Source: Meiothermus cerbereus DSM 11376 (GTDB lineage Bacteria > Deinococcota > Deinococci > Deinococcales > Thermaceae). Taken from it: 64,000 nucleotides of DNA. Position 1 is the first letter of the stretch. Each line of letters opens with the position of its first letter. A program made the translations under genes and the position numbers. Shown here piece by piece: positions 1-64,000 of the stretch. The notes under the pieces were generated by a model. That model was not told the DNA's origin. It worked only from the letters and a program-made list of their open reading frames with translations, and did not search any database. The stretch is taken from positions 1 through 64,000 of the forward strand of contig NZ_JHVI01000012.1 in NCBI RefSeq assembly GCF_000620065.1, read 5' to 3'.

Positions 1-468
1 AAGGTTTACCTACGGGGTCTGGCCTTTCCGGTCTGGGTCAGTTGGTACCGCTACCCTCTGCCCAAGGGGAAATGGGAATGGCGGTATGTGGTGGCCACCT
101 TTCCCGCCAGCGGAAGGACGGTGCTCCTGTGGGGCAGGCGGAGGTTCAGCATCGAGCATTTCTTCAAGGCCATGAAAAGCGAGTTTTCTTTGGGGCAATT
201 CGGCCAGAGAACCCCCTTAGGGGTGCATCGCTTCCTGGTGCTTTGCTTTCTCGCCTACCTGCTGGCGCACTGGGTGCGGATGGAGCAGGAGGGAGAGGGG
301 CTGACCTGGCGGGAGGCGGCCAGGGAGTCCCTGCGCCTTCTCTTGCCCGGACTTGTAGCTCAGGCGGCACTGGGGGAACTTCATGCCCTAGGCCTCTGGC
401 ACCCACCGCCGGATGAAGTGAGAGGAAAAGCAGGTTTATGCAGGCTATGCAAGAGGTGCAAGTTTTGA
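1..468 (+). mobile_element. IS transposase, C-terminal part (runs off the left edge)
   Basis: Frame 1 is open from the first base to a TGA at 466-468, so this is the 3' end of a gene that begins outside the window. The motif RRFSIEHFFKAMKSEFSL, followed by a hydrophobic stretch (FLVLCFLAYLLAHW), matches the C-terminal catalytic-Glu region of DDE transposases of the IS4/IS701-like kind, where the Glu in IExFFK is a metal ligand. The IS family cannot be fixed from this piece and I could not identify a terminal inverted repeat. The following reading frame lacks an ordinary start, so this IS probably disrupts its right-hand neighbour. Confidence 0.7.
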
Positions 469-513
469 GTCAACCGAAGGCAGGCCCTGCGGTTTTCCCT
501 GACCTATCTGGGG

Positions 514-1197
514 TTGGGCTTGCTGGCAGGCGGCATTGGCCTGCTCGCAAGCCCCTCCCTCAACGCTACCTCCATCAATACTGCTGTGCAATTTACCCTT
601 TCCAACATTGCTTACCTGGCTTTGCTGTACATGTTTGCCTTTCTGCGCCGCCACTACGCCCAGATGCATCAGATGGCCCATACCGATGCGCTTACCAACC
701 TGATCAACCGGCGGGGCATGCAGCAAAAGCTGGAGGGCGAGCTCGAGCGGGCCCGCCGCTACAACCGCCCGTTTGCGCTTGTTCTGGCCGACATCGACCA
801 TTTCAAGAAAGTCAACGACACCTACGGCCACTCGGTGGGGGATCAGGTTTTGCGCGAAGTTGCTGGAAGGCTGGCCCAGCACCTGCGCGATAGCGATAGC
901 CTGGCCCGCTGGGGCGGTGAAGAATTCCTAATCCTGGCCCCCGAGACCGACCTGCACCAGGCCCATCTCCTGGCCCGGCGCCTGCTCGAGGCCATCGGCG
1001 AAAGCCCCATATCGGGGGTACCGGTCACGCTCAGCCTTGGGGTGGCCTGCTACCGCCAGGGTGACACCGTGGCGGCCCTGCTGAGCCGCGCTGACGAGGC
1101 CATGTACCGGGCCAAAGCCGGCGGACGCAACCAGGTCGTACTGGAAGAGCAGCTCGAAGATGTGATCATCCCGGCCCACACCACACTCAACTCCTAG
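514..1197 (+). CDS. Diguanylate cyclase (GGDEF), probably 5'-truncated by the IS
   Basis: Residues 1-45 form one or two hydrophobic membrane segments; the rest is a complete GGDEF domain with GGEEF at about 134-138. An inhibitory-site RxxD (RDSD) lies exactly five residues before it, so an active, product-inhibited c-di-GMP synthase is expected. The first usable codon is TTG at 514, but the frame is open back to 469 and the upstream codons also read as membrane-protein-like sequence. There is no Shine-Dalgarno. This suggests that an N-terminal sensor portion was removed when the adjacent IS inserted. Enzymatic function is confident; whether the remnant is expressed is not. Confidence 0.8.
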   Translation: MGLLAGGIGLLASPSLNATSINTAVQFTLSNIAYLALLYMFAFLRRHYAQMHQMAHTDALTNLINRRGMQQKLEGELERARRYNRPFALVLADIDHFKKVNDTYGHSVGDQVLREVAGRLAQHLRDSDSLARWGGEEFLILAPETDLHQAHLLARRLLEAIGESPISGVPVTLSLGVACYRQGDTVAALLSRADEAMYRAKAGGRNQVVLEEQLEDVIIPAHTTLNS

Positions 1198-1223
1198 CTG
1201 CCCCTTGGCGATAAGCTATAGCC

Positions 1224-2384
1224 ATGCAACTCGACCAGCTATCGCCCCACACCCTGCGCGACCCCCACGGCTACAGCGGCAAGTGGCACTTTTACCCCGA
1301 GGACGTGCTGCCAATGTGGGTAGCCGATATGGACTTTCCCATCAGTCCGGCCATCACCCAGGCCATCGTGGAGCGGCTCAAAGAGCGGGTGGGCTATCCT
1401 CAGATGAAGGGCGACAGGCAGCTTTTAGAGCTTATTGTTCAACAACAAAGCCGGCACGGCCTGGAAGGCCTTACCCCCGAAAACCTGCTGCTCACCACTT
1501 CGGTCGTACCGGCCATCTATGCCAGCGTGCTGGCCCTGAGCAGCCCCGGCGACGAGGTGATTACCCAGGTTCCGGTTTATCATCCCTTTCTGAACGTGCT
1601 GACTGAGCACCACCGGATTGCCCGACACAACCCTTTGCTGCCCACCCCCAGCGGCTGGGAGATCGATTTTGAGCAGCTAAAGCGCCTGGTCACACCCCGC
1701 ACCCGCCTGCTGATGCTGTGCAACCCCCAGAACCCCACCGGGCGGGTCTTCCGGCGCGACGAGCTAGAAAAGCTGGCCGAGTTTGCCCTCTCCCACCGCC
1801 TGTGGGTGATGTCGGATGAGCTCTGGGCCGACCTCATTTACGAAGGGCGGCACATTCCCATCGCCTCCCTGGGCCCCGAAATAGCCCAGCGCACCGTTAC
1901 CCTGACCGGGCCTTGCAAAACCTACAACACCGCCGGGCTGGGCGGCGGCGTGGCCATCAGCCACAACCCGCAGATACTGGCGGCCATGGCCCAGGTCAGC
2001 AAGGGGCTGGGCGGCCACCCCAACGTACTCTCGATGGCGGCCTGGCGGGCCGCGCTCGAGCACGCCCAGGACTGGCTGGAAGAAGTGCGGGCCTACCTGA
2101 AAGGCAACCGCGACTTCATCACGGCGTTTATGCAGCAACACCTGCCCCAGGTCGGCTACCGACCCCCTCAAGGCACCTACCTGGCCTGGCTCGATTTCAG
2201 GGGTACCCCTTTTGCCCAGGAAATCCATAAGGTCATGCTCGAGCGGGCCAAGGTGGGCCTCAACGAGGGCCGGATGTTTGGGCCGCAGTACCAGGGCTGG
2301 CTGCGTTTAAACTTCGCCACCAGCCGCAAGCTGCTGCAGGAGGCGCTCGAGCGAATTGCAGGGGTAGTGCAGGCTACAGATTAG
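1224..2384 (+). CDS. patB: PatB/MalY-type PLP-dependent C-S lyase (cystathionine beta-lyase-like)
   Basis: At 386 aa this matches the MalY/PatB subfamily of fold-type I aminotransferases. It has the family N-terminal signature LPMWVADMDF (about residues 29-38), NPQNPTGRVF in the middle, and the PLP-binding lysine in TGPCKTYNTAGL. These enzymes cleave C-S bonds of cystathionine or cysteine conjugates, giving pyruvate, ammonia and a thiol in the cytoplasm. The gene stands alone, 26 bp after the GGDEF gene. An aminotransferase role is possible, but the MWVADMDF motif favours the lyase group. Confidence 0.85.
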   Translation: MQLDQLSPHTLRDPHGYSGKWHFYPEDVLPMWVADMDFPISPAITQAIVERLKERVGYPQMKGDRQLLELIVQQQSRHGLEGLTPENLLLTTSVVPAIYASVLALSSPGDEVITQVPVYHPFLNVLTEHHRIARHNPLLPTPSGWEIDFEQLKRLVTPRTRLLMLCNPQNPTGRVFRRDELEKLAEFALSHRLWVMSDELWADLIYEGRHIPIASLGPEIAQRTVTLTGPCKTYNTAGLGGGVAISHNPQILAAMAQVSKGLGGHPNVLSMAAWRAALEHAQDWLEEVRAYLKGNRDFITAFMQQHLPQVGYRPPQGTYLAWLDFRGTPFAQEIHKVMLERAKVGLNEGRMFGPQYQGWLRLNFATSRKLLQEALERIAGVVQATD

Positions 2385-2431
2385 AGCGGCTTCAGAGAAA
2401 ATGACCTTAGCAAGTGCTGTTCAAGTGGGGT

Positions 2432-3013
2432 TCATTTCAGCATTTCCCGCCCCACCAGCACATACTCCTCCCAGGCCCGTGCAGCCCGCGGATCTGGGGC
2501 ATTTTGCACCAGGGTTCCAGCCAGCACCGCCTTCTCGTAGGCAGCCAAGCGATGGATGGTATGTTTGAAATGCGGTATTTTCCGGGCCTTCAGATGGGCA
2601 AGCGTGCGCACTCCATCCAGCGAGGGAAAGGGTGGAACCAGGGTCACCAGGGCCTTAAACGGCAGGCCCTCGAGCGCCTGTACAAACTGCTGCAAGCTGG
2701 TCAGCGAGAGCACCCCCGGCGAAGTGGGAACTACCACCAGATCGGCCTTGTTCGCGTACTCGCGTAGGGTCTTGCCCCTGGGGTGCCCGGCTGTATCAAT
2801 CACCACGTGCTCAAACCGCCTGGGCCGGGCCTCCTCGGGGCCCACCACTTCAAAGGGCAGCCCTGCGCCTTGCCGCGCCCATACCAGCGCGCCCTCAGCA
2901 GGATCGGCATCTATCAGCAAAGTGGGTGCGCGAAGCTGCAAAAACGCTGCCAGGTGCACCGCCGTGGTGGTCTTGCCCACCCCGCCTTTGAGCGATGTAA
3001 CCAGAACGCGCAT
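2432..3013 (-). CDS. ParA/MinD-family ATPase (orphan)
   Basis: The 193-aa protein opens with a deviant Walker A, KGGVGKTTT (about residues 9-17), followed by LLIDADP and VVIDTAGHP switch/Walker B motifs, which define the ParA/Soj/MinD P-loop class. It is short and lacks the N-terminal DNA-binding extension of plasmid ParA. No parB or parS is visible next to it, and the neighbour (hpf) is functionally unrelated. It may position a cellular cargo (ParC/MipZ-like) rather than segregate DNA; that role is inference. The start is ATG, with the ATP site right at the N-terminus. Confidence 0.85.
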   Translation of the reverse strand: MRVLVTSLKGGVGKTTTAVHLAAFLQLRAPTLLIDADPAEGALVWARQGAGLPFEVVGPEEARPRRFEHVVIDTAGHPRGKTLREYANKADLVVVPTSPGVLSLTSLQQFVQALEGLPFKALVTLVPPFPSLDGVRTLAHLKARKIPHFKHTIHRLAAYEKAVLAGTLVQNAPDPRAARAWEEYVLVGREMLK

Positions 3014-3135
3014 GTCTGGCTACATTCTAGCCGCACCGGCAGGGCATCCCGCTTACGACGCGGCAAATTTGCTCTGGTAAGCACAGAAGCAGCCTGCCCC
3101 TCCCAGCGCCATCTGCCAGGGAGGGGCTTGTATGC

Positions 3136-3684
3136 CTATGCGCTAGGCTCGATGAGGCCGTAGTTGCCATCGCGGCGGCGATAAATCACGTTAATCTGCT
3201 CGGTGTCGGAGTTGCGGAACACGAAGAAATCGTGACCCAGGGCCTCCATCTCGAAGGCTGCATCTTCTGGGGTCATGGGCTTCATGTTAAAGCGCTTGGT
3301 TCGGACAATGCGCGGCTCATTATCTTCTTCGGCTTCGGCAAAGCCACCCCCCGCCAGCACCGGCTCTGGAACTGCCTGACGTTCCCGCTGGAAGTGGCGC
3401 TCCTTGTAGCGTTTGAGCTGGTACTCCAGGCGGTCAATTGCGCGGTCGATGGCCGCGTACATATCGGAGTCGGACTCCTCAACCCGCACAATGCCCCCCG
3501 GCACATTGACCTGAATCTCGGCCTTAGCCTTACGCTCAACCCGCGCGCCCTGGGCCATCGAGAGCACCACTTTGGCCTCGGCGTTGTCGAAAAAGCGATC
3601 CAGGCGAACCATCTTCTTATCCAGATAGTTCTTGAGGGCCTCAGTAATCTCAATTTGACGACCAACCAGCTTATAGACGTTCAT
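3136..3684 (-). CDS. hpf: Long-form ribosome hibernation promoting factor
   Basis: The 182-aa protein has the S30AE/RaiA fold at residues 1-105 (VGRQIEITEALKNYL near the start, basic helix around DRLEYQLKRYKERH) and a C-terminal dimerisation domain from about 125 (RTKRFNMKPM, FFVFRN, INVIYRRRDGNYGLIEP). This two-domain layout is the long HPF, which silences and pairs 70S ribosomes into 100S dimers in stationary phase or stress. It is monocistronic; the next upstream gene (ftsE) is about 390 bp away across an inverted-repeat element. Confidence 0.93.
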   Translation of the reverse strand: MNVYKLVGRQIEITEALKNYLDKKMVRLDRFFDNAEAKVVLSMAQGARVERKAKAEIQVNVPGGIVRVEESDSDMYAAIDRAIDRLEYQLKRYKERHFQRERQAVPEPVLAGGGFAEAEEDNEPRIVRTKRFNMKPMTPEDAAFEMEALGHDFFVFRNSDTEQINVIYRRRDGNYGLIEPSA

Positions 3685-3916
3685 ACTCGCCCTCCGATCG
3701 TACTCCGAGTTTGGCTTTCCAGGCTGGATTTCGGGGTGGAGGCGGCTCGGAAACCTCTAAATTTGGGTTTCCCGAAACGCTGTTTGGGCTTTCAAAATAC
3801 CCCTATAGCCTGGTACCTAAATACTACCACCACCTGATGCGGGATATTTGTCCAAATCCACCTGGTGCATCGCGGTTCAACAATTGCGCTGTACCGGGTA
3901 TTCCTCAGGGCACTCA

Positions 3917-4072
3917 TACCGGATTCAAAAAGATAATCTTCAAATAAAAAGCGCTAAGAGGCTATCTTTTTGAATCCTAGAGCACACCCCTCGCTGCGCT
4001 CGGCGAAGAAAGCGTATCCCTTCGGTCGGGTTAGTTCGACACCGTTCGGTGACGAACTAACCGAATCTGGTA

Positions 4073-4073
<1 letters not shown>
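3917..4073. repeat. MITE-like inverted-repeat element between hpf and ftsE
   Basis: The ends are an imperfect 11-bp inverted repeat: ATACCGGATTC at 3917-3927 and GAATCTGGTAT at 4063-4073. Inside are two further palindromes: a perfect 15-bp inverted repeat GGATTCAAAAAGATA (3921-3935) with its complement at 3963-3977, and a hairpin of 10 + 5 bp (GGTTAGTTCG, CACCG) at 4029-4062 with a TT loop. It carries no ORF and its right end touches the ftsE stop codon. About 157 bp with nested terminal inverted repeats is typical of a miniature IS derivative. No second copy was seen in this window. Confidence 0.55.
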
Positions 4074-4759
<686 letters not shown>

Positions 4760-4761
4760 CA

Positions 4762-4774
4762 GTACCCAGGGTAC
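4762..4774. promoter_or_regulatory. 13-bp palindrome just upstream of ftsE
   Basis: GTACCCAGGGTAC is a perfect palindrome around a central A, lying 3-15 nt before the ftsE start and in the ftsE/ctpA divergent region. A repressor bound here would cover the ftsE start. It resembles a shortened CsoR-type half-site pair, but this could be coincidence in GC-rich DNA. Confidence 0.3.
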
Positions 4775-4928
4775 AACAATGCACCCCTGGCTGTAGCCGA
4801 GCAGGCCAAGGCCCGCTGGGTAGCGGGTCTTGGTACAGGTTCAACGTCGGGGCCTTCAGTATTGTCTGCGGGTGAACACTCCGCTCTCATCCATTGCCGC
4901 TACACTGTGGACTTAGGTGAACGAAACC

Positions 4929-6245
4929 ATGAAGCGCAGAGCCTGGTTAATTGTGGTGGGTGGCATTCTGGCCGCCCTGGTTTATGCCCAGCTATCCGGC
5001 GGGGCCGCCGAGGCCTTTAGCCGCAACCCCTACGGACAAGCCCTGATCCAAACCTATCAACTCCTGCAAAGTCAGTACCTGACGCGCCTCGAGCCCGAAA
5101 AGCTCAACCGCGTGCTCGAGGGCGGCATTAGGGGTATGCTGGGCGCTTTGGACGACGAATTTACCAGTTATTCGCCGCCCCAGCGGGCTAGCCTGCGCAA
5201 CCAGGACGTGCAGGGAGAATTCTTCGGCATTGGCGCTACCCTGGCCCCCAACGAGAACGGTGGTGGCGCACGGGTTCAGGGGGTGATCCGGGGTCTACCG
5301 GCCTTCAACGCTGGCATACGGGCTGGGGACATCATCGTCGAGGTCAACGGCCAGGACGTCACCAAGCTCGACCTGAACGAAATTGTGGCCCAGATTCGGG
5401 GCCCCCAGAACACCAAGGTAACCGTTGGCGTTCGCCGCGAAGGCAGCAACGCCATCCTGCGTTTCGAGATGATCCGGCAGCGGGTAGAAATTATCTCGGT
5501 TTCCAAAACCATCCTGCCGGGCAATGTGGGCTATGTGGCGCTGGAAACGTTCGGCAACGTGCGGGTAATTGAGCAACTGAATGCCGCCCTGAACGAGATG
5601 AAGCAACGGGGTGTGCAAAAGCTGGTCTTCGACCTGCGCGACAACGGCGGCGGCCTGCTGGATCAGGGCTGCCAGGTGGCGCGGGCTTTCATCCGCGAGG
5701 GCCCCATCGTATACGTCCGCACGCGCAGCGAGACCCGGCTCTACTGTGAGGCCAACGGCCAGGTCACCTGGAGTGGCCCCATGGTGGTGCTGATTAACGG
5801 CAACTCGGCCTCGGCCTCGGAGATTGTGGCGGGGGCCATGCAGGACACTGGGCGGGCCAAAGTCATCGGCGAAACCTCGTTTGGCAAAGGTGTGGGGCAG
5901 AACGTCATCGACCTTCCCAACGGGGGCGACCTGACCCTGGTCACCTTCGAGTGGCTCACCCCCAAGCGCCGCGGCATCAACAAGCAGGGCATCAAGCCCG
6001 ACATCGAGGTTAAGGACACCCGCTTCGAAGTTCCGGTGGCCTTCGAGGGCACCGGGGCCAAGCCTGGGGAGACCGTGACCATCACCATCGGCGGCCAGAC
6101 CTTCACCACCAAGGCCGATGAGCGGGGCAAGTTCAGCTTTAGCCAGCCCCGCCCAGCAGTGAACCTGCCTGCCGAACGCGGCCAGGCCGAGGTAGACCTG
6201 AACAAAGACGCCATCCTGCGTCGGGCGTTGGAAGAACTCAAGTAA
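4929..6245 (+). CDS. ctpA: C-terminal processing peptidase (S41 family, PDZ)
   Basis: An N-terminal signal anchor (AWLIVVGGILAALVYAQL) is followed by a helical region, a PDZ domain (about 85-165, with VQGVIRGLPAFNAGIRAGDII) and an S41 protease core. NGNSASASEIVAGAM holds the nucleophilic Ser and GETSFGKGVGQ the general-base Lys. Such proteases trim C-termini of envelope proteins outside the cytoplasmic membrane. The C-terminal part after about 370 is Pro/Gly-rich and charged. An in-frame GTG at 4917 has no Shine-Dalgarno, whereas AGGTG precedes the ATG at 4929, so I prefer 4929. Confidence 0.9.
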   Translation: MKRRAWLIVVGGILAALVYAQLSGGAAEAFSRNPYGQALIQTYQLLQSQYLTRLEPEKLNRVLEGGIRGMLGALDDEFTSYSPPQRASLRNQDVQGEFFGIGATLAPNENGGGARVQGVIRGLPAFNAGIRAGDIIVEVNGQDVTKLDLNEIVAQIRGPQNTKVTVGVRREGSNAILRFEMIRQRVEIISVSKTILPGNVGYVALETFGNVRVIEQLNAALNEMKQRGVQKLVFDLRDNGGGLLDQGCQVARAFIREGPIVYVRTRSETRLYCEANGQVTWSGPMVVLINGNSASASEIVAGAMQDTGRAKVIGETSFGKGVGQNVIDLPNGGDLTLVTFEWLTPKRRGINKQGIKPDIEVKDTRFEVPVAFEGTGAKPGETVTITIGGQTFTTKADERGKFSFSQPRPAVNLPAERGQAEVDLNKDAILRRALEELK

Positions 6246-6279
6246 AAGCCCCCAGTCCAGAGGCTCAAAGTCGGCTTTT
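6244..6279 (+). terminator. Weak possible terminator after ctpA
   Basis: AAAAGCC (6244-6250) pairs with GGCTTTT (6273-6279) across a 22-nt loop and ends in a T-run. The stem is short and the loop long, so this is tentative. Confidence 0.35.
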
Positions 6280-6314
6280 TCACCGTTGTTTTGGGCCTTT
6301 GGCCTTAGGCTTTA

Positions 6315-7067
6315 GTGGTGGCGATGATCTGTCTGGAAGACCTCAGCAAGCGCTACGGGCAGTTTGTAGCCCTGGACGGCTTGAACCTCGAGGTACGCCC
6401 TGGCGAAACCCTGGCCCTCTTGGGGCCCAACGGGGCAGGCAAAAGCACCGCCATCAAGGCCCTGGTGGGGTTGCTGCGGCCCAGCCGGGGGCGGGCACTG
6501 GTGGGCGGGGTGGATGTGTGGAAAGAGCCTGTGCGGGCCAAGGCCCAGTTTGGTTACGTGCCCGACCGGCCCTACCTGTATGGCAAACTATCGGGCCTCG
6601 AGCTTCTGCGCTTTGCCGCTGGGGTGTACCGGCTGCCTAAGGCTAGGGCCGAAGCCCGTATCGAGGAGCTGCTGGTGCAGTTTCGCCTCGAGCGCTTCGC
6701 CTCTTCCCTCATTGAAACCTACTCGCACGGTATGCGGCAAAAACTATCGCTGGCCATGAGCCTCCTGCATACCCCCCAGGCCCTCATCCTGGACGAGCCG
6801 ATGGTGGGGCTCGACCCCCACGCCACCCGGCTGGTCAAAGACCTGCTGCGCGAGTATTCCAAAGATGGGCGGGCGGTGCTCTACGCCACCCACCAGCTCC
6901 ACCTGGCCGAGCAGGTCGCCGACCGCGTCGCGCTGGTGCATCGGGGCCGCCTGCTGGCCCTGGGCTCCCCCAGAGAACTCCTGCATCAACACGGCTCTGC
7001 CGATCTGGAGGAGTTTTTCCTGCGCCTCACGGAGGATGCCAGCGCATCCGAAACCACGCTGGTCTAG
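6315..7067 (+). CDS. ABC transporter ATP-binding protein (permease not adjacent)
   Basis: A 250-aa ABC ATPase of the export/CcmA type: Walker A GPNGAGKST (about 36-44), Q-loop region FGYVPDRPYLYGKLSG, signature YSHGMRQKLSL, Walker B ALILDEPMVGLD and H-loop ATHQ. The substrate cannot be told and no membrane partner gene is next to it; the downstream gene apaG is on the opposite strand and overlaps by 4 bp. Start choices are GTG 6315 or 6318 or ATG 6324; GGTGG sits 2 nt before the ATG, so the exact N-terminus is uncertain by three residues. Confidence 0.85.
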   Translation: MVAMICLEDLSKRYGQFVALDGLNLEVRPGETLALLGPNGAGKSTAIKALVGLLRPSRGRALVGGVDVWKEPVRAKAQFGYVPDRPYLYGKLSGLELLRFAAGVYRLPKARAEARIEELLVQFRLERFASSLIETYSHGMRQKLSLAMSLLHTPQALILDEPMVGLDPHATRLVKDLLREYSKDGRAVLYATHQLHLAEQVADRVALVHRGRLLALGSPRELLHQHGSADLEEFFLRLTEDASASETTLV

Positions 7068-7483
7068 TTCAGGGTGCGGGAACCGGCTTCTGGCAGGCGC
7101 AGGGCAAAAGCCGGAATTTCGACGCGAAACAGCTCGCCCAGCATGTTTTGGAAGGTATAAAAACCCTGCATCGAGCCGGGTGGGTGGGCAATGGGGCAAA
7201 AGCTGTTGTACTGGTAGGCCTGTCCGGGCTCGAGGATGGGTTTTTCGCCCACCACCCCCTCGCCCTCCACGTGTCCTACCTCGCCATTGCCATCGTGGAT
7301 GAACCACTCGCGGCGCAGGAGCTGCACGGTTTCCTGGCCCCGGTTTTCCAGGGTGATGAAATAGACAAACACATGCTGCCCCGGCCTCGAGTGCTGCTCG
7401 GCATAGAGCACCTTTACCTCGATGTGGATATCGTTGCGGATAGGCAGGTGCTGCGGCACCTTATAAGCATATCGCTGTTTCAC
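7064..7483 (-). CDS. apaG: ApaG family protein
   Basis: The 139-aa protein fits the ApaG (DUF525) family: a beta-sandwich core with QHVFVYFITLENRG, LRREWFIHDGNGEV, VVGEKPILEPGQAYQYNS and MQGFYTF. The last two are the conserved Gly/Tyr/Phe loops. Its biochemical function is not settled; it is linked genetically to cobalt/magnesium resistance. The reading frame stays open upstream to 7630, but the family begins at KQRYAYKV, so the GTG at 7483, preceded by GGTGGGG, is the likely start. The extra upstream frame is made of a dispersed repeat, not protein-like sequence. Confidence 0.88.
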   Translation of the reverse strand: MKQRYAYKVPQHLPIRNDIHIEVKVLYAEQHSRPGQHVFVYFITLENRGQETVQLLRREWFIHDGNGEVGHVEGEGVVGEKPILEPGQAYQYNSFCPIAHPPGSMQGFYTFQNMLGELFRVEIPAFALRLPEAGSRTLN

Positions 7484-7579
7484 GCAAACCCCACCAGAAA
7501 TGTCTTTGATTTGGTCTTTTTCTGGGGCCCCGCCTGAAGCGCGGATAGCAACAGCCTTAAGCCCCAGCCTGTCCCTAAC

Positions 7580-7615
7580 AGAACGATTCAGGCGAGGTTC
7601 ATATAAAGCATTTCT
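7580..7615 (-). repeat. Dispersed about 40-nt repeat, copy A
   Basis: Read on the minus strand this segment shares a core (GAACC, one variable base, CGCCTGAATCGTTC, one variable base, GT) and its left flank (AGA...GCTTT...AT) with 26118-26156 on the plus strand. It lies in the apaG upstream region. Function unknown; candidate small mobile or regulatory repeat. Confidence 0.45.
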
Positions 7616-7629
7616 GTTGGGCAACCACA

Positions 7630-8799
7630 CTACAGCGGGTCGTCCTGAAAGACCACTGTCTTCAGGTACAGCGACTCCGGCACATGCAGGCTCCAGGGGT
7701 GATCGGGCGGGTTGTAGTGGATGGCATCTACCCGCAGCCGGCGGCCTTCATCGGCAGCGGCCCGGCGGGTCACCTCGAGCAGCGCATCCACCCCCAGATA
7801 GTACGCACAGCTCGATAGCCACAGCCACCCCTCCCGATCCAGCAGGCGCAGGGCCGGTCGGAGCAAGTCCACCAGGAGCCTTTTGACCCGCGGCAGTTCG
7901 TCGGGCTTTTTGACCAGGGTGGGCGGGTCAAGCAACACATGCTGAAAGGGCGTGATCTGGCTTCGGGCCAGGTTTTCCAGTACTGCTACCGCATCGCCCT
8001 GGCGTATGTCCACCCGCCAACCCTGCAAGGAAGCTGCCCGATCCAGCACCGCCAGGGCGTCCAGGTCTTTATCCACAGCCAGGGCATAGGCCCCCTTGCG
8101 CGCGGCCCGCAGGGCAAAAGCCCCCACGTAGCTGTACACGTCCAGCACCCGCTGGCCCGGCTGAATCATCTGCTCGAGCCGCCTGCGGTTTTCCCGCTGA
8201 TCGAGGTAGTAGCCGGTTTTTTGCGCCAGGGCCAGCGGAATGGGAAAAACCAGTCCGTCCTCCCGCACTTCCAGCACCGGCGGCACCTGACCATACAGAA
8301 CACCCACCTGCTCGGGCAGACCCTCCTGGCGGCGGCTATCCACATCGGAACGCTCGTAAATACCGGCTGGCTGCATCACTTCGATCAGGGCTGGCAGCCA
8401 GCTTTCCCGTAGGGCTTCCATGGCCCGGTTGCGCACCTGCACCACCAGCAAAGCAGCGAAGCGATCCACCACCAACCCTGGCAGCCCGTCGGCCTCGGCG
8501 TGCACCAGGCGATAAAAATCTCCCAGTTGAGCCCGCTTTTGCTGGGCCCGCGCGAAACGCTGCTGAAAAAACTTTTTATCCAGCGGGCCGTCCTCAAAAC
8601 GGTAAACCCGTACCGCCACCCGGCTTTTGGGGTCGTAGTAGCCAACGCCCAAAAAAATGTTCTCGTCCGAAAATACCTGTACAACCCCCGCCTGTTCGGG
8701 CACCAAGGCCAGTTCATCGGCGAACAGACCGGGATAAAAGTTGCGTATTTTTTTGTCTTTACCTGCCTTGGTGATTACCCGGTTCACCGGCTCCCCCAA
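7630..8799 (-). CDS. RlmI/RlmO-like 23S rRNA (cytosine-5) methyltransferase
   Basis: The 389-aa protein has an N-terminal PUA-like domain (about 1-90) and a Rossmann SAM-methyltransferase domain: [13 protein letters not shown] (motif I), [18 protein letters not shown] (motif IV) and SSCAYYL holding the catalytic Cys. This is the RlmI family, which makes m5C in 23S rRNA. Thermus has two relatives that modify neighbouring cytosines, RlmI (C1962) and RlmO (C1942), and I cannot decide between them. It is a single gene, downstream of tRNA-Ile2. Confidence 0.85.
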
Positions 8800-8857
8800 A
8801 TCGTAAGTCCCGGCAAAAAAGCCAGGACTTTCAACAAGCTACTGCTTGCCAGAAAAC

Positions 8858-8934
8858 TGGTGGGCCGTGCAGGACTTGAACCCGCGACCTGGCGATTATG
8901 AGTCGCTTGCTCTGACCAACTGAGCTAACGGCCC
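8858..8934 (-). tRNA. tRNA-Ile2 (anticodon CAT, lysidine type)
   Basis: A full cloverleaf of 77 nt including encoded CCA: acceptor GGGCCGT/ACGGCCC, D arm GCTCAGTTGGTCAGAGC, anticodon loop CTCATAA, T arm GCGGGTTCAAGTCCTGC. The anticodon is CAT. The anticodon arm and the AGGTCG variable region resemble the minor tRNA-Ile read after TilS converts C34 to lysidine, rather than elongator tRNA-Met. That assignment is by recalled similarity to E. coli tRNA-Ile2. The 27-43 pair at the base of the anticodon stem is an A-C mismatch. Confidence 0.85.
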
Positions 8935-8969
8935 CCAAGCAGGTAGTCTAGCGGGTTTGGCCGATTTGC

Positions 8970-9476
8970 TCAACGCGGGGGGGGCGGATGCCTGTCCTGG
9001 CCGGTGAGCTGGTCCTCGAGCTCGCCGATATAAGCAGCCAGGGTATTCCCGGCCTTCTCGATATCTTCTCGCAGCTCGTGCTCTACTCGGTCAATCCGCT
9101 CGACGATCTCCTGTAGCCGGGCCTCGAGCCCCGCCGGGCTCTGGGCTTTGATGCTGGCCAGCTCGCCCTCGAGCCACTTTTTTAGCTCCGAGAAGCGGCT
9201 GGCCTCGGCCTCATCGGCCAGCTTCCGGGCCGCCAGAAGCTCCCGGGCATACCGCTTGACCTCGAGCAAAGCCGCGGTCTCGAGGCCTACCGTGTACATG
9301 AAATAGATCACCACCAGCACCGCCATAATCGAGAGCATCACGATGCCAAAGGGCGCGGTGACCTGGGTAAAGATCAGCGAGAGTGTCTTCTGCTCGCTAA
9401 AGACAGCCCAGTTGCGCCAGGCAAAAAGCGCCATCGCGACAACTAAAATCAGTAGGAAAACATTTCGCCCTCGCAT
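8970..9476 (-). CDS. Two-TM membrane protein with long coiled coil
   Basis: About 168 aa. Two membrane helices (FLLILVVAMALFAW and FGIVMLSIMAVLVVIYF) are followed by an alpha-helical, charge-rich tail (about 75-160, ELLAARKLADEAEAS...LQEIVERIDRVEHEL) predicted as coiled coil, ending in Pro/Arg. The topology recalls LapA/DUF1049-type proteins, but no firm family match is claimed. The ATG at 9476 has GAGG 6 nt upstream and a TATAAT at 9492-9497 (minus), so I prefer it over the longer frame starting at 9518. Confidence 0.7.
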   Translation of the reverse strand: MRGRNVFLLILVVAMALFAWRNWAVFSEQKTLSLIFTQVTAPFGIVMLSIMAVLVVIYFMYTVGLETAALLEVKRYARELLAARKLADEAEASRFSELKKWLEGELASIKAQSPAGLEARLQEIVERIDRVEHELREDIEKAGNTLAAYIGELEDQLTGQDRHPPPPR

Positions 9477-9491
9477 CTTTAGCCTCAAACG

Positions 9492-9518
9492 ATTATATCC
9501 TTGTCCTGCCTGAATCAA
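9492..9518 (-). promoter_or_regulatory. Promoter of the coiled-coil membrane protein gene
   Basis: On the minus strand TTGATT (9513-9518) and a perfect TATAAT (9492-9497) are separated by 15 bp, a short spacer. The -10 lies 15 nt before the chosen ATG. Confidence 0.5.
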
Positions 9519-9532
9519 GCCAGGTCGGAGCT

Positions 9533-10492
9533 TCAGGCGGAAGCCCGCCGAAGCCGATCCATAATTGCCCTTCCCAGGCCCACTTCGGGTATCGGCTCAG
9601 CATAGATGGCCTCCAGGCCCAGCCGGTCGAGCTGGTGCAGGGCCTCAAATAGGTGTGCGGCAGCTTCCAGCAGATTACCGGTAGGGGACAACACCTTGAC
9701 CACCTTGAACCCCTTGGGCACCTCGCGGAAGGCCAGGTAGCCCACCCGTTTACGCAGGGCCGACGGAACCTCTTCTGGCGCAGCTATGCGTATGGGTGTG
9801 CGGGGAGCATAGTGCTGGGGCAACTGGCCCGGAACCAGGGGCTTTTCGCTCGCCTCCACCTGCAGCGCCACCGTACCCAGCACCCGCTCCAGCTCTTCCA
9901 GCGGCACTGCCCCATGGCGCAGCAAGACCGGCTTTTCGGCCAGCAGCACAATGGTAGACTCCACCCCAAAAAGGGTGGATCCCCCGTCCAGAATCAGGTC
10001 TACCCGATGGCCCAGCATGCGCTCGACATGCTCGGCCCGGGTAGGGCTCAGGTAGCCAAAGGGGTTGGCACTCGGCGCAGCTATCGGCACCCCGGCCTTT
10101 CGAATTAGCGCCTGGGCCACCGGGTGAGCCGGCATCCGCACGGCCACTGTGGGTAGCCCTGCGGTAACGATGCCGGGCACCGCTTCCAACCTGGGCAGCA
10201 CCAGGGTAAGGGGGCCAGGCCAGAAACGCGCCATGAGCTTCTCGGCCACCGCCGGGACTTCTCGCACCACCTGCTGCAACATCTCTCGATCGGATATGTG
10301 AACGATGAGCGGGTCAAAGCTGGGGCGCTGTTTGGCCTCGAAGATTTTAGCCACAGCGGTCGCGTCTAAGGCGTTGGCCCCCAGCCCATAAACGGTCTCG
10401 GTAGGAAAGGCCACCAGCCCGCCGCTGCGAATAATCTGGGCGGCGCGCTCGAGGTTTGCGGGGGTGGGCGGTACAACCATAACAACCTGCAC
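9533..10492 (-). CDS. tsaC: L-threonylcarbamoyladenylate synthase (Sua5 form)
   Basis: 319 aa with the YrdC domain (about 1-200: GGLVAFPTETVYGLGANA, the KR/SxN motifs KQRPSFDPLIVHI and PIAAPSANPFG) and a C-terminal Sua5 domain joined by a linker with LPQHYAPRTP. The enzyme makes threonylcarbamoyl-AMP from Thr, bicarbonate and ATP for the universal t6A37 modification of ANN-decoding tRNAs. The two-domain length distinguishes Sua5 from single-domain TsaC. Two in-frame ATGs lie four residues apart at the start. Confidence 0.93.
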   Translation of the reverse strand: MQVVMVVPPTPANLERAAQIIRSGGLVAFPTETVYGLGANALDATAVAKIFEAKQRPSFDPLIVHISDREMLQQVVREVPAVAEKLMARFWPGPLTLVLPRLEAVPGIVTAGLPTVAVRMPAHPVAQALIRKAGVPIAAPSANPFGYLSPTRAEHVERMLGHRVDLILDGGSTLFGVESTIVLLAEKPVLLRHGAVPLEELERVLGTVALQVEASEKPLVPGQLPQHYAPRTPIRIAAPEEVPSALRKRVGYLAFREVPKGFKVVKVLSPTGNLLEAAAHLFEALHQLDRLGLEAIYAEPIPEVGLGRAIMDRLRRASA

Positions 10493-10632
10493 ATCATAGC
10501 AGAGCCGGTACAGCCCAACCCCATCTCATCGCGTTTCCACAATCGCTCCGCACGCACTGCGGCGTACTGGGTATTCGTGGGAACCGCTCGCAGACTGGGC
10601 GTTTACACACCGGCGGGCCGTGCCCCAAAAGG

Positions 10633-10638
10633 TAGACT
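10633..10638 (+). promoter_or_regulatory. -10 box of a leaderless ftsY transcript
   Basis: TAGACT ends 6 nt before the ftsY ATG, too close for a ribosome-binding site. This fits the TANNNT leaderless promoters of Deinococcus-Thermus. Confidence 0.5.
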
Positions 10639-10644
10639 GAGACT

Positions 10645-11559
10645 ATGAGCTGGCTACAACGCCTCAAAGAAGGCCTGAGCAAAACCCGCGATAACCTGGT
10701 CAAAGCCATCCCCTGGAACGAAAACCCCGAAGAGGTACTAGAGGAGCTCGAGTTTGCCCTGCTGGCTGCCGATGTGGGGGTCGAAGCCACCCGGGAAGTG
10801 CTGGAAGAAGTGCGCCAGTCGGGTAAAAAAGACCTGCGTGAAGCCCTCAAACAAGCCCTTACGGTAGAGCTCGAGCCCGATCGCTTCCGGGCCAAAATTC
10901 GCAAAGCTGGCTTCAACCCAAGCGCCAAAAAGTCCACCGTGGAGCCCGTCGGCAAGGTGATTCTGATGGTAGGGGTCAATGGGGTGGGCAAAACCACCAC
11001 CATTGCCAAACTGGGCCAGTACTACCGCTCAAAGGGCAAGAGCGTGATGTTTTGTGCGGGTGACACCTTCCGGGCCGCGGGGGGTGCTCAGCTCGGGCTG
11101 TGGGGTGAACGGCTGGGCATCCCGGTAATCCAGGGCCCCGAAGGCTCCGACCCCGCCGCGCTGGCCTTCGACGCCGCCTCGGCCCGCAAAGCCCGGGGGA
11201 TCGACCTGCTCCTGGTAGACACTGCCGGGCGGCTGCACACCAAGCACAACCTGATGGAAGAGCTGGCCAAGGTCAAGCGCTCCATCGCCAAGGCCGACCC
11301 TGGCGAGCCGGGCGAGGTCTGGCTGGTGCTGGATGCCGTCACTGGGCAGAATGGCCTCGAGCAGGCCAAAAAATTCAACGAAACCGTGGGCCTGACCGGG
11401 GTGATTGTGACCAAGCTCGACGGTACGGCCAAAGGGGGCATTCTGGTGCCCATCGTGCGCGAGCTGGGCGTGCCCATCAAGTTTATTGGGGTGGGCGAAA
11501 AAGCCGACGACCTTCAGCCGTTTGATGCAGGCGAGTTTGTCGAGGCCCTGTTAGAATAG
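10645..11559 (+). CDS. ftsY: Signal recognition particle receptor FtsY
   Basis: 304 aa with the SRP-GTPase layout: N domain (1-95, four-helix), then G domain with GVNGVGKTTTIAKLG (G1), DTFRAAGGAQL, DTAGRLHTKHNLMEEL (G3), TKLDGTAKGG (G4) and the closing GVGEKADDLQPF. It docks SRP-ribosome complexes at the membrane for cotranslational insertion. The short N-terminal region without a long acidic A domain is usual for Thermus-like FtsY. Probably a leaderless transcript. Confidence 0.96.
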   Translation: MSWLQRLKEGLSKTRDNLVKAIPWNENPEEVLEELEFALLAADVGVEATREVLEEVRQSGKKDLREALKQALTVELEPDRFRAKIRKAGFNPSAKKSTVEPVGKVILMVGVNGVGKTTTIAKLGQYYRSKGKSVMFCAGDTFRAAGGAQLGLWGERLGIPVIQGPEGSDPAALAFDAASARKARGIDLLLVDTAGRLHTKHNLMEELAKVKRSIAKADPGEPGEVWLVLDAVTGQNGLEQAKKFNETVGLTGVIVTKLDGTAKGGILVPIVRELGVPIKFIGVGEKADDLQPFDAGEFVEALLE

Positions 11560-11568
11560 AGAGGAACC

Positions 11569-12108
11569 ATGAGTTGGCAAGATAAGGCTAAAACTAACCC
11601 TGGGCAACGCACCTTGGCCAAATCGGATTGGCCGTTGTTCGAGTGCCTCATCAACCAGGATTGGCAAGACCCTACGTCTTTATGCCAAATTCTGGTGGCT
11701 CGGAAATCCGCGCAAGGCGAGATCGCCTTTAGCTTTTTTTTGGTAGATCTGGCCTGTCTTGGAGTAAAAAACGCGGGCTATGGGCGTGGGGCTTGGCAAT
11801 ACGAACAGATCAAAGAAGCGATGGTTTCGACCCAAGACATGGTTCCTTGTTCGCTCGACCTGGCCGCAAAAGTGCTTTCCGAGGCCATCTTGTATGCAAA
11901 GCGCTGGGGTTTTGAACCCCACAAAGATTACGCTAAAGCCAAGGCGTTGCTCAAAGGAGCCAACCCCATAGACACACCCATCCCAACCGGTGGCCCCACT
12001 GGCAAACCGTTTTATGTGGCTGGGCCCTACGATAACATCAAGCTCATCATCGCTACGCTCAACCGTACCGCCGGAGAGGGCAACTACGACTTCCTACTCC
12101 ATCTGTAA
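11569..12108 (+). CDS. Hypothetical protein, SEC-C/YecA-associated-like motifs
   Basis: 179 aa, no confident family. Two segments recall a domain often found with SEC-C/YecA proteins and plasmid genes: FFLVDLACLGVKNAGYG and the later pattern AILYAKRWGFEPHKDYAKAK. No SEC-C zinc motif is present. Codon usage is less GC-rich at third positions than in flanking genes (runs such as tttagcttttttttg), suggesting a transferred gene. It follows ftsY by 9 bp with GAGAGGAACC as ribosome-binding site, and its 3' end adjoins an acetyltransferase frame that has no start of its own. Confidence 0.65.
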   Translation: MSWQDKAKTNPGQRTLAKSDWPLFECLINQDWQDPTSLCQILVARKSAQGEIAFSFFLVDLACLGVKNAGYGRGAWQYEQIKEAMVSTQDMVPCSLDLAAKVLSEAILYAKRWGFEPHKDYAKAKALLKGANPIDTPIPTGGPTGKPFYVAGPYDNIKLIIATLNRTAGEGNYDFLLHL

Positions 12109-12733
12109 TCTTTATTTACCCCTGGCCTCGCGACAGCATTCCGGCGAGGTAGCGGGTATTCCCTATCTGCTCCAGCCCAACTTTCCTCTGCTTCTTGCCA
12201 ACACCGCCTTTGGCTACGCCAAGGCCGCCCAAAAGGAGCTCGAGGCCCGTTTTCGGGCTATCCAAGCCCCACCGGCATTTACCATGCTCGAGGGCGACCT
12301 TCCCTCAGCGTTACTGGCCGCGGGCTACCGGGCGTCGGCCACATTCGAGCTGTGCCAGTCTGAACCCAGCCACCGGGCTTTCTGGACCGAGCAAGTGCCT
12401 TGGTCGGAAGCCTGGTCCATCGCGCGCATCCTAACCGAGGCCTACCAGGTTCCTCAGTGGCGCTTTCCTGTTTCTCAGCGGATAGGCAAGCTGCTACAAG
12501 ACCCCGACAGCCAGGCCTTTGTGGCCTATCTGTATGGCGAGGCGGTGGGGGCCATTCTCGTTTACCAGGGCATCGGTCTTCTGGCGGGGGTGGTGCCCAA
12601 ACGACTGGGCCACGGGGTAGGAGCCGCCCTGATAGGCCGCATTGACCCAAGGCCCTTCTTGCGTCCGGCAGGAACCGAAGCCGAATTTCCGGGTCAAGTC
12701 CTAAACCGCTTCATACGCTACAGCTTAGAATAA
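11990..12733 (+). CDS. GNAT-like N-acetyltransferase, N-terminus apparently lost
   Basis: Only the part from about 12110 looks like protein. It ends with a GNAT acetyl-CoA region, AFVAYLYGEAVGAILVY then GVVPKRLGHGVGAALIG, the latter matching the R/QxxGxG/A motif. No ATG, GTG or TTG exists in frame between 12110 and 12283. The only upstream ATG (11990) lies inside the preceding gene and encodes low-complexity, unlikely sequence. Either the protein starts there or at a non-standard codon, or this is a pseudogene truncated when the 11569 gene was inserted. dsbB follows 5 bp later. Confidence 0.5.
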   Translation: MAPLANRFMWLGPTITSSSSSLRSTVPPERATTTSYSICNLYLPLASRQHSGEVAGIPYLLQPNFPLLLANTAFGYAKAAQKELEARFRAIQAPPAFTMLEGDLPSALLAAGYRASATFELCQSEPSHRAFWTEQVPWSEAWSIARILTEAYQVPQWRFPVSQRIGKLLQDPDSQAFVAYLYGEAVGAILVYQGIGLLAGVVPKRLGHGVGAALIGRIDPRPFLRPAGTEAEFPGQVLNRFIRYSLE

Positions 12734-12738
12734 GCCCA

Positions 12739-13164
12739 ATGCAGAAATCGTCTTCTTCCACGTTTGATCGCAACGCCTTGCTGCTGGCTTTTGCCTGGCT
12801 GGTAGCGCTGGTCGCCACCCTCGGTAGCCTGTACTACTCGGAGGTGCGCAACTTCATCCCCTGCACCCTGTGCTGGTACCAGCGCATCGCCATGTATCCC
12901 CTGGTGTTCATCCTGGGCATCGCTACCTGGCGCAACGACGCCCAAATCCGGCCCTATGCCCTCACCCTGTCGCTTTTAGGGCTGTTTTGGAGCAGTTACC
13001 ACCTTTTGGAGCTGTGGGTGCCCGGCCTGGCCCCCAATGTCTGCAAAGGCCCCATTCCCTGCAACGTGGAATACATCCCCAGCTTCCCCATTCCGCTGCA
13101 GGCCGCAATCGCTTTCTTGCTCATCTCGGTAGCCCTGTTTTTGGTACGCCCGCCCCGGCGGTAG
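12739..13164 (+). CDS. dsbB: DsbB/BdbC-type disulfide oxidoreductase
   Basis: 141 aa with four membrane helices. CTLC (Cys42 and Cys45) sits after the first helix, in IPCTLCWYQRIAMYPL, the family hallmark, and a second Cys pair (VCKGPIPC) lies in the second external loop. Such proteins pass electrons from a DsbA-like thioredoxin to quinone, driving disulfide formation outside the membrane. The small size and loop spacing fit BdbC/DsbB of the DsbB superfamily. No dsbA partner is adjacent. It is very close to the preceding acetyltransferase frame, so co-transcription is likely. Confidence 0.9.
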   Translation: MQKSSSSTFDRNALLLAFAWLVALVATLGSLYYSEVRNFIPCTLCWYQRIAMYPLVFILGIATWRNDAQIRPYALTLSLLGLFWSSYHLLELWVPGLAPNVCKGPIPCNVEYIPSFPIPLQAAIAFLLISVALFLVRPPRR

Positions 13165-13170
13165 TAGCGG

Positions 13171-13630
13171 CTAGGCCCTTTTGCGTACCCAGTGGGGAAC
13201 CCCTAGGGTGCAAAACAGGGCCACGCCAAAGGGCAAGGTCAGGGTTAGTGCCAGGAAGGGGTCAAATAGCCCCAGCAGCGCACCTGCGCCCATTAGAACC
13301 AGCACGGCAAAGGCAAAAGCCCGGTGTCCTTTAAGCTCCAGGCGCTGGAACAGGTTTCCTCGAGCCTCCGTAGGGTTCTGGCCCATGGCTTTGCTCAGGC
13401 CCAGCATGGCATACCAGGCCAAGAGCAGCATGACCGAAATCACCAGCAAGGCATCGCGCCAGGAGCCCACCGTCTGCACCAGCAGCACATACACCGCCTG
13501 GGTGGCCGCAGTACAGGCCAGGTTGATGCGGCTTTGCAAGCGGTTCTGGGCCTGGCTCAGGCTTACCTCTACCGAGACCACCAGGGCTAAGGCCCAGGCC
13601 CCCACCGCGAAGACCAGCGCCAGCAGCAGG

Positions 13631-13641
<11 letters not shown>
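13171..13641 (-). CDS. Four-TM hypothetical membrane protein
   Basis: 156 aa with about four hydrophobic helices (LLLALVFAVGAWALALVV, ALLVISVMLLLAWYAML, AFAFAVLVLMGAGALLGL, FLALTLTLPFGVALFCTL) and a basic C-terminus (VPHWVRKRA). I recognise no family. It overlaps the end of the upstream D-2-hydroxyacid dehydrogenase gene by 11 bp on the same strand, so the two are probably translationally coupled. It converges with dsbB, leaving only 6 bp between the stops. Confidence 0.65.
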
Positions 13642-15672
<2,031 letters not shown>

Positions 15673-15673
<1 letters not shown>

Positions 15674-15702
15674 AAAACCCCCCGATTAGCGGGGGGCTTC
15701 TT
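15673..15702 (+). terminator. Rho-independent terminator of the IPP isomerase gene
   Basis: An A-run, CCCCCC (15678-15683), a 7-nt loop, GGGGGG (15691-15696), then CTTCTT. A compact G/C stem immediately after the stop codon. Confidence 0.75.
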
Positions 15703-15708
15703 GGATTT

Positions 15709-15785
<77 letters not shown>

Positions 15786-15846
15786 ATGGCGGCTGCATGT
15801 GACAGCTTTTACATATTAGCCGGAAAAGCCCGTTTGGTCAAGATGC

Positions 15847-15903
15847 CCCCTGCCCTCAGGGGAATGCCTTCCACCGGTGGCTAGATGGGCAGTGGAAGAG
15901 GCA
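15847..15903 (+). promoter_or_regulatory. Two adjacent hairpins in the moeA leader region
   Basis: CCCCTG (15847-15852) pairs with CAGGGG (15857-15862) across a CCCT loop. TGCCTTCCAC (15865-15874) then pairs with GTGGAAGAGGCA (15892-15903) with a single bulge. They lie 90-145 nt before moeA. They could be a structured leader, or the upstream side of the divergent tRNA. They do not match the Moco-riboswitch pattern as I remember it. Confidence 0.35.
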
Positions 15904-15992
15904 AGCAGTCAACCATAGACCTCGCGTTGGGGTAAAGCAAAACGAATATCTTCCTGCCTTTTGGTTAACCCCGACTGGGTAGGATAAGGGGT

Positions 15993-17210
15993 ATGAAGCA
16001 GAACCTGACGGTCGAAGATGCTCTGGAAATCGTATTACAGGGGGCCAGACCCCTACAGCACATTGAACACCTGCCGCTGGCAGCAAGCTATGGTGCAGTT
16101 TTGGGTGAAGACCTGCGCTCCAGGGTCAACCACCCCTCGGCCAACGATACCGCCGTAGACGGTTATGCCTGCCTCGAGGCCGACACACGAAGTGCCTCCC
16201 TGGGCAACCCGGTTCGGCTTAGGGTAATCGGGCAATCCCCCGCAGGCAAGCCTTTTGCCGGGAAAATTGGGCCTGGCGAGGCTGTGCAGGTATTTACCGG
16301 AGCCCCCATCCCAAAAGGGGCCAATGCGGTGATTCGGGTGGAGGATACCCTGCGCGAGGGCGATTTTGTCTGGCTGATGAAGCCCGCCTCGGCAGCGGAC
16401 ATTCGCCACCAGGGCGATGATCTGGTAGAGGGGCAGACCTACCTGCACAAAGGCGACCTGCTCACGCCAGGGCGGGTGGGGCTGGCCGCTGCCATGGGCT
16501 ACGCCACCGTGCCGGTGGTGCGGCGGCCTCGAGTAGGCATTTTGGCTACCGGAGACGAGGTGGTCGAGCCAGGAGAACCCCTGCCTTATGGAGGGGTTTA
16601 TAACTCCAACAGCTACTCTGTGGCAGGTCTGGTGGTTGAGGCGGGGGGCGAGCCCATCATTTTACCCAGGGTCTCGGATAGTGTGGAGGGCCTGCGCACT
16701 CAGCTCCAGCGGGCCGGGAGGCTCGACCTGCTCCTTACTACCGGTGGGGTTTCGATGGGGGAATACGACATCGTGCGGCGGATGCTCGAGCTCGAGGGCG
16801 AAATTCACTTCTGGAAGGTTAAAATACAGCCCGGCGGCCCCCTCTTGTTTGCAACCTGGAACGAACTACCCCTGATGGGCCTACCTGGCAACCCCGTATC
16901 GGCCATGGTAACGTTTTTACTTTTTGGGCGGCCTTTTCTTTTCAGGCTATTGGGGCGCACCGACCCCCCCCTCAGCCGGGTCAGGGCCGTGGCCGATACC
17001 CCTTTCGAGGCCAACCCCACCCGCCGGGCCTACCGCCGGGCGGTACTGCGCTGGGTCGAGGACCGTTACCACGTAAGCAGCACCGGTAGCCAGTCCAGTG
17101 CAGTGCTCCATTCGATGGCGCTGGGTAACGCGCTGGTGGTACTCGAGGCCGGGCTTTCGGCCAAGCAGGGTCAGATGGTCGAGGTGATTCCCTTTCCAGG
17201 AGCGCTTTAG
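15993..17210 (+). CDS. moeA: Molybdopterin molybdenumtransferase MoeA
   Basis: 405 aa with the MoeA domains: N-terminal linker domain with NDTAVDGYAC, a domain with VQVFTGAPIPKGANAVIRVED, the MogA-like catalytic domain (VGILATGDEVVEPGE, YNSNSYSVAGLV, LLTTGGVSMGEYDIV, MGLPGNPVSAMVTF) and C-terminal domain IV. It inserts molybdate into adenylylated molybdopterin. The cofactor would be needed by the PsrA-type enzyme encoded 15 kb away. Single gene with Shine-Dalgarno AGGATAAGGGG close to the ATG. Confidence 0.95.
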   Translation: MKQNLTVEDALEIVLQGARPLQHIEHLPLAASYGAVLGEDLRSRVNHPSANDTAVDGYACLEADTRSASLGNPVRLRVIGQSPAGKPFAGKIGPGEAVQVFTGAPIPKGANAVIRVEDTLREGDFVWLMKPASAADIRHQGDDLVEGQTYLHKGDLLTPGRVGLAAAMGYATVPVVRRPRVGILATGDEVVEPGEPLPYGGVYNSNSYSVAGLVVEAGGEPIILPRVSDSVEGLRTQLQRAGRLDLLLTTGGVSMGEYDIVRRMLELEGEIHFWKVKIQPGGPLLFATWNELPLMGLPGNPVSAMVTFLLFGRPFLFRLLGRTDPPLSRVRAVADTPFEANPTRRAYRRAVLRWVEDRYHVSSTGSQSSAVLHSMALGNALVVLEAGLSAKQGQMVEVIPFPGAL

Positions 17211-17508
17211 GGCCTGGCGGCCTCGAGCGCCCGCAAGCGGTGCCAGAGCTCCCAGCGGCCAGTCCGCAGTAAACTTGCACCGCTTGACAAAACCTGCTCC
17301 ATCCGCCACACTGCAAGGGTTGCGCTTACTTTCCGCAGGGTGCGGCCAAGCGCATGGTTCACCAAAGCCGTACATCCTACACCTCCGTACAGTCTGGACA
17401 TTCGGTTCTTTCTGGGATGAGCGGCTCGAACCCTATGGGGTTGGATTCGCCCAAGCGCTTTGCGCCCCGGTGGCTTTTCAGCCCACACCCAAAAAGGACG
17501 TTTGAGAT
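17211..17508. other. Intergenic region before the DEAD-box helicase gene
   Basis: 298 bp without a convincing gene. A TTGACA at 17284-17289 has a weak CACACT 17 bp downstream. If used, it would give the helicase a leader of roughly 190 nt, as seen for many cold-induced DEAD-box genes. This is speculative; no strong hairpin was seen. Confidence 0.3.
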
Positions 17509-19188
17509 ATGGAATTTTCAGCATTTCCGTTAAGGCCTGAGGTAGCTCAGGCCATCCAGGCTAAAGGTTTCTCCACCGCCACCCCCATCCAGGCTGCGGC
17601 CATCCCGCTGGCCCTCAAGGGCAAAGACGTGCTGGGCCAGGCCCGCACCGGCACCGGCAAGACCCTGGCTTTTGGCATTCCCATCGCCAACCGCCTGGAT
17701 GCTGCCCGCGAGCGCGGGCGTCCCCCCAGGGCCTTTGTGCTTACCCCCACCCGCGAGCTGGCCCTGCAAGTAGCCAGGGAGCTCGAGTGGCTGGCGCCCC
17801 ACCTCAACATTACCCCCATCTACGGGGGCACCGGCTACGGCAAGCAGGCCGAAGCCCTCAAGCGCGGCACCGACGTGGTAGTAGCCACCCCAGGCCGGGC
17901 CATTGACTACCTCGAGCAGCGCGTGCTCGACCTTTCCAAGGTAGAAATCGTAGTGCTCGACGAGGCCGACGAGATGCTCTCGATGGGCTTTGAAGAAGCC
18001 GTCGAACAGCTGCTGGAGGCCACCCCGCCCACCCGTCAGACGCTGTTGTTCTCGGCCACCCTGCCCACCTGGGCGCGCCGCCTCTCGGAGCGCTACCAAA
18101 AGGCCGCCATTCACATCAACGTAATCAAGGACGAAGCCATCTCCTACGAGGAAGTAGCGATTCAGGCACCCATTCAAAACCGGATTGCGGTGCTGTCAGA
18201 TCTGCTCTTTGCCTACGCCCCCGAGCGCACCATTGTCTTTACCAGCACCAAGGCCGAGTGCAACGACCTGGCCCTGGGCCTGGAGAGCCGCGCCCACAGC
18301 GCAGCGCCCATCCATGGCGACATGGGCCAGATTGACCGGGAGCGCGTGATGGAGCGCTTCCGCAGCGGAGCCGTGAGTGTGCTGGTAGCGACTGATGTAG
18401 CCGCCCGCGGGCTGGACATCCCCGAGGTAGACCTGGTGGTGCACTACCGCCTGCCCGACCAAAACGAATCGTACCTGCACCGCTCAGGCCGCACCGGACG
18501 GGCGGGGCGCTCGGGCAAGGTGGTGATTCTGTACGGCCCCCGCGAAAAGCGTGAACTCGAGAACCTCGAGCGCGAGGTCAAACGCAGCTTCAAGCGGGTT
18601 AACCCGCCCACCCCTGAAGAGGTCATGTCGGCCAAGTGGGCTGTGCTGGCCCGCCGCATCGCCAAACAGCCCGAGGCCGACAAAAAGCTCTGGCGTGAGC
18701 AGGCCGAGCGCCTGATCGCCGAAGGCGGCGTGGATGCCGTAGCCGGGATGCTGGCCCTGATTCTGGGCGGAGCCCCCACCCCCAAAAGCCTGATTACCGG
18801 CGAAGAGAACTGGGTTACGGTGAAGCTGTCGGGTTCCCGCCTCAGCGTGAACCGAGCCGTAGCGGTTCTGAAGGGCGCTGGAGCAAGCGAAATTGGTCGC
18901 GTCCGCCTCGAGGGCGAGATAGCAGCATACGTCGATATCCGCCCTGAAGACCTGGGCAAACTCGATCACTCGGCCCTGCGCGACCTGCGCCTGAGCAAAG
19001 CCAGTGAGGTTCCAGCCGAGGCCCGCCAGTCCGAGCGCCAGGGACAGGGCTTTGGCCGCAGTCAGGGTAAGCGTCAGGGTCAGGGGCGCCGCGAAGGCAG
19101 TGGTCAGCGCCACAGCCAGGGTGAGCGCCCTTTTGAAGGCCCTGAAGAGCGCCGTGAGGGCGAACGCAAGCGGGTGGTATACCGATAA
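17509..19188 (+). CDS. hera: DEAD-box RNA helicase, Hera-like
   Basis: 559 aa. The Q motif and core are complete: GFSTATPIQAAAIP, ARTGTGKT (motif I), PTRELALQ (Ia), VVATPGRAIDYL (Ib), LDEADEML (II), FSATLP (III), HGDMGQ (IV), ATDVAARGLDIP (V) and HRSGRTGRAGR (VI). A dimerisation segment follows, then an RRM-like RNA-binding domain (about 420-500) and a basic Q/R/G-rich tail. This layout matches Thermus Hera, which remodels structured RNA, probably 23S rRNA or RNase P RNA. The tail (RQSERQGQG onward) is longer than I recall for Thermus. Confidence 0.92.
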   Translation: MEFSAFPLRPEVAQAIQAKGFSTATPIQAAAIPLALKGKDVLGQARTGTGKTLAFGIPIANRLDAARERGRPPRAFVLTPTRELALQVARELEWLAPHLNITPIYGGTGYGKQAEALKRGTDVVVATPGRAIDYLEQRVLDLSKVEIVVLDEADEMLSMGFEEAVEQLLEATPPTRQTLLFSATLPTWARRLSERYQKAAIHINVIKDEAISYEEVAIQAPIQNRIAVLSDLLFAYAPERTIVFTSTKAECNDLALGLESRAHSAAPIHGDMGQIDRERVMERFRSGAVSVLVATDVAARGLDIPEVDLVVHYRLPDQNESYLHRSGRTGRAGRSGKVVILYGPREKRELENLEREVKRSFKRVNPPTPEEVMSAKWAVLARRIAKQPEADKKLWREQAERLIAEGGVDAVAGMLALILGGAPTPKSLITGEENWVTVKLSGSRLSVNRAVAVLKGAGASEIGRVRLEGEIAAYVDIRPEDLGKLDHSALRDLRLSKASEVPAEARQSERQGQGFGRSQGKRQGQGRREGSGQRHSQGERPFEGPEERREGERKRVVYR

Positions 19189-19203
19189 ACGACGTAAAAA
19201 CCC

Positions 19204-19229
19204 AAAGCCCCCTTGAGCGAGGGGGCTTT
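19204..19229. terminator. Bidirectional terminator between hera and a convergent gene
   Basis: AAAGCCCCC (19204-19212) pairs perfectly with GGGGGCTTT (19221-19229) over an 8-nt loop. A/T runs on both sides allow it to serve the convergent genes on each strand. Confidence 0.8.
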
Positions 19230-19233
19230 GGCG

Positions 19234-19539
19234 TCAGGCTGGCAGGCGGGGACGGCGTTTGCGCGTCAGTAGCCAGATTCCAGCCACCAGCAGCAACAAA
19301 GGCAGCCCCCATTGCAGCAAGAAACCCAGCAAGCCCGCCGCCACGCCCAGGGCGCTGCCCACCACCCACAGCACCAGGCCCAGCACCAGCAATACCAGCA
19401 GCAGCGGGAACAGCATCACGCCCAGCACGGCCAGCAGCGGCAGGGCCACAATCGCCAGCACCACCCCCAATAGCGGCCCCAGCAAACCCGTGACCAGCAG
19501 GACGGCCAGAATTACCAGCAACCACCCGAGCAGTTCCAT
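19234..19539 (-). CDS. Small, very hydrophobic membrane protein
   Basis: 101 aa composed almost entirely of Leu/Val/Gly/Ala membrane helices (about three), ending in a basic LLTRKRRPRLPA. I recognise no family. The open frame extends upstream to 19677, but that part lies inside tctA and is not hydrophobic. The ATG at 19539 follows GAGG closely and starts directly with MELLGWLLVIL. It is 50 bp downstream of tctA on the same strand. Confidence 0.6.
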   Translation of the reverse strand: MELLGWLLVILAVLLVTGLLGPLLGVVLAIVALPLLAVLGVMLFPLLLVLLVLGLVLWVVGSALGVAAGLLGFLLQWGLPLLLLVAGIWLLTRKRRPRLPA

Positions 19540-19589
19540 GCCTCGAGGGTAGCGCACCTGGGGGTGGGGGTCGTAAGCCCCCTTACACT

Positions 19590-21098
19590 TCAAAGCTCCT
19601 CGTCGCCGCCCAGCCCCTGCTTGCGGAAGCGGGCGATGATCACCGGAGCGAAGAGCGAGAGCGCCGCCAGCACCCATAACCCAATGGCAATGGGGCTGCT
19701 GAAGAGGTAGCCCACATCGCCGTTGCTGATGGTCATGGCCCGGCGCAGGTTAATTTCCATCAGGTAGCCCAGCACCAGCCCCAAAAGTACCGGGGCCAGG
19801 GGAAACTCGAGCTTGCGCATCAGGTAGCCCAGCAGCCCGAACACCGCCATCAGCAGCAGATCGAAGGGGTTGTTGTTGACCGCATAGACCCCAATGAAGC
19901 TGATGGCCAGCACCGCCGGAATCAAGAACCAGGCCGGGACAGCCAAAAGGCGCACGAAGAGGCCCACCAGGGGCAGGTTCAACAAGAGCAGTACCGCGTT
20001 GCCCACATACATCGAGGCAATCAGGCCCCACACCACCTCGGGATTCTTCTGGAACATCTGCGGCCCCGGCGTCACCCCCAGGCTCACCAGGGCCCCCAGC
20101 ATGATGGCGGTGGTGCCGCTGCCGGGCAGGCCCAGGGTGAGCAGGGGGATCATGGCCCCGCCCGCCGCCGCGTTGTTGGCCGACTCGGGGGCCGCCACCC
20201 CGCGCAGGTCGCCCTCGCCAAAACGGGCCTTGGCACCCAGCAGGCGTTTCTCGGTGGTATAGGCCACAAAGCTGGCGATGGAAGCCCCCGCCCCCGGCAA
20301 GACCCCAATCAAGAAGCCCAGCACGCTGCTGCGCAGAATGGTGACGAGCGAGGCCATGAAGTCTTTGAAGGAGAGGTAGATACGCCCCACCTGGGCCCGC
20401 ACGGCGCCGGGGGTTTTTTCCTCCAGGAGCATGAGTACCTCGCTCACCGCAAAGAGCCCGATGGCCACCACCAGAAAGTCCATGCCGTCTTCTAGCTGCA
20501 AGAACCCGAAGGTGTAGCGCGAGATGCCCGACTGGGGATCCTGGCCCACGGTGGCCAGCATCAGGCCGAAGCCGGTGGCAATCAGGGCTTTGAACATATT
20601 CTTGCCCGCTAGGGCCGAAAGGGTGGAGAAGCCAAAGACCATCAGGGCGAAATACTCGGCGGGGCCAAAACGAATCGCCCACTGGGCCAGCAAAGGCCCC
20701 AGGGTCATGAGGCCCACCACCGAGAGGGTTCCGGCGATAAACGAGCCCCAGGCGGCCATGGCCAGGGCCGGGCCAGCCTGCCCCTGCTTGGCCAGTTTGT
20801 GGCCGTCGAGGGCGGTGACCACCGAGGAGGTCTCGCCGGGGATGTTGAGCAGGATGCTGGTGGTGGAGCCGCCGTACATGGCCCCGTAGTAGATGCCCGC
20901 CAGCAGAATCAGGGCCGACTCCGGCGGCATCTTGAGGGCAAAGGTGAGGGGCACCAGCAGGGCCACCCCGCTGATGGGACCGATGCCGGGCAGTACCCCG
21001 ATGAGCGTGCCTACCAGGCACCCCAGCACCACCAGGAGCAGGTTGAGGGGCTGGAAGGCCACCCCAAAACCGTTTAGAAGCGCTTGCAGGATGTCCAT
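19590..21098 (-). CDS. tctA: Tripartite tricarboxylate transporter, large permease TctA
   Basis: 502 aa with about 11-12 membrane helices and the TctA signatures: GVLPGIGPISGVALLVPLT near residue 35, YGAMYGGSTTSILLNIPGE (about 71-89), and the repeat-half versions GVLPGAGASIASFVAYTTEK and GLPGSGTTAIMLGAL. The two glycine-rich repeats form the substrate and ion pathway. It works with TctB and the periplasmic TctC in secondary uptake of carboxylates such as citrate. The substrate here cannot be told. It lies 9 bp after tctB. Confidence 0.93.
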   Translation of the reverse strand: MDILQALLNGFGVAFQPLNLLLVVLGCLVGTLIGVLPGIGPISGVALLVPLTFALKMPPESALILLAGIYYGAMYGGSTTSILLNIPGETSSVVTALDGHKLAKQGQAGPALAMAAWGSFIAGTLSVVGLMTLGPLLAQWAIRFGPAEYFALMVFGFSTLSALAGKNMFKALIATGFGLMLATVGQDPQSGISRYTFGFLQLEDGMDFLVVAIGLFAVSEVLMLLEEKTPGAVRAQVGRIYLSFKDFMASLVTILRSSVLGFLIGVLPGAGASIASFVAYTTEKRLLGAKARFGEGDLRGVAAPESANNAAAGGAMIPLLTLGLPGSGTTAIMLGALVSLGVTPGPQMFQKNPEVVWGLIASMYVGNAVLLLLNLPLVGLFVRLLAVPAWFLIPAVLAISFIGVYAVNNNPFDLLLMAVFGLLGYLMRKLEFPLAPVLLGLVLGYLMEINLRRAMTISNGDVGYLFSSPIAIGLWVLAALSLFAPVIIARFRKQGLGGDEEL

Positions 21099-21107
21099 GG
21101 GCTGCTC

Positions 21108-21539
21108 CTATCCAAAAACCCGCCCCACCGGCAGGGTTACGCCCAGCGCTTCGGTGAACAGGAAGTAGACCGCCAGCGTAAAGGCCAGCGCCCCGCCCAG
21201 GCCTTGCCACCAGCGCGCCCCAAACAAAACCGAGAGCAGGGTCATCTCGAGGGTGGTGGTGAGGATAAAGCCCAGCGGAACCACCAGGTAAGCGTAGGCC
21301 ACCAGGCTCAAGAGCACCAGCCCCAGCACCGGCCAGAAGCGGGCGGGCGGCCAAGTGGGATCGGGGTCGGGCCTGAAGAGGAGCCACAGGGCCGAAAGCC
21401 CCACCAGAAGGGCGATGATGTATGGGAAAGGCCGGGGGCCCAGGGGGTCGGAGAGGAAACCCACCTGCATCCGGCTGGCCTCGAGGCCATACCCCAGGGC
21501 CAGTAACAATACCAGGATGCCAACGATGCGGTCGGTCAT
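21108..21539 (-). CDS. tctB: Tripartite tricarboxylate transporter, small subunit TctB
   Basis: 143 aa with four membrane helices (RIVGILVLLLALGYGLEA, PYIIALLVGLSALWLLF, VLGLVLLSLVAYAYLVV, ALAFTLAVYFLFTEALGV), the size and topology of TctB. Sequence conservation in this subunit is low; identity rests on topology and its place between tctC and tctA. The ATG follows AAAGGGAGG-like sequence only loosely, and a 10-bp-stem hairpin separates it from tctC. Confidence 0.88.
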   Translation of the reverse strand: MTDRIVGILVLLLALGYGLEASRMQVGFLSDPLGPRPFPYIIALLVGLSALWLLFRPDPDPTWPPARFWPVLGLVLLSLVAYAYLVVPLGFILTTTLEMTLLSVLFGARWWQGLGGALAFTLAVYFLFTEALGVTLPVGRVFG

Positions 21540-21561
21540 AAAGGGAGGCTTTAACGCTATA

Positions 21562-21598
21562 GCCGATAGCCAAAAGCGGTGTGCCCTGGGCTATCGGC
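21562..21598 (-). terminator. Hairpin between tctC and tctB (attenuator candidate)
   Basis: GCCGATAGCC (21562-21571) and GGCTATCGGC (21589-21598) form a perfect 10-bp stem with a 17-nt loop in the 73-bp gap between tctC and tctB. No T-run follows. It may stabilise the tctC 3' end or partially terminate, giving more binding protein than permease. Confidence 0.5.
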
Positions 21599-21612
21599 CA
21601 TCTGGTTAGGGG

Positions 21613-22581
21613 CTACCGGATGATGCCCAGCTCGCGGGAGAGGTTGCGGAACTGGTTCACCTGGCGGTCGATGAAGACCTGGAACTCGGCCCCGATCATG
21701 AAGAACTGCCCCAGGCTGTTTTGCTCGCGCACCTTGGCCCACTCGGGGCTGCGTTCGACCTGGCGCAGCGCGTTGGCCCAGAACTCATAGGCGGGGGTAG
21801 GCATGTTTTTGGGCACATAGAAACCACGCCAGACCACCCATTCCACGTTGTAACCAAGCTCTTTGAGGGTAGGCACGCTGGCATACGGCGCCGGGAGACG
21901 ACGGGGCGACATCATGGCCAGCACCCGCACCGTTCCGGCCTCGACCTGGGCGCGAAGCTCGGAGGCATCGCCTGCAAAAACCTGAATAAAGCCCCCCAGC
22001 AAAGAGGTCAGGGCCTGGCCGCCGCCGTCGAAGGGGACGTATTTAATCGCGCGCGGCTCGATACCTGCCGCCCGGCCCAGAAGCAACACCTTCATGTGGT
22101 CCTGGCCGCCCACCGCGCTGCCACCCCCCACCGCAATTTTGGCGGGGTCGGCCTTCCAGGCTGCCACCAGCTCCTGCATGGTTTTCCAGGGGGCATCGGC
22201 CTTGACCGCTACCAGACCAAAGTCGGCGGCCACTGCGCCCAGCCAGCGCACATCGCGCTCGGTAAAGCGGCTGAACTGGCCCTGGGCCAGGCGCACCGTG
22301 GTGGCCGGGCTGGCTGCCACAATCAGGTTGGGATCGTCGCTGCGTTGGGTCACCACGTGGGCATAGGCTACCCCTCCTCCACCCCCGGTCATGTTGGTCA
22401 CCTTGATGGGCTGGTTCACAATCCTGAGATCCTGCATGACCTGCGCCACGCTGCGGCAGGTGAAGTCCCAGCCGCCCCCGGCCCCCGCCGGGGCGATGCA
22501 CTCGGGGTTACGCGGGGTGAACTGGGCCAGCCCACCTCCAGCCGCCAGCAAAACCACAGCTAAAGTTGCCAATCGTACCAT
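21613..22581 (-). CDS. tctC: Tripartite tricarboxylate transporter substrate-binding protein TctC
   Basis: 322 aa, Bug/TctC family. Signal peptide 1-19 (LATLAVVLLAAGGGLA), then ECIAPAGAGGGWDFTCR, the carboxylate-binding loop, PIKVTNMTGGGGGVAY, AVGGGSAVGGQDH and KYVPFDGGGQALTSLLGG. It captures a carboxylate outside the membrane and delivers it to TctAB. It is the first gene of the tct unit, preceded about 60 bp upstream by the 3' end of the GntR regulator gene on the same strand. Confidence 0.93.
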   Translation of the reverse strand: MVRLATLAVVLLAAGGGLAQFTPRNPECIAPAGAGGGWDFTCRSVAQVMQDLRIVNQPIKVTNMTGGGGGVAYAHVVTQRSDDPNLIVAASPATTVRLAQGQFSRFTERDVRWLGAVAADFGLVAVKADAPWKTMQELVAAWKADPAKIAVGGGSAVGGQDHMKVLLLGRAAGIEPRAIKYVPFDGGGQALTSLLGGFIQVFAGDASELRAQVEAGTVRVLAMMSPRRLPAPYASVPTLKELGYNVEWVVWRGFYVPKNMPTPAYEFWANALRQVERSPEWAKVREQNSLGQFFMIGAEFQVFIDRQVNQFRNLSRELGIIR

Positions 22582-22640
22582 GTGTCCTCCCTTGCCTGAA
22601 GCGTTGAGCGTCTATGATTCTATCCAGCCTACCCCACCCG

Positions 22641-23288
22641 TCAAGACGGCCTGGCGCCCAGCAGAATGGAGCCCTCGAGGCTTTGCAACAAGGCCTCCCT
22701 CGAGCGCTCGAGGTGTTTTTGTAAAAAGGCCGCTGCTTCCTCGGCCTGCCCTTGCTGCACCAGCTCAATCAGGTGCAGGTGGTCGCTCAGGGCCTGGTCG
22801 GCCCCCTGCGGACGGGTAATCTCCAGGTAGCGGGCCCGGTAGATGCGCTGCAAAACCTGGGCCAGCGAGGCCACCACAAAGCGGTTGCCGGTGAGCTTGG
22901 CCAGGGACAGGTGAAAATCGGTGGCCTTCTCCAGTTCGATCTCGGGGTCGAGGTCGGCCTCCACCGAGGCCAGCAGCTCCCGAAGCTGGCGGGCGTTGGG
23001 TCGCCGGGCCGCAGCCACCCGAACGATATGGCCCTCGAGCCAGTTGCGAAACTCAAAGGCCTCCTCCAGCTCGGCCAGGTCGAGGGGCGCTACGGTATAG
23101 ACCCGGCCCGTACGCTGCGCCAGCCCCTCGCGGAAAAGCTGCTGAATGGCGGCCCGAATGGGCGTGCGTGAGACCGCCAAAAGCTCTTCCAGTTTGCGCT
23201 CGACCAGTGGTTCGCCGGGCCTGAGCTGTAGCGACAGGATCATCCGGCGCAGGCGACGGTAGGCTTCTTCAGTTTGCGGTGCAAGCAT
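22641..23288 (-). CDS. GntR-family regulator, FadR/FCD subfamily
   Basis: 215 aa. An N-terminal winged helix (residues 5-65: LRRMILSLQLRPGEPLVERKLEELLAVSRTPIR is the conserved recognition region) joins an all-helical FCD ligand domain with metal-site residues (EFRNWLEGHIV, DFHLSLAKLTGN, DHLHLIELVQQG). Such proteins sense carboxylates, which fits control of the adjacent tct transporter. The start lies 28 nt from a palindrome of the GntR operator type, suggesting autoregulation. Confidence 0.9.
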   Translation of the reverse strand: MLAPQTEEAYRRLRRMILSLQLRPGEPLVERKLEELLAVSRTPIRAAIQQLFREGLAQRTGRVYTVAPLDLAELEEAFEFRNWLEGHIVRVAAARRPNARQLRELLASVEADLDPEIELEKATDFHLSLAKLTGNRFVVASLAQVLQRIYRARYLEITRPQGADQALSDHLHLIELVQQGQAEEAAAFLQKHLERSREALLQSLEGSILLGARPS

Positions 23289-23315
23289 AGTGTATGGAAG
23301 ATATGCTACCTTTTT

Positions 23316-23325
23316 TGGTATACCA
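23316..23325. promoter_or_regulatory. Candidate GntR operator
   Basis: TGGTATACCA is a perfect 10-bp palindrome 28-37 nt upstream of the gntR ATG. It has the GT...AC core expected for FadR/FCD-subfamily operators. It overlaps the 3' side of mutY. Confidence 0.5.
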
Positions 23326-23327
23326 CC

Positions 23328-24329
23328 TCAACCCGCTGGGCTGTGCTGGCTGGACAGATTCGCCTCAACCAGAGCCAGGATTTTCTGATCCAGCCGTGAT
23401 AAAGGACGGCTGGCCGGGTTCTCGCCAGCCACCCAGGGCGCTCTGTACACCTCGATGTGCAGCTTGCGGTGGGTAAACTCGTGGCGAAGGCTACCCAGCC
23501 GCTCGGCCCGCTCGAGCCCAAAGCGGACCAGCAAACGGGCCAGGGCCCCGGGGCCTTCTTCCATCGGAACCCCCCACAGCCCCCCTAGAATCGGCCCCTG
23601 GCGCTGTTCCAGGTAAACCCCACCAGGGCCTTGCAGCACCAGCGCGGTCAGCTCGAGCCGCCTTTGTTTGCGTTCCTTGGCGCCAGGGTAACGCTCGGGC
23701 GCTGCCTGGCCCAGGCAGAAGCGGGCCACAGGGCAGCGGCCACAAGCGGGGTTTTTGGGCAGGCAGACCGTGGCCCCCAGCTCCATCAGGGCCTGATTCC
23801 AGTCGCCAGGGCTAGGGCCTTGCGACTGTGCAAGCCCAGCCATCAAGGCCTCGGCAGCCTGCTGGATTTGTCCCGCCGTAGGCTTTTCCCAGGCGTACCA
23901 GCGTGACAAAACCCGTCGCACATTGCCATCTACCGCTGCCACCGGCTCGCCAAAGGCAATCGAGGCCAGCGCAGCAGCGGTATAAGGGCCGATGCCGGGC
24001 AAAGCCCTTAGCGCGCTCGAGGTTCTGGGAAATACCCCGCCAGCAGCAACAACCTGCTGGGCCAGCCGGTGCAGGTTGCGGGCCCTGGCATAGTAGCCAC
24101 AGCCCTGCCAGACTTTCAAAACATCTTCCTGGTCGGCCCTGGACAGGGCCTCGAGGCTCGGGAAACGCGCTAAAAAGCGCTCGTAATAGGGAATGGTCTG
24201 CTCAACACGGGTCTGCTGCAACAGCACCTCCGACAGCAGCACCTTGTAGGGGTCGGTCACCCCCCGCCAGGGTAGTTTGCGCTGGTGCTGCCGGAACCAT
24301 TCCAACAACACCGTTTGAACACTCGACAT
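23328..24329 (-). CDS. mutY: A/G-specific adenine glycosylase MutY
   Basis: About 333 aa. The HhH-GPD domain carries the catalytic Glu in LLSEVLLQQTRVEQ, the hairpin LRALPGIGPYTAAAL and the Asp in VAAVDGNVRRVLSRW. A [4Fe-4S] loop follows (CLPKNPACGRCPVARFC), and then the C-terminal NUDIX-like domain that recognises 8-oxoG (GLWGVPMEEG, HEFTHRKLHIEVY). It removes adenine mispaired with 8-oxoguanine. The frame is open further upstream, but MSSVQTVLLEWF at 24329 matches the family start and avoids overlap with the next gene. Confidence 0.95.
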   Translation of the reverse strand: MSSVQTVLLEWFRQHQRKLPWRGVTDPYKVLLSEVLLQQTRVEQTIPYYERFLARFPSLEALSRADQEDVLKVWQGCGYYARARNLHRLAQQVVAAGGVFPRTSSALRALPGIGPYTAAALASIAFGEPVAAVDGNVRRVLSRWYAWEKPTAGQIQQAAEALMAGLAQSQGPSPGDWNQALMELGATVCLPKNPACGRCPVARFCLGQAAPERYPGAKERKQRRLELTALVLQGPGGVYLEQRQGPILGGLWGVPMEEGPGALARLLVRFGLERAERLGSLRHEFTHRKLHIEVYRAPWVAGENPASRPLSRLDQKILALVEANLSSQHSPAG

Positions 24330-24388
24330 AGGCCATGCGCTCCCATTTGTATAGACCCAGGGCGCTTCCCGGCTGACTGTGGCCCCGC

Positions 24389-24790
24389 CTAGCCCATTAG
24401 CTGGCGGTGCACCACCATCAAACACCGGTTCTGCACCACCTGAATCCCGGCCTGTTGCAGGGCCTCGGCAAAGGCCTCGTTTGCAATGCCCGATTGCAGC
24501 CAGACCAGTTTGGGCCGGACGGCCAGAATCTCCTCCAGGTGGTCGGGCAGGGCCTCGCTACGACGAAACACCTCCACAATATCCAGGGGCACTGCCAGGT
24601 CGGTGAGCTTGCTGACCACGGGCTGGCCCCAGAGCACCTGTCCTGCATAGGCCGGATTAACCGGCAGCACGGTATAACCCTTCCGGGCCAGGTACTCGGG
24701 TACATAGAAGGCTGCTTTGGCGGGGTTGGGGTGGGCCCCCAGCACCGCGATGGTGCGGGTCTGGTGCAAAAACGCGCGCAGGTTTTCCAT
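24389..24790 (-). CDS. CoA-binding domain protein
   Basis: About 133 aa, a single Rossmann-type CoA-binding domain like that of succinyl-CoA synthetase alpha: TIAVLGAHPNPAKAAFYVPEYL, GYTVLPVNPAYAGQVLWGQPVV, DIVEVFRRSEALP, PKLVWLQSGIANEAFAEAL. A Thermus homologue has been shown structurally to bind CoA; the physiological role is unknown. The reading frame begins with GTG/ATG at 24808/24805, but MENLRAFL at 24790 is the usual start and has GAGG 9 nt upstream. mutY follows 59 bp later. Confidence 0.85.
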   Translation of the reverse strand: MENLRAFLHQTRTIAVLGAHPNPAKAAFYVPEYLARKGYTVLPVNPAYAGQVLWGQPVVSKLTDLAVPLDIVEVFRRSEALPDHLEEILAVRPKLVWLQSGIANEAFAEALQQAGIQVVQNRCLMVVHRQLMG

Positions 24791-24901
24791 AGCAACTAAC
24801 CTCATCACCGATTTTTACATGCCCTGGGGGCTGGCCACCGCGAGCACGCAAAAGTTCGACCATCCATAACCGTTTTGCCCCGGAAGTTTTTCCCGCCCAG
24901 C

Positions 24902-25816
24902 CTAGGCGAAACGTTCCGGGTGGGCTGCCCGATAAAGCCGCCAGGCGTCCCAGTCGCGGGGGAGGGCCTGCGCCTCGGCCCAGTACCAGAAGTGCATCAA
25001 CAGCGAGCGGGCCGTGCGGGTCTCGTGGTAAAAGATGTCTGCCCCCAGCCCCCCAGCCTCCATCAGGCCCGAATCGTAATAGGCCTGCAGGGCAGCTTGC
25101 AGGTTATAAGGAATCTGGCGGAAGTCGGCCTGCACATGGTTTTCCCCAATTTCCACCACCACATACTGGGCCCGCACATCGCCGTTGAACGGAGCCCCCA
25201 CCGCCCCGCTGTTGAGCACCAACGCCTCGCCCAGTTGGTACATGAAGGGGCGATGGGTATGCGAACCCACCAGCAGCCGCGCTGGGTAGTCTTCGCTGAT
25301 TTCCGTGAGGGTACTCAGGGTCTGGTGTTCGTCATAACCTTCCCGGTAGTGGCGGGGTGAGCCGTGAGTGGCCCGTACCAACACCGGTTCCCCCAGGCCT
25401 TCGGCTTTGTCCAGCCCAAAGGTTCGTCGAGGTGCTTCGCCAATGGCAACCTGAAAAGGCAGATTACCCAGCCAGTCCAGGTGGGCCTGGGATAGCTGGG
25501 TCACCGACCAGGCGGTGGGCTCGAACAGGGAATCGGTATAAAGGTCTTTTAGAGAAGGATCGCGCTGGGCCCATTTGACCAGTAGGTCGTCGTGGTTACC
25601 CAGGGTAAACCAGAAGCCCTCGGGAGCCAAGGCCTGCCCATCTTTAGAAGCGCACAGGTTGAGCAAGCGCTCAAGCACCTCGCGGTTGGAAGGCCCTCGG
25701 TTCACGATATCGCCGTTGACAATCACCAGCTGGGGCCGCACTTCCTTCAGGTCGGCCAGGACTGCCTCGAGCGCCGGCAGATTACCGTGAATATCCGACA
25801 GAACCGCAATACGCAT
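24902..25816 (-). CDS. Calcineurin-like metallophosphoesterase
   Basis: 304 aa with all five metallophosphatase motifs: SDIHGNLPAL (D-x-H), VNGDIVNRGP (GDxxxRG), TLGNHD (GNHD/E), ATHGSPRH and GSHTHRPF (GHTH-like). This is a dinuclear metal phosphoesterase of the YfcE/PrpE-like branch. A C-terminal extension of about 80 residues (QADFRQIPYNL to the end) is helical and of unknown role. The substrate cannot be told from sequence. A 72-codon membrane-protein gene starts 222 bp upstream and ends 3 bp before it. Confidence 0.85.
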   Translation of the reverse strand: MRIAVLSDIHGNLPALEAVLADLKEVRPQLVIVNGDIVNRGPSNREVLERLLNLCASKDGQALAPEGFWFTLGNHDDLLVKWAQRDPSLKDLYTDSLFEPTAWSVTQLSQAHLDWLGNLPFQVAIGEAPRRTFGLDKAEGLGEPVLVRATHGSPRHYREGYDEHQTLSTLTEISEDYPARLLVGSHTHRPFMYQLGEALVLNSGAVGAPFNGDVRAQYVVVEIGENHVQADFRQIPYNLQAALQAYYDSGLMEAGGLGADIFYHETRTARSLLMHFWYWAEAQALPRDWDAWRLYRAAHPERFA

Positions 25817-25819
25817 AGC

Positions 25820-26038
25820 TTAGTTTGCCGTTGCAAAAGGGTTGCCCTGAATGGTGATAATGCCGGTTACTAAAGCCACCATCGCCAGTACACTTACCAC
25901 GCTAAGGGCAACCAGCAGCATCCAGAAAAAATCCCGCAGGCCCCACAGCACAGAGGTTTTGGGGGTCTGGCGTAGCACCAGAAAGCCCACCAGCGCGATA
26001 ATCCACAAAATAGCCAGAACTATCAGGGCTTTACCCAC
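25820..26038 (-). CDS. Small two-TM membrane protein
   Basis: 72 aa with two membrane helices (ALIVLAILWIIALVGFLVL and FWMLLVALSVVSVLAMVALVTGIITI) separated by RQTPKTSVLWGLRDF. Start GTG at 26038. No family recognised. It is 3 bp upstream of the phosphoesterase gene on the same strand and probably co-transcribed. Confidence 0.6.
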   Translation of the reverse strand: MGKALIVLAILWIIALVGFLVLRQTPKTSVLWGLRDFFWMLLVALSVVSVLAMVALVTGIITIQGNPFATAN

Positions 26039-26117
26039 AGTTTACTCATGGTAACAGCTAAAGCGCCCTGCAAATAGCACGGTTCCCACCATTGCGCCAC
26101 TGCACGCCTCTGCAAAT

Positions 26118-26156
26118 AGAGCGCTTTTCATACGAACCCCGCCTGAATCGTTCCGT
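26118..26156 (+). repeat. Dispersed about 40-nt repeat, copy B
   Basis: Same core as copy A at 7580-7615, in opposite orientation, in the 184-bp gap between the small membrane-protein gene and the dockerin lipoprotein gene. The core differs at only two positions; the left flank has one small indel. Confidence 0.45.
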
Positions 26157-26225
26157 AAAAGTGGCCGCCCAGATGGGAGGCCACGTCTGTGAAGGGTGCG
26201 ATAAGGGCCTTCGCAGGCAGCGCGC

Positions 26226-27494
26226 TCACTTGCCGCCTGAGGGGTCGGGGTTTTCTTCGCTGGGGTCGCCCTCATCTGAGCCGGCAGCACCGCTATTGGA
26301 GGGGGGCGTGGGGGGGCGCTGCGGGCTGGGCGGTGGCGCGGCTTGTCCGGTGTTTACACTGGCCCAGGCATAGGAGGAGCGCAGCAGGTCCAGGTCTTTT
26401 TGGTCCACCACCCCGTCGCCATTAAGGTCGCCCTCGAGTTTGGGGGCCTGGAGCTGGGCTGGGGCTGCTGGCTGGGGCTGGACTGCTCCTGGCGGGTTGG
26501 GCTGCGCCTGCCCAGGTTGGGGAGGCTGTGCCTGCCCAGGTTGGGTGGATTCGGTTGGGTTGGGGGGCGCAGCCAGAGGGGTGGCGGGTGAACTCCCCTG
26601 GGTTTCGGTCTGGCCTGGCGGTGGGGTACCCGGGGTGGGGGGCGGGTTGGTTGCAGGGGCTTGTGGGGTCACGGGCGCGGCAGTTGAGGCCAGGCGACGA
26701 CCCCAGTTGCGGGCGATGGCCTCGAGGTCGCTGTACCTGTACTGGCCCTGGGTGCTCACGCGGGTGATGGCCTGGGCGTTGCCGGCCAGTTTGCCGTTTT
26801 TGTCATAAAAGGCCACCCTGGTCTCGCGGAAGCTCGAGTCGGGGCGTACTTTTTTGTCGGGCAGGGGGGTAGCGGTAAAGCGAAAGGCCTCGAGGTCCTT
26901 GCGCGGACTGGTAAACACCGCATCAATATCGAGGAGGCCATTTTCTTGGTCGTAGCGCAGCACATACAACAGGCTGGCATCGGCCTTGAAGCTATCCGGG
27001 GTGAATTGCAGGTCTTTGAGCGGAATTTGCGCCTGGAAGCCTCGAGCCTCCCTATCGCGCACCCGCCACAGGTAGGGGAAGGGGTCGGATACCTCCGCCA
27101 GTGGAAAAACCTGGTCGAGCCGGGGGGGTGGGGTTTCCCCAATTACCAGGGTTACTTTCTGGGTACGGTTGGAGAGGTTGGCGTCCTCTACGCTAACCGT
27201 AAGCTCGAAGCTACCTTTTTCCTGCGGCGTGCCACTGATGCGGCCATTGCTGTAGATCAGCCCTTTGGGCAGGTTGCCCTCGAGGGTGAAGCGGTAAGGC
27301 CGCACCCCACCATCGGCAGTAAGGGTGGTGTTGTAGGGTTCGTCCACATAGCCCGTCTCGAACCGAAGCGTCAGGCGCAGGGGCTGGCGGCTCTGGTTGT
27401 TCTGGCTGTCCGAACCACAGGAGGCCAAGAGAATGCCAAAGGATGCCAGCCAGCCCAGCAATAAGACCCTGCCCAATACCGGTAGCTTGCGCAT
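26226..27494 (-). CDS. Lipoprotein with Ig-like domain, Pro-rich linker and dockerin repeat
   Basis: 422 aa. A signal peptide ends in the lipobox LLASC (Cys26). Residues about 45-120 form a putative-Ig (He_PIG-like) domain: [39 protein letters not shown] beta-rich middle domain (about 125-275) is unrecognised. Residues 280-350 are a Pro/Gln/Ala/Thr-rich linker with repeats of the type QPGQAQP. At about 355-379 is one dockerin/EF-hand-like calcium repeat ([20 protein letters not shown]). The tail is Pro/Ser/Asp-rich. It is probably anchored outside the cytoplasmic membrane; function unknown. No cohesin gene was seen. Confidence 0.75.
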
Positions 27495-27598
27495 GACTTC
27501 AGTTTAGACCTATTGATGAAGGCCGGTTGTGAAAATGGCCGGGAGATTCCTCATGGCGGGCCGCTGCAGGGCGCAGGGATGCCCTGTAGGCCACCTTG

Positions 27599-27604
27599 TA
27601 TAGT
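27599..27604 (+). promoter_or_regulatory. -10 box of a leaderless dcd transcript
   Basis: TATAGT ends 7 nt before the dcd ATG and no ribosome-binding site is present, as expected for a leaderless mRNA. Confidence 0.55.
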
Positions 27605-27611
27605 GTGGGTC

Positions 27612-28160
27612 ATGAGCGTTAAACCCGACTGGTGGATACGTGAAAAGGCCAAGCAAGGCATGATTGAGCCTTTTGAGGAACGCCTGGTGCGCGATGGGGT
27701 GATTAGCTATGGCCTGTCGAGCTTCGGCTACGACCTACGGGCGGCGCGGGAGTGGAAAATTTTCGCCAACGTGTTCCACACCATCGCCGACCCCAAGGGC
27801 CTGGACCCCAAAAGCTTCGTGGACTACGAGGGGGACGAGGTCATCATCCCGCCCAATTCCTTTGTGCTGGCCCGCAGCATGGAGTACATCCGCATGCCCG
27901 ACAACGTGCTGGCCATCGCCATTGGCAAAAGCACCTATGCGCGGGTGGGTATTGTGGCCAACATCACGCCCTTAGAGCCCGGCTGGGAGGGGCACGTGAC
28001 CCTCGAGTTCTCCAACACCACCCCCTTGCCGGCCAAGATGTACGCCGGTGAAGGCGTGGTGCAGTTGGTCTTCTTCGAAGGGGAGCGCCCCGAGGTAACC
28101 TACAGCGACCGTAAAGGCAAGTACCAGGGCCAACGGGGCATTACCCTACCCCGGATCTGA
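27612..28160 (+). CDS. dcd: dCTP deaminase
   Basis: 182 aa of the dUTPase/dCTP-deaminase fold. Family motifs: the N-terminal [62 protein letters not shown] (split here only for description) with the catalytic Glu, and the C-terminal [12 protein letters not shown]. It converts dCTP to dUTP on the way to dTTP. The frame is open upstream to 27513, but the family starts at MSVKPDWWI, directly behind a -10 box. Confidence 0.94.
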
Positions 28161-28339
28161 GCCCCGAAGCGTTCTGTCTTTGGCGATAGTCTGTGAAGGC
28201 TGCTGCAAAACCAACGAGAAGGCCTGGTCACACAATTTGCTCGGCCCAGCAAGCGCAGTGTGAGAAGCCCCTCTACCAGGTAGCGAGGCTTTATTGCTGC
28301 GTGGCTTTCCGGTTCCTGGCGTGTTCTCATCCTGGGCGG

Positions 28340-28345
28340 TAAACT
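28340..28345 (+). promoter_or_regulatory. -10 box of a leaderless cyclophilin transcript
   Basis: TAAACT ends 7 nt before the ATG at 28353, with no Shine-Dalgarno between. Confidence 0.5.
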
Positions 28346-28352
28346 GTTTTAG

Positions 28353-29003
28353 ATGCGCGTTGCTTTGGTAATTGCCGTCCTGCTGGCTTTGGCCGTCGCC
28401 GCTTTCTTCTTTTGGCAGGGAAGCAGCGGGGCAAGCGGTAGCTTTGGAGGAAACATGGAAGCCCTACCCTACAAATCCGACAAGCCCATTACCCAGTTTT
28501 CTAAACCCGAGCAGGTGATAGACCCCAGCAAGTTCGACTACTACGCCGAGATCGAGACCAGCAAAGGCAAAATCGGCATAGATTTGTTCGAAAACGAAGC
28601 GCCTATTACCGTCAACTCCTTCGTGTTTCTGGCGCTTAACCGCTACTTCGAGGGGATTGTGTTTCACCGGGTGATTCCGGGGTTTGTGGCCCAGACCGGC
28701 GACCCCACCGGCACCGGCATGGGCGGCCCCGGCTACCAGTTTGGCCTCGAGGTCACCCCCAAGCTCAACTATGACAAAAAAGGCCTGCTGGGCATGGCCC
28801 GTACCATGGATCCCAACTCCAACGGCAGCCAGTTCTTCATCACCTATAGTCCCACCCCCAACCTGAACCAGCAGTACACCATCTTCGGGCAGGTGGTGGA
28901 GGGGATGGAGGTGGTCGAGCGCATCGCCCCCACCGAAGGCCCCATGGCCAGCCGGGAGCGCGACAAAATCCTCTCGGTGAAGATTTTTGCCAAGCGCAAG
29001 TAG
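28353..29003 (+). CDS. Peptidyl-prolyl cis-trans isomerase, cyclophilin type, membrane-anchored
   Basis: 216 aa. A hydrophobic N-terminal anchor or signal ([19 protein letters not shown]) and a short linker precede a cyclophilin domain (about 65-216): the active-site region [19 protein letters not shown], then [21 protein letters not shown] with the QFF core and [17 protein letters not shown]. It accelerates proline isomerisation in extracytoplasmic proteins. hisZ starts 5 bp after its stop, so the two form an operon, probably with no functional link. Confidence 0.92.
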
Positions 29004-29007
29004 CGGC

Positions 29008-30123
29008 ATGATCCCCGAAGGCACCCGCTACTTCCTGCCCCCCGAAGCCCGCCTGCGCCGCGAGCTGCAGGAGCGTTTGGTGAATCTGCTGTATGGCTGG
29101 GGCTACGAGCCGGTCGAGCTGCCCGCGCTCGAGTTCTACGACCCCCAGCACACCCTGGCCGAGCGGGCCTTTAAGCTGGTGGATAAGAGCGGCGAGGTGC
29201 TGGCCCTGCGCTCGGAGTTCACCACCGCGGTGGCGGGGCTGCTTAAGAGCAACGGTCGGCTGGTGTCAGGCCAGCCGGTGCGGCTGCAATATGCCGGAAC
29301 CCTCTGGCTGCGCGAGGCCAACGCCGAGCTGGGGCGCAGCCGCGAGTTCAGCCAGGTGGGGGCCGAGCTGGTGGGGGTCTCGAGCCCCCAGTCCGATGCC
29401 GAGGTGCTCGAGTTGGCCTGGGCGTGTTTGCAGTTGGTGGGCTTTGCCGAGGCCAAGATTGAGGTGGGGCTGCCCGCTTTGGTGCGGGACTTACTGGATG
29501 CCACCGGCTTACCGGGCGATCAGAAAGAGCGCCTGCGCCAGGCCATCCACCGCAAGAATAGCCCCGAGCTCGAGGCCTTGCTGATGGGCTACCAGGTACA
29601 CCCCAGCCTGCAAAAAGCCCTGCTGGCTCTGCCCGATCTGTACGGCGGGCGGGAGGTGCTGGAGGAAGCCCGCCGGCTGCCCCTCTCGGGCAAAGCCCAG
29701 GCCGACCTGGACTGGCTCGAGGCCGTCCTGGCCCTGCTGCCCGAGGTGCCTTTGCTGCTCGATCTGGGCCGGGCCCGGCTCCTCGGCTTCTATACCGGCC
29801 TCAACTTCCAGGCCTACACCCCCGACTTCGGCCTGCCCCTGCTGGGTGGAGGCCGCTACGATGGGGCCTTGCTGCCCTACGCGGCTGGCTTCGCCCTGGG
29901 TTTAGAGCGGGTGATGGAAGCCCTGCGCCTGCCCCTGTCCGAAACCCCGCCGGAGGTTCTGGCGCTGGATCGGGCCCTGGCCCGCGAGTTGCGGGCTCAG
30001 GGCAAGCGGGTGGAGCTGGCCTGGACCCATCACCTGCGCGAGCTAAAGGAGTACGCCTTAGAAAAAGGCATTCGCTGGCTGGCGGTAGACGGACGGCTGG
30101 AAGAAGTGCTTCCAGGGCAGTAA
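29008..30123 (+). CDS. hisZ: ATP phosphoribosyltransferase regulatory subunit HisZ
   Basis: 371 aa, a HisRS-like protein without anticodon-binding domain: [39 protein letters not shown], the motif-2-like [28 protein letters not shown] and the motif-3-like [12 protein letters not shown]. HisZ is needed with short-form HisG for the first step of histidine biosynthesis, so a short hisG is expected elsewhere. The ATG at 29008 is preferred over the upstream TTG at 28987, which lies inside the cyclophilin gene. Confidence 0.9.
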
Positions 30124-30173
30124 AGAATACCCCTTCTGCCCAAAGCAAAGGGAAAGACCCACGGACGCGGTAA

Positions 30174-30243
30174 GTGGGCGGCGCTAAGCCGCCCACGCGC
30201 AGAGTTGGTAGAAGGGCGCTCCCACCAAGGAGAGCACCCTTCT
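30174..30243. terminator. Tandem hairpins between hisZ and psrC (convergent)
   Basis: GTGGGCGGC (30174-30182) pairs perfectly with GCCGCCCAC (30188-30196) over a 5-nt loop. A second, bulged hairpin (AGAAGGGCGCTC from 30210 with GAGAGCACCCTTCT to 30243) follows. Neither has a good T-run. They lie between convergent genes and probably act as 3'-end structures for both. Confidence 0.5.
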
Positions 30244-30250
30244 CCCAGCC

Positions 30251-31042
30251 TCACAATCCAGGGGACTGAAACTGACCCACCATTACCAGGAGCCAGCGCA
30301 GCCCTACCGCACCGGCCAGGCCCAGGGCAGCCGCCCAGCGGGGGTTGCGGAATAGCAGTGCGGCCACAGCAATCAGCAGGCCGGCCAGGGCATACCCCAC
30401 CAGACCCTCGCGGAAGAGGTGTTCGCGGGCCGCTTCCTGAAGCGTAAAGGGGTAGGCCAGCAGCAGGCCAAGGCTCAGGGCAGCCGCCCAGACCTCCCAA
30501 CGTTTGGCCCAGGTGCTGCCCAGGAGTATTGCAATCGCCAGCACCATCAGCAGGGCCGTGATGGGAAAGATAGCCAGCATCATGCTGTTCCACAGCGGGC
30601 GGGTGGTGTTCACGGCAAGGGCAAAGCCGGGGTAGGCCAGGACCACCAGGCTGCCCAGAAGCATCACCACCCCCAGCACACCCTCGGGGATGCGCTCAAG
30701 GAGACGCACCCACTGTTTCAGCAACAGCAGCGCCACGGCAGCCATGGCAGCCGACAAGCCCCAGGCCCCCCACCAGATGGGCGCGCCAGGTTCAAAACTA
30801 AAGAAGAGCCAGATATGGCTAAACCGCCAGCGCGCGGGGGACTCGGCCCAGAGCACAAACAGGTCCAGGGCAATCAAAATTCCCGCCAGCCACCAGTAGC
30901 GCTTCCGTTCGGGGTGCTGGCGCAGGGTCAGGATGGCGGCCAAAAAAGCCATCCCGCCCGCCAACCCTACCAGCACAAAGTGCAGGGCATTGGTCCAGTG
31001 CCAGAACTCACCGGTGTTGGGCAGGCCGTAGAACTCGGTCAT
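30251..31042 (-). CDS. psrC: Polysulfide/thiosulfate reductase membrane subunit (NrfD family)
   Basis: 263 aa with about eight membrane helices, the size class of Thermus PsrC. It starts MTEFYGLPNTGEFWHWTNALHFVLVGLAGGMAF, the quinol-binding NrfD/PsrC entry region, and later has WAESPARWRF and EPGAPIWWGAWGL. It oxidises menaquinol in the membrane and passes electrons to PsrB without haem. The gene overlaps psrB by 4 bp (ATGA), so translation is coupled. The low sequence conservation of NrfD proteins leaves the exact electron acceptor open. Confidence 0.88.
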   Translation of the reverse strand: MTEFYGLPNTGEFWHWTNALHFVLVGLAGGMAFLAAILTLRQHPERKRYWWLAGILIALDLFVLWAESPARWRFSHIWLFFSFEPGAPIWWGAWGLSAAMAAVALLLLKQWVRLLERIPEGVLGVVMLLGSLVVLAYPGFALAVNTTRPLWNSMMLAIFPITALLMVLAIAILLGSTWAKRWEVWAAALSLGLLLAYPFTLQEAAREHLFREGLVGYALAGLLIAVAALLFRNPRWAAALGLAGAVGLRWLLVMVGQFQSPGL

Positions 31043-31623
31043 GATTCCATCACCTCCTGTGTGAGCCCTTTCTTGCTAGGGGCATTCAGGTAAATCACCT
31101 TGGGCCGGGTGCCCATATCGGGCCTTAACACATCCTGGCGTCCGGCGGCCTCGAGGGTTTTGGAGATCTCGCTATTGGGATCGTCCAGGTCGCCAAAAAT
31201 GCGGGCATAGGTGGGGCAGGTTTCCACACAGGCAGGTTGCTGGCCCTTGGCGACACGGTGGCTGCAGAAGGTGCACTTATCGGCATAACCGCCCTTCTTA
31301 TCGATATAGCGGGCGTCGTAGGGGCAGGCCGCAATGCAGGCTCCACAGGCAATGCACTTGTTGTAGTCCACCTGTACCAGCCCGTCCTGGGTCTGGTAGC
31401 TGGCCCCCGTGGGGCAGACCGGTACGCAAGGGGGGTTCTCGCAGTGGTTGCACTGCTCGGGACGAAACTCCACGGTCAGGTCGGGGAAGACACCCACTTC
31501 GCGCTCCCGAATCCACAGCCGATTGGCCCCGGCAGGCACCTGGTTCTCCATTTTGCAGGCCACCGCACAGGCGGCACAGCCCACGCAGGCCGATAGGTCT
31601 ATTAGCATTCCCAGGCGTGCCAT
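31039..31623 (-). CDS. psrB: Polysulfide/thiosulfate reductase iron-sulfur subunit
   Basis: 194 aa ferredoxin-like subunit with four Cys clusters for four [4Fe-4S] centres: CVGCAACAVACKMEN, CNHCENPPCVPVCPTGA, CIACGACIAACPYDA and CTFCSHRVAKGQQPACVETCP. The length equals that of Thermus PsrB. It carries electrons from PsrC to the molybdenum subunit PsrA, outside the membrane. It starts immediately after the psrA stop codon. Confidence 0.94.
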   Translation of the reverse strand: MARLGMLIDLSACVGCAACAVACKMENQVPAGANRLWIREREVGVFPDLTVEFRPEQCNHCENPPCVPVCPTGASYQTQDGLVQVDYNKCIACGACIAACPYDARYIDKKGGYADKCTFCSHRVAKGQQPACVETCPTYARIFGDLDDPNSEISKTLEAAGRQDVLRPDMGTRPKVIYLNAPSKKGLTQEVMES

Positions 31624-33924
31624 TTAGGCCCTCCTTTCCTTGATGAGTTTGACGACGCTCTTGAGCTTGGGCGCCGGTGCTTTTTCCAGCTTGACGAAGT
31701 TGTTGCGCAGCCCAGCCCCGCCCGAGATGCGATCCAGGGTGTAGCGGGTCTGGAGGTAGCTGTCGGAGGCCCCACGCCCGTCGGCCAGGGTCATGCCTTT
31801 GGCCTTGTGGCCGAAGCCGTGGGTGATAAAGACCGCGTCCTTGCGGATGCGCTGGGTAATCTTGACCCGCACCGGGCCTTCCCGCACCCCATCCTGGTTA
31901 ACTAGGTAGGCATAGTCGCCCGGTTTGAAGCCCAGCCGGGCGGCCTCTTCGGCATTGAGCCAGACGCTGTTGGAGGATTCCATCTCCATCAGCACCGGGT
32001 TGTTCTGGGTGCGGGCGAAAGTGTGCACCGGGCTGCGCCCATAGAGCAGGCGGTAATAGCCTTCGGGTACGGGCTGCGGGGGCTCATACTTGGGCAGGGG
32101 GTCGAAACCTGCCTTGGCCAGCGACTCGGAGTACAGCTCAATTTTGCCCGAGGGGGTATTGAAGGGGTTCTGGCCTTCTTTTTCCCAGTCGGTAAGCCAG
32201 GGTTTGCCGTTTTGCACCATGGTTCCCATGCTTTTCATGGTCTCGAGGTCGAGCCCCACCGACTGCATGCGGGTGTCGAGGTACTCCTCGATGGTTTGCC
32301 AGGGAAAGTACTGCTCGAGGCCGATGCGCTTACCCAGTTCTTTGGCAATCCACCAGCCGGGTTTAGTGTCGTAGAGCGGCTCGTGGGCAGGAACCCGGAG
32401 CTGGATGAAGGGGGTCTTGTGGCTAACCGTGACAAAGTCGTCGTAGCGCTCGAGGTAGGTGGCCTCGGGCAGGATCACGTCGGCCCACATCACATGCTCT
32501 TGTGGCAACACGTCAATCGCCACGTACAGCTCGAGGTTCTTTAGCGCCTCTTTGGTGCGTGGTACGTTGGGGATGGCGTGGAAGAGGTTGATGCCGTAGG
32601 CAAAGAGCCCCTTGATGGGGTAGGGCTGGCCGGTGATCATGGGCTCAATCAGTTCCTGGATGGCGGTGGTTTTGGCCAGGAACTTGCCCTTGTCGGCCCG
32701 GGGTTTATAGCCTTCGGGCTCCTTGTCCACTGCGGTAGGGCCAGCACATCCACCGGCGGCGGGCTCGAGCGGCAGAGGCGGCGTGGGGTATTTCTCCAGG
32801 TAGGGGGGCATGGCAATATAGAATCCCCCCTCGCGCCCGTAGTTGCCCAGTAGGGCGTTGAGAATGTAGGAAGCCCGCATACGCTGGGTGTCGTTGCCGT
32901 ACCAGACGGTATGGCGGGTGGGGGGAAGCACCGCTTTCGGCTTGTGCTGGGCCATCTCGCGGGCCACCTCCCGGATCACCTGGGCCGGGATATCGGTCTG
33001 CTGCTGGGCCCACTCGGGGGTGTAGGGCTTGATGTGGGCCACCAGCTGATCCATCCCTACGGTGTACTTCTCCACATAGGCTTTGTCGTAGAGGTTTTCG
33101 CTAATCAGCACGTGGATCCAGGCCAGCAGCAGCGCGGTGTCGGTGCCGGGCTTGATGGGCAGCCAGCGGTCGGCCTTGGCCGCGGCGGTGGAAAAGCGGG
33201 GGTCTACCACCACCAGCTTAGCCCCGTTCTTGCGAGCCTCGCTAAACTCCTGTAGCTGGGTGTTGTGGGTGTCCTCACCGATGTGGTGGCCGATCAGCAC
33301 AATGTACTTGGTATTGGGCCAGTCAATGGGCTCATGCCCGCCGATGGCCCGCCCGAAGGTGTACTGGGCGGCTACCTCACGCGGGGCGGTGCAAAGCGAA
33401 ACCGAGGGTTTGGCAGCGTTGGGGCTACCCCAGGCCGCGGGCAGGAAGTCCACAAACCAGCCATCCCCCGTGCCGTGCCCAAAAAAGGCGATGCTCTCGG
33501 GGCCGTACTGCTCCTTCAGGCCCAGCATCTTCTTGGCGATGTAGTCCAGGGCCTCTTCCCAGGTGGCCTCGCGGTACTTACCTGCGCCGCGCTCCGACCC
33601 TTCAATGCGAATCAGGGGCTTCTTGAGCCGGTCGGGGTCGTAAGTCTGGGCGGGTGCTGCTTGCCCCCGGGGGCAGAGCATGCCCCGGCTTTTGGGGTTT
33701 TCCTTGTAGCCATCTACCTTGTAAACCCGGTTCCCCACCACGCTGGCCCTGATGCCGCAGCGCCAGAAACAGTTCTCGCAAATCTGGAAGACCTGCTTGA
33801 CCTCCTTGGTGTACCAGGCGGGTGCAGCCTTGGCGCGGCTGGAGAGCGTGGCGGCTCCCCCCACGCTGACCGCGCCCACGGTAGCGGCAGAAAGCTTAAG
33901 AAAGCTGCGACGAGGCAGTTTCAC
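31624..33924 (-). CDS. psrA: Molybdopterin polysulfide/thiosulfate reductase catalytic subunit
   Basis: 766 aa, DMSO-reductase superfamily. A Tat signal (PRRSFLKLSAAT) is followed by Cys49, Cys52, Cys56 and Cys84 (CX2CX3CX27C) for a [4Fe-4S] cluster. Cys178 in SLCTAPRE lies where PsrA-type enzymes have the Mo-coordinating Cys. Mo-bis-MGD motifs follow (LIGHHIGEDTHNTQ, VVDPRFSTAA). Size and gene set match Thermus PsrA, and PhsA/tetrathionate-type enzymes are close relatives. It reduces polysulfide or thiosulfate using menaquinol electrons via PsrC and PsrB. The 5' end overlaps the chaperone gene by 29 bp. Confidence 0.9.
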   Translation of the reverse strand: MKLPRRSFLKLSAATVGAVSVGGAATLSSRAKAAPAWYTKEVKQVFQICENCFWRCGIRASVVGNRVYKVDGYKENPKSRGMLCPRGQAAPAQTYDPDRLKKPLIRIEGSERGAGKYREATWEEALDYIAKKMLGLKEQYGPESIAFFGHGTGDGWFVDFLPAAWGSPNAAKPSVSLCTAPREVAAQYTFGRAIGGHEPIDWPNTKYIVLIGHHIGEDTHNTQLQEFSEARKNGAKLVVVDPRFSTAAAKADRWLPIKPGTDTALLLAWIHVLISENLYDKAYVEKYTVGMDQLVAHIKPYTPEWAQQQTDIPAQVIREVAREMAQHKPKAVLPPTRHTVWYGNDTQRMRASYILNALLGNYGREGGFYIAMPPYLEKYPTPPLPLEPAAGGCAGPTAVDKEPEGYKPRADKGKFLAKTTAIQELIEPMITGQPYPIKGLFAYGINLFHAIPNVPRTKEALKNLELYVAIDVLPQEHVMWADVILPEATYLERYDDFVTVSHKTPFIQLRVPAHEPLYDTKPGWWIAKELGKRIGLEQYFPWQTIEEYLDTRMQSVGLDLETMKSMGTMVQNGKPWLTDWEKEGQNPFNTPSGKIELYSESLAKAGFDPLPKYEPPQPVPEGYYRLLYGRSPVHTFARTQNNPVLMEMESSNSVWLNAEEAARLGFKPGDYAYLVNQDGVREGPVRVKITQRIRKDAVFITHGFGHKAKGMTLADGRGASDSYLQTRYTLDRISGGAGLRNNFVKLEKAPAPKLKSVVKLIKERRA

Positions 33925-34444
33925 TCTGTATCACCTCCAAAGCTTGGGAAAGAAAGTGTGCAATGGTGCTGTAGAAGCCGGTGGGATCGGTTTCCTGCAG
34001 GACGGGGGCATACTGCTTTAGCCAGGGATACAGGTACTCCAGGGCCAGCGACTGGGCCAGGGCGGGCTTTCCTTCCAGCAGTGCGATGGCTTCACCCACG
34101 GCCGCTACGTGGTCGGGCAGGTCGCGCCAGTCGGGAGAGGTCTCGAGGCCCGCCACCTGGTACAGCTCGAGCAGCCGGTCAAATCCTTCGCCAAACAGCC
34201 GCTCGTCCAGGGCCATCCCCACATAGGGGGGGCAGGGAAGCCCGGCGGGATTGCTTATGAACAACGAGGTGTAGGCCGCCTGAAGCTCGCTCAAAGGGGT
34301 TTGGGGGAGTGTGGGGGTCGGCAGGCCGCGGGTCCGGGCCATCTCGGCCAGGGCGGCCTGTAACGCGCCCGAGACCAGGTCCTGCTCGAGGGCAGCCTTG
34401 GGGGGCGCGAAAGCAGCGGCAGTAACCCAACCTAGCAGTTGCAT
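33896..34444 (-). CDS. TorD-family molybdoenzyme chaperone
   Basis: 182 aa, all-helical. The family signature YTSLFISNPAGLPCPPYVGM (about 62-81, the YxxLFxxPxGxxxPPY pattern) and an ALEYLYPWLKQYAPVL helix near the C-terminus identify a TorD/DmsD/NarJ-type chaperone. It would bind the Tat signal of PsrA and hold it until the cofactor is inserted. It is the first gene of the psr unit and overlaps psrA. A 43-bp repeat shared with the rhodanese gene lies 41 nt upstream. Confidence 0.85.
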   Translation of the reverse strand: MQLLGWVTAAAFAPPKAALEQDLVSGALQAALAEMARTRGLPTPTLPQTPLSELQAAYTSLFISNPAGLPCPPYVGMALDERLFGEGFDRLLELYQVAGLETSPDWRDLPDHVAAVGEAIALLEGKPALAQSLALEYLYPWLKQYAPVLQETDPTGFYSTIAHFLSQALEVIQSETASSQLS

Positions 34445-34485
34445 GTGTACCTCCTGTCTTTACCCTAGGGCCTTGCTGGTTTTTC

Positions 34486-34528
34486 GGGGTCAGGCGAGGT
34501 CTTACAGCGGAGTCAGAAGAATTCCTAC
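34486..34528 (-). promoter_or_regulatory. 43-bp repeat, copy 1, upstream of the torD-psr unit
   Basis: 37 of 43 positions match copy 2 at 35054-35096. The copy ends 41 nt before the start codon, and TAGGGT at the expected -10 position follows (minus strand) without a good -35, as in activator-dependent promoters. Three GTC(A/T)-type subrepeats are visible on the plus strand. It is a candidate site for the NarL-type regulator encoded nearby. Confidence 0.55.
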
Positions 34529-34530
34529 GC

Positions 34531-34556
34531 AAAAGCCCCCTCGAGGGAGGGGGCCA
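34531..34556 (-). terminator. Terminator of the secreted rhodanese gene
   Basis: On the minus strand GCCCCCTCC, a short CTC-GAG apex and GGGGGC are followed by TTTT. It begins about 20 nt after the rhodanese stop and separates that gene from the psr unit. Confidence 0.7.
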
Positions 34557-34575
34557 AGAAGGGGGGAGGTTCTGA

Positions 34576-35010
34576 CTATTCCTTCACCACTGGGAAGTTG
34601 GCAGCCACCCAGGCTTTATAGCCACCCATGATGCTCTTGACGTTGTAGCCTTGGCCGCGCAGGAAGACCACCGCCATTGCACCCCGGTGCCCGATGCCGC
34701 AGTAGACCAGGATGGGTTTGTCCTTGGGCAGGCTAGCAATTTTGGCCGGCAGCTCGCGGATGGGAATGTTCACCGCACCCGCAATAAAGCCATCCTTGTA
34801 CTCGTTGGGCTCGCGCACATCCAGCAGGAACGGCTTGATGGCGTCGATCTGGGCTTTGGCCGCAGGGGGTTGTACCCCGTAGAAGTCGGTGGGCAGCGCG
34901 GTGAGGAAGCTGCCTACTTCGCGGACGGTGAGGGCCGAGAAGTTAGCGGAAGAAGCCAGAACCGGGATCAGGGCCAGCAGCACAACCAGGAGCAACTTTT
35001 GTTGTTTCAT
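34576..35010 (-). CDS. Secreted rhodanese-domain protein
   Basis: 144 aa. A signal peptide (LLLVVLLALIPVLASSA, 5-21) is followed by one rhodanese domain: FLLDVREPNEYKDGFIAGAVNIP, active-site loop YCGIGHRGAMA with the persulfide-forming Cys, and IMGGYKAWVAANFP. It could carry sulfane sulfur to or from the PsrA active site outside the membrane. It is transcribed alone between its own promoter (43-bp repeat, 43 nt upstream) and a terminator. It resembles the rhodanese in the sox cluster at 61867. Confidence 0.9.
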   Translation of the reverse strand: MKQQKLLLVVLLALIPVLASSANFSALTVREVGSFLTALPTDFYGVQPPAAKAQIDAIKPFLLDVREPNEYKDGFIAGAVNIPIRELPAKIASLPKDKPILVYCGIGHRGAMAVVFLRGQGYNVKSIMGGYKAWVAANFPVVKE

Positions 35011-35053
35011 TTCCTAACCTCCTGACTCCAGGCTAGAACCGCCGGCCAATTGT

Positions 35054-35096
35054 GGGGTCAGGGAAGGTCTTACAACTTCGTCAGAAGAATTCCTAC
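35054..35096 (-). promoter_or_regulatory. 43-bp repeat, copy 2, upstream of the secreted rhodanese gene
   Basis: Matches copy 1 at 37 of 43 positions and lies 43 nt before the rhodanese start. A TAGCCT in the -10 position follows on the minus strand. It overlaps the last bases of the response-regulator gene. Confidence 0.55.
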
Positions 35097-35707
35097 ACCA
35101 ATCCGCGCTCCCGTGCCCACTGCACCAGCTCGGGCTGGGTCTCCAGGCCCAGCTTATCCAGGGCGCGGGCCTTGTAGGTAGCGACGGTCTTGACCGAGAT
35201 GCCGAGCTTTTCAGCGGCCTGGCTGAGGTTGTAGCCCTGGGCCAGCAGACCCACCACAGCCCGCTCCCGCTCCGAGAGGGCCTCGGGGGCAGGCAGGCCC
35301 ACGTGCTCGGCCAGCCGGGGGGCCAGAAACGGATGCAAGTAGCGTTCTCCGCGGGCAATGGCTGCCACTGCATCCAGCAAATCCCGATCCACTGCCCGCT
35401 TGGGTAGGTAGCCGCTGGCTCCCCTGGCAAAGGCTTCGGCGATGTACTCGGCCTCCTCATGCATGGACAGCACCAGCACTTTTCCCTTCTCTCGCAGCCT
35501 GGGCAGGGCCTCGAGGCCCGAGATACCGCCCAGGTTCAGGTCGAGGATCCACAGCTCAGGCACGGATTCTTTGGGTGCATTCGAAAGCCAGGCCAGGGCC
35601 TCTTCGGCACTGGCAAACTCGACCTCCACCGAATGCAGATCCGCCTCGAGCAGCAGCCGCAGGCCGGTGCGGATCAGGGCATGGTCTTCGATCAGGGCAA
35701 TTTTCAT
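35093..35707 (-). CDS. NarL/FixJ-type response regulator
   Basis: 204 aa. The receiver domain (1-120) has the acidic pocket ED (8-9), phospho-acceptor Asp in WILDLNLGG and Lys in YLPKRA. The C-terminal LuxR/GerE helix-turn-helix is LSERERAVVGLLAQGYNLSQAAEKLGIS then VKTVATYKARALDKL (one continuous domain). It is the partner of the overlapping kinase gene. By position it probably controls the psr and rhodanese promoters, which share a 43-bp repeat. Confidence 0.92.
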   Translation of the reverse strand: MKIALIEDHALIRTGLRLLLEADLHSVEVEFASAEEALAWLSNAPKESVPELWILDLNLGGISGLEALPRLREKGKVLVLSMHEEAEYIAEAFARGASGYLPKRAVDRDLLDAVAAIARGERYLHPFLAPRLAEHVGLPAPEALSERERAVVGLLAQGYNLSQAAEKLGISVKTVATYKARALDKLGLETQPELVQWARERGLV

Positions 35708-36756
35708 AGTGGCACCACAAAACTAATGCGCGTCCCCTGTCCTGGTGCGCTTTCCACACTCAGGCTGCCGCCTAATTGCTCGATGCGTTCGCGCATGCCC
35801 ACCATCCCGACAGAGGTGGGGGCCTGCTCCGGGTCAAAACCCCGACCATCGTCGGCGATCAGGCCCCGCACCCGCTTGTCCCAGGCCGAAAGCCCCACAT
35901 AGACCTGATGGGCCTGGGCATGGCGGGCCACGTTGGTAAGGGCCTCCTGAATGACCCGAAAAAGGGCGATCTGCTGGCTTTCGCGCAGTTGTGGACACTC
36001 GATTTCGGCCTGTACCTGAAGACCGGTACGCTGCCGGAACTCATGCAGGTAGCGCTCGAGGGCCTTCACCAGCCCCAGGTCGTCCAGCACTGCCGGGCGC
36101 AGTTCGCGGGAGAGGCGGCGTACTTCTTCCAGGGCCTGCACCACCGCTTTGCGGGCTTCCCCCAGGTATTCGGGGCGCTTCTCGGTAATCTGCAACGCCA
36201 GCAGGGCTGCGGTCAGGTGGCTGCCCACCTCGTCGTGTAATTCCCGCCCCACCCGGCGACGTTCTTCCTCCTGGGCAAAAAGCAACTGGTGCATTAGGGT
36301 TCGGCGCTGGGCCTCGCGCCCTTGCAGACGGTCGATCTCGCTGACGTGCCGAAGGCCCATCGCCACCACGGCGGCGCTGAGGCTCAGGAATCCCTCCTCC
36401 GAAGGGGCTGGGTCGTCGGGCAGGTGCAGAACATACACCCCGAGCACCTGCTCTGTCGCCAGCAATGGCAGGGCCACCACACGCCCCTGCCAGGCGGCCT
36501 GCCGCGTATCCACGGCCATCTGGGCCAGCCCGTGCGAGGTCTGGCTGAGGGGGCAGTCTATCTGGCAGTTTTGCAGGTGTTCCAGGGCGGGCTGCCCTTG
36601 CCGAAAGCAGTATATTTCGCCACAGCGCGCCCCCAGGTTGCAGCACAAAACCTCGAGGCCTTTACGCAAAAGAACGGTTTCATCTGTACCCGAAGCTGCG
36701 GCCGAGGCCAATTCGGCCAGGGCATCACACCACTGCTGCGCTGCAACGTGCACCAT
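35704..36756 (-). CDS. Sensor histidine kinase (HisKA_3) with Cys-rich GAF-like sensor
   Basis: 350 aa, no membrane helix, so a cytoplasmic sensor. Residues about 1-165 form a GAF-like domain rich in cysteine: Cys10, 38, 39, 45, 50, 64 and 68. The kinase core is of the NarX/DegS kind: EEERRRVGRELHDEVGSHL with the phospho-His, ALTNVARHAQAH (N box), DDGRGFDP and GMVGMRERIEQLGG (G boxes). The Cys cluster suggests sensing of redox state, sulfane sulfur or an Fe-S cluster, comparable in principle to NreB. Overlaps the regulator gene by 4 bp. Confidence 0.88.
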   Translation of the reverse strand: MVHVAAQQWCDALAELASAAASGTDETVLLRKGLEVLCCNLGARCGEIYCFRQGQPALEHLQNCQIDCPLSQTSHGLAQMAVDTRQAAWQGRVVALPLLATEQVLGVYVLHLPDDPAPSEEGFLSLSAAVVAMGLRHVSEIDRLQGREAQRRTLMHQLLFAQEEERRRVGRELHDEVGSHLTAALLALQITEKRPEYLGEARKAVVQALEEVRRLSRELRPAVLDDLGLVKALERYLHEFRQRTGLQVQAEIECPQLRESQQIALFRVIQEALTNVARHAQAHQVYVGLSAWDKRVRGLIADDGRGFDPEQAPTSVGMVGMRERIEQLGGSLSVESAPGQGTRISFVVPL

Positions 36757-36843
36757 GCTTCACAGCCTAGTATGTCCTGGAATAACGTTTGTCCCTGTTC
36801 ATGCAAACGACAAGAAAAGGGCTTCCCCCCGAGGGCAAACCGG

Positions 36844-37311
36844 TCATAGCGGCAACTCGGTGGTGCTCTTGACCTGCCGCAGCACCGCCGAGGAGATGAC
36901 CGTGCTGAGGCCCGGGATGGCGGTCAGGTGGTCCAGCAAAAACTTCTGAAAGTCGTTCAGGTCGGCCACCATAATCTTGAGCAGGAAGTCGTCCTCGCCC
37001 ATCACCACATGGCACTCGGTCACCTCGGGGTATTGCAGCACCTCCTGCTCGAAGCGCTCCACATCGGCGCGGCTCTTGTGGTCGAGCTTGACCCGCACAA
37101 AGACGCACAGGCTGCGGCCAATCTTATCTTTGTCCAGCAGGGCCACATAGCCGCGAATCACCCCCAGTTCCTCCAGCCGCCTTACCCGGCGCAGGCAGGT
37201 GGAGGGGGAAAGGTTGACCTGCTCGGCCAGTTCGTTGTTGGGGATGTTGGCCTGGCGTTGCAGGATGCTCAGGATTTTGCGGTCTTTCTTATCCAGTTCA
37301 ATTGCTGCCAT
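36844..37311 (-). CDS. Lrp/AsnC-family transcriptional regulator
   Basis: About 155 aa: N-terminal helix-turn-helix (LDKKDRKILSILQRQANIPNNELAEQV, then NLSPSTCLRRVRRLEELGVI) and a C-terminal RAM ligand domain (VFVRVKLDHKSRADVERFE, VTECHVVMGEDDFLLKI). Lrp proteins form octamers and respond to amino acids. It is divergent from the Cys/Met lyase gene and may regulate it. The frame allows a start at 37332, but a TAAAAT box lies close before MAAIELDKKD, the usual Lrp beginning. Confidence 0.9.
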   Translation of the reverse strand: MAAIELDKKDRKILSILQRQANIPNNELAEQVNLSPSTCLRRVRRLEELGVIRGYVALLDKDKIGRSLCVFVRVKLDHKSRADVERFEQEVLQYPEVTECHVVMGEDDFLLKIMVADLNDFQKFLLDHLTAIPGLSTVISSAVLRQVKSTTELPL

Positions 37312-37434
37312 CAGATTGCGCCATTTTAGCATTCTGTGGAATTTGATTGCAGGGGGCGGCTTCTAGCCAGGCCTTATTGCACGCTGCTGCCGGGGATAAA
37401 GTGCTAGCTTAAAGAAAGACCCGAGGTAGCCTGT

Positions 37435-38619
37435 ATGAAAATTAGAACCCGCGCCGTCCACGCCGGACACCACCCCGACCGAGAGACCGGAGCCCACGTG
37501 GTGCCGATTTACAGCACTTCCACCTTTGCCTATGGCTCGTTTGCTCGAGGCGAGCGCTTGTTTGCTGGCGAAGAGCCGGGCTATATCTACGGACGCATCG
37601 GCAACCCCACCGTGCGGGCCTTCGAGGAGAAGCTGGCCAGCCTCGAGGGGGCCGAGGATGCCGTGGCCTTTGCCAGCGGCATGGCGGCCATCAGTGCCCT
37701 GTGCAACACCCTGCTGGCCCCCGGCGACGAGATCGTCTACCTGGCCCCGCTCTACGGCGGAACCGAGGGCTACTTTTTGGAAACCCTGACCCGGTTCGGG
37801 GTGCGTGTAACCGGCGGCAAAAGCGTGGAGGAGCTACCCGAGCTTATTTCGCCGGCCACCAGGCTCATCTACCTCGAGACCCCCACCAACCCCACCCTGC
37901 GCATCTACGACCTCGAGGCCGTAGCCCGGATTGCCAGGGCCAGAGGGGTTCTTTCGGTGGTGGACAACACCTTTGCCACCCCCTACCTGACCCGCCCTTT
38001 GGAGCACGGCATTGAGGTGGTGCTGCACTCCGCGACCAAATACCTGGGGGGGCACGGCGACTGCCTGGCCGGGGTACTGGCAGGGCCCAAGGAGTTGATG
38101 GAGCACATACGGGCCGAGGGGCTGCGGCACATTGGCGCAGCCCTGGGGGCTTTCGAGGCCTACCTGATGTTGCGGGGCCTCAAGACCCTGCCTTTACGCA
38201 TGGAGGCCCACTGTGAGGGAGCGGCCAGGGTGGCGGAATATCTGTCAGCCCATCCCGCCGTCCAGCGTGTGCACTACCCTGGCCTGAGCGCCCACCCAGG
38301 CCACGAGGTTGCTAAGCGGCAGATGCAGGGCTTTGGCGGGCTGGTCTCCCTCGAACTCGAGTCCAAACAGGCCGCCGCGCTTTTCCTCGACAGCCTGAAG
38401 CTGTTCACCCAGGCCGTAAGCCTGGGCGATGTGGAGTCGCTGGCCACCCATCCGGCCTCCACCACCCACCAGCTTCTGCCCCCCGAGGTGCGGCAGGCCC
38501 ACGGCGTAAGCGATGCGCTGGTGCGGCTCTCGGTGGGCATCGAGGACCCCCAAGACCTGATTGCCGACCTCGAGCAAGCCCTCGACCAGGTTGCTAAGGC
38601 GCTGCTGCGCTCGAGGTAG
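37435..38619 (+). CDS. Cys/Met-metabolism PLP enzyme (methionine gamma-lyase-like)
   Basis: 394 aa of the gamma family of fold-type I PLP enzymes: PIYSTSTFAYGSF, YGRIGNPTVRAFEEKLASLEG (split), the VDNTFATPYLTRPLEHG region, the PLP lysine in HSATKYLGGHGDCLAG, and SVGIEDPQDLIADL at the end. Candidates are methionine gamma-lyase, cystathionine gamma-lyase or synthase, or O-acetylhomoserine sulfhydrylase. The length and the GHGDCLAG motif favour a lyase that releases thiols or H2S. Good Shine-Dalgarno GAGGTAG. Confidence 0.85.
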   Translation: MKIRTRAVHAGHHPDRETGAHVVPIYSTSTFAYGSFARGERLFAGEEPGYIYGRIGNPTVRAFEEKLASLEGAEDAVAFASGMAAISALCNTLLAPGDEIVYLAPLYGGTEGYFLETLTRFGVRVTGGKSVEELPELISPATRLIYLETPTNPTLRIYDLEAVARIARARGVLSVVDNTFATPYLTRPLEHGIEVVLHSATKYLGGHGDCLAGVLAGPKELMEHIRAEGLRHIGAALGAFEAYLMLRGLKTLPLRMEAHCEGAARVAEYLSAHPAVQRVHYPGLSAHPGHEVAKRQMQGFGGLVSLELESKQAAALFLDSLKLFTQAVSLGDVESLATHPASTTHQLLPPEVRQAHGVSDALVRLSVGIEDPQDLIADLEQALDQVAKALLRSR

Positions 38620-38692
38620 CCCGCCTGTGCGCCCCAGCAGGCCAGGCAAATCGGGTTGGTTGGGCAAACTGGCCGCAGTCAGGCCGGTCTGG

Positions 38693-39385
38693 CTACAGCA
38701 GCGAAGCCAGGCGCATACCCTCTGTGGCCATCTGGTTATATGAACCCTGGCCCAGCACGCACAGGCCCACCCCGTAAAGACCCTCGAGACGGGTCAGGCG
38801 CATGGAGCCTGGCTCCCACTCGCCTTCGGCAAAAACCTTATACTCCACCCGATATCCGGGCGTTCCGTCCTGCTCAGCCACCTCGGCCTGCTGGGAAGAA
38901 AAGGCAAAACCAAGCTCTTCTAGGTGCTGGTACAGATCGGGGTAAGCCACCTCCGAGAGGCGCCCAGCCTCCTCAGCCACGCTGCCGATGTAGAGCCTGG
39001 GCGCGAGAAAACTGCCCACCGCCAGCACCACCTTGCGCGCCGTTTTACGCGGCCCTTCCCAGCTCTCGATGCCCACCACAGCCGGCCCTTCCAGCAACAG
39101 CCGGGTAACAGAGAGCTGCAAAAGGAAAATTTGCGGGTGGTTTTCCAGCCTGTACTTGGCCCGGCTGTGCAAGGCCCAGCCTTTCAGGCCATCCTCACCC
39201 ACCTCGGCCAGCAGCGAACCCTGGGGAAACGGGGCCCGAATGGGTGTAAAAGGCAGGTAAACCGAGTCCAGGCTGGTGGTGACCAGCCCCACCCTGACAC
39301 CCTTTTTGGCCAGCGCGAAGGCGGCCTCACAGCCCGCAAAGCCTGCGCCCACAATCAGTACGTCGTAGTCCACAGATGCCACCAT
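38693..39385 (-). CDS. GidA-related FAD-binding protein (short MnmG-like)
   Basis: 230 aa. A GxGxxG FAD motif DVLIVGAGFAGCEAAFALAKKG at the start (about 7-28) and GidA-like LTTSLDSVYLPFTP, VVLAVGSFLAPRLYIG, and a C-terminal GLYGVGLCVLGQGSYNQMATEGMRLA resembling the second FAD segment. It is about a third of full MnmG (about 600 aa) and lacks the insertion and C-terminal tRNA-binding domains. Thermus carries a similar short GidA-related protein of unknown function; here too the role is open. Confidence 0.8.
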   Translation of the reverse strand: MVASVDYDVLIVGAGFAGCEAAFALAKKGVRVGLVTTSLDSVYLPFTPIRAPFPQGSLLAEVGEDGLKGWALHSRAKYRLENHPQIFLLQLSVTRLLLEGPAVVGIESWEGPRKTARKVVLAVGSFLAPRLYIGSVAEEAGRLSEVAYPDLYQHLEELGFAFSSQQAEVAEQDGTPGYRVEYKVFAEGEWEPGSMRLTRLEGLYGVGLCVLGQGSYNQMATEGMRLASLL

Positions 39386-39455
39386 GAGGATTTCTTTCGC
39401 CCGGCCCCAATGAAAAACTTAAAACCCCGCATTTAGTGCATGAGGGCCGCGACGC

Positions 39456-41402
39456 CTAGTCTTCCAGATAGGTATACCCCACCAGCTCCCGCGCGTACAG
39501 CTCCATAAAAGAGCCCTTTTCAGCAGGGCTCAGTTTTTTGGATGAGCGCACCAGCTTCTCGACAGCCTCAGCCAGTTCATCGTCCTCGTAGCCCATCTTC
39601 TCGATTACCTTACGGGCTTTTTCACCCATGATAAAGCGCTCGATGTCGTAGCCGTCGTGGTCAATCACCACATGGGCCTCCCCGATGCGCCCGAAGAGGT
39701 TGTGGTTCATGCCAAGCACGTCCTGGTAGGCTCCGGTTAAGAAAACCCCCAGGTAGTAGGGCTGGCCCGGACGAATTTCGTGCACCGGCAGGGTGTTGCG
39801 TACATCGTGGGTATCAATAAAACGGTCGATTTTGCCATCGGAGTCGCAGGTGATGTCCACCAGGGTGGCCTCGCGGCTGGGGCGTTCGTTCAGGCGCGAG
39901 AGGGGCACGATGGGGAACATCTGCTTGATGGCCCAGGTATCGGGGAGGCTCTGGAACAGGCTAAAGTTGCAGACCAGCTTATCGGCCAGCATCTTTTGCA
40001 GATCCTCGAGCTCGTCGGCGGGGTAGTCGAGCTCCAGGGCCAGCTTCAGGGTCTTGCGGGCAATCTGGTAGAAGAGGGCCTCGGCAGCAGCCCGGTCACG
40101 CAGCGAGATCAGGCCCAGATCGTAGAGGTTCTGGATGGTGTCCTTGTTGGCGAAGGCGTCGTGGTAGACCTCGCGGTAGTTTTTGGCCGAGATGCCCCGG
40201 GCCAGCTCGAACATGTCCTTGACCACCGGATGGGCATCCTTGGGCTGCTCGATTTTTTCCTCGCCGGGGGGGCGGATGGTGTCCACCACTTCCAGCACCA
40301 GCACGCTGTGGTAAGCGGTAACGGCCCGGCCCGACTCGGTGACCAGGGTGGGGTGGGGCTCCCCGTGGCCGTCGCAAATTTCCTTGGTCACATAGACCAG
40401 GTCTTCGGCGTACTCTTCCAGGGTGTAGTTGGCCGAGGCGTAGAAGGCGGTCTTGGAGCCGTCGTAGTCGACCGCCAGGCCCCCACCCAGGTTGAGGTAG
40501 CGCACCGGAGCCCCCAGCTTACGAAGCTGCACGTAGGTCTGGGCAATCTCCCGCACGGCCTGCTTGATGCGGCGGATGTCGGTCACCTGACTGCCAATGT
40601 GCGAATGCAGCATGGCGATGGTGCCCAGCATGCCAGCTTCGGCCAGGATGTCGATGGCTTTAATGATCTCGGGGGTGGTGAAGCCAAACTTAGCTGCCTC
40701 ACCGCCCGACTCTTCCCAGGCCCCCGAGCCTTTGGTTTTGAGTTTGTAGCGAATGCCGATCTGCGGCTCTACCCCCAGTTCCTGCGCTATACGGATAACC
40801 CGCCCCAGCTCAGCGAATTTCTCCAGGGTGACCACCACGTTTTTACCCAGCTTTTTGCCCATCAGGGCCAGCCGGATAAAGTCGTCGTCTTTGAAACCGT
40901 TGCAGGCGATGATGGACTCGGAGTGCAGATCCTGGGCCAGAATCAGGGCCAGCTCGGCCTTGGAGCCGGCCTCGAGGCCATAGGCATAGGGTTTACCTGC
41001 CCTGGCCACGGTCTCGACCACCATGCGCCGCTGGTTGACCTTGACCGGGAAAAGCCCCTGGTATCCAGCGCTGTAGCGATACTTCTTTATGGCCCGCCGG
41101 AAGGCCTCGTTGAGGGCCACCACCCGGGCTTCCAAAATTTGGGGAAAACGCAGCATCACCGGCAGCGGACGCCCTTCGTCCCGCAAGTCCTGCACGATTT
41201 CAAACAGCGAAGCGCTGGGACCATCCTCGCCCTCGGGTGTGACCTCGAGCTCGCCGTCCTCCCCTACCCGAAAAAACCCCGCCGCCCAGTGGGGGACGAG
41301 GTAGGTTTCTTCAGCATCCTTGGTAGTGAAACGCTTGAGCTTCTCCAACTTGAATCCGGGTCTCCTTACACAGGCTACGGACGGAATGTCAGGGGCATTC
41401 AC
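39456..41402 (-). CDS. speA: Biosynthetic arginine decarboxylase
   Basis: 648 aa, fold-type III (alanine-racemase-like) PLP enzyme of the SpeA class. The PLP lysine is in QGLFPVKVNQRRMVVE (about 115-130). Also visible are GLEAGSKAELAL, ACNGFKDDDFI, HSHIGSQV, YLNLGGGLAVDYDG and CDSDGKIDRF with the substrate-binding Asp. It makes agmatine for polyamine synthesis, which in Thermus relatives proceeds through aminopropylagmatine to spermidine and long polyamines. Single gene. Confidence 0.96.
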   Translation of the reverse strand: MNAPDIPSVACVRRPGFKLEKLKRFTTKDAEETYLVPHWAAGFFRVGEDGELEVTPEGEDGPSASLFEIVQDLRDEGRPLPVMLRFPQILEARVVALNEAFRRAIKKYRYSAGYQGLFPVKVNQRRMVVETVARAGKPYAYGLEAGSKAELALILAQDLHSESIIACNGFKDDDFIRLALMGKKLGKNVVVTLEKFAELGRVIRIAQELGVEPQIGIRYKLKTKGSGAWEESGGEAAKFGFTTPEIIKAIDILAEAGMLGTIAMLHSHIGSQVTDIRRIKQAVREIAQTYVQLRKLGAPVRYLNLGGGLAVDYDGSKTAFYASANYTLEEYAEDLVYVTKEICDGHGEPHPTLVTESGRAVTAYHSVLVLEVVDTIRPPGEEKIEQPKDAHPVVKDMFELARGISAKNYREVYHDAFANKDTIQNLYDLGLISLRDRAAAEALFYQIARKTLKLALELDYPADELEDLQKMLADKLVCNFSLFQSLPDTWAIKQMFPIVPLSRLNERPSREATLVDITCDSDGKIDRFIDTHDVRNTLPVHEIRPGQPYYLGVFLTGAYQDVLGMNHNLFGRIGEAHVVIDHDGYDIERFIMGEKARKVIEKMGYEDDELAEAVEKLVRSSKKLSPAEKGSFMELYARELVGYTYLED

Positions 41403-41524
41403 CGTGCGCTGTCCAGAACAGAGTGTAGGGCATTTTGCCCCAGGATGCTATAGCAAATTGCCACGCACAAATTTCCCCCAACACCGACGACGGATTAACG
41501 CGAGCCTGCCCGGCATAGCCCTGC

Positions 41525-42040
41525 TTAACAGTTGGGCAGAAACCACAGCAAATCCAAAGCAGGGGGCTTGATGCCTTGGGTGCGCAGAAGCACTGCGATC
41601 TGGGCCGTATGTCGAACCTCGTGCAGCATCACGTGCCAGAGCAATCCCCGCACGGTGTAGCATTGCTCTGGTGCATCGTGCAGTCGCACGGCCCGCTCGA
41701 GTTCGCCATCTGTCAAGGTGTCTAGGTAGCCCAGGGTGCTTTGCTCAACCGTCCGCCAATAGTCCAGCAGGGTAGACAAAGGAAAGCCCGCATACTCTGG
41801 GCCGCCGGTGGTGTCTTTCAGAGCAGGCATGCGCATCAGTACCGGTTCGTTCTGCTCTATGTCCTCGTGCAGCCAGGAGTCTTCTACAACAGTGATATGA
41901 AACAACAGGTCTTTGATGCAGTGAAAGCGCTCACCTCCCAGCAACGGGCGGGCCAGCACCTCGTCCGGCACAGCCTCGAGCGCCCCCCACAGCTCGCGCC
42001 GGGCGCGAACCAGGTAGCTGTACATATCGGGTATGTTCAT
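41525..42040 (-). CDS. DinB-family four-helix protein
   Basis: 171 aa, four-helix bundle with the DinB/YfiT metal triad: His in LLFHITVVEDSW and two in LWHVMLHEVRHTAQIAVLLR (H and H of HxxxH). Members are metal-dependent thiol transferases or uncharacterised stress proteins. The frame is open upstream into the next gene, but MNIPDMYSYLVRARREL at 42040 is the family start. It overlaps the DUF1905 gene by 4 bp (ATGA), so the pair is translationally coupled. Confidence 0.85.
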   Translation of the reverse strand: MNIPDMYSYLVRARRELWGALEAVPDEVLARPLLGGERFHCIKDLLFHITVVEDSWLHEDIEQNEPVLMRMPALKDTTGGPEYAGFPLSTLLDYWRTVEQSTLGYLDTLTDGELERAVRLHDAPEQCYTVRGLLWHVMLHEVRHTAQIAVLLRTQGIKPPALDLLWFLPNC

Positions 42041-42345
42041 CGCTTCCTCTTCTCGTTCGGACTGACCTCGAGCCACACCTGCACAATTTGCCCCACCTCG
42101 AGGCCCTCGGCCCGCCGAACCGCATCCTTGAGCGGAAGCACATACAGGCCGTCCTTGGGCCATAGCGCGGTCTTCCACTCGGTCTGGCCAATGCGGACTT
42201 GCACCGGAATCATGCCCCAGCCGTAGGTCAAAAACCGCTCGGCGCGCTTGATGGCTTGGCTTTGTTCATGGGGAACGGTCACGAAGTAGTACGGCGCGGG
42301 GCCGCGCCATTCCCAGATTACCCCGCTAAACCTTAACCCCATCAT
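42037..42345 (-). CDS. DUF1905 domain protein
   Basis: 102 aa beta-barrel of the DUF1905 family: FSGVIWEWRGPAPYYFVTVPHE at the start and GWGMIPVQVRIGQTEWKTALWPKDGLYVLPLK (two adjacent segments) are typical. The function of the family is unknown; it is sometimes fused to a YdeI-like domain, which is missing here. First gene of a two-gene unit with the DinB protein. Confidence 0.85.
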   Translation of the reverse strand: MMGLRFSGVIWEWRGPAPYYFVTVPHEQSQAIKRAERFLTYGWGMIPVQVRIGQTEWKTALWPKDGLYVLPLKDAVRRAEGLEVGQIVQVWLEVSPNEKRKR

Positions 42346-42396
42346 CCCACCCAGGTCTTTTCCTTGGCAGCCTCAGCCCAATTATAGCCTTGCAGC

Positions 42397-42423
42397 AAAA
42401 ACCACCCCCTGCCTCGGGGGTGG
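42397..42423 (-). terminator. Terminator of the GSIII gene
   Basis: CCACCCCC (42402-42409) pairs perfectly with GGGGGTGG (42416-42423). On the minus strand the stem is followed by TTTTT. It lies 16-42 nt after the GSIII stop. Confidence 0.8.
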
Positions 42424-42438
42424 TGCAAAAACAGGGTT

Positions 42439-44589
42439 CTACTTGACAAAGAGCATCTCGCGATAGCTGGGCAAAGGCCAGTACTTATCGGCCAGGATGC
42501 GCTCGAGGGCATCGGCCGCCTTGCGCACCTCGGTCATGGCGGGCAGCACATTGTCGCGCATGTGATGGGCCTTCTCGTGCACTTCGTCGCCGCCCAGCTC
42601 GGCGTTTTGCGCCTTGAGTTTCTCCAGGGCGTCCGAGAGCGCATCGGTGGCTTCCACTACCTGCTTAACGGTGCGTTCAGCCGCACGGGACTTAACGTCA
42701 ACCTCCGAGAGCTCGGCCAGGTAACTCAGAGCACCCGGCAGAATCTGGGTCTGGGCCACCCACTCGGTGGTCTCGCCCTCGATGTTCACCTGCTTGAAGT
42801 AGATGTCGTACATGATCTCCTGGCGGGCGTGAATCTCACGCTCGTTGAGCACCCCCAGGCGGGTGAACAGCTTGATGTTTTTCTCGTCGGTAAAGTGTTC
42901 AATGGCGTCAATAGCGGTACGCAGGTTTAACAGCCCACGCTTGGCTGCTTCCTTGTGCCAGGCCGCCGAGTAGCCGTCGCCGTTGAAGACGATGCGCTTG
43001 TGCTTGGCGTAGGTCTCCTTGATGGTCTCCAGGACTGCCTGTTCGAAGGAGACCTTCTTCTTCATTTTGGCCTCTACCGCGTCCATCAGGGCGTCAATGG
43101 CATCGGCCACGATGGTGTTGAGTACCGTAATGGGGAAGGAGATGCTTTGCGAAGAGCCCACCGCGCGGAACTCGAACTTGTTACCGGTAAAGGCGAAGGG
43201 CGAGGTGCGGTTGCGGTCGCCGGCGTGTTTGGGCAGGGGGGGCAGAACCGGAACGCCGAGCTCGAGCACGCCCGTCTTCTTGCCCGAACCCCCCTTGCCG
43301 CTAGCAATGCGCTCGTAGATGTCGGTAAGCTGGTCGCCCAGGAAAACCGACATGATGGCGGGTGGGGCTTCGTTGGCCCCCAGGCGATGGTCGTTGGAGG
43401 CCGAGGCCACGCTAATGCGCAACAGATCCTGGTGCATGTCCACCGCTTTGATGACCGCGGCGCAGAAGAACAGAAACTGCAGGTTGTCGTGGGGGGTATC
43501 GCCGGGCTCCAAGAGGTTGATGCCGGTGTCGGTGCTCATGCTCCAGTTGCAGTGCTTGCCCGAGCCGTTAATGCCAGCAAAGGGCTTCTCGTGCAGCAAG
43601 GCCACCAGGCCGTAGCGGCGGGCGGTGTTCCTAAGTACCTGCATGATTAGCTGCTGGTGGTCGGCGGCAATGTTGGAGGGCTCGAAGATGGGGGCGATTT
43701 CGTACTGACTGGGGGCTACCTCGTTGTGGCGGGTCTTGACCGGGATACCCAGGGCATAGAGCTGGTTTTCCACATCGGTCATGAAGGAGAGCACCCGGTC
43801 GGGGATGGAGCCAAAGTAGTGATCCTCGAGCTCCTGTCCGCGCGGCGGCTTGGCCCCAAACAGGGTGCGCCCGGTCATGACCAGGTCGGGACGGCGGTAG
43901 TAAAACTCTTCGTCGATCAGGAAGTACTCTTGCTCGGCCCCCAGGGTAGAAGAAACCTTGCTGGCCTCCACCCCAAAGTACTTGAGGGCCCGCTGGGCGC
44001 TTTTATTGAGGGCCTCGATGGAGCGTAGCAGGGGGGTTTTGAGGTCGAGGGCTTCCCCCGTCCAGCTCGCGAAAGCGGTGGGAATACAGAGGGTCGCGCC
44101 GTTGGAGTGGCGCATGATGAAGGCCGGTGAGGTGGGATCCCAGGCGGTGTAGCCACGGGCCTCGAAGGTGGCTCGCAGGCCGCCCGAAGGGAACGAGGAG
44201 GCGTCAGGCTCGGCCTGGATAAGCTCCTTACCGGTAAACGAAGCGATCACCTTTCCATCGGAAATGGGGACATAAAAGCTGTCATGCTTCTCGGCAGTGT
44301 AGCCGGTGAGGGGGTGAAACCAGTGGGTGTAGTGGGTAGCCCCTTTTTGCAGGGCCCATTTCTTCATGGCCAGGGCGATGGTATCGGCAATGCTGGGGTC
44401 TAGAGGAACCCCCTTCTCGATGGTGGCCTGAAGCGACTTCCATACCGGCTTGGAAACCAGCTCCCGCAGCTCATCCATGTCCAGCACATCGCTGGCAAAT
44501 ACCTCGCCGGCGATATCGCTGGAGACCTGCCGCACATCCTTAAACCGCCAGTTACGGGCTGCCGAGACAACATCAAACTCGTGGATCAT
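42439..44589 (-). CDS. glnN: Glutamine synthetase type III
   Basis: 716 aa, the GSIII length (GSI is about 450). Family motifs: [21 protein letters not shown] (split), [11 protein letters not shown] (metal-binding Glu), [35 protein letters not shown] (the GSI-like NGSGxH ATP/metal region), and [13 protein letters not shown]. It joins ammonia to glutamate using ATP and is the type seen in some cyanobacteria, Bacteroides and Thermus relatives. Monocistronic, with Shine-Dalgarno AGGAGAAG and a long AT-rich upstream region, suggesting nitrogen regulation. Confidence 0.95.
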
Positions 44590-44876
44590 ATCTTCTCCTG
44601 GGGGTGGTGCCGGGTTGCCGGCTGCATTTTAGATGCTATTTGTATCTAACTTTGCCAGCTCGATGCATTTACTAGCACCACTTGGAATAACACATTACCA
44701 TAAATTTGCAAAAATCAACACCGCATTCCCTGCCTAAATTGCATTTTGTTTCTAGATATATGTACATTTGTTGAGTAATTGATTTACAAAAGTGCATCAG
44801 TGCGTTAACAGCTTGATTTAGCTACATTTTGCATATATGCTTTTTACATATAAGTTGTCTACCAAAGGGGGCCTGT
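44590..44876. other. AT-rich divergent regulatory region, GSIII / nrtR
   Basis: About 290 bp, much richer in A/T than the rest of the window, without an ORF on either strand that looks real. It must hold the promoters of glnN (minus; TAAAAT at about 44627-44632) and the nrtR operon (plus). Repeated TTTGCA/ATTGCAT-type words are scattered through 44700-44850. Confidence 0.5.
44813..44841 (+). promoter_or_regulatory. Promoter of the nrtR operon with overlapping palindrome
   Basis: TTGATT (44813-44818), a 17-bp spacer and TATGCT (44836-44841). The perfect palindrome GCATATATGC (44831-44840) covers the -10 box, a classic repressor position, so it is a candidate NrtR operator. Confidence 0.5.
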
Positions 44877-44891
44877 TTGAATCGGCACAGC

Positions 44892-45635
44892 ATGGAAGAG
44901 CACCACCTCCCGAATAACCACGATCCAAATGCCTTTGACCGGCCCTCGGTAACGGTGGATGTGGTTATCCTGACCCTGCGCGAAGGGCAGCTCGAGGCCC
45001 TTCTGGTCAAGCGCAAGGAACACCCCTACCTCAACTACTGGAGCCTGCCCGGCGGTTTTGTGCAGGCCCAGGAGTCGCTCGACGAGGCCGCAGCGCGGGT
45101 GCTGCGACAAAAAGCCGGTCTGGAAAGCGTGGTGGGGATGGAGCGAGAAGGATCTTACAGGCACCCCGTCTACCTCGAGCAGCTCTACACCTTTGGCGAC
45201 CCTGGGCGCGACCCGCGGATGCGGGTGATCAGCGTGGCCTATTACGCCCTGGTGGAAGCCAGCCACATCCGCGAGGTGGGCGAGGAAATCGCACTGTTCA
45301 AGCTGCGCCTGCCAGAAGGCGAAAGTGGCGTGGAAATTTTTGACCACCGGCACAAAAAGTACTCCCTGGCCTTCGACCACGCCGAGATTCTGGGGGTGGC
45401 TCTAAGGCGCATTCGGGGCAAGCTCGAGTACACGCCCATAGGTTTTGAACTGCTGCCGGAGCAGTTTACCCTACGCCAGCTCCAGGCCGTACACGAGACT
45501 ATCCTGCAAAAAAGGCTCAACAAAGACTCTTTCCGGCGCAGGATGCTGTCCTCGGGAAGGCTCGAGCCTACCGGCAAGCTCGAGCGTGGCCTAGGCCGAC
45601 CCGCCGAACTTTACCGCTTCCGGAGGGCCACATGA
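44892..45635 (+). CDS. nrtR: NrtR, Nudix-related regulator of NAD metabolism
   Basis: About 247 aa. An N-terminal Nudix-like domain (VDVVILTLREGQLEALLVKRKEHPYLNYWSLPGGFV in successive strands) has a degenerate Nudix box (DEAAARVLRQKAGL lacks the REEvGE catalytic part), as in NrtR, which binds ADP-ribose instead of cleaving it. A C-terminal winged helix follows (FTLRQLQAVHETILQKRLNKDSFRRRML, in parts). The following nadM and nadV genes confirm the assignment. An in-frame TTG at 44877 has the better Shine-Dalgarno (GGGGG) and could be the true start. Confidence 0.88.
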   Translation: MEEHHLPNNHDPNAFDRPSVTVDVVILTLREGQLEALLVKRKEHPYLNYWSLPGGFVQAQESLDEAAARVLRQKAGLESVVGMEREGSYRHPVYLEQLYTFGDPGRDPRMRVISVAYYALVEASHIREVGEEIALFKLRLPEGESGVEIFDHRHKKYSLAFDHAEILGVALRRIRGKLEYTPIGFELLPEQFTLRQLQAVHETILQKRLNKDSFRRRMLSSGRLEPTGKLERGLGRPAELYRFRRAT

Positions 45636-46657
45636 AAACCGCTGTATTCATCGGCCGCTTTCAGCCACCCCATCAGGCCCACCTCGAGACCATCACCCGC
45701 GCTTTAAGCCGCTTCGACCGGCTGATTGTGGTGCTGGGCAGCGCTTTCTGTCACCCCACCCCCAAGAACCCTTTCAGCGCCGAAGAACGGGCGGCCATGA
45801 TCCGGGAAAGCCTGAGCGAGTCCAGCAGGCTTCACTTTATCCCCATCGCCGACGACTACTACAACGACCCCCGCTGGTTTGGCAGCGTGCGGGCTGCCGT
45901 GGAGGCCCTTACCGGGCCCGGGGCTGAGATCTGTATCACCGGCTACCACAAGGACGAAAGCAGCTACTACCTGCACGGCTTTGGCGACTGGCCCTTTGAG
46001 CCCAGCGGTGTGGTGAGCCCGCTCAACGCTACCGACGTACGAAACAGCTACTTTGCCAGCAGCGGCGAGTGGAAAGCTATGGTTCCGGTTGCAGTGCGGC
46101 AGTTTATGGAGCAATTTGCCCGCACGCCCAGCTATAGCCGCTTGCAGCGGGAGTGGAAAACCATCCAGCATTACCGTTCGCTCGAGCGGCGCTACCCCTA
46201 CCCCATCCTCCACATCGCCACCGACGCAGTGGTGCTGGCCCAGGAACAGGTGCTGCTGGTCGAACGCAAAGGGCCGCTGGGCCAGGGAGCCTGGGCCTTG
46301 CCGGGGGGCTATGTGGAGCTTAAAGAAACCCTGCTGCAAGCCGCCTTGCGCGAGTTGCGCGAGGAGACCGGCTTGGCCCTGGAAGCCCGGCACCTCAAGG
46401 CCACCCAGGCCTTCGACTACCCGGGCCGCAGCCTGCGCGGAAGGGTGATTAGCCTGGGCCACTTCTTCGACTTAGGCGATACCCCACCCCCCGCGGTCGA
46501 TGGCCAGGACGACGCTTCCAGGGCCTTCTGGCTGCCCCTAGCTGAGCTAGATCCCCACCAGGATCGCTTCTTTGAAGATCACTATCAGCAGATTTGTTGG
46601 TTTTTGGGGCGTGCGCCGCACCAGCCCGCGCTGTCCCAAACAAAGGAGCCTTTATGA
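45632..46657 (+). CDS. nadM: Bifunctional NMN adenylyltransferase / Nudix hydrolase
   Basis: 341 aa. Residues 1-170 are an archaeal-type NadM nucleotidyltransferase: TAVFIGRFQPPHQAHL with the HxxH-like motif, and ISGYHKDESS-type loop ITGYHKDESSYYL. From about 195 a Nudix domain follows with an intact box (GGYVELKETLLQAALRELREETGL). The first part makes NAD from NMN and ATP, the second hydrolyses ADP-ribose-type products, as in the Synechocystis fusion. Overlaps nrtR and nadV by 4 bp on each side. Confidence 0.93.
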   Translation: MKTAVFIGRFQPPHQAHLETITRALSRFDRLIVVLGSAFCHPTPKNPFSAEERAAMIRESLSESSRLHFIPIADDYYNDPRWFGSVRAAVEALTGPGAEICITGYHKDESSYYLHGFGDWPFEPSGVVSPLNATDVRNSYFASSGEWKAMVPVAVRQFMEQFARTPSYSRLQREWKTIQHYRSLERRYPYPILHIATDAVVLAQEQVLLVERKGPLGQGAWALPGGYVELKETLLQAALRELREETGLALEARHLKATQAFDYPGRSLRGRVISLGHFFDLGDTPPPAVDGQDDASRAFWLPLAELDPHQDRFFEDHYQQICWFLGRAPHQPALSQTKEPL

Positions 46658-48045
46658 AACCCCTCAACCCCCACAACCTGATCCTAAACACCGACAGCTA
46701 CAAAGCCAGCCACTTCGCCCAGTTTCCTAAGGGCATGACCTACGCCAGTTGGTACATCGAAAGCCGGGGCGGCGACTCCAACTTTGTGCGCTTCTTCGGC
46801 CTGCAGGCCTTCCTGATCGAGTACCTGAGCAAAGGGGTTAGCATGAGCGAGGTGGAGGAGGCCCAGGCGGTCTTCCTGGCCCACGGCCTGCCCTTCCCCT
46901 ACGAAGGCTGGCGCCATATCGCCCAGGACTTAGGGGGGCGGCTGCCGGTACGCATCCGGGCGGTGCCGGAAGGAATGGTGGTGCCGGTGCACAATCCCCT
47001 GGTCATCATCGAGAGCACCGACCCCAAAGTGCCCTGGCTGCCGGGCTGGCTCGAGACCGCCCTGCTGCGCGCGGTCTGGTACCCCACCACGGTCTGCACC
47101 ATCTCCTGGAACATCCGCAACACCATAAAGGCCTACCTGGAGAAAACCGCCGACGACCCCCAGGCCGAGCTGCCCTTCAAGCTGCACGACTTTGGCGCGC
47201 GGGGGGTAAGCAGCTTAGAGAGCGCCGGGCTGGGCGGCATGGCCCACCTGGTCAACTTCCAGGGCACCGACACCGTCACCGCCCTAGTCTACGCCCGCAA
47301 CTACTACGGGGCCGAGATGGCCGGCTACTCCATTCCGGCCATGGAACACAGCACCGTAACCAGCTTTGGCCGCGCGGGCGAGGCCCAGGCCTACCGCCAG
47401 ATGATCGAGACCTACGGCAAGCCGGGGGCGCTCTTGGCGATGGTGATTGACTCCTACAACCGCGAGCACGCCGTGGGTTGGATCATCGGCGAGGAGCTGC
47501 GCGAGCTGATACAAAACTCGGGGGCCACCGTGGTCATCCGGCCCGACTCAGGCGACCCGCCTTTTGTGGTGCTGCGCACGGTGCAGACCCTCGAGGCCAG
47601 GTTCGGCGCCACCGTCAACCAGAAGGGCTACAAGGTGCTCAAAGGGGTGCGGGTCATCCAGGGCGATGGGGTGAACGCCGATACCATCCGCAAGGTGCTG
47701 TTTTTGCTCGAGCAGTGGGGCTACAGCGCCTCCAACGTGGCCTTCGGCATGGGCGGGGCCCTCCTGCAGCACCCCCACCGCGACACCCAGAAGTTCGCCC
47801 AGAAGCTGCACCTGGTCACGGTAGACGGCAAGACCTACGGGGTGGGCAAAAGCCCGGTGGACGACCCCAGCAAGCTCTCCAAAAAAGGCCGCCTGGACGT
47901 GATCCAAGACGAGCGCGGCATCCGCACGGTGGAGCTGCCCCTGGAGGCCACCCAGCCCCACCCCCAGAGCATCTTGCAGACGGTCTTTGAGAACGGCGCC
48001 ATCACGCGGCGCTACACCTGGGAGGAAGTGCGCGCAAACGCCTAA
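46654..48045 (+). CDS. nadV: Nicotinamide phosphoribosyltransferase
   Basis: 463 aa of the NAMPT/NadV family: [20 protein letters not shown] (classical start), IESRGG, the phosphoribosyl-binding [21 protein letters not shown] and FGMGGALLQ. It makes NMN from nicotinamide and PRPP, a single-step salvage route that avoids nicotinate. With NadM it forms a two-step nicotinamide-to-NAD pathway under NrtR control. The ATG at 46654 follows GGAGCC; the longer frame upstream lies inside nadM. Confidence 0.94.
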
Positions 48046-49190
48046 AAAACGCTGGTTCCAGGCCCGGCCCAGCCCAGCCCGAAAGCCTGGGCCCAACTCG
48101 CAGCCACATCGGCAAAGGTGGCGCGGGTGCCCAGGTTCCGCCCGGCCATCCCCGGCCCCGCTACCAGGAGCATGCCGTACTCGCGGGTGTGGTCGGTGCC
48201 GCGGTAGGTGGGGTCGTTGCCGTGGTCGGAGACGATGAACAGATAGTCGTCCGGGCCCAGCGCGGCCAGCAACTCCGGCAGCCGGGCATCGAACTCGGCC
48301 AGCGCCTGGGCGTAGCCCTGGGGGTTGCGGCGGTGGCCGAAGCGGGCGTCGAAGTCCACCAGGTTGGTGAAGATCAGGCCGGAGAAGTCCTGGTGCATGA
48401 GTTCCAGGGTGCGCTCGAGCCCTTCCCCATTACTGCCAGACTTGACCTCGCGGGTAAAACCCCTATGGGCGTAGATGTCGGGGATCTTGCCCACCCCCAC
48501 CACCTCCAGCCCGGAGGCCTTGAGCTCGTCCAGCACGTTGTGGGGGGGCTCGAGGGCAAAGTCTTTGCGCAGATCCTCGCGCCGGTAGTACTGGCCGGGC
48601 TCGCCCTCGAAGGGGCGGGCGATCACCCGGGCGCAGGCCAGCGGCCCCACCAGCATTGCCCGCGCGACCCGGCACCAGTCGTAGAGGGTCTCGAGGGGAA
48701 CCTTGCCGATGTGGGCCGCCACCTGAAAGACCGAGTCGGCCGAGGTGTACACGATGGGAAAGCCGGTGCGCAGGTGCTCGTCGCCGTAGTCGCGGATGGC
48801 CTCGGTGCCCGAGTAAGGCTGGTTGAGCAGATACCCCTCCACCCCAATGCGCCGGCAGTACTCGGCCAGAAAATCCTGTGGAAAACCCTGTGGAAAAACC
48901 TGGAAAGGGTGCTCGAGATGGATGCCCACAAACTCCCAGTGGCCGGTGGAGGTATCCTTGCCGGGGTTGACCTCCCGCATCCGGCCAAAGGCCCCCTGGG
49001 GGGAGGCCACCCTGGGCAGGGTGTGCACCCCCGGTACGCGGCCCAGCCCCAGCGCGGCCAGGTGGGGTAGCTCTATCCCGGTCTTGAGCACGGTGTGGTC
49101 GAGGGTATCGGCCCCTTCATCGCCAAACTGCGCGGCGTCGGGCAGGTAGCCCAGGCCCACCGAATCCAGCACGATGGTGGTAATCTTCAT
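48042..49190 (-). CDS. deoB: Phosphopentomutase
   Basis: 382 aa, alkaline-phosphatase superfamily: [27 protein letters not shown] (successive), the phospho-acceptor Thr in [27 protein letters not shown] and [18 protein letters not shown] with the two-metal-site ligands. It interconverts ribose 1- and 5-phosphate in nucleoside salvage. A longer open frame reaches 49526, but the family starts at [10 protein letters not shown]. It converges with nadV, overlapping the stop region by 4 bp. Confidence 0.95.
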
Positions 49191-49254
49191 GTCCACCAGC
49201 ATACCGGACACCGGTGGGCTGGCTTTGCATCCCCCTACTACAGAGCCTGGAGCA

Positions 49255-50175
49255 CTAAGCACCCACCAGATCACGGGCTGTGCCCAGAGAACGCCACAGC
49301 AGCCCCAGCAGTTCGCGGGTGGCAAAGTCCACCGAGGAATCGGGGTAGGAGACCCAGTGCACCCCCAGGGAAAAACCCGCGTCTTCGATGAATAAAAGCC
49401 GTAACAAACCGGCCTTTTGCTCGGGTTCCACAAACGAGCGGCTGGCCAGCCCCACCCCCAGCCCGGCGGCGGCCGCGGCCTTGACCCCATACAGGCTGCC
49501 GCACTCCAGAAGACGCGCTGGCACAATGCCGTGGCGTTCCAGAAACTGCTCGAGCCGCAGGCGCAGGCGCGAGTTGCGCTGAGGAACCAGCAGGGTCATG
49601 CCCTCGAGCTGCCCCAAAGCCACGCCCCCCAGCCCGGCCCAGGGGTGTGAGGGGGCCACCGCCAGCACCACCTCCTCACTGGTCAGGCGCTGAGCTACAA
49701 GCGGCTCGGGCAGGGTATCGGTTCCACCCAGCACCAGTGCTGCATCCAGGTCGCGCTGGTAAACCTGTTCGATCAACTCCAGGGTGGTGCCATTCACCAA
49801 GCGAAGCTCGCAGCGGGCCTGCTGGGTTTGAGCCCAGGAAATCAGGGAGGCCTGGTAACGCGGAATCAGGCTCCAGGCCAGACCCACCTCGAGGCGGGGG
49901 ATGCGCTGGTGGCGCTTCTCCTCGATAAAGCGGGTGGCCTGGGCCAGGCTGCGACTCACCGCGCAAGCATAGGGCAGCAGGGCTTTGCCGGCTTCGGTCA
50001 GGGTGATGCCCTGGGGGGTGCGCTCGTAGAGGGGCTGCCGCACCGCGTCCTCGAGGGCCTTGAGGGTTTTGCTGACCGCAGGCTGGCTCAGGTGCAACAC
50101 TTCGGCAGCACGACTCAGACTGCGCAGTTCGGCCACCACGCAAAATACTACCAAGTACCGTGGGTTTAAACGCAT
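49255..50175 (-). CDS. LysR-family transcriptional regulator
   Basis: 306 aa. Winged helix-turn-helix at 1-60 ([32 protein letters not shown] in sequence) and a periplasmic-binding-type effector domain ([47 protein letters not shown]). It lies divergent from the rhodanese/persulfide dioxygenase operon with a 178-bp shared region. It could regulate that operon or itself, though the operon promoter carries CsoR-type rather than LysR-type (T-N11-A) boxes. Effector unknown. Confidence 0.9.
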
Positions 50176-50286
50176 AAGAATAGGCTTGTGTAGTATACAG
50201 CTTCAACAACCCGGCAAAATCCACCCACAACCCAAAGCCCAACCAGTTCCCTAGCCGCAGGACTTTGCCGACCAATCATTTCACTT

Positions 50287-50304
50287 ATATCCCCTTAGGG
50301 TATT
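50287..50304. promoter_or_regulatory. CsoR/CstR-like box 1, cst-like operon
   Basis: ATATCCCCTTAGGGTATT; its complement AATACCCTAAGGGGATAT matches box 2 (50311-50328) at 15 of 18 positions in inverted orientation. It ends on the first T of the -35 element. Confidence 0.6.
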
Positions 50305-50333
50305 TGACAGAATACCCCCTGGGGATATATCCT
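50304..50333 (+). promoter_or_regulatory. Promoter of the cst-like operon with CsoR/CstR-like box 2 in the spacer
   Basis: Consensus -35 TTGACA at 50304-50309. The -10 is TATATC (50326, 16-bp spacer) or TATCCT (50328, 18-bp spacer). Box 2, AATACCCCCTGGGGATAT (50311-50328), fills the spacer, so a bound protein would exclude polymerase. The TACCC...GGGNA arrangement resembles operators of the CsoR/CstR family, which sense copper or persulfide. Confidence 0.6.
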
Positions 50334-50353
50334 GGCGGTCAGGAGGTTAGCGC

Positions 50354-51796
50354 ATGCTCTTCAAGCAAATCTACGAGGAAGGACTGGCGCAAGGCAGCTA
50401 CTTCATCGGTTGTCAGTCGGCAGGTACCGCGGTGGTGGTAGACCCCCGGCGCGATATCCAGGTCTACCTGGACGAAGCCCAGAAGAACGGTATGAAGATT
50501 GTGGCCATCACCGAGACCCACATCCACGCCGACTACCTTTCGGGCGCCCGCGAGCTGGCCAAGGCCACCGGGGCTAAGCTGTACCTCAGCGACGAGGGCG
50601 ACGAAAACTGGAAGTACAAAGGCCTCGAGGGCTTCGACTATCAGCTCGTGCGCGATGGCGACCAGATCAAGCTGGGCAACATCACCCTCACGGTAGTGCA
50701 TACCCCCGGCCACACCCCCGAGCACATCAGCTTTTTGGTGCAGGACGGCGCAGCCGCCAGCGAGCCGGGCTTCTTCCTGACCGGCGACTTTGTGTTCGTG
50801 GGCGATATTGGCCGCCCCGACCTGCTGGAAGAGGCCGCCGGCATCCTGGGCACTGCCGAGCCCGGTGCGCGGCGCATGTTCAAGAGCCTTAAGGAAAAAT
50901 TCCTCACCCTGCCCGACTACGTGCAGGTCTGGCCGGGCCACGGGGCCGGTAGCGCCTGCGGCAAAGGGCTGGGAGCCGTAGCCAGCACCACCGTGGGCTA
51001 CGAGCGCCGCTTTGCCTGGTGGGCCGACTACCTGCGTACAGGCGACGAAGAAGGCTTCGTAAAGGCCCTGCTCTCGGGCCAGCCCGAAGCCCCCTACTAC
51101 TTTGCCCGGATGAAGCGGCTCAACCGCGACGGGATGCCCATCCTGGGACGCTTGCCCGAACCCCCCCATCTCACCCCCGAGCAGTTTGAGCAGCAGCTCA
51201 AGCAAGGGGCCTTGCTGGTGGACACCCGCGACAAGCTGGCCTTTGCCGGCGGGCACCTAAAGGGAGCCATCAACATCCCGGCGGGCAAGAGCTTCAGCAC
51301 CTGGGCCGGCTGGCTGCTGCCCTACGACCGCGACCTGATCCTGCTGGCTGGCCCCGAGCGGGTGGGCGAGCTGGTCAAGCAGCTTATTCGCATCGGGCTG
51401 GATCGGGTGGTGGGGTATATCCCGGGCCTCGAGGGCTACGCGCAAGGCGAGCTCGAGACCGTTCCCCAGATCACCGCAGCCCAGGCCAAGGCCCTGTGGG
51501 AAAAGGGCGAGGCCGCCATCCTGGACGTGCGCGGGGCCGACGAGTACCAGGCCGCTCACATCCCCGGAGCCCAGAACATCCACGCCGGGCGGGTGATGAA
51601 CAACCTGGAGCGCATCCCCAAAGACAAGCCGGTGGTGGTGCACTGCCTGGGCGGCGACCGCTCCTCCACCGCCATCAGCGCGCTGATGGGCGCAGGCTTT
51701 ACCAACCTCATCAATCTCACCGGCGGCATCCGGGCCTGGCAGCAGGAGGGCTTCCCCATCGAAAAAGGCTCGGCCCGCGATCTTGTAAGCGCCTAA
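50354..51796 (+). CDS. Persulfide dioxygenase-like MBL protein fused to two rhodanese domains
   Basis: 480 aa. Residues 1-250 are an ETHE1/persulfide dioxygenase-type metallo-beta-lactamase fold: TETHIHADYLSG, HTPGHTPEHISF, LTGDFVFVGDIGRPDL and WPGHGAGSACG with iron-binding His/Asp. Rhodanese domain 1 (about 275-360) has no catalytic Cys at its loop (LLAGPERVGE). Domain 2 (about 370-475) has an active VVHCLGGDRSS. This is the layout of CstB, which oxidises and transfers persulfide sulfur to thiosulfate. First gene of the operon, Shine-Dalgarno AGGAGG. Confidence 0.92.
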   Translation: MLFKQIYEEGLAQGSYFIGCQSAGTAVVVDPRRDIQVYLDEAQKNGMKIVAITETHIHADYLSGARELAKATGAKLYLSDEGDENWKYKGLEGFDYQLVRDGDQIKLGNITLTVVHTPGHTPEHISFLVQDGAAASEPGFFLTGDFVFVGDIGRPDLLEEAAGILGTAEPGARRMFKSLKEKFLTLPDYVQVWPGHGAGSACGKGLGAVASTTVGYERRFAWWADYLRTGDEEGFVKALLSGQPEAPYYFARMKRLNRDGMPILGRLPEPPHLTPEQFEQQLKQGALLVDTRDKLAFAGGHLKGAINIPAGKSFSTWAGWLLPYDRDLILLAGPERVGELVKQLIRIGLDRVVGYIPGLEGYAQGELETVPQITAAQAKALWEKGEAAILDVRGADEYQAAHIPGAQNIHAGRVMNNLERIPKDKPVVVHCLGGDRSSTAISALMGAGFTNLINLTGGIRAWQQEGFPIEKGSARDLVSA

Positions 51797-51859
51797 TCGA
51801 TACACCCTCGTATCGGGCCCCTGGCTCTAGCTGGGGGCTCCCCCTACAAACCAAGCACT

Positions 51860-52168
51860 ATGAATCTATCTGTCAAAACCGCCTATCAAACCCTGGAACG
51901 CTTTCAAGTGGTGGACATCCGCGAGCCCCAAGAGTGGGCCGAGGGGCTCCTGCCGGGGGCTTTGCGCCTGCCTTTGTCCAGGCTAGAGGCCCTGGCCCCC
52001 CTGTACCTCGAGCGCGAACAGCCGGTGCTCCTGTACTGCCGCAGCGGCAACCGTTCGCAGGAAGCCCGTCAAATCCTGCAAAACCTGGGCCACCCCAAGG
52101 TCTGGCACCTCGAGGGCGGCCTCAAAGCCTGGTGTGAAGCCGGCATTCCCTGTGCAAGCCCCGTCTAA
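51860..52168 (+). CDS. Single-domain rhodanese
   Basis: 102 aa, cytoplasmic (no signal). One rhodanese domain: VVDIREPQEWAEGLLPGALRLP, active loop LLYCRSGNRSQEA with the sulfur-carrying Cys (about 59), and HLEGGLKAWCEAG. Two further cysteines lie near the C-terminus (AWCEAGIPCASPV), unusual for this size and possibly a second acceptor site. 63 bp after the persulfide dioxygenase gene. Confidence 0.9.
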   Translation: MNLSVKTAYQTLERFQVVDIREPQEWAEGLLPGALRLPLSRLEALAPLYLEREQPVLLYCRSGNRSQEARQILQNLGHPKVWHLEGGLKAWCEAGIPCASPV

Positions 52169-52179
52169 GGAGGACACTC

Positions 52180-52842
52180 ATGCTTACTGCTCCATACAAA
52201 GACATCAACCCCCAAGAAGCCCGCAAGCTGCACGAGCAAAACACTCTTTTTGTTGATGTGCGCGAACCTGAGGAGTTTGCCCAGGTGCGCATCGAGGGTG
52301 CACAGCTCATCCCCTTGTCGGAGTTTGCCGGACGCTATCAGGAACTGCCCAAAGATCAGCCGGTGGTGCTCTACTGCCGCAGCGGCAACCGCAGCGCCCA
52401 GGCCGCAGCCTGGCTCTCGGCCAAGGGCTATACCAACCTGCTCAACCTCGATGGGGGCATTATGGCCTGGTACCAGGCCGGGCTGCCGCTGGATACCGAG
52501 CCCCTCGAGGCCACCTACCAGGACACCGCCTTCACCGAGCTCACCCCCCACGAAGCCCAGCAGTGGATTCGGGAAGGGGCCTATGTGGTGGACGTGCGCG
52601 AACCCTACGAGTACGCCATGGGGCACGTGCCCGGCGCGGTCAACATCCCCCTGGGGCGCTTTGTGAGCGAGGTGGGCAAGCTGCCCAAAGACCGCAGGCT
52701 GGTGGTGGTCTGCGCCTCGGGAGGCCGCTCCGCGCAGGCCTCTGAATATCTGGTAGGGCATGGCTTCGCCAAAGAAAAGGTGGGCAACCTCGAGGGCGGC
52801 ACCTACGGCTGGATGAGCGCAGGGCTCGAGGTAGAGCGTTGA
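52180..52842 (+). CDS. Tandem-domain rhodanese
   Basis: 220 aa with two complete rhodanese domains, both with a catalytic Cys: domain 1 (1-100) LYCRSGNRSAQAAAWL, domain 2 (115-220) VVCASGGRSAQASEYL. Domain 2 ends NLEGGTYGWMSAGLEVE. Classical tandem rhodaneses keep only the second Cys, so two active domains suggest successive transfers or gene fusion. Shine-Dalgarno AAGGAGGAC. Confidence 0.9.
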   Translation: MLTAPYKDINPQEARKLHEQNTLFVDVREPEEFAQVRIEGAQLIPLSEFAGRYQELPKDQPVVLYCRSGNRSAQAAAWLSAKGYTNLLNLDGGIMAWYQAGLPLDTEPLEATYQDTAFTELTPHEAQQWIREGAYVVDVREPYEYAMGHVPGAVNIPLGRFVSEVGKLPKDRRLVVVCASGGRSAQASEYLVGHGFAKEKVGNLEGGTYGWMSAGLEVER

Positions 52843-53180
52843 TCGGCTGGCTCAAAAACCTGCTGGGGGGTGGGGCAGCAGTGGGCCGCCTCAGCCCTGC
52901 TGAGGCCTACGAAAAGGCCAGGGCCGGGGCCATTATCCTGGACGTGCGCACCCCATTAGAGCGCAAGGAAGGTAAAATCCCTGGCTCACAGGCTCTACCC
53001 CTCGACAAGCTGGCTAGCGAATGGGAGAAACTGCCCAAGGATAAAGAGATCATCTGCCAGTGCCGCAGCGGCGCACGCAGTGCCCAGGCCGCGCGCTTTC
53101 TGGCCGCCAAGGGCTACAAGGTCTACAATCTGGTGGGCGGCCTCGAGGCCTGGAAACAGCACAAGCTCCCGGTGAAGTGA
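52839..53180 (+). CDS. Single-domain rhodanese
   Basis: 113 aa beginning with TTG that overlaps the previous stop by 4 bp (TTGA), hence translationally coupled. A short amphipathic N-terminus (IGWLKNLLGGG) may touch the membrane. The rhodanese domain follows: IILDVRTPLERKEGKIPGS, active loop CQCRSGARSAQAARFL with Cys-x-Cys, and NLVGGLEAWKQHKLPVK. The extra Cys two before the catalytic one may form a disulfide or accept the persulfide. Confidence 0.88.
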   Translation: MIGWLKNLLGGGAAVGRLSPAEAYEKARAGAIILDVRTPLERKEGKIPGSQALPLDKLASEWEKLPKDKEIICQCRSGARSAQAARFLAAKGYKVYNLVGGLEAWKQHKLPVK

Positions 53181-53533
53181 TGTACGACATTTTCCCCAAC
53201 GAGCTTTCCCTCTGGCAAAAACGCGGTGCGCTGCTCTTGGATGTGCGCTCACCGGAGGAGTTTGCCAGTGGGCACATTCCGGGCTCGCGTAACCTTCCCC
53301 TCGAGCAGCTCCTAGACACGCCCCAATCCCTAAAAAGCCCTATCGTAACCATCTGCGCTACGGGCAGCCGGGCAGGGTTGGCTGCGGAGGTGCTGGGGTA
53401 CGAGGGCTTCGAGGTGGGCAAGCTGGTGGGGGGCATTCAGGGGTATAGGGCCCTGGGATACCCGCTCGAGCGCTCCACTCCCCCAGAAGAGGTCGAGGTG
53501 CCCTTTAGACCCGAGGAGGCTCCATGCTCCTAG
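53180..53533 (+). CDS. Single-domain rhodanese
   Basis: 117 aa. The ATG shares an A with the previous TGA stop (TGATG), a coupled start. LLLDVRSPEEFASGHIPGSRNLP, active loop TICATGSRAGLAAEV and LVGGIQGYRALGYPL identify a rhodanese. The C-terminal tail ([19 protein letters not shown]) is acidic and overlaps the permease gene by 10 bp. Likely the last cytosolic carrier before export. Confidence 0.87.
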   Translation: MYDIFPNELSLWQKRGALLLDVRSPEEFASGHIPGSRNLPLEQLLDTPQSLKSPIVTICATGSRAGLAAEVLGYEGFEVGKLVGGIQGYRALGYPLERSTPPEEVEVPFRPEEAPCS

Positions 53534-54288
53534 CCTGGATGGGTGCAATTCTCATCGGTCTGGCCCTGGGGATGCTGGGCTCGGGGGGCTCGATTCTCAC
53601 CGTGCCCATCCTGGTCTACCTGGTGGGGGAACCCGACAAGCTGGCCATCGCCGAGTCGCTGGCTATTGTGGGCCTGATCGCCTTGGTAGGGGCTGTGCCC
53701 TACGCCCTGAAGGGCCTGATCGACTGGCGCAATGTGCTGTTTTTTGGCCTGCCGGGCATGGCCGGCACCTACCTGGGGGCCTATTTTTCCAAGTGGGTGC
53801 CGGGGGTCTGGCAGCTGGGGCTGTTTGCGGTGGTAATGCTGCTGGCCGCTTACATGATGTTCCGCCCACCCAGGCTCGAGGCCACCCCGCAGAAGCGCGC
53901 CTACTTCAAGATTGTTGTGGATGGCCTGGTGGTAGGCGTCCTGACCGGCCTGGTTGGGGTGGGCGGGGGCTTCCTGATTGTCCCGGCCCTGGTTTTGCTG
54001 GGCGGGCTGCCCATGCACCTGGCGGTGGGTACGAGCCTGCTGATTGTAGCGATGAAGTCGGCCAGCGGCTTCTACAAATACCTGCACCTGCTGCCCGAGC
54101 AGGGCTACACCGTACACTGGGACATCGTGCTGATCTTCGCGGCGCTGGGCATCGCGGGCAGCTTGTTTGGGGGCCGCCTGGCCGCCTCCATTCCCCAGCT
54201 TGCCCTGCGGCGCGGCTTCGCCGGGTTTTTGGTAGTGATGGGGGTTTTTATCCTGTGGCAGAACCTGCCCAAGGTGTTACATGGCTAG
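53524..54288 (+). CDS. TauE/SafE family permease
   Basis: 254 aa with about eight membrane helices and the two TauE/SafE repeat motifs: [22 protein letters not shown] at the N-terminus and [22 protein letters not shown] in the middle. Members are proposed exporters of sulfite, sulfoacetate or related sulfur compounds; in cst operons TauE is thought to export sulfite or a similar product. Last gene of the operon, with Shine-Dalgarno GAGGAGG inside the preceding gene. Confidence 0.92.
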
Positions 54289-54334
54289 GCCAGGTTACGG
54301 TTGAATCCAGCTCCCCAAAACACATTTGCTCAAG

Positions 54335-54374
54335 AAAAAACGCCTGGGCTCTGTGGCCCAAAGCCTAGTTTTTT
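54335..54374 (+). terminator. Terminator of the cst-like operon
   Basis: AAAAAAC (54335-54341) pairs with GTTTTTT (54368-54374), with an inner TGGGC/GCCCA stem. It lies 47 nt after the permease stop. Confidence 0.65.
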
Positions 54375-54547
54375 CGGGGCAACCAGTGTGGTACAACCAT
54401 CACTCCTGCACAATTTCGCGATGCATACCAACTTTAGAGCTTTTATAGGGGGGCCTCGCGTTTCGTTACGCGATGCAATGGCACATAACGCCGCAACAGT
54501 GGACTTTTTGCACATTTGTTCCACAAACTGCATGTACCATGCCACTT

Positions 54548-55000
54548 ATGAACCTTTTTGATTGGCTCCGCAACTGGGGCCGTAAACAACCCACGGAGGC
54601 CCCCAAATTAGAATCAGAAGAACAACACTTCATGGGCCTGGATGTGCAGGCGGTCATTAATACCCACCTGGCCTGGCGCAAACGGCTCGAGGACTGCATT
54701 CTAGGTCACTCCAACGAAGAGCTAGACATCAGCGTCATCATGCAGGACAACCAGTGCCAGCTGGGTCAGTGGCTTTATGGTCAAGCCGCTCGCAGCACCC
54801 TGGCCCTGCATCCCGAGTTTGCGGCCCTGCGCGAAACACACCGTACTTTCCACCTGTACGCTGCACGGGTGCTACAGACCCTGCGCATGCGGGGGGTGGA
54901 GGCCGCTCAGACCATGCTCGAGACCGAATTTGACCGCCTGTCCAAAGACATCGTGTTCAACCTGGCCGCCCTCATGCACAAGGAGCGCACCCTCCATTAA
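54548..55000 (+). CDS. Stand-alone CZB (chemoreceptor zinc-binding) domain protein
   Basis: About 150 aa. After a short basic N-terminus (NLFDWLRNWGRKQ) the protein matches the CZB four-helix domain: INTHLAWRKRLEDCILG, the zinc Cys in NQCQLGQWLYG, HPEFAALRETHRTFHLYAARVL. Three His and one Cys would bind zinc. CZB domains usually sit on chemoreceptors or cyclases and sense zinc or thiol oxidants such as HOCl. Here the domain is alone between sulfur operons. Start is ATG 54539 or 54548; the longer frame from 54473 is unlikely. Confidence 0.8.
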   Translation: MNLFDWLRNWGRKQPTEAPKLESEEQHFMGLDVQAVINTHLAWRKRLEDCILGHSNEELDISVIMQDNQCQLGQWLYGQAARSTLALHPEFAALRETHRTFHLYAARVLQTLRMRGVEAAQTMLETEFDRLSKDIVFNLAALMHKERTLH

Positions 55001-55171
55001 AACCTTTGCCCAATGGTAGCCGCTGTGCGGCCAGAGCCAGGCCGTTGCGGCTATTTTTTGGTGTTGCAGTCCAGCGAGGATTCCTGGCGATACCTCGAGC
55101 CGGCCCCTATCGCACACTTCACTGGCGCGGCCCCTCATCCGGGAGGATGATGCTGAAGGGTGTCTAATACC

Positions 55172-55651
55172 TTACTGGTAGCCCGCCAGGGCCAGGTCGT
55201 CCTTGAGGGACTCCACCTCCACCTTGCCGGCATAAACGTTCACCACCCTGCCCTCGCCATCGAGCACAAAAGTCCAGGGCTGGCCCAGCGCCTTATAGCG
55301 GTTGGCCACGGCCACCGGGTTGTCGCCACCCGGCTGGGCCAAAAGCGGGAGAAAGCGCGGGTAGTTTTTCATGTAATCCCGCACCACCTGCTCGGTATCG
55401 CGCGGCTCCCGGCTAATCACCACAAAAGGCACCTGATACTCTTGTGCAATCTGGTGCAGCTTGGGGAACTCGGCCCGGCAGATAGGGCACCAGCTAGCCC
55501 AAAACGTAATCACCACCGGCTTGCCCTTAAAGCTGGCCAGGGTGTACACCTTGCCAGAGATATCCCGCAAGCGAAAGTCGGGTGCCACCTGCCCCGGAGA
55601 AACGGCCAGGCCCACCGCAAACAAAATTAAAGTTGCCAACCAGCGTTTCAT
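55172..55651 (-). CDS. TlpA/ResA-type extracytoplasmic thioredoxin
   Basis: 159 aa: signal peptide or anchor (WLATLILFAVGLAVS) and a TlpA domain with VAPDFRLRDISGKVYTL, TFWASWCPICRAEFPKLH (active-site Cys55 and Cys58) and FVLDGEGRVVNVYAG. Such proteins reduce disulfides outside the membrane, for example in cytochrome c maturation, and in sox systems (SoxS/SoxV/SoxW functions) keep carrier proteins reduced. The ATG at 55651 has GGGAGGAAGC before it. A CsoR/CstR-like box lies 20-36 nt upstream. Confidence 0.9.
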   Translation of the reverse strand: MKRWLATLILFAVGLAVSPGQVAPDFRLRDISGKVYTLASFKGKPVVITFWASWCPICRAEFPKLHQIAQEYQVPFVVISREPRDTEQVVRDYMKNYPRFLPLLAQPGGDNPVAVANRYKALGQPWTFVLDGEGRVVNVYAGKVEVESLKDDLALAGYQ

Positions 55652-55670
55652 GCTTCCTCCCATTGAGTTG

Positions 55671-55687
55671 ATACCTATAGTGGGTAT
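55671..55687. promoter_or_regulatory. CsoR/CstR-like box upstream of tlpA
   Basis: ATACCTATAGTGGGTAT has ATACC and GGGTAT half-sites in the spacing seen in the cst-like operon boxes. It lies 20-36 nt before the tlpA ATG and overlaps the probable -10 region. Confidence 0.5.
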
Positions 55688-56010
55688 GCCACTTTGAATT
55701 AAATAGCAAGCTCCCTCTGCGCACAAGGGGTTGGGCCACACGATCCACAAAAAAACTTTCAACATCCTGGCAAATACGGCTTGTAGAAGGCTATTGTGCA
55801 CCGCGCCGAGGTGGTTGCTTGGTAGAGGTTTGGCTGGTTAGTTGCTTCTTGCAAAACTCATCAAGTCACAACAGCAACACCCGGTGGAGGGACTTGAATA
55901 AAAATAGTGATGAGGGCTATATTAAAAAGGAATAGGGTCTACGATAATGCATAAAAAGTGTATGTAACACCTCATTGGTTGCCCTTAGGCAGCGGTGGCA
56001 CCTTAATGGG
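55688..56010. other. Long divergent intergenic region, tlpA / sox
   Basis: About 320 bp with no convincing gene on either strand. It contains moderately AT-rich stretches (about 55890-55965). A short RNA or distal regulatory sites are possible but I see no clear hairpin or promoter other than those listed at its two ends. Confidence 0.4.
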
Positions 56011-56013
56011 GAG

Positions 56014-56042
56014 TTGACGTGTATACCCCCAGGCAGTATTAA
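56014..56042 (+). promoter_or_regulatory. Promoter of the sox cluster with CsoR/CstR-like box in the spacer
   Basis: TTGACG (56014-56019), 17-bp spacer, TATTAA (56037-56042). The spacer holds ATACCCCCAGGCAGTAT (56023-56039), 13 of 17 positions as in box 2 of the cst-like operon, with ATAC/GTAT outer half-sites. Position relative to -35 and -10 is the same as in the cst-like promoter. Confidence 0.55.
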
Positions 56043-56069
56043 TGGGTAATCGATAAGCTAAGGTTTGCT

Positions 56070-56504
56070 ATGCGATACATTTTGTTATCAATCATCGGGG
56101 CCTTACTGACGGCCAACGCCCAGGGGGTGGATTTTGACCGCTGGTATCCCTATGCCCAGGCCAGCCAGTATGCCCAGATGCACGGGCGCATCCTGATGGT
56201 CTATTTCTGGAGTGGGGTCTGTCCTTACTGCGACCAAATGAACACCCATGTTCTTTCCGACCCGGCGGTCTCGAGCGTCCTCGAGCGCCGCTTTGTGGTG
56301 GCCAGCGTGGACAGTCATAGCCCCGAAGGACGCGCCCTCAGCGCGCAAATGCGGGCATTTGGCACCCCAAGTTTTGTCTTCTTCGTACCCCAGGGGGGTA
56401 CGTTGAAAGAGGCGGGTCGGCTCTTTGGTAGCCGTACCCGTGCACAGTTTCTGAGCGAACTGCAACAGATCTGTGCGAAAGTGGGAGGTGAAGGTTGTGG
56501 ATAG
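56070..56504 (+). CDS. soxW: SoxW-like thioredoxin
   Basis: 144 aa with signal peptide (YILLSIIGALLTANA) and a thioredoxin fold of the SoxW/DsbD-gamma kind: MVYFWSGVCPYCDQMNTHVL with Cys51-Pro-Tyr-Cys54, the cis-Pro in FGTPSFVFFVPQ, and a C-terminal Cys pair region (QICAKVGGEGCG). It probably keeps the SoxY carrier Cys reduced. First gene of the sox cluster; soxY starts 8 bp before its stop. Confidence 0.85.
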   Translation: MRYILLSIIGALLTANAQGVDFDRWYPYAQASQYAQMHGRILMVYFWSGVCPYCDQMNTHVLSDPAVSSVLERRFVVASVDSHSPEGRALSAQMRAFGTPSFVFFVPQGGTLKEAGRLFGSRTRAQFLSELQQICAKVGGEGCG

Positions 56505-56958
56505 AAGAAAATTTTTGAAAGCATCGGCAGGGGCTGTTGCCGGAACCCTGTTGGCTCATCAGCTCACCTCGGCACTGGCCCAAGGGGGCCTCGAGGGCGA
56601 GGATATTGCCAACCTTGAAAAGGGCTTGCAGCAAGTGCTGGGCAAGAGCTTCAAAGACTTGACAGCCTCGCCCCAGGTTAAGCTGGTGGCCCCTACCATC
56701 GCGGAGTCGGGCGCCAACGTACCGGTGGAGATCGAGGCCAGCCTGCCCGCCGACCAGGTCAAGGCCATTCACTGCTTCAGCGACAAAAACGCCAATCCCC
56801 TGCTCTTCACGGTCGTTCTTAGCGGGGTCTTGCCCTACTACGCCACCCGCGTGCGGGTCGCCGAAACCGCCCCGGTACGGGCCGTGGTCGAAACCAAAGA
56901 CGGCAAGTTCTTGATGGCCTCGCAGTCGGTACGTGTCACTGTAGGCGGTTGCGGTTAA
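56497..56958 (+). CDS. soxY: SoxY sulfur-carrier protein
   Basis: 153 aa. Tat signal DRRKFLKASAGAVAGTLLA, SoxY core (VKLVAPTIAESGANVPVEIEA), and the C-terminal GGCG swinging arm whose Cys carries the sulfur substrate. SoxY-Z holds thiosulfate-derived sulfur outside the membrane during Sox oxidation. Start GTG 56497, preceded by GGAGGTG, inside the end of soxW. Confidence 0.95.
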   Translation: MDRRKFLKASAGAVAGTLLAHQLTSALAQGGLEGEDIANLEKGLQQVLGKSFKDLTASPQVKLVAPTIAESGANVPVEIEASLPADQVKAIHCFSDKNANPLLFTVVLSGVLPYYATRVRVAETAPVRAVVETKDGKFLMASQSVRVTVGGCG

Positions 56959-56970
56959 GGAGGCATGCTT

Positions 56971-57297
56971 ATGGCGATTAACATTCTGGTTCGTTTCACC
57001 CCAGCTAAACCCAAAGCCGGCGAAGAGGTTCGGGTGCAGGTCGTCGTGCAGCACCCCATGGAGCCTGGTACCCGTAAGGATGCCAATGGCAAGCTGATTC
57101 CAGCCGATTACATCAACGAGGTCAACATTACGATGGATGGGCAACTCATCGCCCAGGTCAAGCCCGGCCCCGGCACCAGCGCCAACCCTTTGTTTGCTTT
57201 CAAGATGAAGGCCAGCAAAGCGGGCCAGCTTAAGGTCACCTGCAAAGACCTGAACGGCCAAACCGGCGAAAGAACCGCAGACCTGACCCTGGCCTAG
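56971..57297 (+). CDS. soxZ: SoxZ, partner of SoxY
   Basis: 108 aa immunoglobulin-like protein: VRFTPAKPKAGEEVRVQVVVQHPMEPGTRKD (in sequence), IPADYINEVNITMDGQLIA and the C-terminal GERTADLTLA, all typical. It binds SoxY and interacts with SoxAX, SoxB and SoxCD. ATG 56971 lies 7 nt after GGAGG; the ATG at 56965 is too close. No signal peptide; it is exported with SoxY through Tat. Confidence 0.95.
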   Translation: MAINILVRFTPAKPKAGEEVRVQVVVQHPMEPGTRKDANGKLIPADYINEVNITMDGQLIAQVKPGPGTSANPLFAFKMKASKAGQLKVTCKDLNGQTGERTADLTLA

Positions 57298-57306
57298 GAG
57301 GTTCGG

Positions 57307-58098
57307 ATGGGTCGCTTCTGGCGTTTGGTAGGGGCGGTTGCTCTAGCCCTTTTTAGCCTGATGGTGTTGGCCCAGGAAGAAGACGATCCGGTCAAGGAGG
57401 CCGAGAAGCAGAAGAAGCAGCTTCTGGAGCAGAGCGGGGGGATTCTTCCCAGCGACCTTTATGTAGAGCAGGGCGAGCAGTTGTTCAAAGCCAAGCGTGG
57501 GCCCAAGCAGGTGAGCCTCGAGGCCTGCGACTTTGGCCGAGGGCCGGGGAAGCTCGAGGGGGTGGTGGGGCGGCTGCCCCGCTACTTCTTCGATACCAGG
57601 CGGGTCGAAGACCTCGACTCGCGCATTCGCACCTGCATGATTCGCCTGCAGGGCTTCCGCCCTGAGGAAATTCGGCGTGCTGACGTGGTAGCCATTGCTT
57701 TCTACCTGGCCTCGCTCTCCAACGGGCAGCCGGTCACGGTGCGTCCCTTGATGCCCCAGGAGAAAAAGCTCTACGAGCTCGGCGAGCGGCTCTTTTATCT
57801 GCGGGCTGGCCCGCGCGACATGGGCTGTGCCACCTGCCATGTGACCTACGTGGGCAAGCGGGCGGGGGTTCTCCCCTACTCCGACATCCTCAAGGACAAG
57901 CGAGCCGCCAGCCACTGGCCGGCTTTCCGCTACTCCAACGACCAGGCCTGGACCATGGCCGATCGTATCCGGGCTTGCTACAGCAACCTCAGCATGCCCG
58001 CGCCCGACTTCTACTCCGACCCCATCATTGCCCTGACCCTCTTTATGAACGTCCAGGCCAACGGGGCCCGGATGGATCTACCCGGTTTCATACGCTAG
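57307..58098 (+). CDS. soxA: SoxA, c-type cytochrome of the SoxAX complex (copy 1)
   Basis: 263 aa, signal peptide ending LMVLAQ. One haem site CATCH (174-178); the N-terminal half has no CxxCH, with Cys in LEACDFG and RTCMIRLQGF where dihaem forms have haem 1, so this is a monohaem SoxA. Cys224 in RACYSNL is the axial, persulfidated catalytic ligand. SoxAX joins thiosulfate to the SoxY Cys. GAGG before the ATG; soxX starts 9 bp later. Confidence 0.93.
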   Translation: MGRFWRLVGAVALALFSLMVLAQEEDDPVKEAEKQKKQLLEQSGGILPSDLYVEQGEQLFKAKRGPKQVSLEACDFGRGPGKLEGVVGRLPRYFFDTRRVEDLDSRIRTCMIRLQGFRPEEIRRADVVAIAFYLASLSNGQPVTVRPLMPQEKKLYELGERLFYLRAGPRDMGCATCHVTYVGKRAGVLPYSDILKDKRAASHWPAFRYSNDQAWTMADRIRACYSNLSMPAPDFYSDPIIALTLFMNVQANGARMDLPGFIR

Positions 58099-58107
58099 GG
58101 AGGTTTT

Positions 58108-58686
58108 GTGCGGCGCTTTTACATAATTACGTTGCTCCTCATACTCCTTGGCCTGGCCAGCGGCCAAACCGGCCCGTCTTACATCACCCCGGAACTCCAG
58201 CGGCTGATCCAAGCGGGGGGCCAGAACTACTCGAATACCTTGCTCAGACAAGCCTCCGACCAGGCCCTTTGCTCCATCCACCGCAATAGGCTACCCGCCG
58301 ATGTGCTCGGCCCCTTCATCGAGGCCCAGCGCCAAACCATCAAGTACCCCGCCGATGGCAAGCTGATGGGCGACTGGAAAAAAGGCGAAGCCATCTTCAA
58401 CACGCTGGCCCGCGGCAACTGCTTCTCCTGCCATGTGGGCTCGCCACTCAACATCGGCGGCAATGTGGGGCCCAGCCTGGAGAAGTACGGCCAGCGCGGC
58501 ACTTCCGAAGCAGTTCAGAAATATACCTACGAGGTGATCTACAACACCTGGGCCTACTTCCCCTGTACGGTGATGTACCGCTTCGGGCATAATGGTTTGC
58601 TTAAACCCGAGGAGATAGCCGACGTGGTGGCCTACCTGCTCGACCCGGCCTCGGACTTCAACACCAAACCGGCGCTTAAGCGCTAG
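58108..58686 (+). CDS. soxX: SoxX, c-type cytochrome of the SoxAX complex (copy 1)
   Basis: 192 aa, signal peptide (FYIITLLLILLGLASG). Haem motif CFSCH (105-109); a Met downstream in PCTVMYRFG is the likely sixth ligand. KYPADGKLMGDWKKGEAIF and LKPEEIADVVAYLLDP are typical of SoxX. The N-terminal extension of about 80 residues is longer than in small SoxX proteins. Start GTG after GGAGG. Confidence 0.92.
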   Translation: MRRFYIITLLLILLGLASGQTGPSYITPELQRLIQAGGQNYSNTLLRQASDQALCSIHRNRLPADVLGPFIEAQRQTIKYPADGKLMGDWKKGEAIFNTLARGNCFSCHVGSPLNIGGNVGPSLEKYGQRGTSEAVQKYTYEVIYNTWAYFPCTVMYRFGHNGLLKPEEIADVVAYLLDPASDFNTKPALKR

Positions 58687-58742
58687 TTGCCTTAGCCGCA
58701 GTGTGTTCCCTGGCGGGCGCATGCCTGGGAAATGGAGGTGCA

Positions 58743-60449
58743 ATGACCCGACGTGAACTGGTACAACTCTTGCTGGCCTTGGGTATTACCTCCCCCAAAG
58801 CCTTTGCCCAGGCCATGGAACGCCCCGAGGCGCTCTACGACCTGCCCCCCTTCGGCAATGTTACGCTGCTCTTCAACACCGACCTGCACGCCCAACTGCG
58901 GCCCCACTACTTTATGGAGCCGCCCAACCTGCTGGCGGCCAAAGCCCTGGAAGGCAAGCCTGGCTATCTGGCCGGTGAGGCTTTTTTGCGCTACTACGGT
59001 ATCCGACGGGGTAGCCTGGAAGCCTACGTGTTTTCCTCGGTAGACTTTGCGGCCCTGGCCCAGCGCTTTGGCCCGATGGGCGGTGGGGCCTACATCGGCG
59101 CCCTCATCAAACAGCAAAAAGCCCAGGCAGGGGAAAAGCGCACCCTGGTGCTGGACGGCGGCGATACCTGGACCAACTCCGGCATCTCGCTTTTGACCAA
59201 GGGGCAGGTGGTGGTGGACTGGATGAACCGGGTGGGTTTCGACCACATGGTCTTCCACTGGGAGTACACCCTGGGCCGCGCGCGGGTCGAGGAGCTGGTA
59301 AAGCAGCTGCAGGCCCAGATCGTGAGCTTCAACATCGTGGACGACCTCTTTGGCGACCCCATCTACGAGCCCTACGCCATCCACGAAATCGGGGGCTACA
59401 CCCTGGGCATCATCGGCTCGACCTTTCCATATGTCAAAGTCTCACACCCCGAGGAGTTCTCCGAAGGGCTTTCTTTTGGGATCCGGGAAAACGAGTTGCA
59501 AAAATACGTAGACGAGCTGCGAGGCAAAGGCGTGGATGCGGTGGTGCTGCTCTCGCACAACGGCGTGCCGCTGGATCTGGCCCTGGCCGGACGCATCAAG
59601 GGCCTCGACCTGATTTTGACCGGCCACACCCACGACTTCACGCCCGCCCCCATTCGGGTGGGCCAAACCTGGCTGGTGGCCGGGGGTTCGGCGGGCAAGG
59701 CTGTGGTGCGGGTAGACCTGGAGATGAGGAAAGGCGGGATTGCCGATATACGGGCCAAGACCCTGCCGGTCGCTACCAACCTGATTAAGCCTGACCCTGG
59801 GCTCGAGGCCTTCATCCGCGAGGCCTACGCACCGCATCTGGACTACCTCGACCAGGTGCTGGGCACCAGCGAAACCCTGCTGTACAAGCGCGACTCCACC
59901 TACTCCACCCTGGACGAGCTGGCCGGTCGGGCGGTTCGGGCGGCCTACCCCGAGGTGGAGGTGGCCTTTAGCACCGGCACCCGCTGGGGTACGGCCATTC
60001 TGCCGGGCCAGCCCATCACCATGGATAAAATCCTGGCCTTCACCGGCTTCACCTACCCCGAGGTCTACGTGTTCAAGCTCAAGGGCGATCGCCTGCAGGC
60101 CGTGCTGGAAGACGTGGCGGCCAATACCTTCAACCCCGACCCCTTCTACCAGCAAGGGGGCGACATGAGCCGGGTTTTTGGGCTCTCCTACGACCTGGCG
60201 GTGAATGCTCCCACCGGCCAGCGCATCCGCAACGTGGCCATCCAGGGCCGTCGCCTGGACCCCAACCGGGAGTACACCCTGGCCTCGTTTGGCGGGCGCC
60301 TCCAGCGCAGTGGCACCCTGGTAGAAAAGTACACCCCCCGCCCCATCTACGACCTAATTGCCGAGTATCTCAAGCAGGTCAAAACCGTAAACATCCCCCC
60401 ACGCCCCAGCATGCGGGTGCTGGATCAACGCTATGTATTGCCCGGATAA
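58743..60449 (+). CDS. soxB: SoxB sulfate thiohydrolase
   Basis: 568 aa, 5'-nucleotidase superfamily with dimanganese site: FNTDLHAQLRPHY, VLDGGDTWTNSG, LSHNGVPLDLALA and LTGHTHDFTPAP. The N-terminus (TRRELVQLLLALGITSPKAFA) is a Tat-like signal. It hydrolyses sulfate from the SoxY-bound thiosulfonate. ATG 58743 has GGAGGTGCA before it. It lies between two soxAX-type gene pairs. Confidence 0.95.
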   Translation: MTRRELVQLLLALGITSPKAFAQAMERPEALYDLPPFGNVTLLFNTDLHAQLRPHYFMEPPNLLAAKALEGKPGYLAGEAFLRYYGIRRGSLEAYVFSSVDFAALAQRFGPMGGGAYIGALIKQQKAQAGEKRTLVLDGGDTWTNSGISLLTKGQVVVDWMNRVGFDHMVFHWEYTLGRARVEELVKQLQAQIVSFNIVDDLFGDPIYEPYAIHEIGGYTLGIIGSTFPYVKVSHPEEFSEGLSFGIRENELQKYVDELRGKGVDAVVLLSHNGVPLDLALAGRIKGLDLILTGHTHDFTPAPIRVGQTWLVAGGSAGKAVVRVDLEMRKGGIADIRAKTLPVATNLIKPDPGLEAFIREAYAPHLDYLDQVLGTSETLLYKRDSTYSTLDELAGRAVRAAYPEVEVAFSTGTRWGTAILPGQPITMDKILAFTGFTYPEVYVFKLKGDRLQAVLEDVAANTFNPDPFYQQGGDMSRVFGLSYDLAVNAPTGQRIRNVAIQGRRLDPNREYTLASFGGRLQRSGTLVEKYTPRPIYDLIAEYLKQVKTVNIPPRPSMRVLDQRYVLPG

Positions 60450-60464
60450 CCAGGAGGACAAGAA

Positions 60465-61028
60465 GTGAGGAAAAGATACGTGTTAGGACTTTTGGCCATG
60501 CTGCTGGCGGGGCTGACCCTTTCGCAGCAAAGCCCCTTTCAGCAGCGGGTGCAGCAGGCCATCCAGAGTGGCGGCAGCAAGTTTGCTGAAACCATGAAGC
60601 AAGACCCCGACCAAGCCCTGTGTTCGCAGTACCGCGACAAGCTGCCCCCCGAACAGGTAGGGGCTTTCCTCGAGCGCCAGCGGGCCCTGATTAAGTACCC
60701 CGCCGACGGCAAGCTGATGGGCGACTGGAAACAGGGCGAGGCCCTTTTCACCAATCCCCGCAAGGGCAACTGCTACGCATGTCATACCGGCGACCCCAAA
60801 GAAGCGGGAGCTGGCCGCATGGGGCCGGGGCTGGTGGGGTATGGTGCCCGTGGCACCAGCGAGGCGGTGGTCAAGTACACCTACGACAAGATTTACAACG
60901 CCTGGGCTTCCATGCCCTGCTCGCTGATGTACCGGGCCGGTCATCACGGCATCCTGACCCCAGAAGAAACCGCCCACGTGACGGCCTTCCTGCTCGACCC
61001 GGCCTCGCCGGTGAATGCCAAGAGGTGA
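60465..61028 (+). CDS. soxX: SoxX paralogue (copy 2)
   Basis: 187 aa, clearly related to the soxX at 58108: same KYPADGKLMGDWKQGEALF, haem CYACH (103-107), then PCSLMYRAGHHGILTPEE. Signal peptide YVLGLLAMLLAGLTLS. Differs mainly in the N-terminal third and the loop after haem (DPKEAGAGRMGPGL). Start GTG with AGGAGG. Probably pairs with the SoxA encoded directly downstream. Confidence 0.9.
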   Translation: MRKRYVLGLLAMLLAGLTLSQQSPFQQRVQQAIQSGGSKFAETMKQDPDQALCSQYRDKLPPEQVGAFLERQRALIKYPADGKLMGDWKQGEALFTNPRKGNCYACHTGDPKEAGAGRMGPGLVGYGARGTSEAVVKYTYDKIYNAWASMPCSLMYRAGHHGILTPEETAHVTAFLLDPASPVNAKR

Positions 61029-61032
61029 TGCC

Positions 61033-61830
61033 ATGCAGAAGCGCAGCCTGTGGATCGGATTTTTGTTGGCGCTGGGGTTGGGCCTGAGCATCGCCCTCAC
61101 CCAGCAGCAAGAGGTAGACCCCTACAAGGAAGCCGAGCGACAGCGGGAGCTGTTCCGCCAGACTGCCGGCATTTTGCCCGGCGAGCTCTATGCCGCCCAG
61201 GGCGAAGAGCTTTTTGTCCAGAAGCGCGGGCCGAAGAATGCAAGCCTCGAGGCCTGCGACTTTGGCTTAGGGCCGGGGAAGCTCGAGGGCGCCCTGACCC
61301 AGTTGCCGCGCTACTTTGCCGACACCAAGCGGGTGGAGGACCTCGAGACCCGCATCGTGAGCTGCATGGTGCGGCTGCAGGGCTTTAGACCCGAAGAAAT
61401 CAAGCGCGACGATGTAAAGGCCCTGACTGCTTACGTGGCCTCCAAGTCCAGCGAGATGCCCATCAATGTAGTACCCAAAACCTCGCAAGAAATCGCCATG
61501 TACAACATCGGGCGTGAGCTATGGTACCACCGGGCAGGCGACCGCGACATGAACTGCGCCATCTGCCACGACAGTTACGCCGGGGGCAAGGTGCGGCTGT
61601 CGCCGGTACGCAGCCCCCGCCAGGGCCTGTCCAACGAGTGGCCGGCCTACCGCTTCGAGGCCGACAAGCTCTATACCCTGGAAGACCGCATCGCCTTCTG
61701 CTATGAGTCGGTGGGCATCGCCGCACCCGAGTTTTATTCCGAGCCCTACATCGCCCTTTCCATCTACATGCTAGCCGAGGCCACCAAGGGCAAGAACAAG
61801 TTCACCGAATTGCCGGGGTTCACCCGCTAG
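61033..61830 (+). CDS. soxA: SoxA paralogue (copy 2)
   Basis: 265 aa, strongly similar to the soxA at 57307: LEACDFGLGPGKLEGALTQLPRYFADTKRVEDL in parallel, single haem CAICH (175-179) and catalytic Cys223 in AFCYESVG. Signal peptide IGFLLALGLGLSIAL. Gene order here is X then A, the reverse of copy 1. The catalytic ligand is intact, so the copy should be active, possibly with another substrate range or expression pattern. Confidence 0.9.
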   Translation: MQKRSLWIGFLLALGLGLSIALTQQQEVDPYKEAERQRELFRQTAGILPGELYAAQGEELFVQKRGPKNASLEACDFGLGPGKLEGALTQLPRYFADTKRVEDLETRIVSCMVRLQGFRPEEIKRDDVKALTAYVASKSSEMPINVVPKTSQEIAMYNIGRELWYHRAGDRDMNCAICHDSYAGGKVRLSPVRSPRQGLSNEWPAYRFEADKLYTLEDRIAFCYESVGIAAPEFYSEPYIALSIYMLAEATKGKNKFTELPGFTR

Positions 61831-61866
61831 ACCAGGCCAAGCCGGATTTGGCAAAAGGAGGTGCTT

Positions 61867-62298
61867 ATGCGTAGAGGTTGGATCCTGCTGGTACTGCTGA
61901 GCAGCTTTGGGCTGGCTCAAGAAATGACCCCTGGAGCGCTGCTCCAGATGGGCAGTTTTCTCAAGAAAATCAACCCAGCCAGCTACCTGCTCTACGCAGC
62001 CGAGGCCAAGGATTTTGTGGAGGTCTTTGAGCCATTTATCCTGGACGTTCGCACCGCCGAGGAGCGCTCGAGGGGGTTCCTGCCCGACTCGGTGCATATC
62101 CACATCAGCCAGCTCCCCGATCGCTTGAGCGAACTGCCCAAAGAGAAGGATCGGCCCATCCTGGTGTACTGCGGCACCGGCCACGTCAGCGCGGTAGCGG
62201 CGGCGTATTTGCGGGCCCTGGGCTACCGCGAAGTCAAGAACCTGAACGGGGGTTTTCGGGCCTGGCTCGAGCTGGGCCTACCCGTACAGAAACCTTAG
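61867..62298 (+). CDS. Secreted rhodanese in the sox cluster
   Basis: 143 aa: signal peptide (GWILLVLLSSFGLAQ), then a rhodanese domain with FILDVRTAEERSRGFLPDSVHIH, active loop VYCGTGHVSAVAAAYL and NLNGGFRAWLELGLPV. The YCGxGH loop and overall layout match the secreted rhodanese at 34576. It could pass sulfane sulfur to or from SoxYZ. ATG 61867 follows AGGAGG. Confidence 0.88.
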   Translation: MRRGWILLVLLSSFGLAQEMTPGALLQMGSFLKKINPASYLLYAAEAKDFVEVFEPFILDVRTAEERSRGFLPDSVHIHISQLPDRLSELPKEKDRPILVYCGTGHVSAVAAAYLRALGYREVKNLNGGFRAWLELGLPVQKP

Positions 62299-62307
62299 AG
62301 GAGGCGT

Positions 62308-63174
62308 ATGAAGATCAAGTGGATGTTGTTGTTGGGTTTTATCCTCTCGCTGTCGGCCCTGGCCCAGTCGCTGGAAACCAGCCTGCGCGGTGTTAGTGTG
62401 ACCGACGCCCAGGCCCGGGTCGAAGCGGCCGTCAGTGCCCAGGGCCTCAAGGTGGCCCGTACCTTGAACCTGGGCGGGCAGGTCAAAAACTTTAAGGCCG
62501 ACTTCCCCGACTATCTGCTGATGGTGCTGGAGCCTGAAGCCGGGGTGCTGGCTGCGGTGCAGGAAAACGTGATGACCGCCATCATCCTGCCGCCCACCAT
62601 CTACGTGCACGCCGCCCGGCCCGGGGTGGTCACGGTGGGCACCTTCGACCCCGACCTGATGTTTGCCATGCTGGGGGTCAAAAACAGCAAAAGCCGCTTG
62701 TTGGGGGCTAAGCTCAAAGCGGTTATTGCCAGCCTGGGACTGCCCCGCAAGGTGGCCCCGGCCATGATGCCCGACCCCAGCTCCGGCATGATGCCGGCGC
62801 TGATGTACTGGGTCGAGGGGGGTAATGTGGACGAACTGACCCTCCTGATCGAAAGCGAGCTGGGCAACAACGGCCTCAACGTGCTGCCCTCGGTCAAGAT
62901 GGGCGAGGTGGTGGGCATCCAACCCTGCAAGAGCGAGTGGGCCTACGAGATGTTCATGGCCCAGCCTGCCGGTGGCTTTGCCGCCCCGTGCCGCTTCTTT
63001 GTGGCCCCCATGCCCGGTGGCGTGCTGGTAGGGGCCATCGAGCCCATGCTGATGGGCATCATGCCAGGGGTGGCGCAGAACCAGAAAACCATGGGCATGC
63101 TGCAAGAAGCCCGCCGGGTGATGAGCCAGATTCTGGAGGGGGTGGGCGGCCAGCCCTATCGCCCCCAGCAATAG
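62308..63174 (+). CDS. Secreted tandem DUF302 protein
   Basis: 288 aa with signal peptide (WMLLLGFILSLSALAQS). Two DUF302-like modules appear: residues about 20-135 (SVTDAQARVEAAVSAQGLKVARTLNL..., NVMTAIILPPTIYVHA) and 175-280 (NVDELTLLIESELGNNGLNVLP..., PCRFFVAPMPGGVLVGAI), each with the short-helix/sheet pattern. DUF302 proteins occur next to sox genes in other bacteria, but their function is unknown. Two Cys (PCKSEW and APCRFF) are only in module 2. Shine-Dalgarno GAGGAGG. Confidence 0.75.
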   Translation: MKIKWMLLLGFILSLSALAQSLETSLRGVSVTDAQARVEAAVSAQGLKVARTLNLGGQVKNFKADFPDYLLMVLEPEAGVLAAVQENVMTAIILPPTIYVHAARPGVVTVGTFDPDLMFAMLGVKNSKSRLLGAKLKAVIASLGLPRKVAPAMMPDPSSGMMPALMYWVEGGNVDELTLLIESELGNNGLNVLPSVKMGEVVGIQPCKSEWAYEMFMAQPAGGFAAPCRFFVAPMPGGVLVGAIEPMLMGIMPGVAQNQKTMGMLQEARRVMSQILEGVGGQPYRPQQ

Positions 63175-63195
63175 GCGTTATAACTCAGCGTTATG

Positions 63196-63276
63196 GCTTT
63201 CGTAAGCTTGGATATAATCAGATAAACTTTCCGATAAGCCCAAGCCTACGAAAGCTGCCGGAGAGATAGCCTCCGG
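63196..63276 (+). promoter_or_regulatory. Structured promoter/leader of soxF
   Basis: GCTTTCGTAAGCTTGG (63196-63211) is the inverted repeat of 63240-63255 with one mismatch. TATAAT (63213-63218) lies in the loop. A second hairpin, CCGGAG/CTCCGG, follows at about 63258-63276. The word GCGTTAT is repeated directly at 63176 and 63189. This suggests an independent, regulated promoter for soxF. Confidence 0.45.
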
Positions 63277-63301
63277 GGTGGCTCGGGTCACGGGAGGAAG
63301 C

Positions 63302-64000
63302 ATGAGCAAGGTAACGCGTCGTAAGGTTCTCAAAGCAGGTGCGGTGGCGGGGGCCGCTGCAGCCAGCAGCGCCTTTGCCCAGGAGTTTTTTAGCAAGCCC
63401 AGCAGCGTGCTGGGGCCGGCCAGGGGCAACCGGGTGGTGATCATCGGTGGGGGCTGGGGGGGCGTGAGCACGGCCCGCCACCTGCGGCGCAAAAACCCCA
63501 ACATCGAGGTGGTGCTGATCGAGAAAAACCCCGCCTTTATGTCCTGCCCCATGAGCAACCTGTACCTGGGCGGGGTAAAAGACCTCGACTTTATCGTCTT
63601 CGATTACGCCAACGTAGCCAAGGCTGGGGTCACTATCGTTAACGAGCGGGCCATTGAGGTCAACCGGGCCGGTCGCTACGTGCGCACCACCAGCGGCATC
63701 ATCTTCTACAACTACCTGGTGGTCTCGCCCGGCATCGACTACATGTACGAAGCCATCCAGGGCTACAACGAGGTTAAGCAGTTTTTGCCGGTGGGCTTTA
63801 AGCCCTGGGAGCACATCGCCCTCAAGCGCCAGCTCGACAACTTCGAGGGCGGCGACCTGGTGCTGGCCATCCCCAAGCCCCCCTACCGCTGCCCGCCAGG
63901 CCCCTATGAGCGGGCGGCCATGCTGGCCTACTACCTCAAGACCAACCAGATCAAGGGCAAGGTGATTGTGCTGGACGCCAACCCCGGCCCCATCTCCAAG
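63302..64000 (+). CDS. soxF: SoxF / flavocytochrome c sulfide dehydrogenase flavoprotein (runs off the window)
   Basis: The first 233 codons are present; the gene continues past the right edge. Tat signal TRRKVLKAGAVAGAAAASSAFA, FAD motif RVVIIGGGWGGVSTARHL (about 44-61), Cys82 in FMSCPMSN at the place where FccB binds FAD covalently, and Cys197 in YRCPPGPYERA, one of the two redox-active Cys. It oxidises sulfide or restores SoxYZ activity, passing electrons to a cytochrome. Shine-Dalgarno GGGAGGAAGC; probable own promoter upstream. Confidence 0.92.
   Translation, partial: MSKVTRRKVLKAGAVAGAAAASSAFAQEFFSKPSSVLGPARGNRVVIIGGGWGGVSTARHLRRKNPNIEVVLIEKNPAFMSCPMSNLYLGGVKDLDFIVFDYANVAKAGVTIVNERAIEVNRAGRYVRTTSGIIFYNYLVVSPGIDYMYEAIQGYNEVKQFLPVGFKPWEHIALKRQLDNFEGGDLVLAIPKPPYRCPPGPYERAAMLAYYLKTNQIKGKVIVLDANPGPISK

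Follow-up and report, generated by a model that had tools for sequence, protein, structure and literature searches.

What controls the cst-type operon of Meiothermus cerbereus, and what part do two palindromic boxes at its promoter play in this control? The operon lies within the window, i.e., the whole stretch of 64,000 nucleotides that was analyzed, and comprises the following genes, listed with their divergent neighbor:

49255 to 50175, reverse strand: LysR-type regulator, divergent neighbor (rejected as a binder of the boxes, see below)
50354 to 51796, forward strand: CstB-like protein, with a metallo-beta-lactamase fold of the persulfide dioxygenase type (PF00753) and two rhodanese domains (PF00581, twice)
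51860 to 52168, forward strand: rhodanese (domain search)
52180 to 52842, forward strand: double-domain rhodanese (domain search)
52839 to 53180, forward strand: rhodanese (domain search)
53180 to 53533, forward strand: rhodanese (domain search)
53524 to 54288, forward strand: TauE/SafE-type sulfite exporter (PF01925)

The CstB-like gene (ATG at 50354) is thus followed by four rhodanese genes and the TauE exporter gene, and this combination of a CstB-type dioxygenase-rhodanese, rhodaneses, and TauE is the one expected of a cst operon. The domains found in it are of the rhodanese, lactamase-fold, and TauE types only, and no TusA or DsrE domain, by which a CstA would be recognized, was found in the operon. 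No close sqr is present in the genome; an sqr-like gene does occur between the LysR gene and cstB in several of the other Meiothermus, and the corresponding region here (49255-50350) lacks it. On the 3' side of the operon, 54473-55000 encodes a CZB-domain (chemoreceptor zinc-binding) protein.

A preliminary description of this DNA had proposed that two inverted boxes are arranged around a consensus TTGACA, the second one filling the promoter spacer. This arrangement was borne out, with cores of 15 bp, and the paired boxes at the cst promoter are real:

50288 to 50302, no strand assigned: box 1, 15-bp core TATCCCCTTAGGGTA, directly 5' of the -35 element
50304 to 50309, forward strand: -35 element TTGACA, between the boxes (1.95 bits per column in 19 cst promoters)
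50313 to 50327, no strand assigned: box 2, 15-bp core TACCCCCTGGGGATA, inside the -35/-10 spacer
50328 to 50333, forward strand: likely -10 element TATCCT after a spacer of 18, predicted from sequence (TAtnnT is kept in relatives)
50341 to 50346, forward strand: ribosome-binding site AGGAGG

The 18-mers originally described, ATATCCCCTTAGGGTATT (50287-50304) and AATACCCCCTGGGGATAT (50311-50328), correspond to a 19-nt inverted repeat that is 84% complementary, and the last T of the first 18-mer is also the first T of the -35 TTGACA. The 15-bp cores (50288-50302 and 50313-50327) do not overlap with TTGACA. Both are pseudo-palindromes in inverted order with a centre-to-centre distance of 25 bp, and the core of box 2 occupies the spacer of the cst promoter.

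Type 2 operators of CsoR-family repressors consist of two G/C tracts framed by TAC-X9-GTA ends, with the consensus ATATACCCCTNAGGGGTATAT (PMC3902906). The boxes carry the same inverted repeat in the forms TAT-N9-GTA and TAC-N9-ATA, one end of each being degenerate, and their G/C tracts (CCCC..GGG and CCCCC.GGGG) are enclosed by AT-rich ends. The initial assignment to the TACCC...GGGTA-type palindromes therefore agrees with the published type 2 form, except for the TAT or ATA at one end of each box (PMC3902906). We predict that the boxes are almost certainly operators of CsoR-family repressors.

Could they instead be palindromes that arose by chance and have no function? As a null model, 300 windows were simulated with the dinucleotide content of the real one. 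The pattern TAYCC-N5-GGRTA is expected 0.09 times per 64 kb in this simulation versus three observed occurrences, and a pair of boxes within 30 bp was found in none of the 300 simulated windows. Exact 17-bp matches amount to six genome-wide, two of them at the cst promoter, and across 18 genomes of the genus ATACCCNNNNGGGRTAT without mismatch yields 87 matches versus one for the reversed control pattern. (A first search pattern, ATAYCCCCYNRGGGRTAT, was out of register, with the true boxes at three mismatches, and was replaced by ATACCCNNNNGGGRTAT.) Simulation, genus scan (87 to 1), and a conservation that is fixed in position all contradict the chance reading, and we found no point in its favor. 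It is already refuted by the conservation of the boxes, and we give it practically no credence.

Absence of the boxes upstream of orthologous operons had been named as an observation that would speak against the preliminary interpretation; they turned out to be conserved in Meiothermus and in sister genera. In 17 of the 18 same-genus genomes, the two occupy identical positions around TTGACA, box 1 being degenerate in the remaining one (G017), and both boxes are also found in the sister genera g2 and g4. In the alignment of cst promoters, information per box column reaches 1.26 and 1.33 bits, versus 0.31 bits just upstream. A single box, located in the spacer, is found in all 13 Thermus genomes that have the gene, where the cst promoters display the full TAC-N9-GTA, and likewise in several less closely related members of the order. 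Since 17 of 18 Meiothermus have the dual arrangement versus the spacer box only in Thermus, the upstream box was either gained on the Meiothermus-Calidithermus side or lost in Thermus. Outside of this phylum, in Dietzia cinnamea (Actinomycetota; L181), two box-like palindromes precede a CstB-like gene that starts at 4617, and a CsoR-family gene lies upstream of that gene on the opposite strand.

The comparison with relatives also bears on the LysR-type protein, whose gene adjoins the operon here and is kept near cst in many Meiothermus, and which might control the cst promoter through the boxes. LysR sites have the form T-N11-A, which the G/C-tract palindromes do not resemble. Moreover, where an sqr-like gene separates the LysR gene from cst, it is cst that the boxes accompany; further copies are found at trxB and cstR promoters; and the Thermus cst promoters carry the box, with no LysR match found nearby. 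We regard this reading as most unlikely and rejected the LysR protein as a binder.

Which protein would then bind the boxes? The preliminary description had placed a CstR-like repressor elsewhere in the genome, and had named the lack of any CsoR/CstR homolog as another observation that would refute it; a search for a CsoR-family gene with CstR-type cysteine ligands indeed revealed suitable candidates. Five CsoR-family genes are present, and two of them encode the cysteine pair without the histidine: CstR1, on the same contig (C8:94942), approximately 31 kb past the window end, and CstR2, on another contig (C13, at about 1605). Their cysteines (C39/C68 in CstR1, C45/C74 in CstR2) align with the pair of the pneumococcal protein 7mq1, and the copper-ligand histidine is absent, with a tyrosine at its position in the alignment to 7mq1 and 4m1p. 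The two proteins fall into one clade in our tree (support 98/94); the pneumococcal CstR-type 7mq1 occupies a long, unresolved branch of this tree, which is built on a short alignment, and does not group with them there. A search against NCBIfam gave no CstR match, and the scores of all five CsoR proteins fell far short of the RicR, FrmR, and RcnR cut-offs. At least one gene of the CstR clade is found in all 18 same-genus genomes, and in several relatives such a gene adjoins cstB. We predict CstR1 and/or CstR2 as the likely binders in this genome.

The distribution of the box points to a small set of target genes. One box, ATACCCCCTAGGGATAC, has its end three bases ahead of the CstR1 ATG and is kept in the Meiothermus orthologs; another precedes a tlpA-like gene that lies upstream of cstR1, and yet another is found between a rhodanese gene and a Trx-like/rhodanese/cstR2 operon. 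Of the 87 exact boxes, cstB promoters account for 27, and 32 have a CstR-clade gene no more than 2.4 kb downstream; 24 of the 28 loci that were read are cst, trxB, tlpA-cstR1, or rhodanese/Trx-cstR2 promoters. The predicted targets at these loci are sulfur and thiol genes and not copA/copZ. Two further matches stand apart: an exact one at C25:2475, without a sulfur gene in its vicinity, is possibly due to chance, and an extra 15-bp match at 56386 lies within a SoxW-like ORF and may be a coding coincidence.

This set of targets speaks against the genome's copper CsoR as the protein that reads the boxes in response to copper. It belongs to the same family and has a G/C-tract palindrome as its operator; yet the boxes lie at sulfur and thiol genes rather than at copA/copZ, and the T. 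thermophilus protein 3aai, of which the copper CsoR is a close ortholog, uses a different site, CCCCACCCCACCTGGGGTGGGG (PMC10318464). A copper-responsive function of the boxes is very unlikely, and the copper CsoR was rejected as a candidate as well.

Two weaker, conserved variants of the box are found farther downstream in the window, and the candidate regulator is uncertain for both:

55672 to 55686, reverse strand: variant box TACCTATAGTGGGTA before a TlpA-like gene
56024 to 56038, forward strand: variant box TACCCCCAGGCAGTA within the sox promoter spacer

Together with the cst pair, they are probably what the preliminary description meant by its four boxes. Boxes similar to TACCTATAGTGGGTA occur upstream of sox in most relatives. 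The sox promoter has TTGACG at 56014-56019, followed by a spacer box of the form TACCCCCAGG(C/T)AGTA that is kept in most Meiothermus. These sox-side variants need not share the repressor of the cst boxes. A further CsoR-family gene closes the sox operon, 4 kb beyond the end of the window (G000:C8:67932-68216; L015:3932-4216), and encodes a protein that has no cysteine and therefore cannot sense through thiols. This paralog is conserved in the sox operons of Meiothermus: 10 other Meiothermus copies are also cysteine-free, and group as one clade next to the TTHA1953-like proteins. It is conceivable, though doubtful, that several Meiothermus CsoR paralogs (CstR1, CstR2, the TTHA1953-like, and the cysteine-free one) read overlapping sets of TAC-N9-GTA sites; the cysteine-free protein, blind to the signal, would then compete with the others or enter mixed tetramers with them, and set how inducible sox and cst are.

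Thermus presents a puzzle in this respect. The CsoR family is represented there by the copper CsoR and TTHA1953 only, with no CstR-clade gene, in agreement with the published account (PMC10318464). As Thermus nevertheless keeps the spacer box, some other protein can read the box there. In six out of six Thermus trxB promoters (L272-L277), the box is present either exactly or with one mismatch. (A scan of Thermus genomes with TACCCCNNNGGGGTA, allowing one mismatch, had trxB upstream sites among its matches and was not stringent enough to delimit a regulon.) The boxes might accordingly be bound mainly by the TTHA1953-like paralog, CstR1 and CstR2 doing something else. The M. cerbereus genome encodes one such protein (contig C26), a likely ortholog of TTHA1953 whose gene is separate from those of CstR1 and CstR2, and TTHA1953 displays the same pattern of two cysteines and no histidine. 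Its published motif, TACNNTACNNNNGTANNGTA, can in our own reading be divided into two TAC-N9-GTA elements that are shifted by five bases relative to each other (PMC10318464), which suggests from sequence that TTHA1953 may use a single element. This two-element reading of the 20-bp motif would also reconcile TTHA1953 with the other type 2 CsoR sites. However, TACNNTACNNNNGTANNGTA has no match within three mismatches in 50200-50400, and in vitro TTHA1953 did not protect a site with a C4 tract (PMC10318464). Furthermore, no such box precedes the TTHA1953-like gene, whereas cstR1 and the cstR2 operon each have one. We thus consider it unlikely that the TTHA1953-like protein is the main binder, and favor CstR1 and/or CstR2.

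We therefore propose the following model, in which the boxes would be type 2 CsoR-family operators that repress the cst-type operon. Reduced CstR1 and/or CstR2 would sit on the two boxes, keeping RNA polymerase from the -35 element and the -35/-10 spacer. Persulfide or polysulfide would crosslink the cysteine pair of the repressor and cause its release from DNA, upon which the dioxygenase, the rhodaneses, and the TauE exporter would be made. Through the same boxes, trxB and the operons of the repressors themselves would be controlled in this way too. Analogy with characterized systems makes persulfide or polysulfide the probable natural signal, and the explanation as a whole, i.e., repression of cst by CstR1/CstR2 through both boxes and its relief by persulfide or polysulfide, appears likely. 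The preliminary interpretation is supported, with binding, the choice of paralog, and the persulfide signal as the parts that we infer. For Deinococcota, these observations link a cst-type operon with a defined operator, two candidate CstR-like repressors, and a small regulon that has thioredoxin reductase among its members, and raise the question of which of the five CsoR paralogs reads which box.

The cst boxes are a further example of a known switch, and not a new kind of system. The closest parallel is found in Staphylococcus aureus, where CstR binds two operators, OP1 and OP2, in the cst promoter (PMC9426444), and has two cysteines and no copper histidine, responding via C31/C60 (PMC5480029). 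Judged by sequence, the Meiothermus case works like this system, and shares with it the two operators, the persulfide dioxygenase-rhodanese, and a CsoR-family candidate repressor with two cysteines and no histidine. Unlike in S. aureus, the repressor genes are located elsewhere in the genome and are two in number, a TusA/DsrE domain and a close sqr are lacking, and trxB shares the box. YrkD of Bacillus licheniformis (PMC9918477) is likewise a CstR-like repressor of sulfane-sulfur genes, its own promoter included, but acts on one gene cluster, of which the repressor gene is the first, under co-control by NreBC. TTHA1953, the sox repressor of Thermus thermophilus (PMC10318464), belongs to the CsoR family too, with two cysteines, no histidine, and sulfur targets, and comes from the same bacterial family; yet its published motif differs, and cst is not among its reported targets. 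At the level of DNA, the type 2 CsoR operators, e.g., those of the Streptomyces lividans CsoR, have the same ends and G/C tracts as the boxes described here, which differ from them by one TAT or ATA end per box and by targets that belong to sulfur and thiol metabolism instead of copper efflux.
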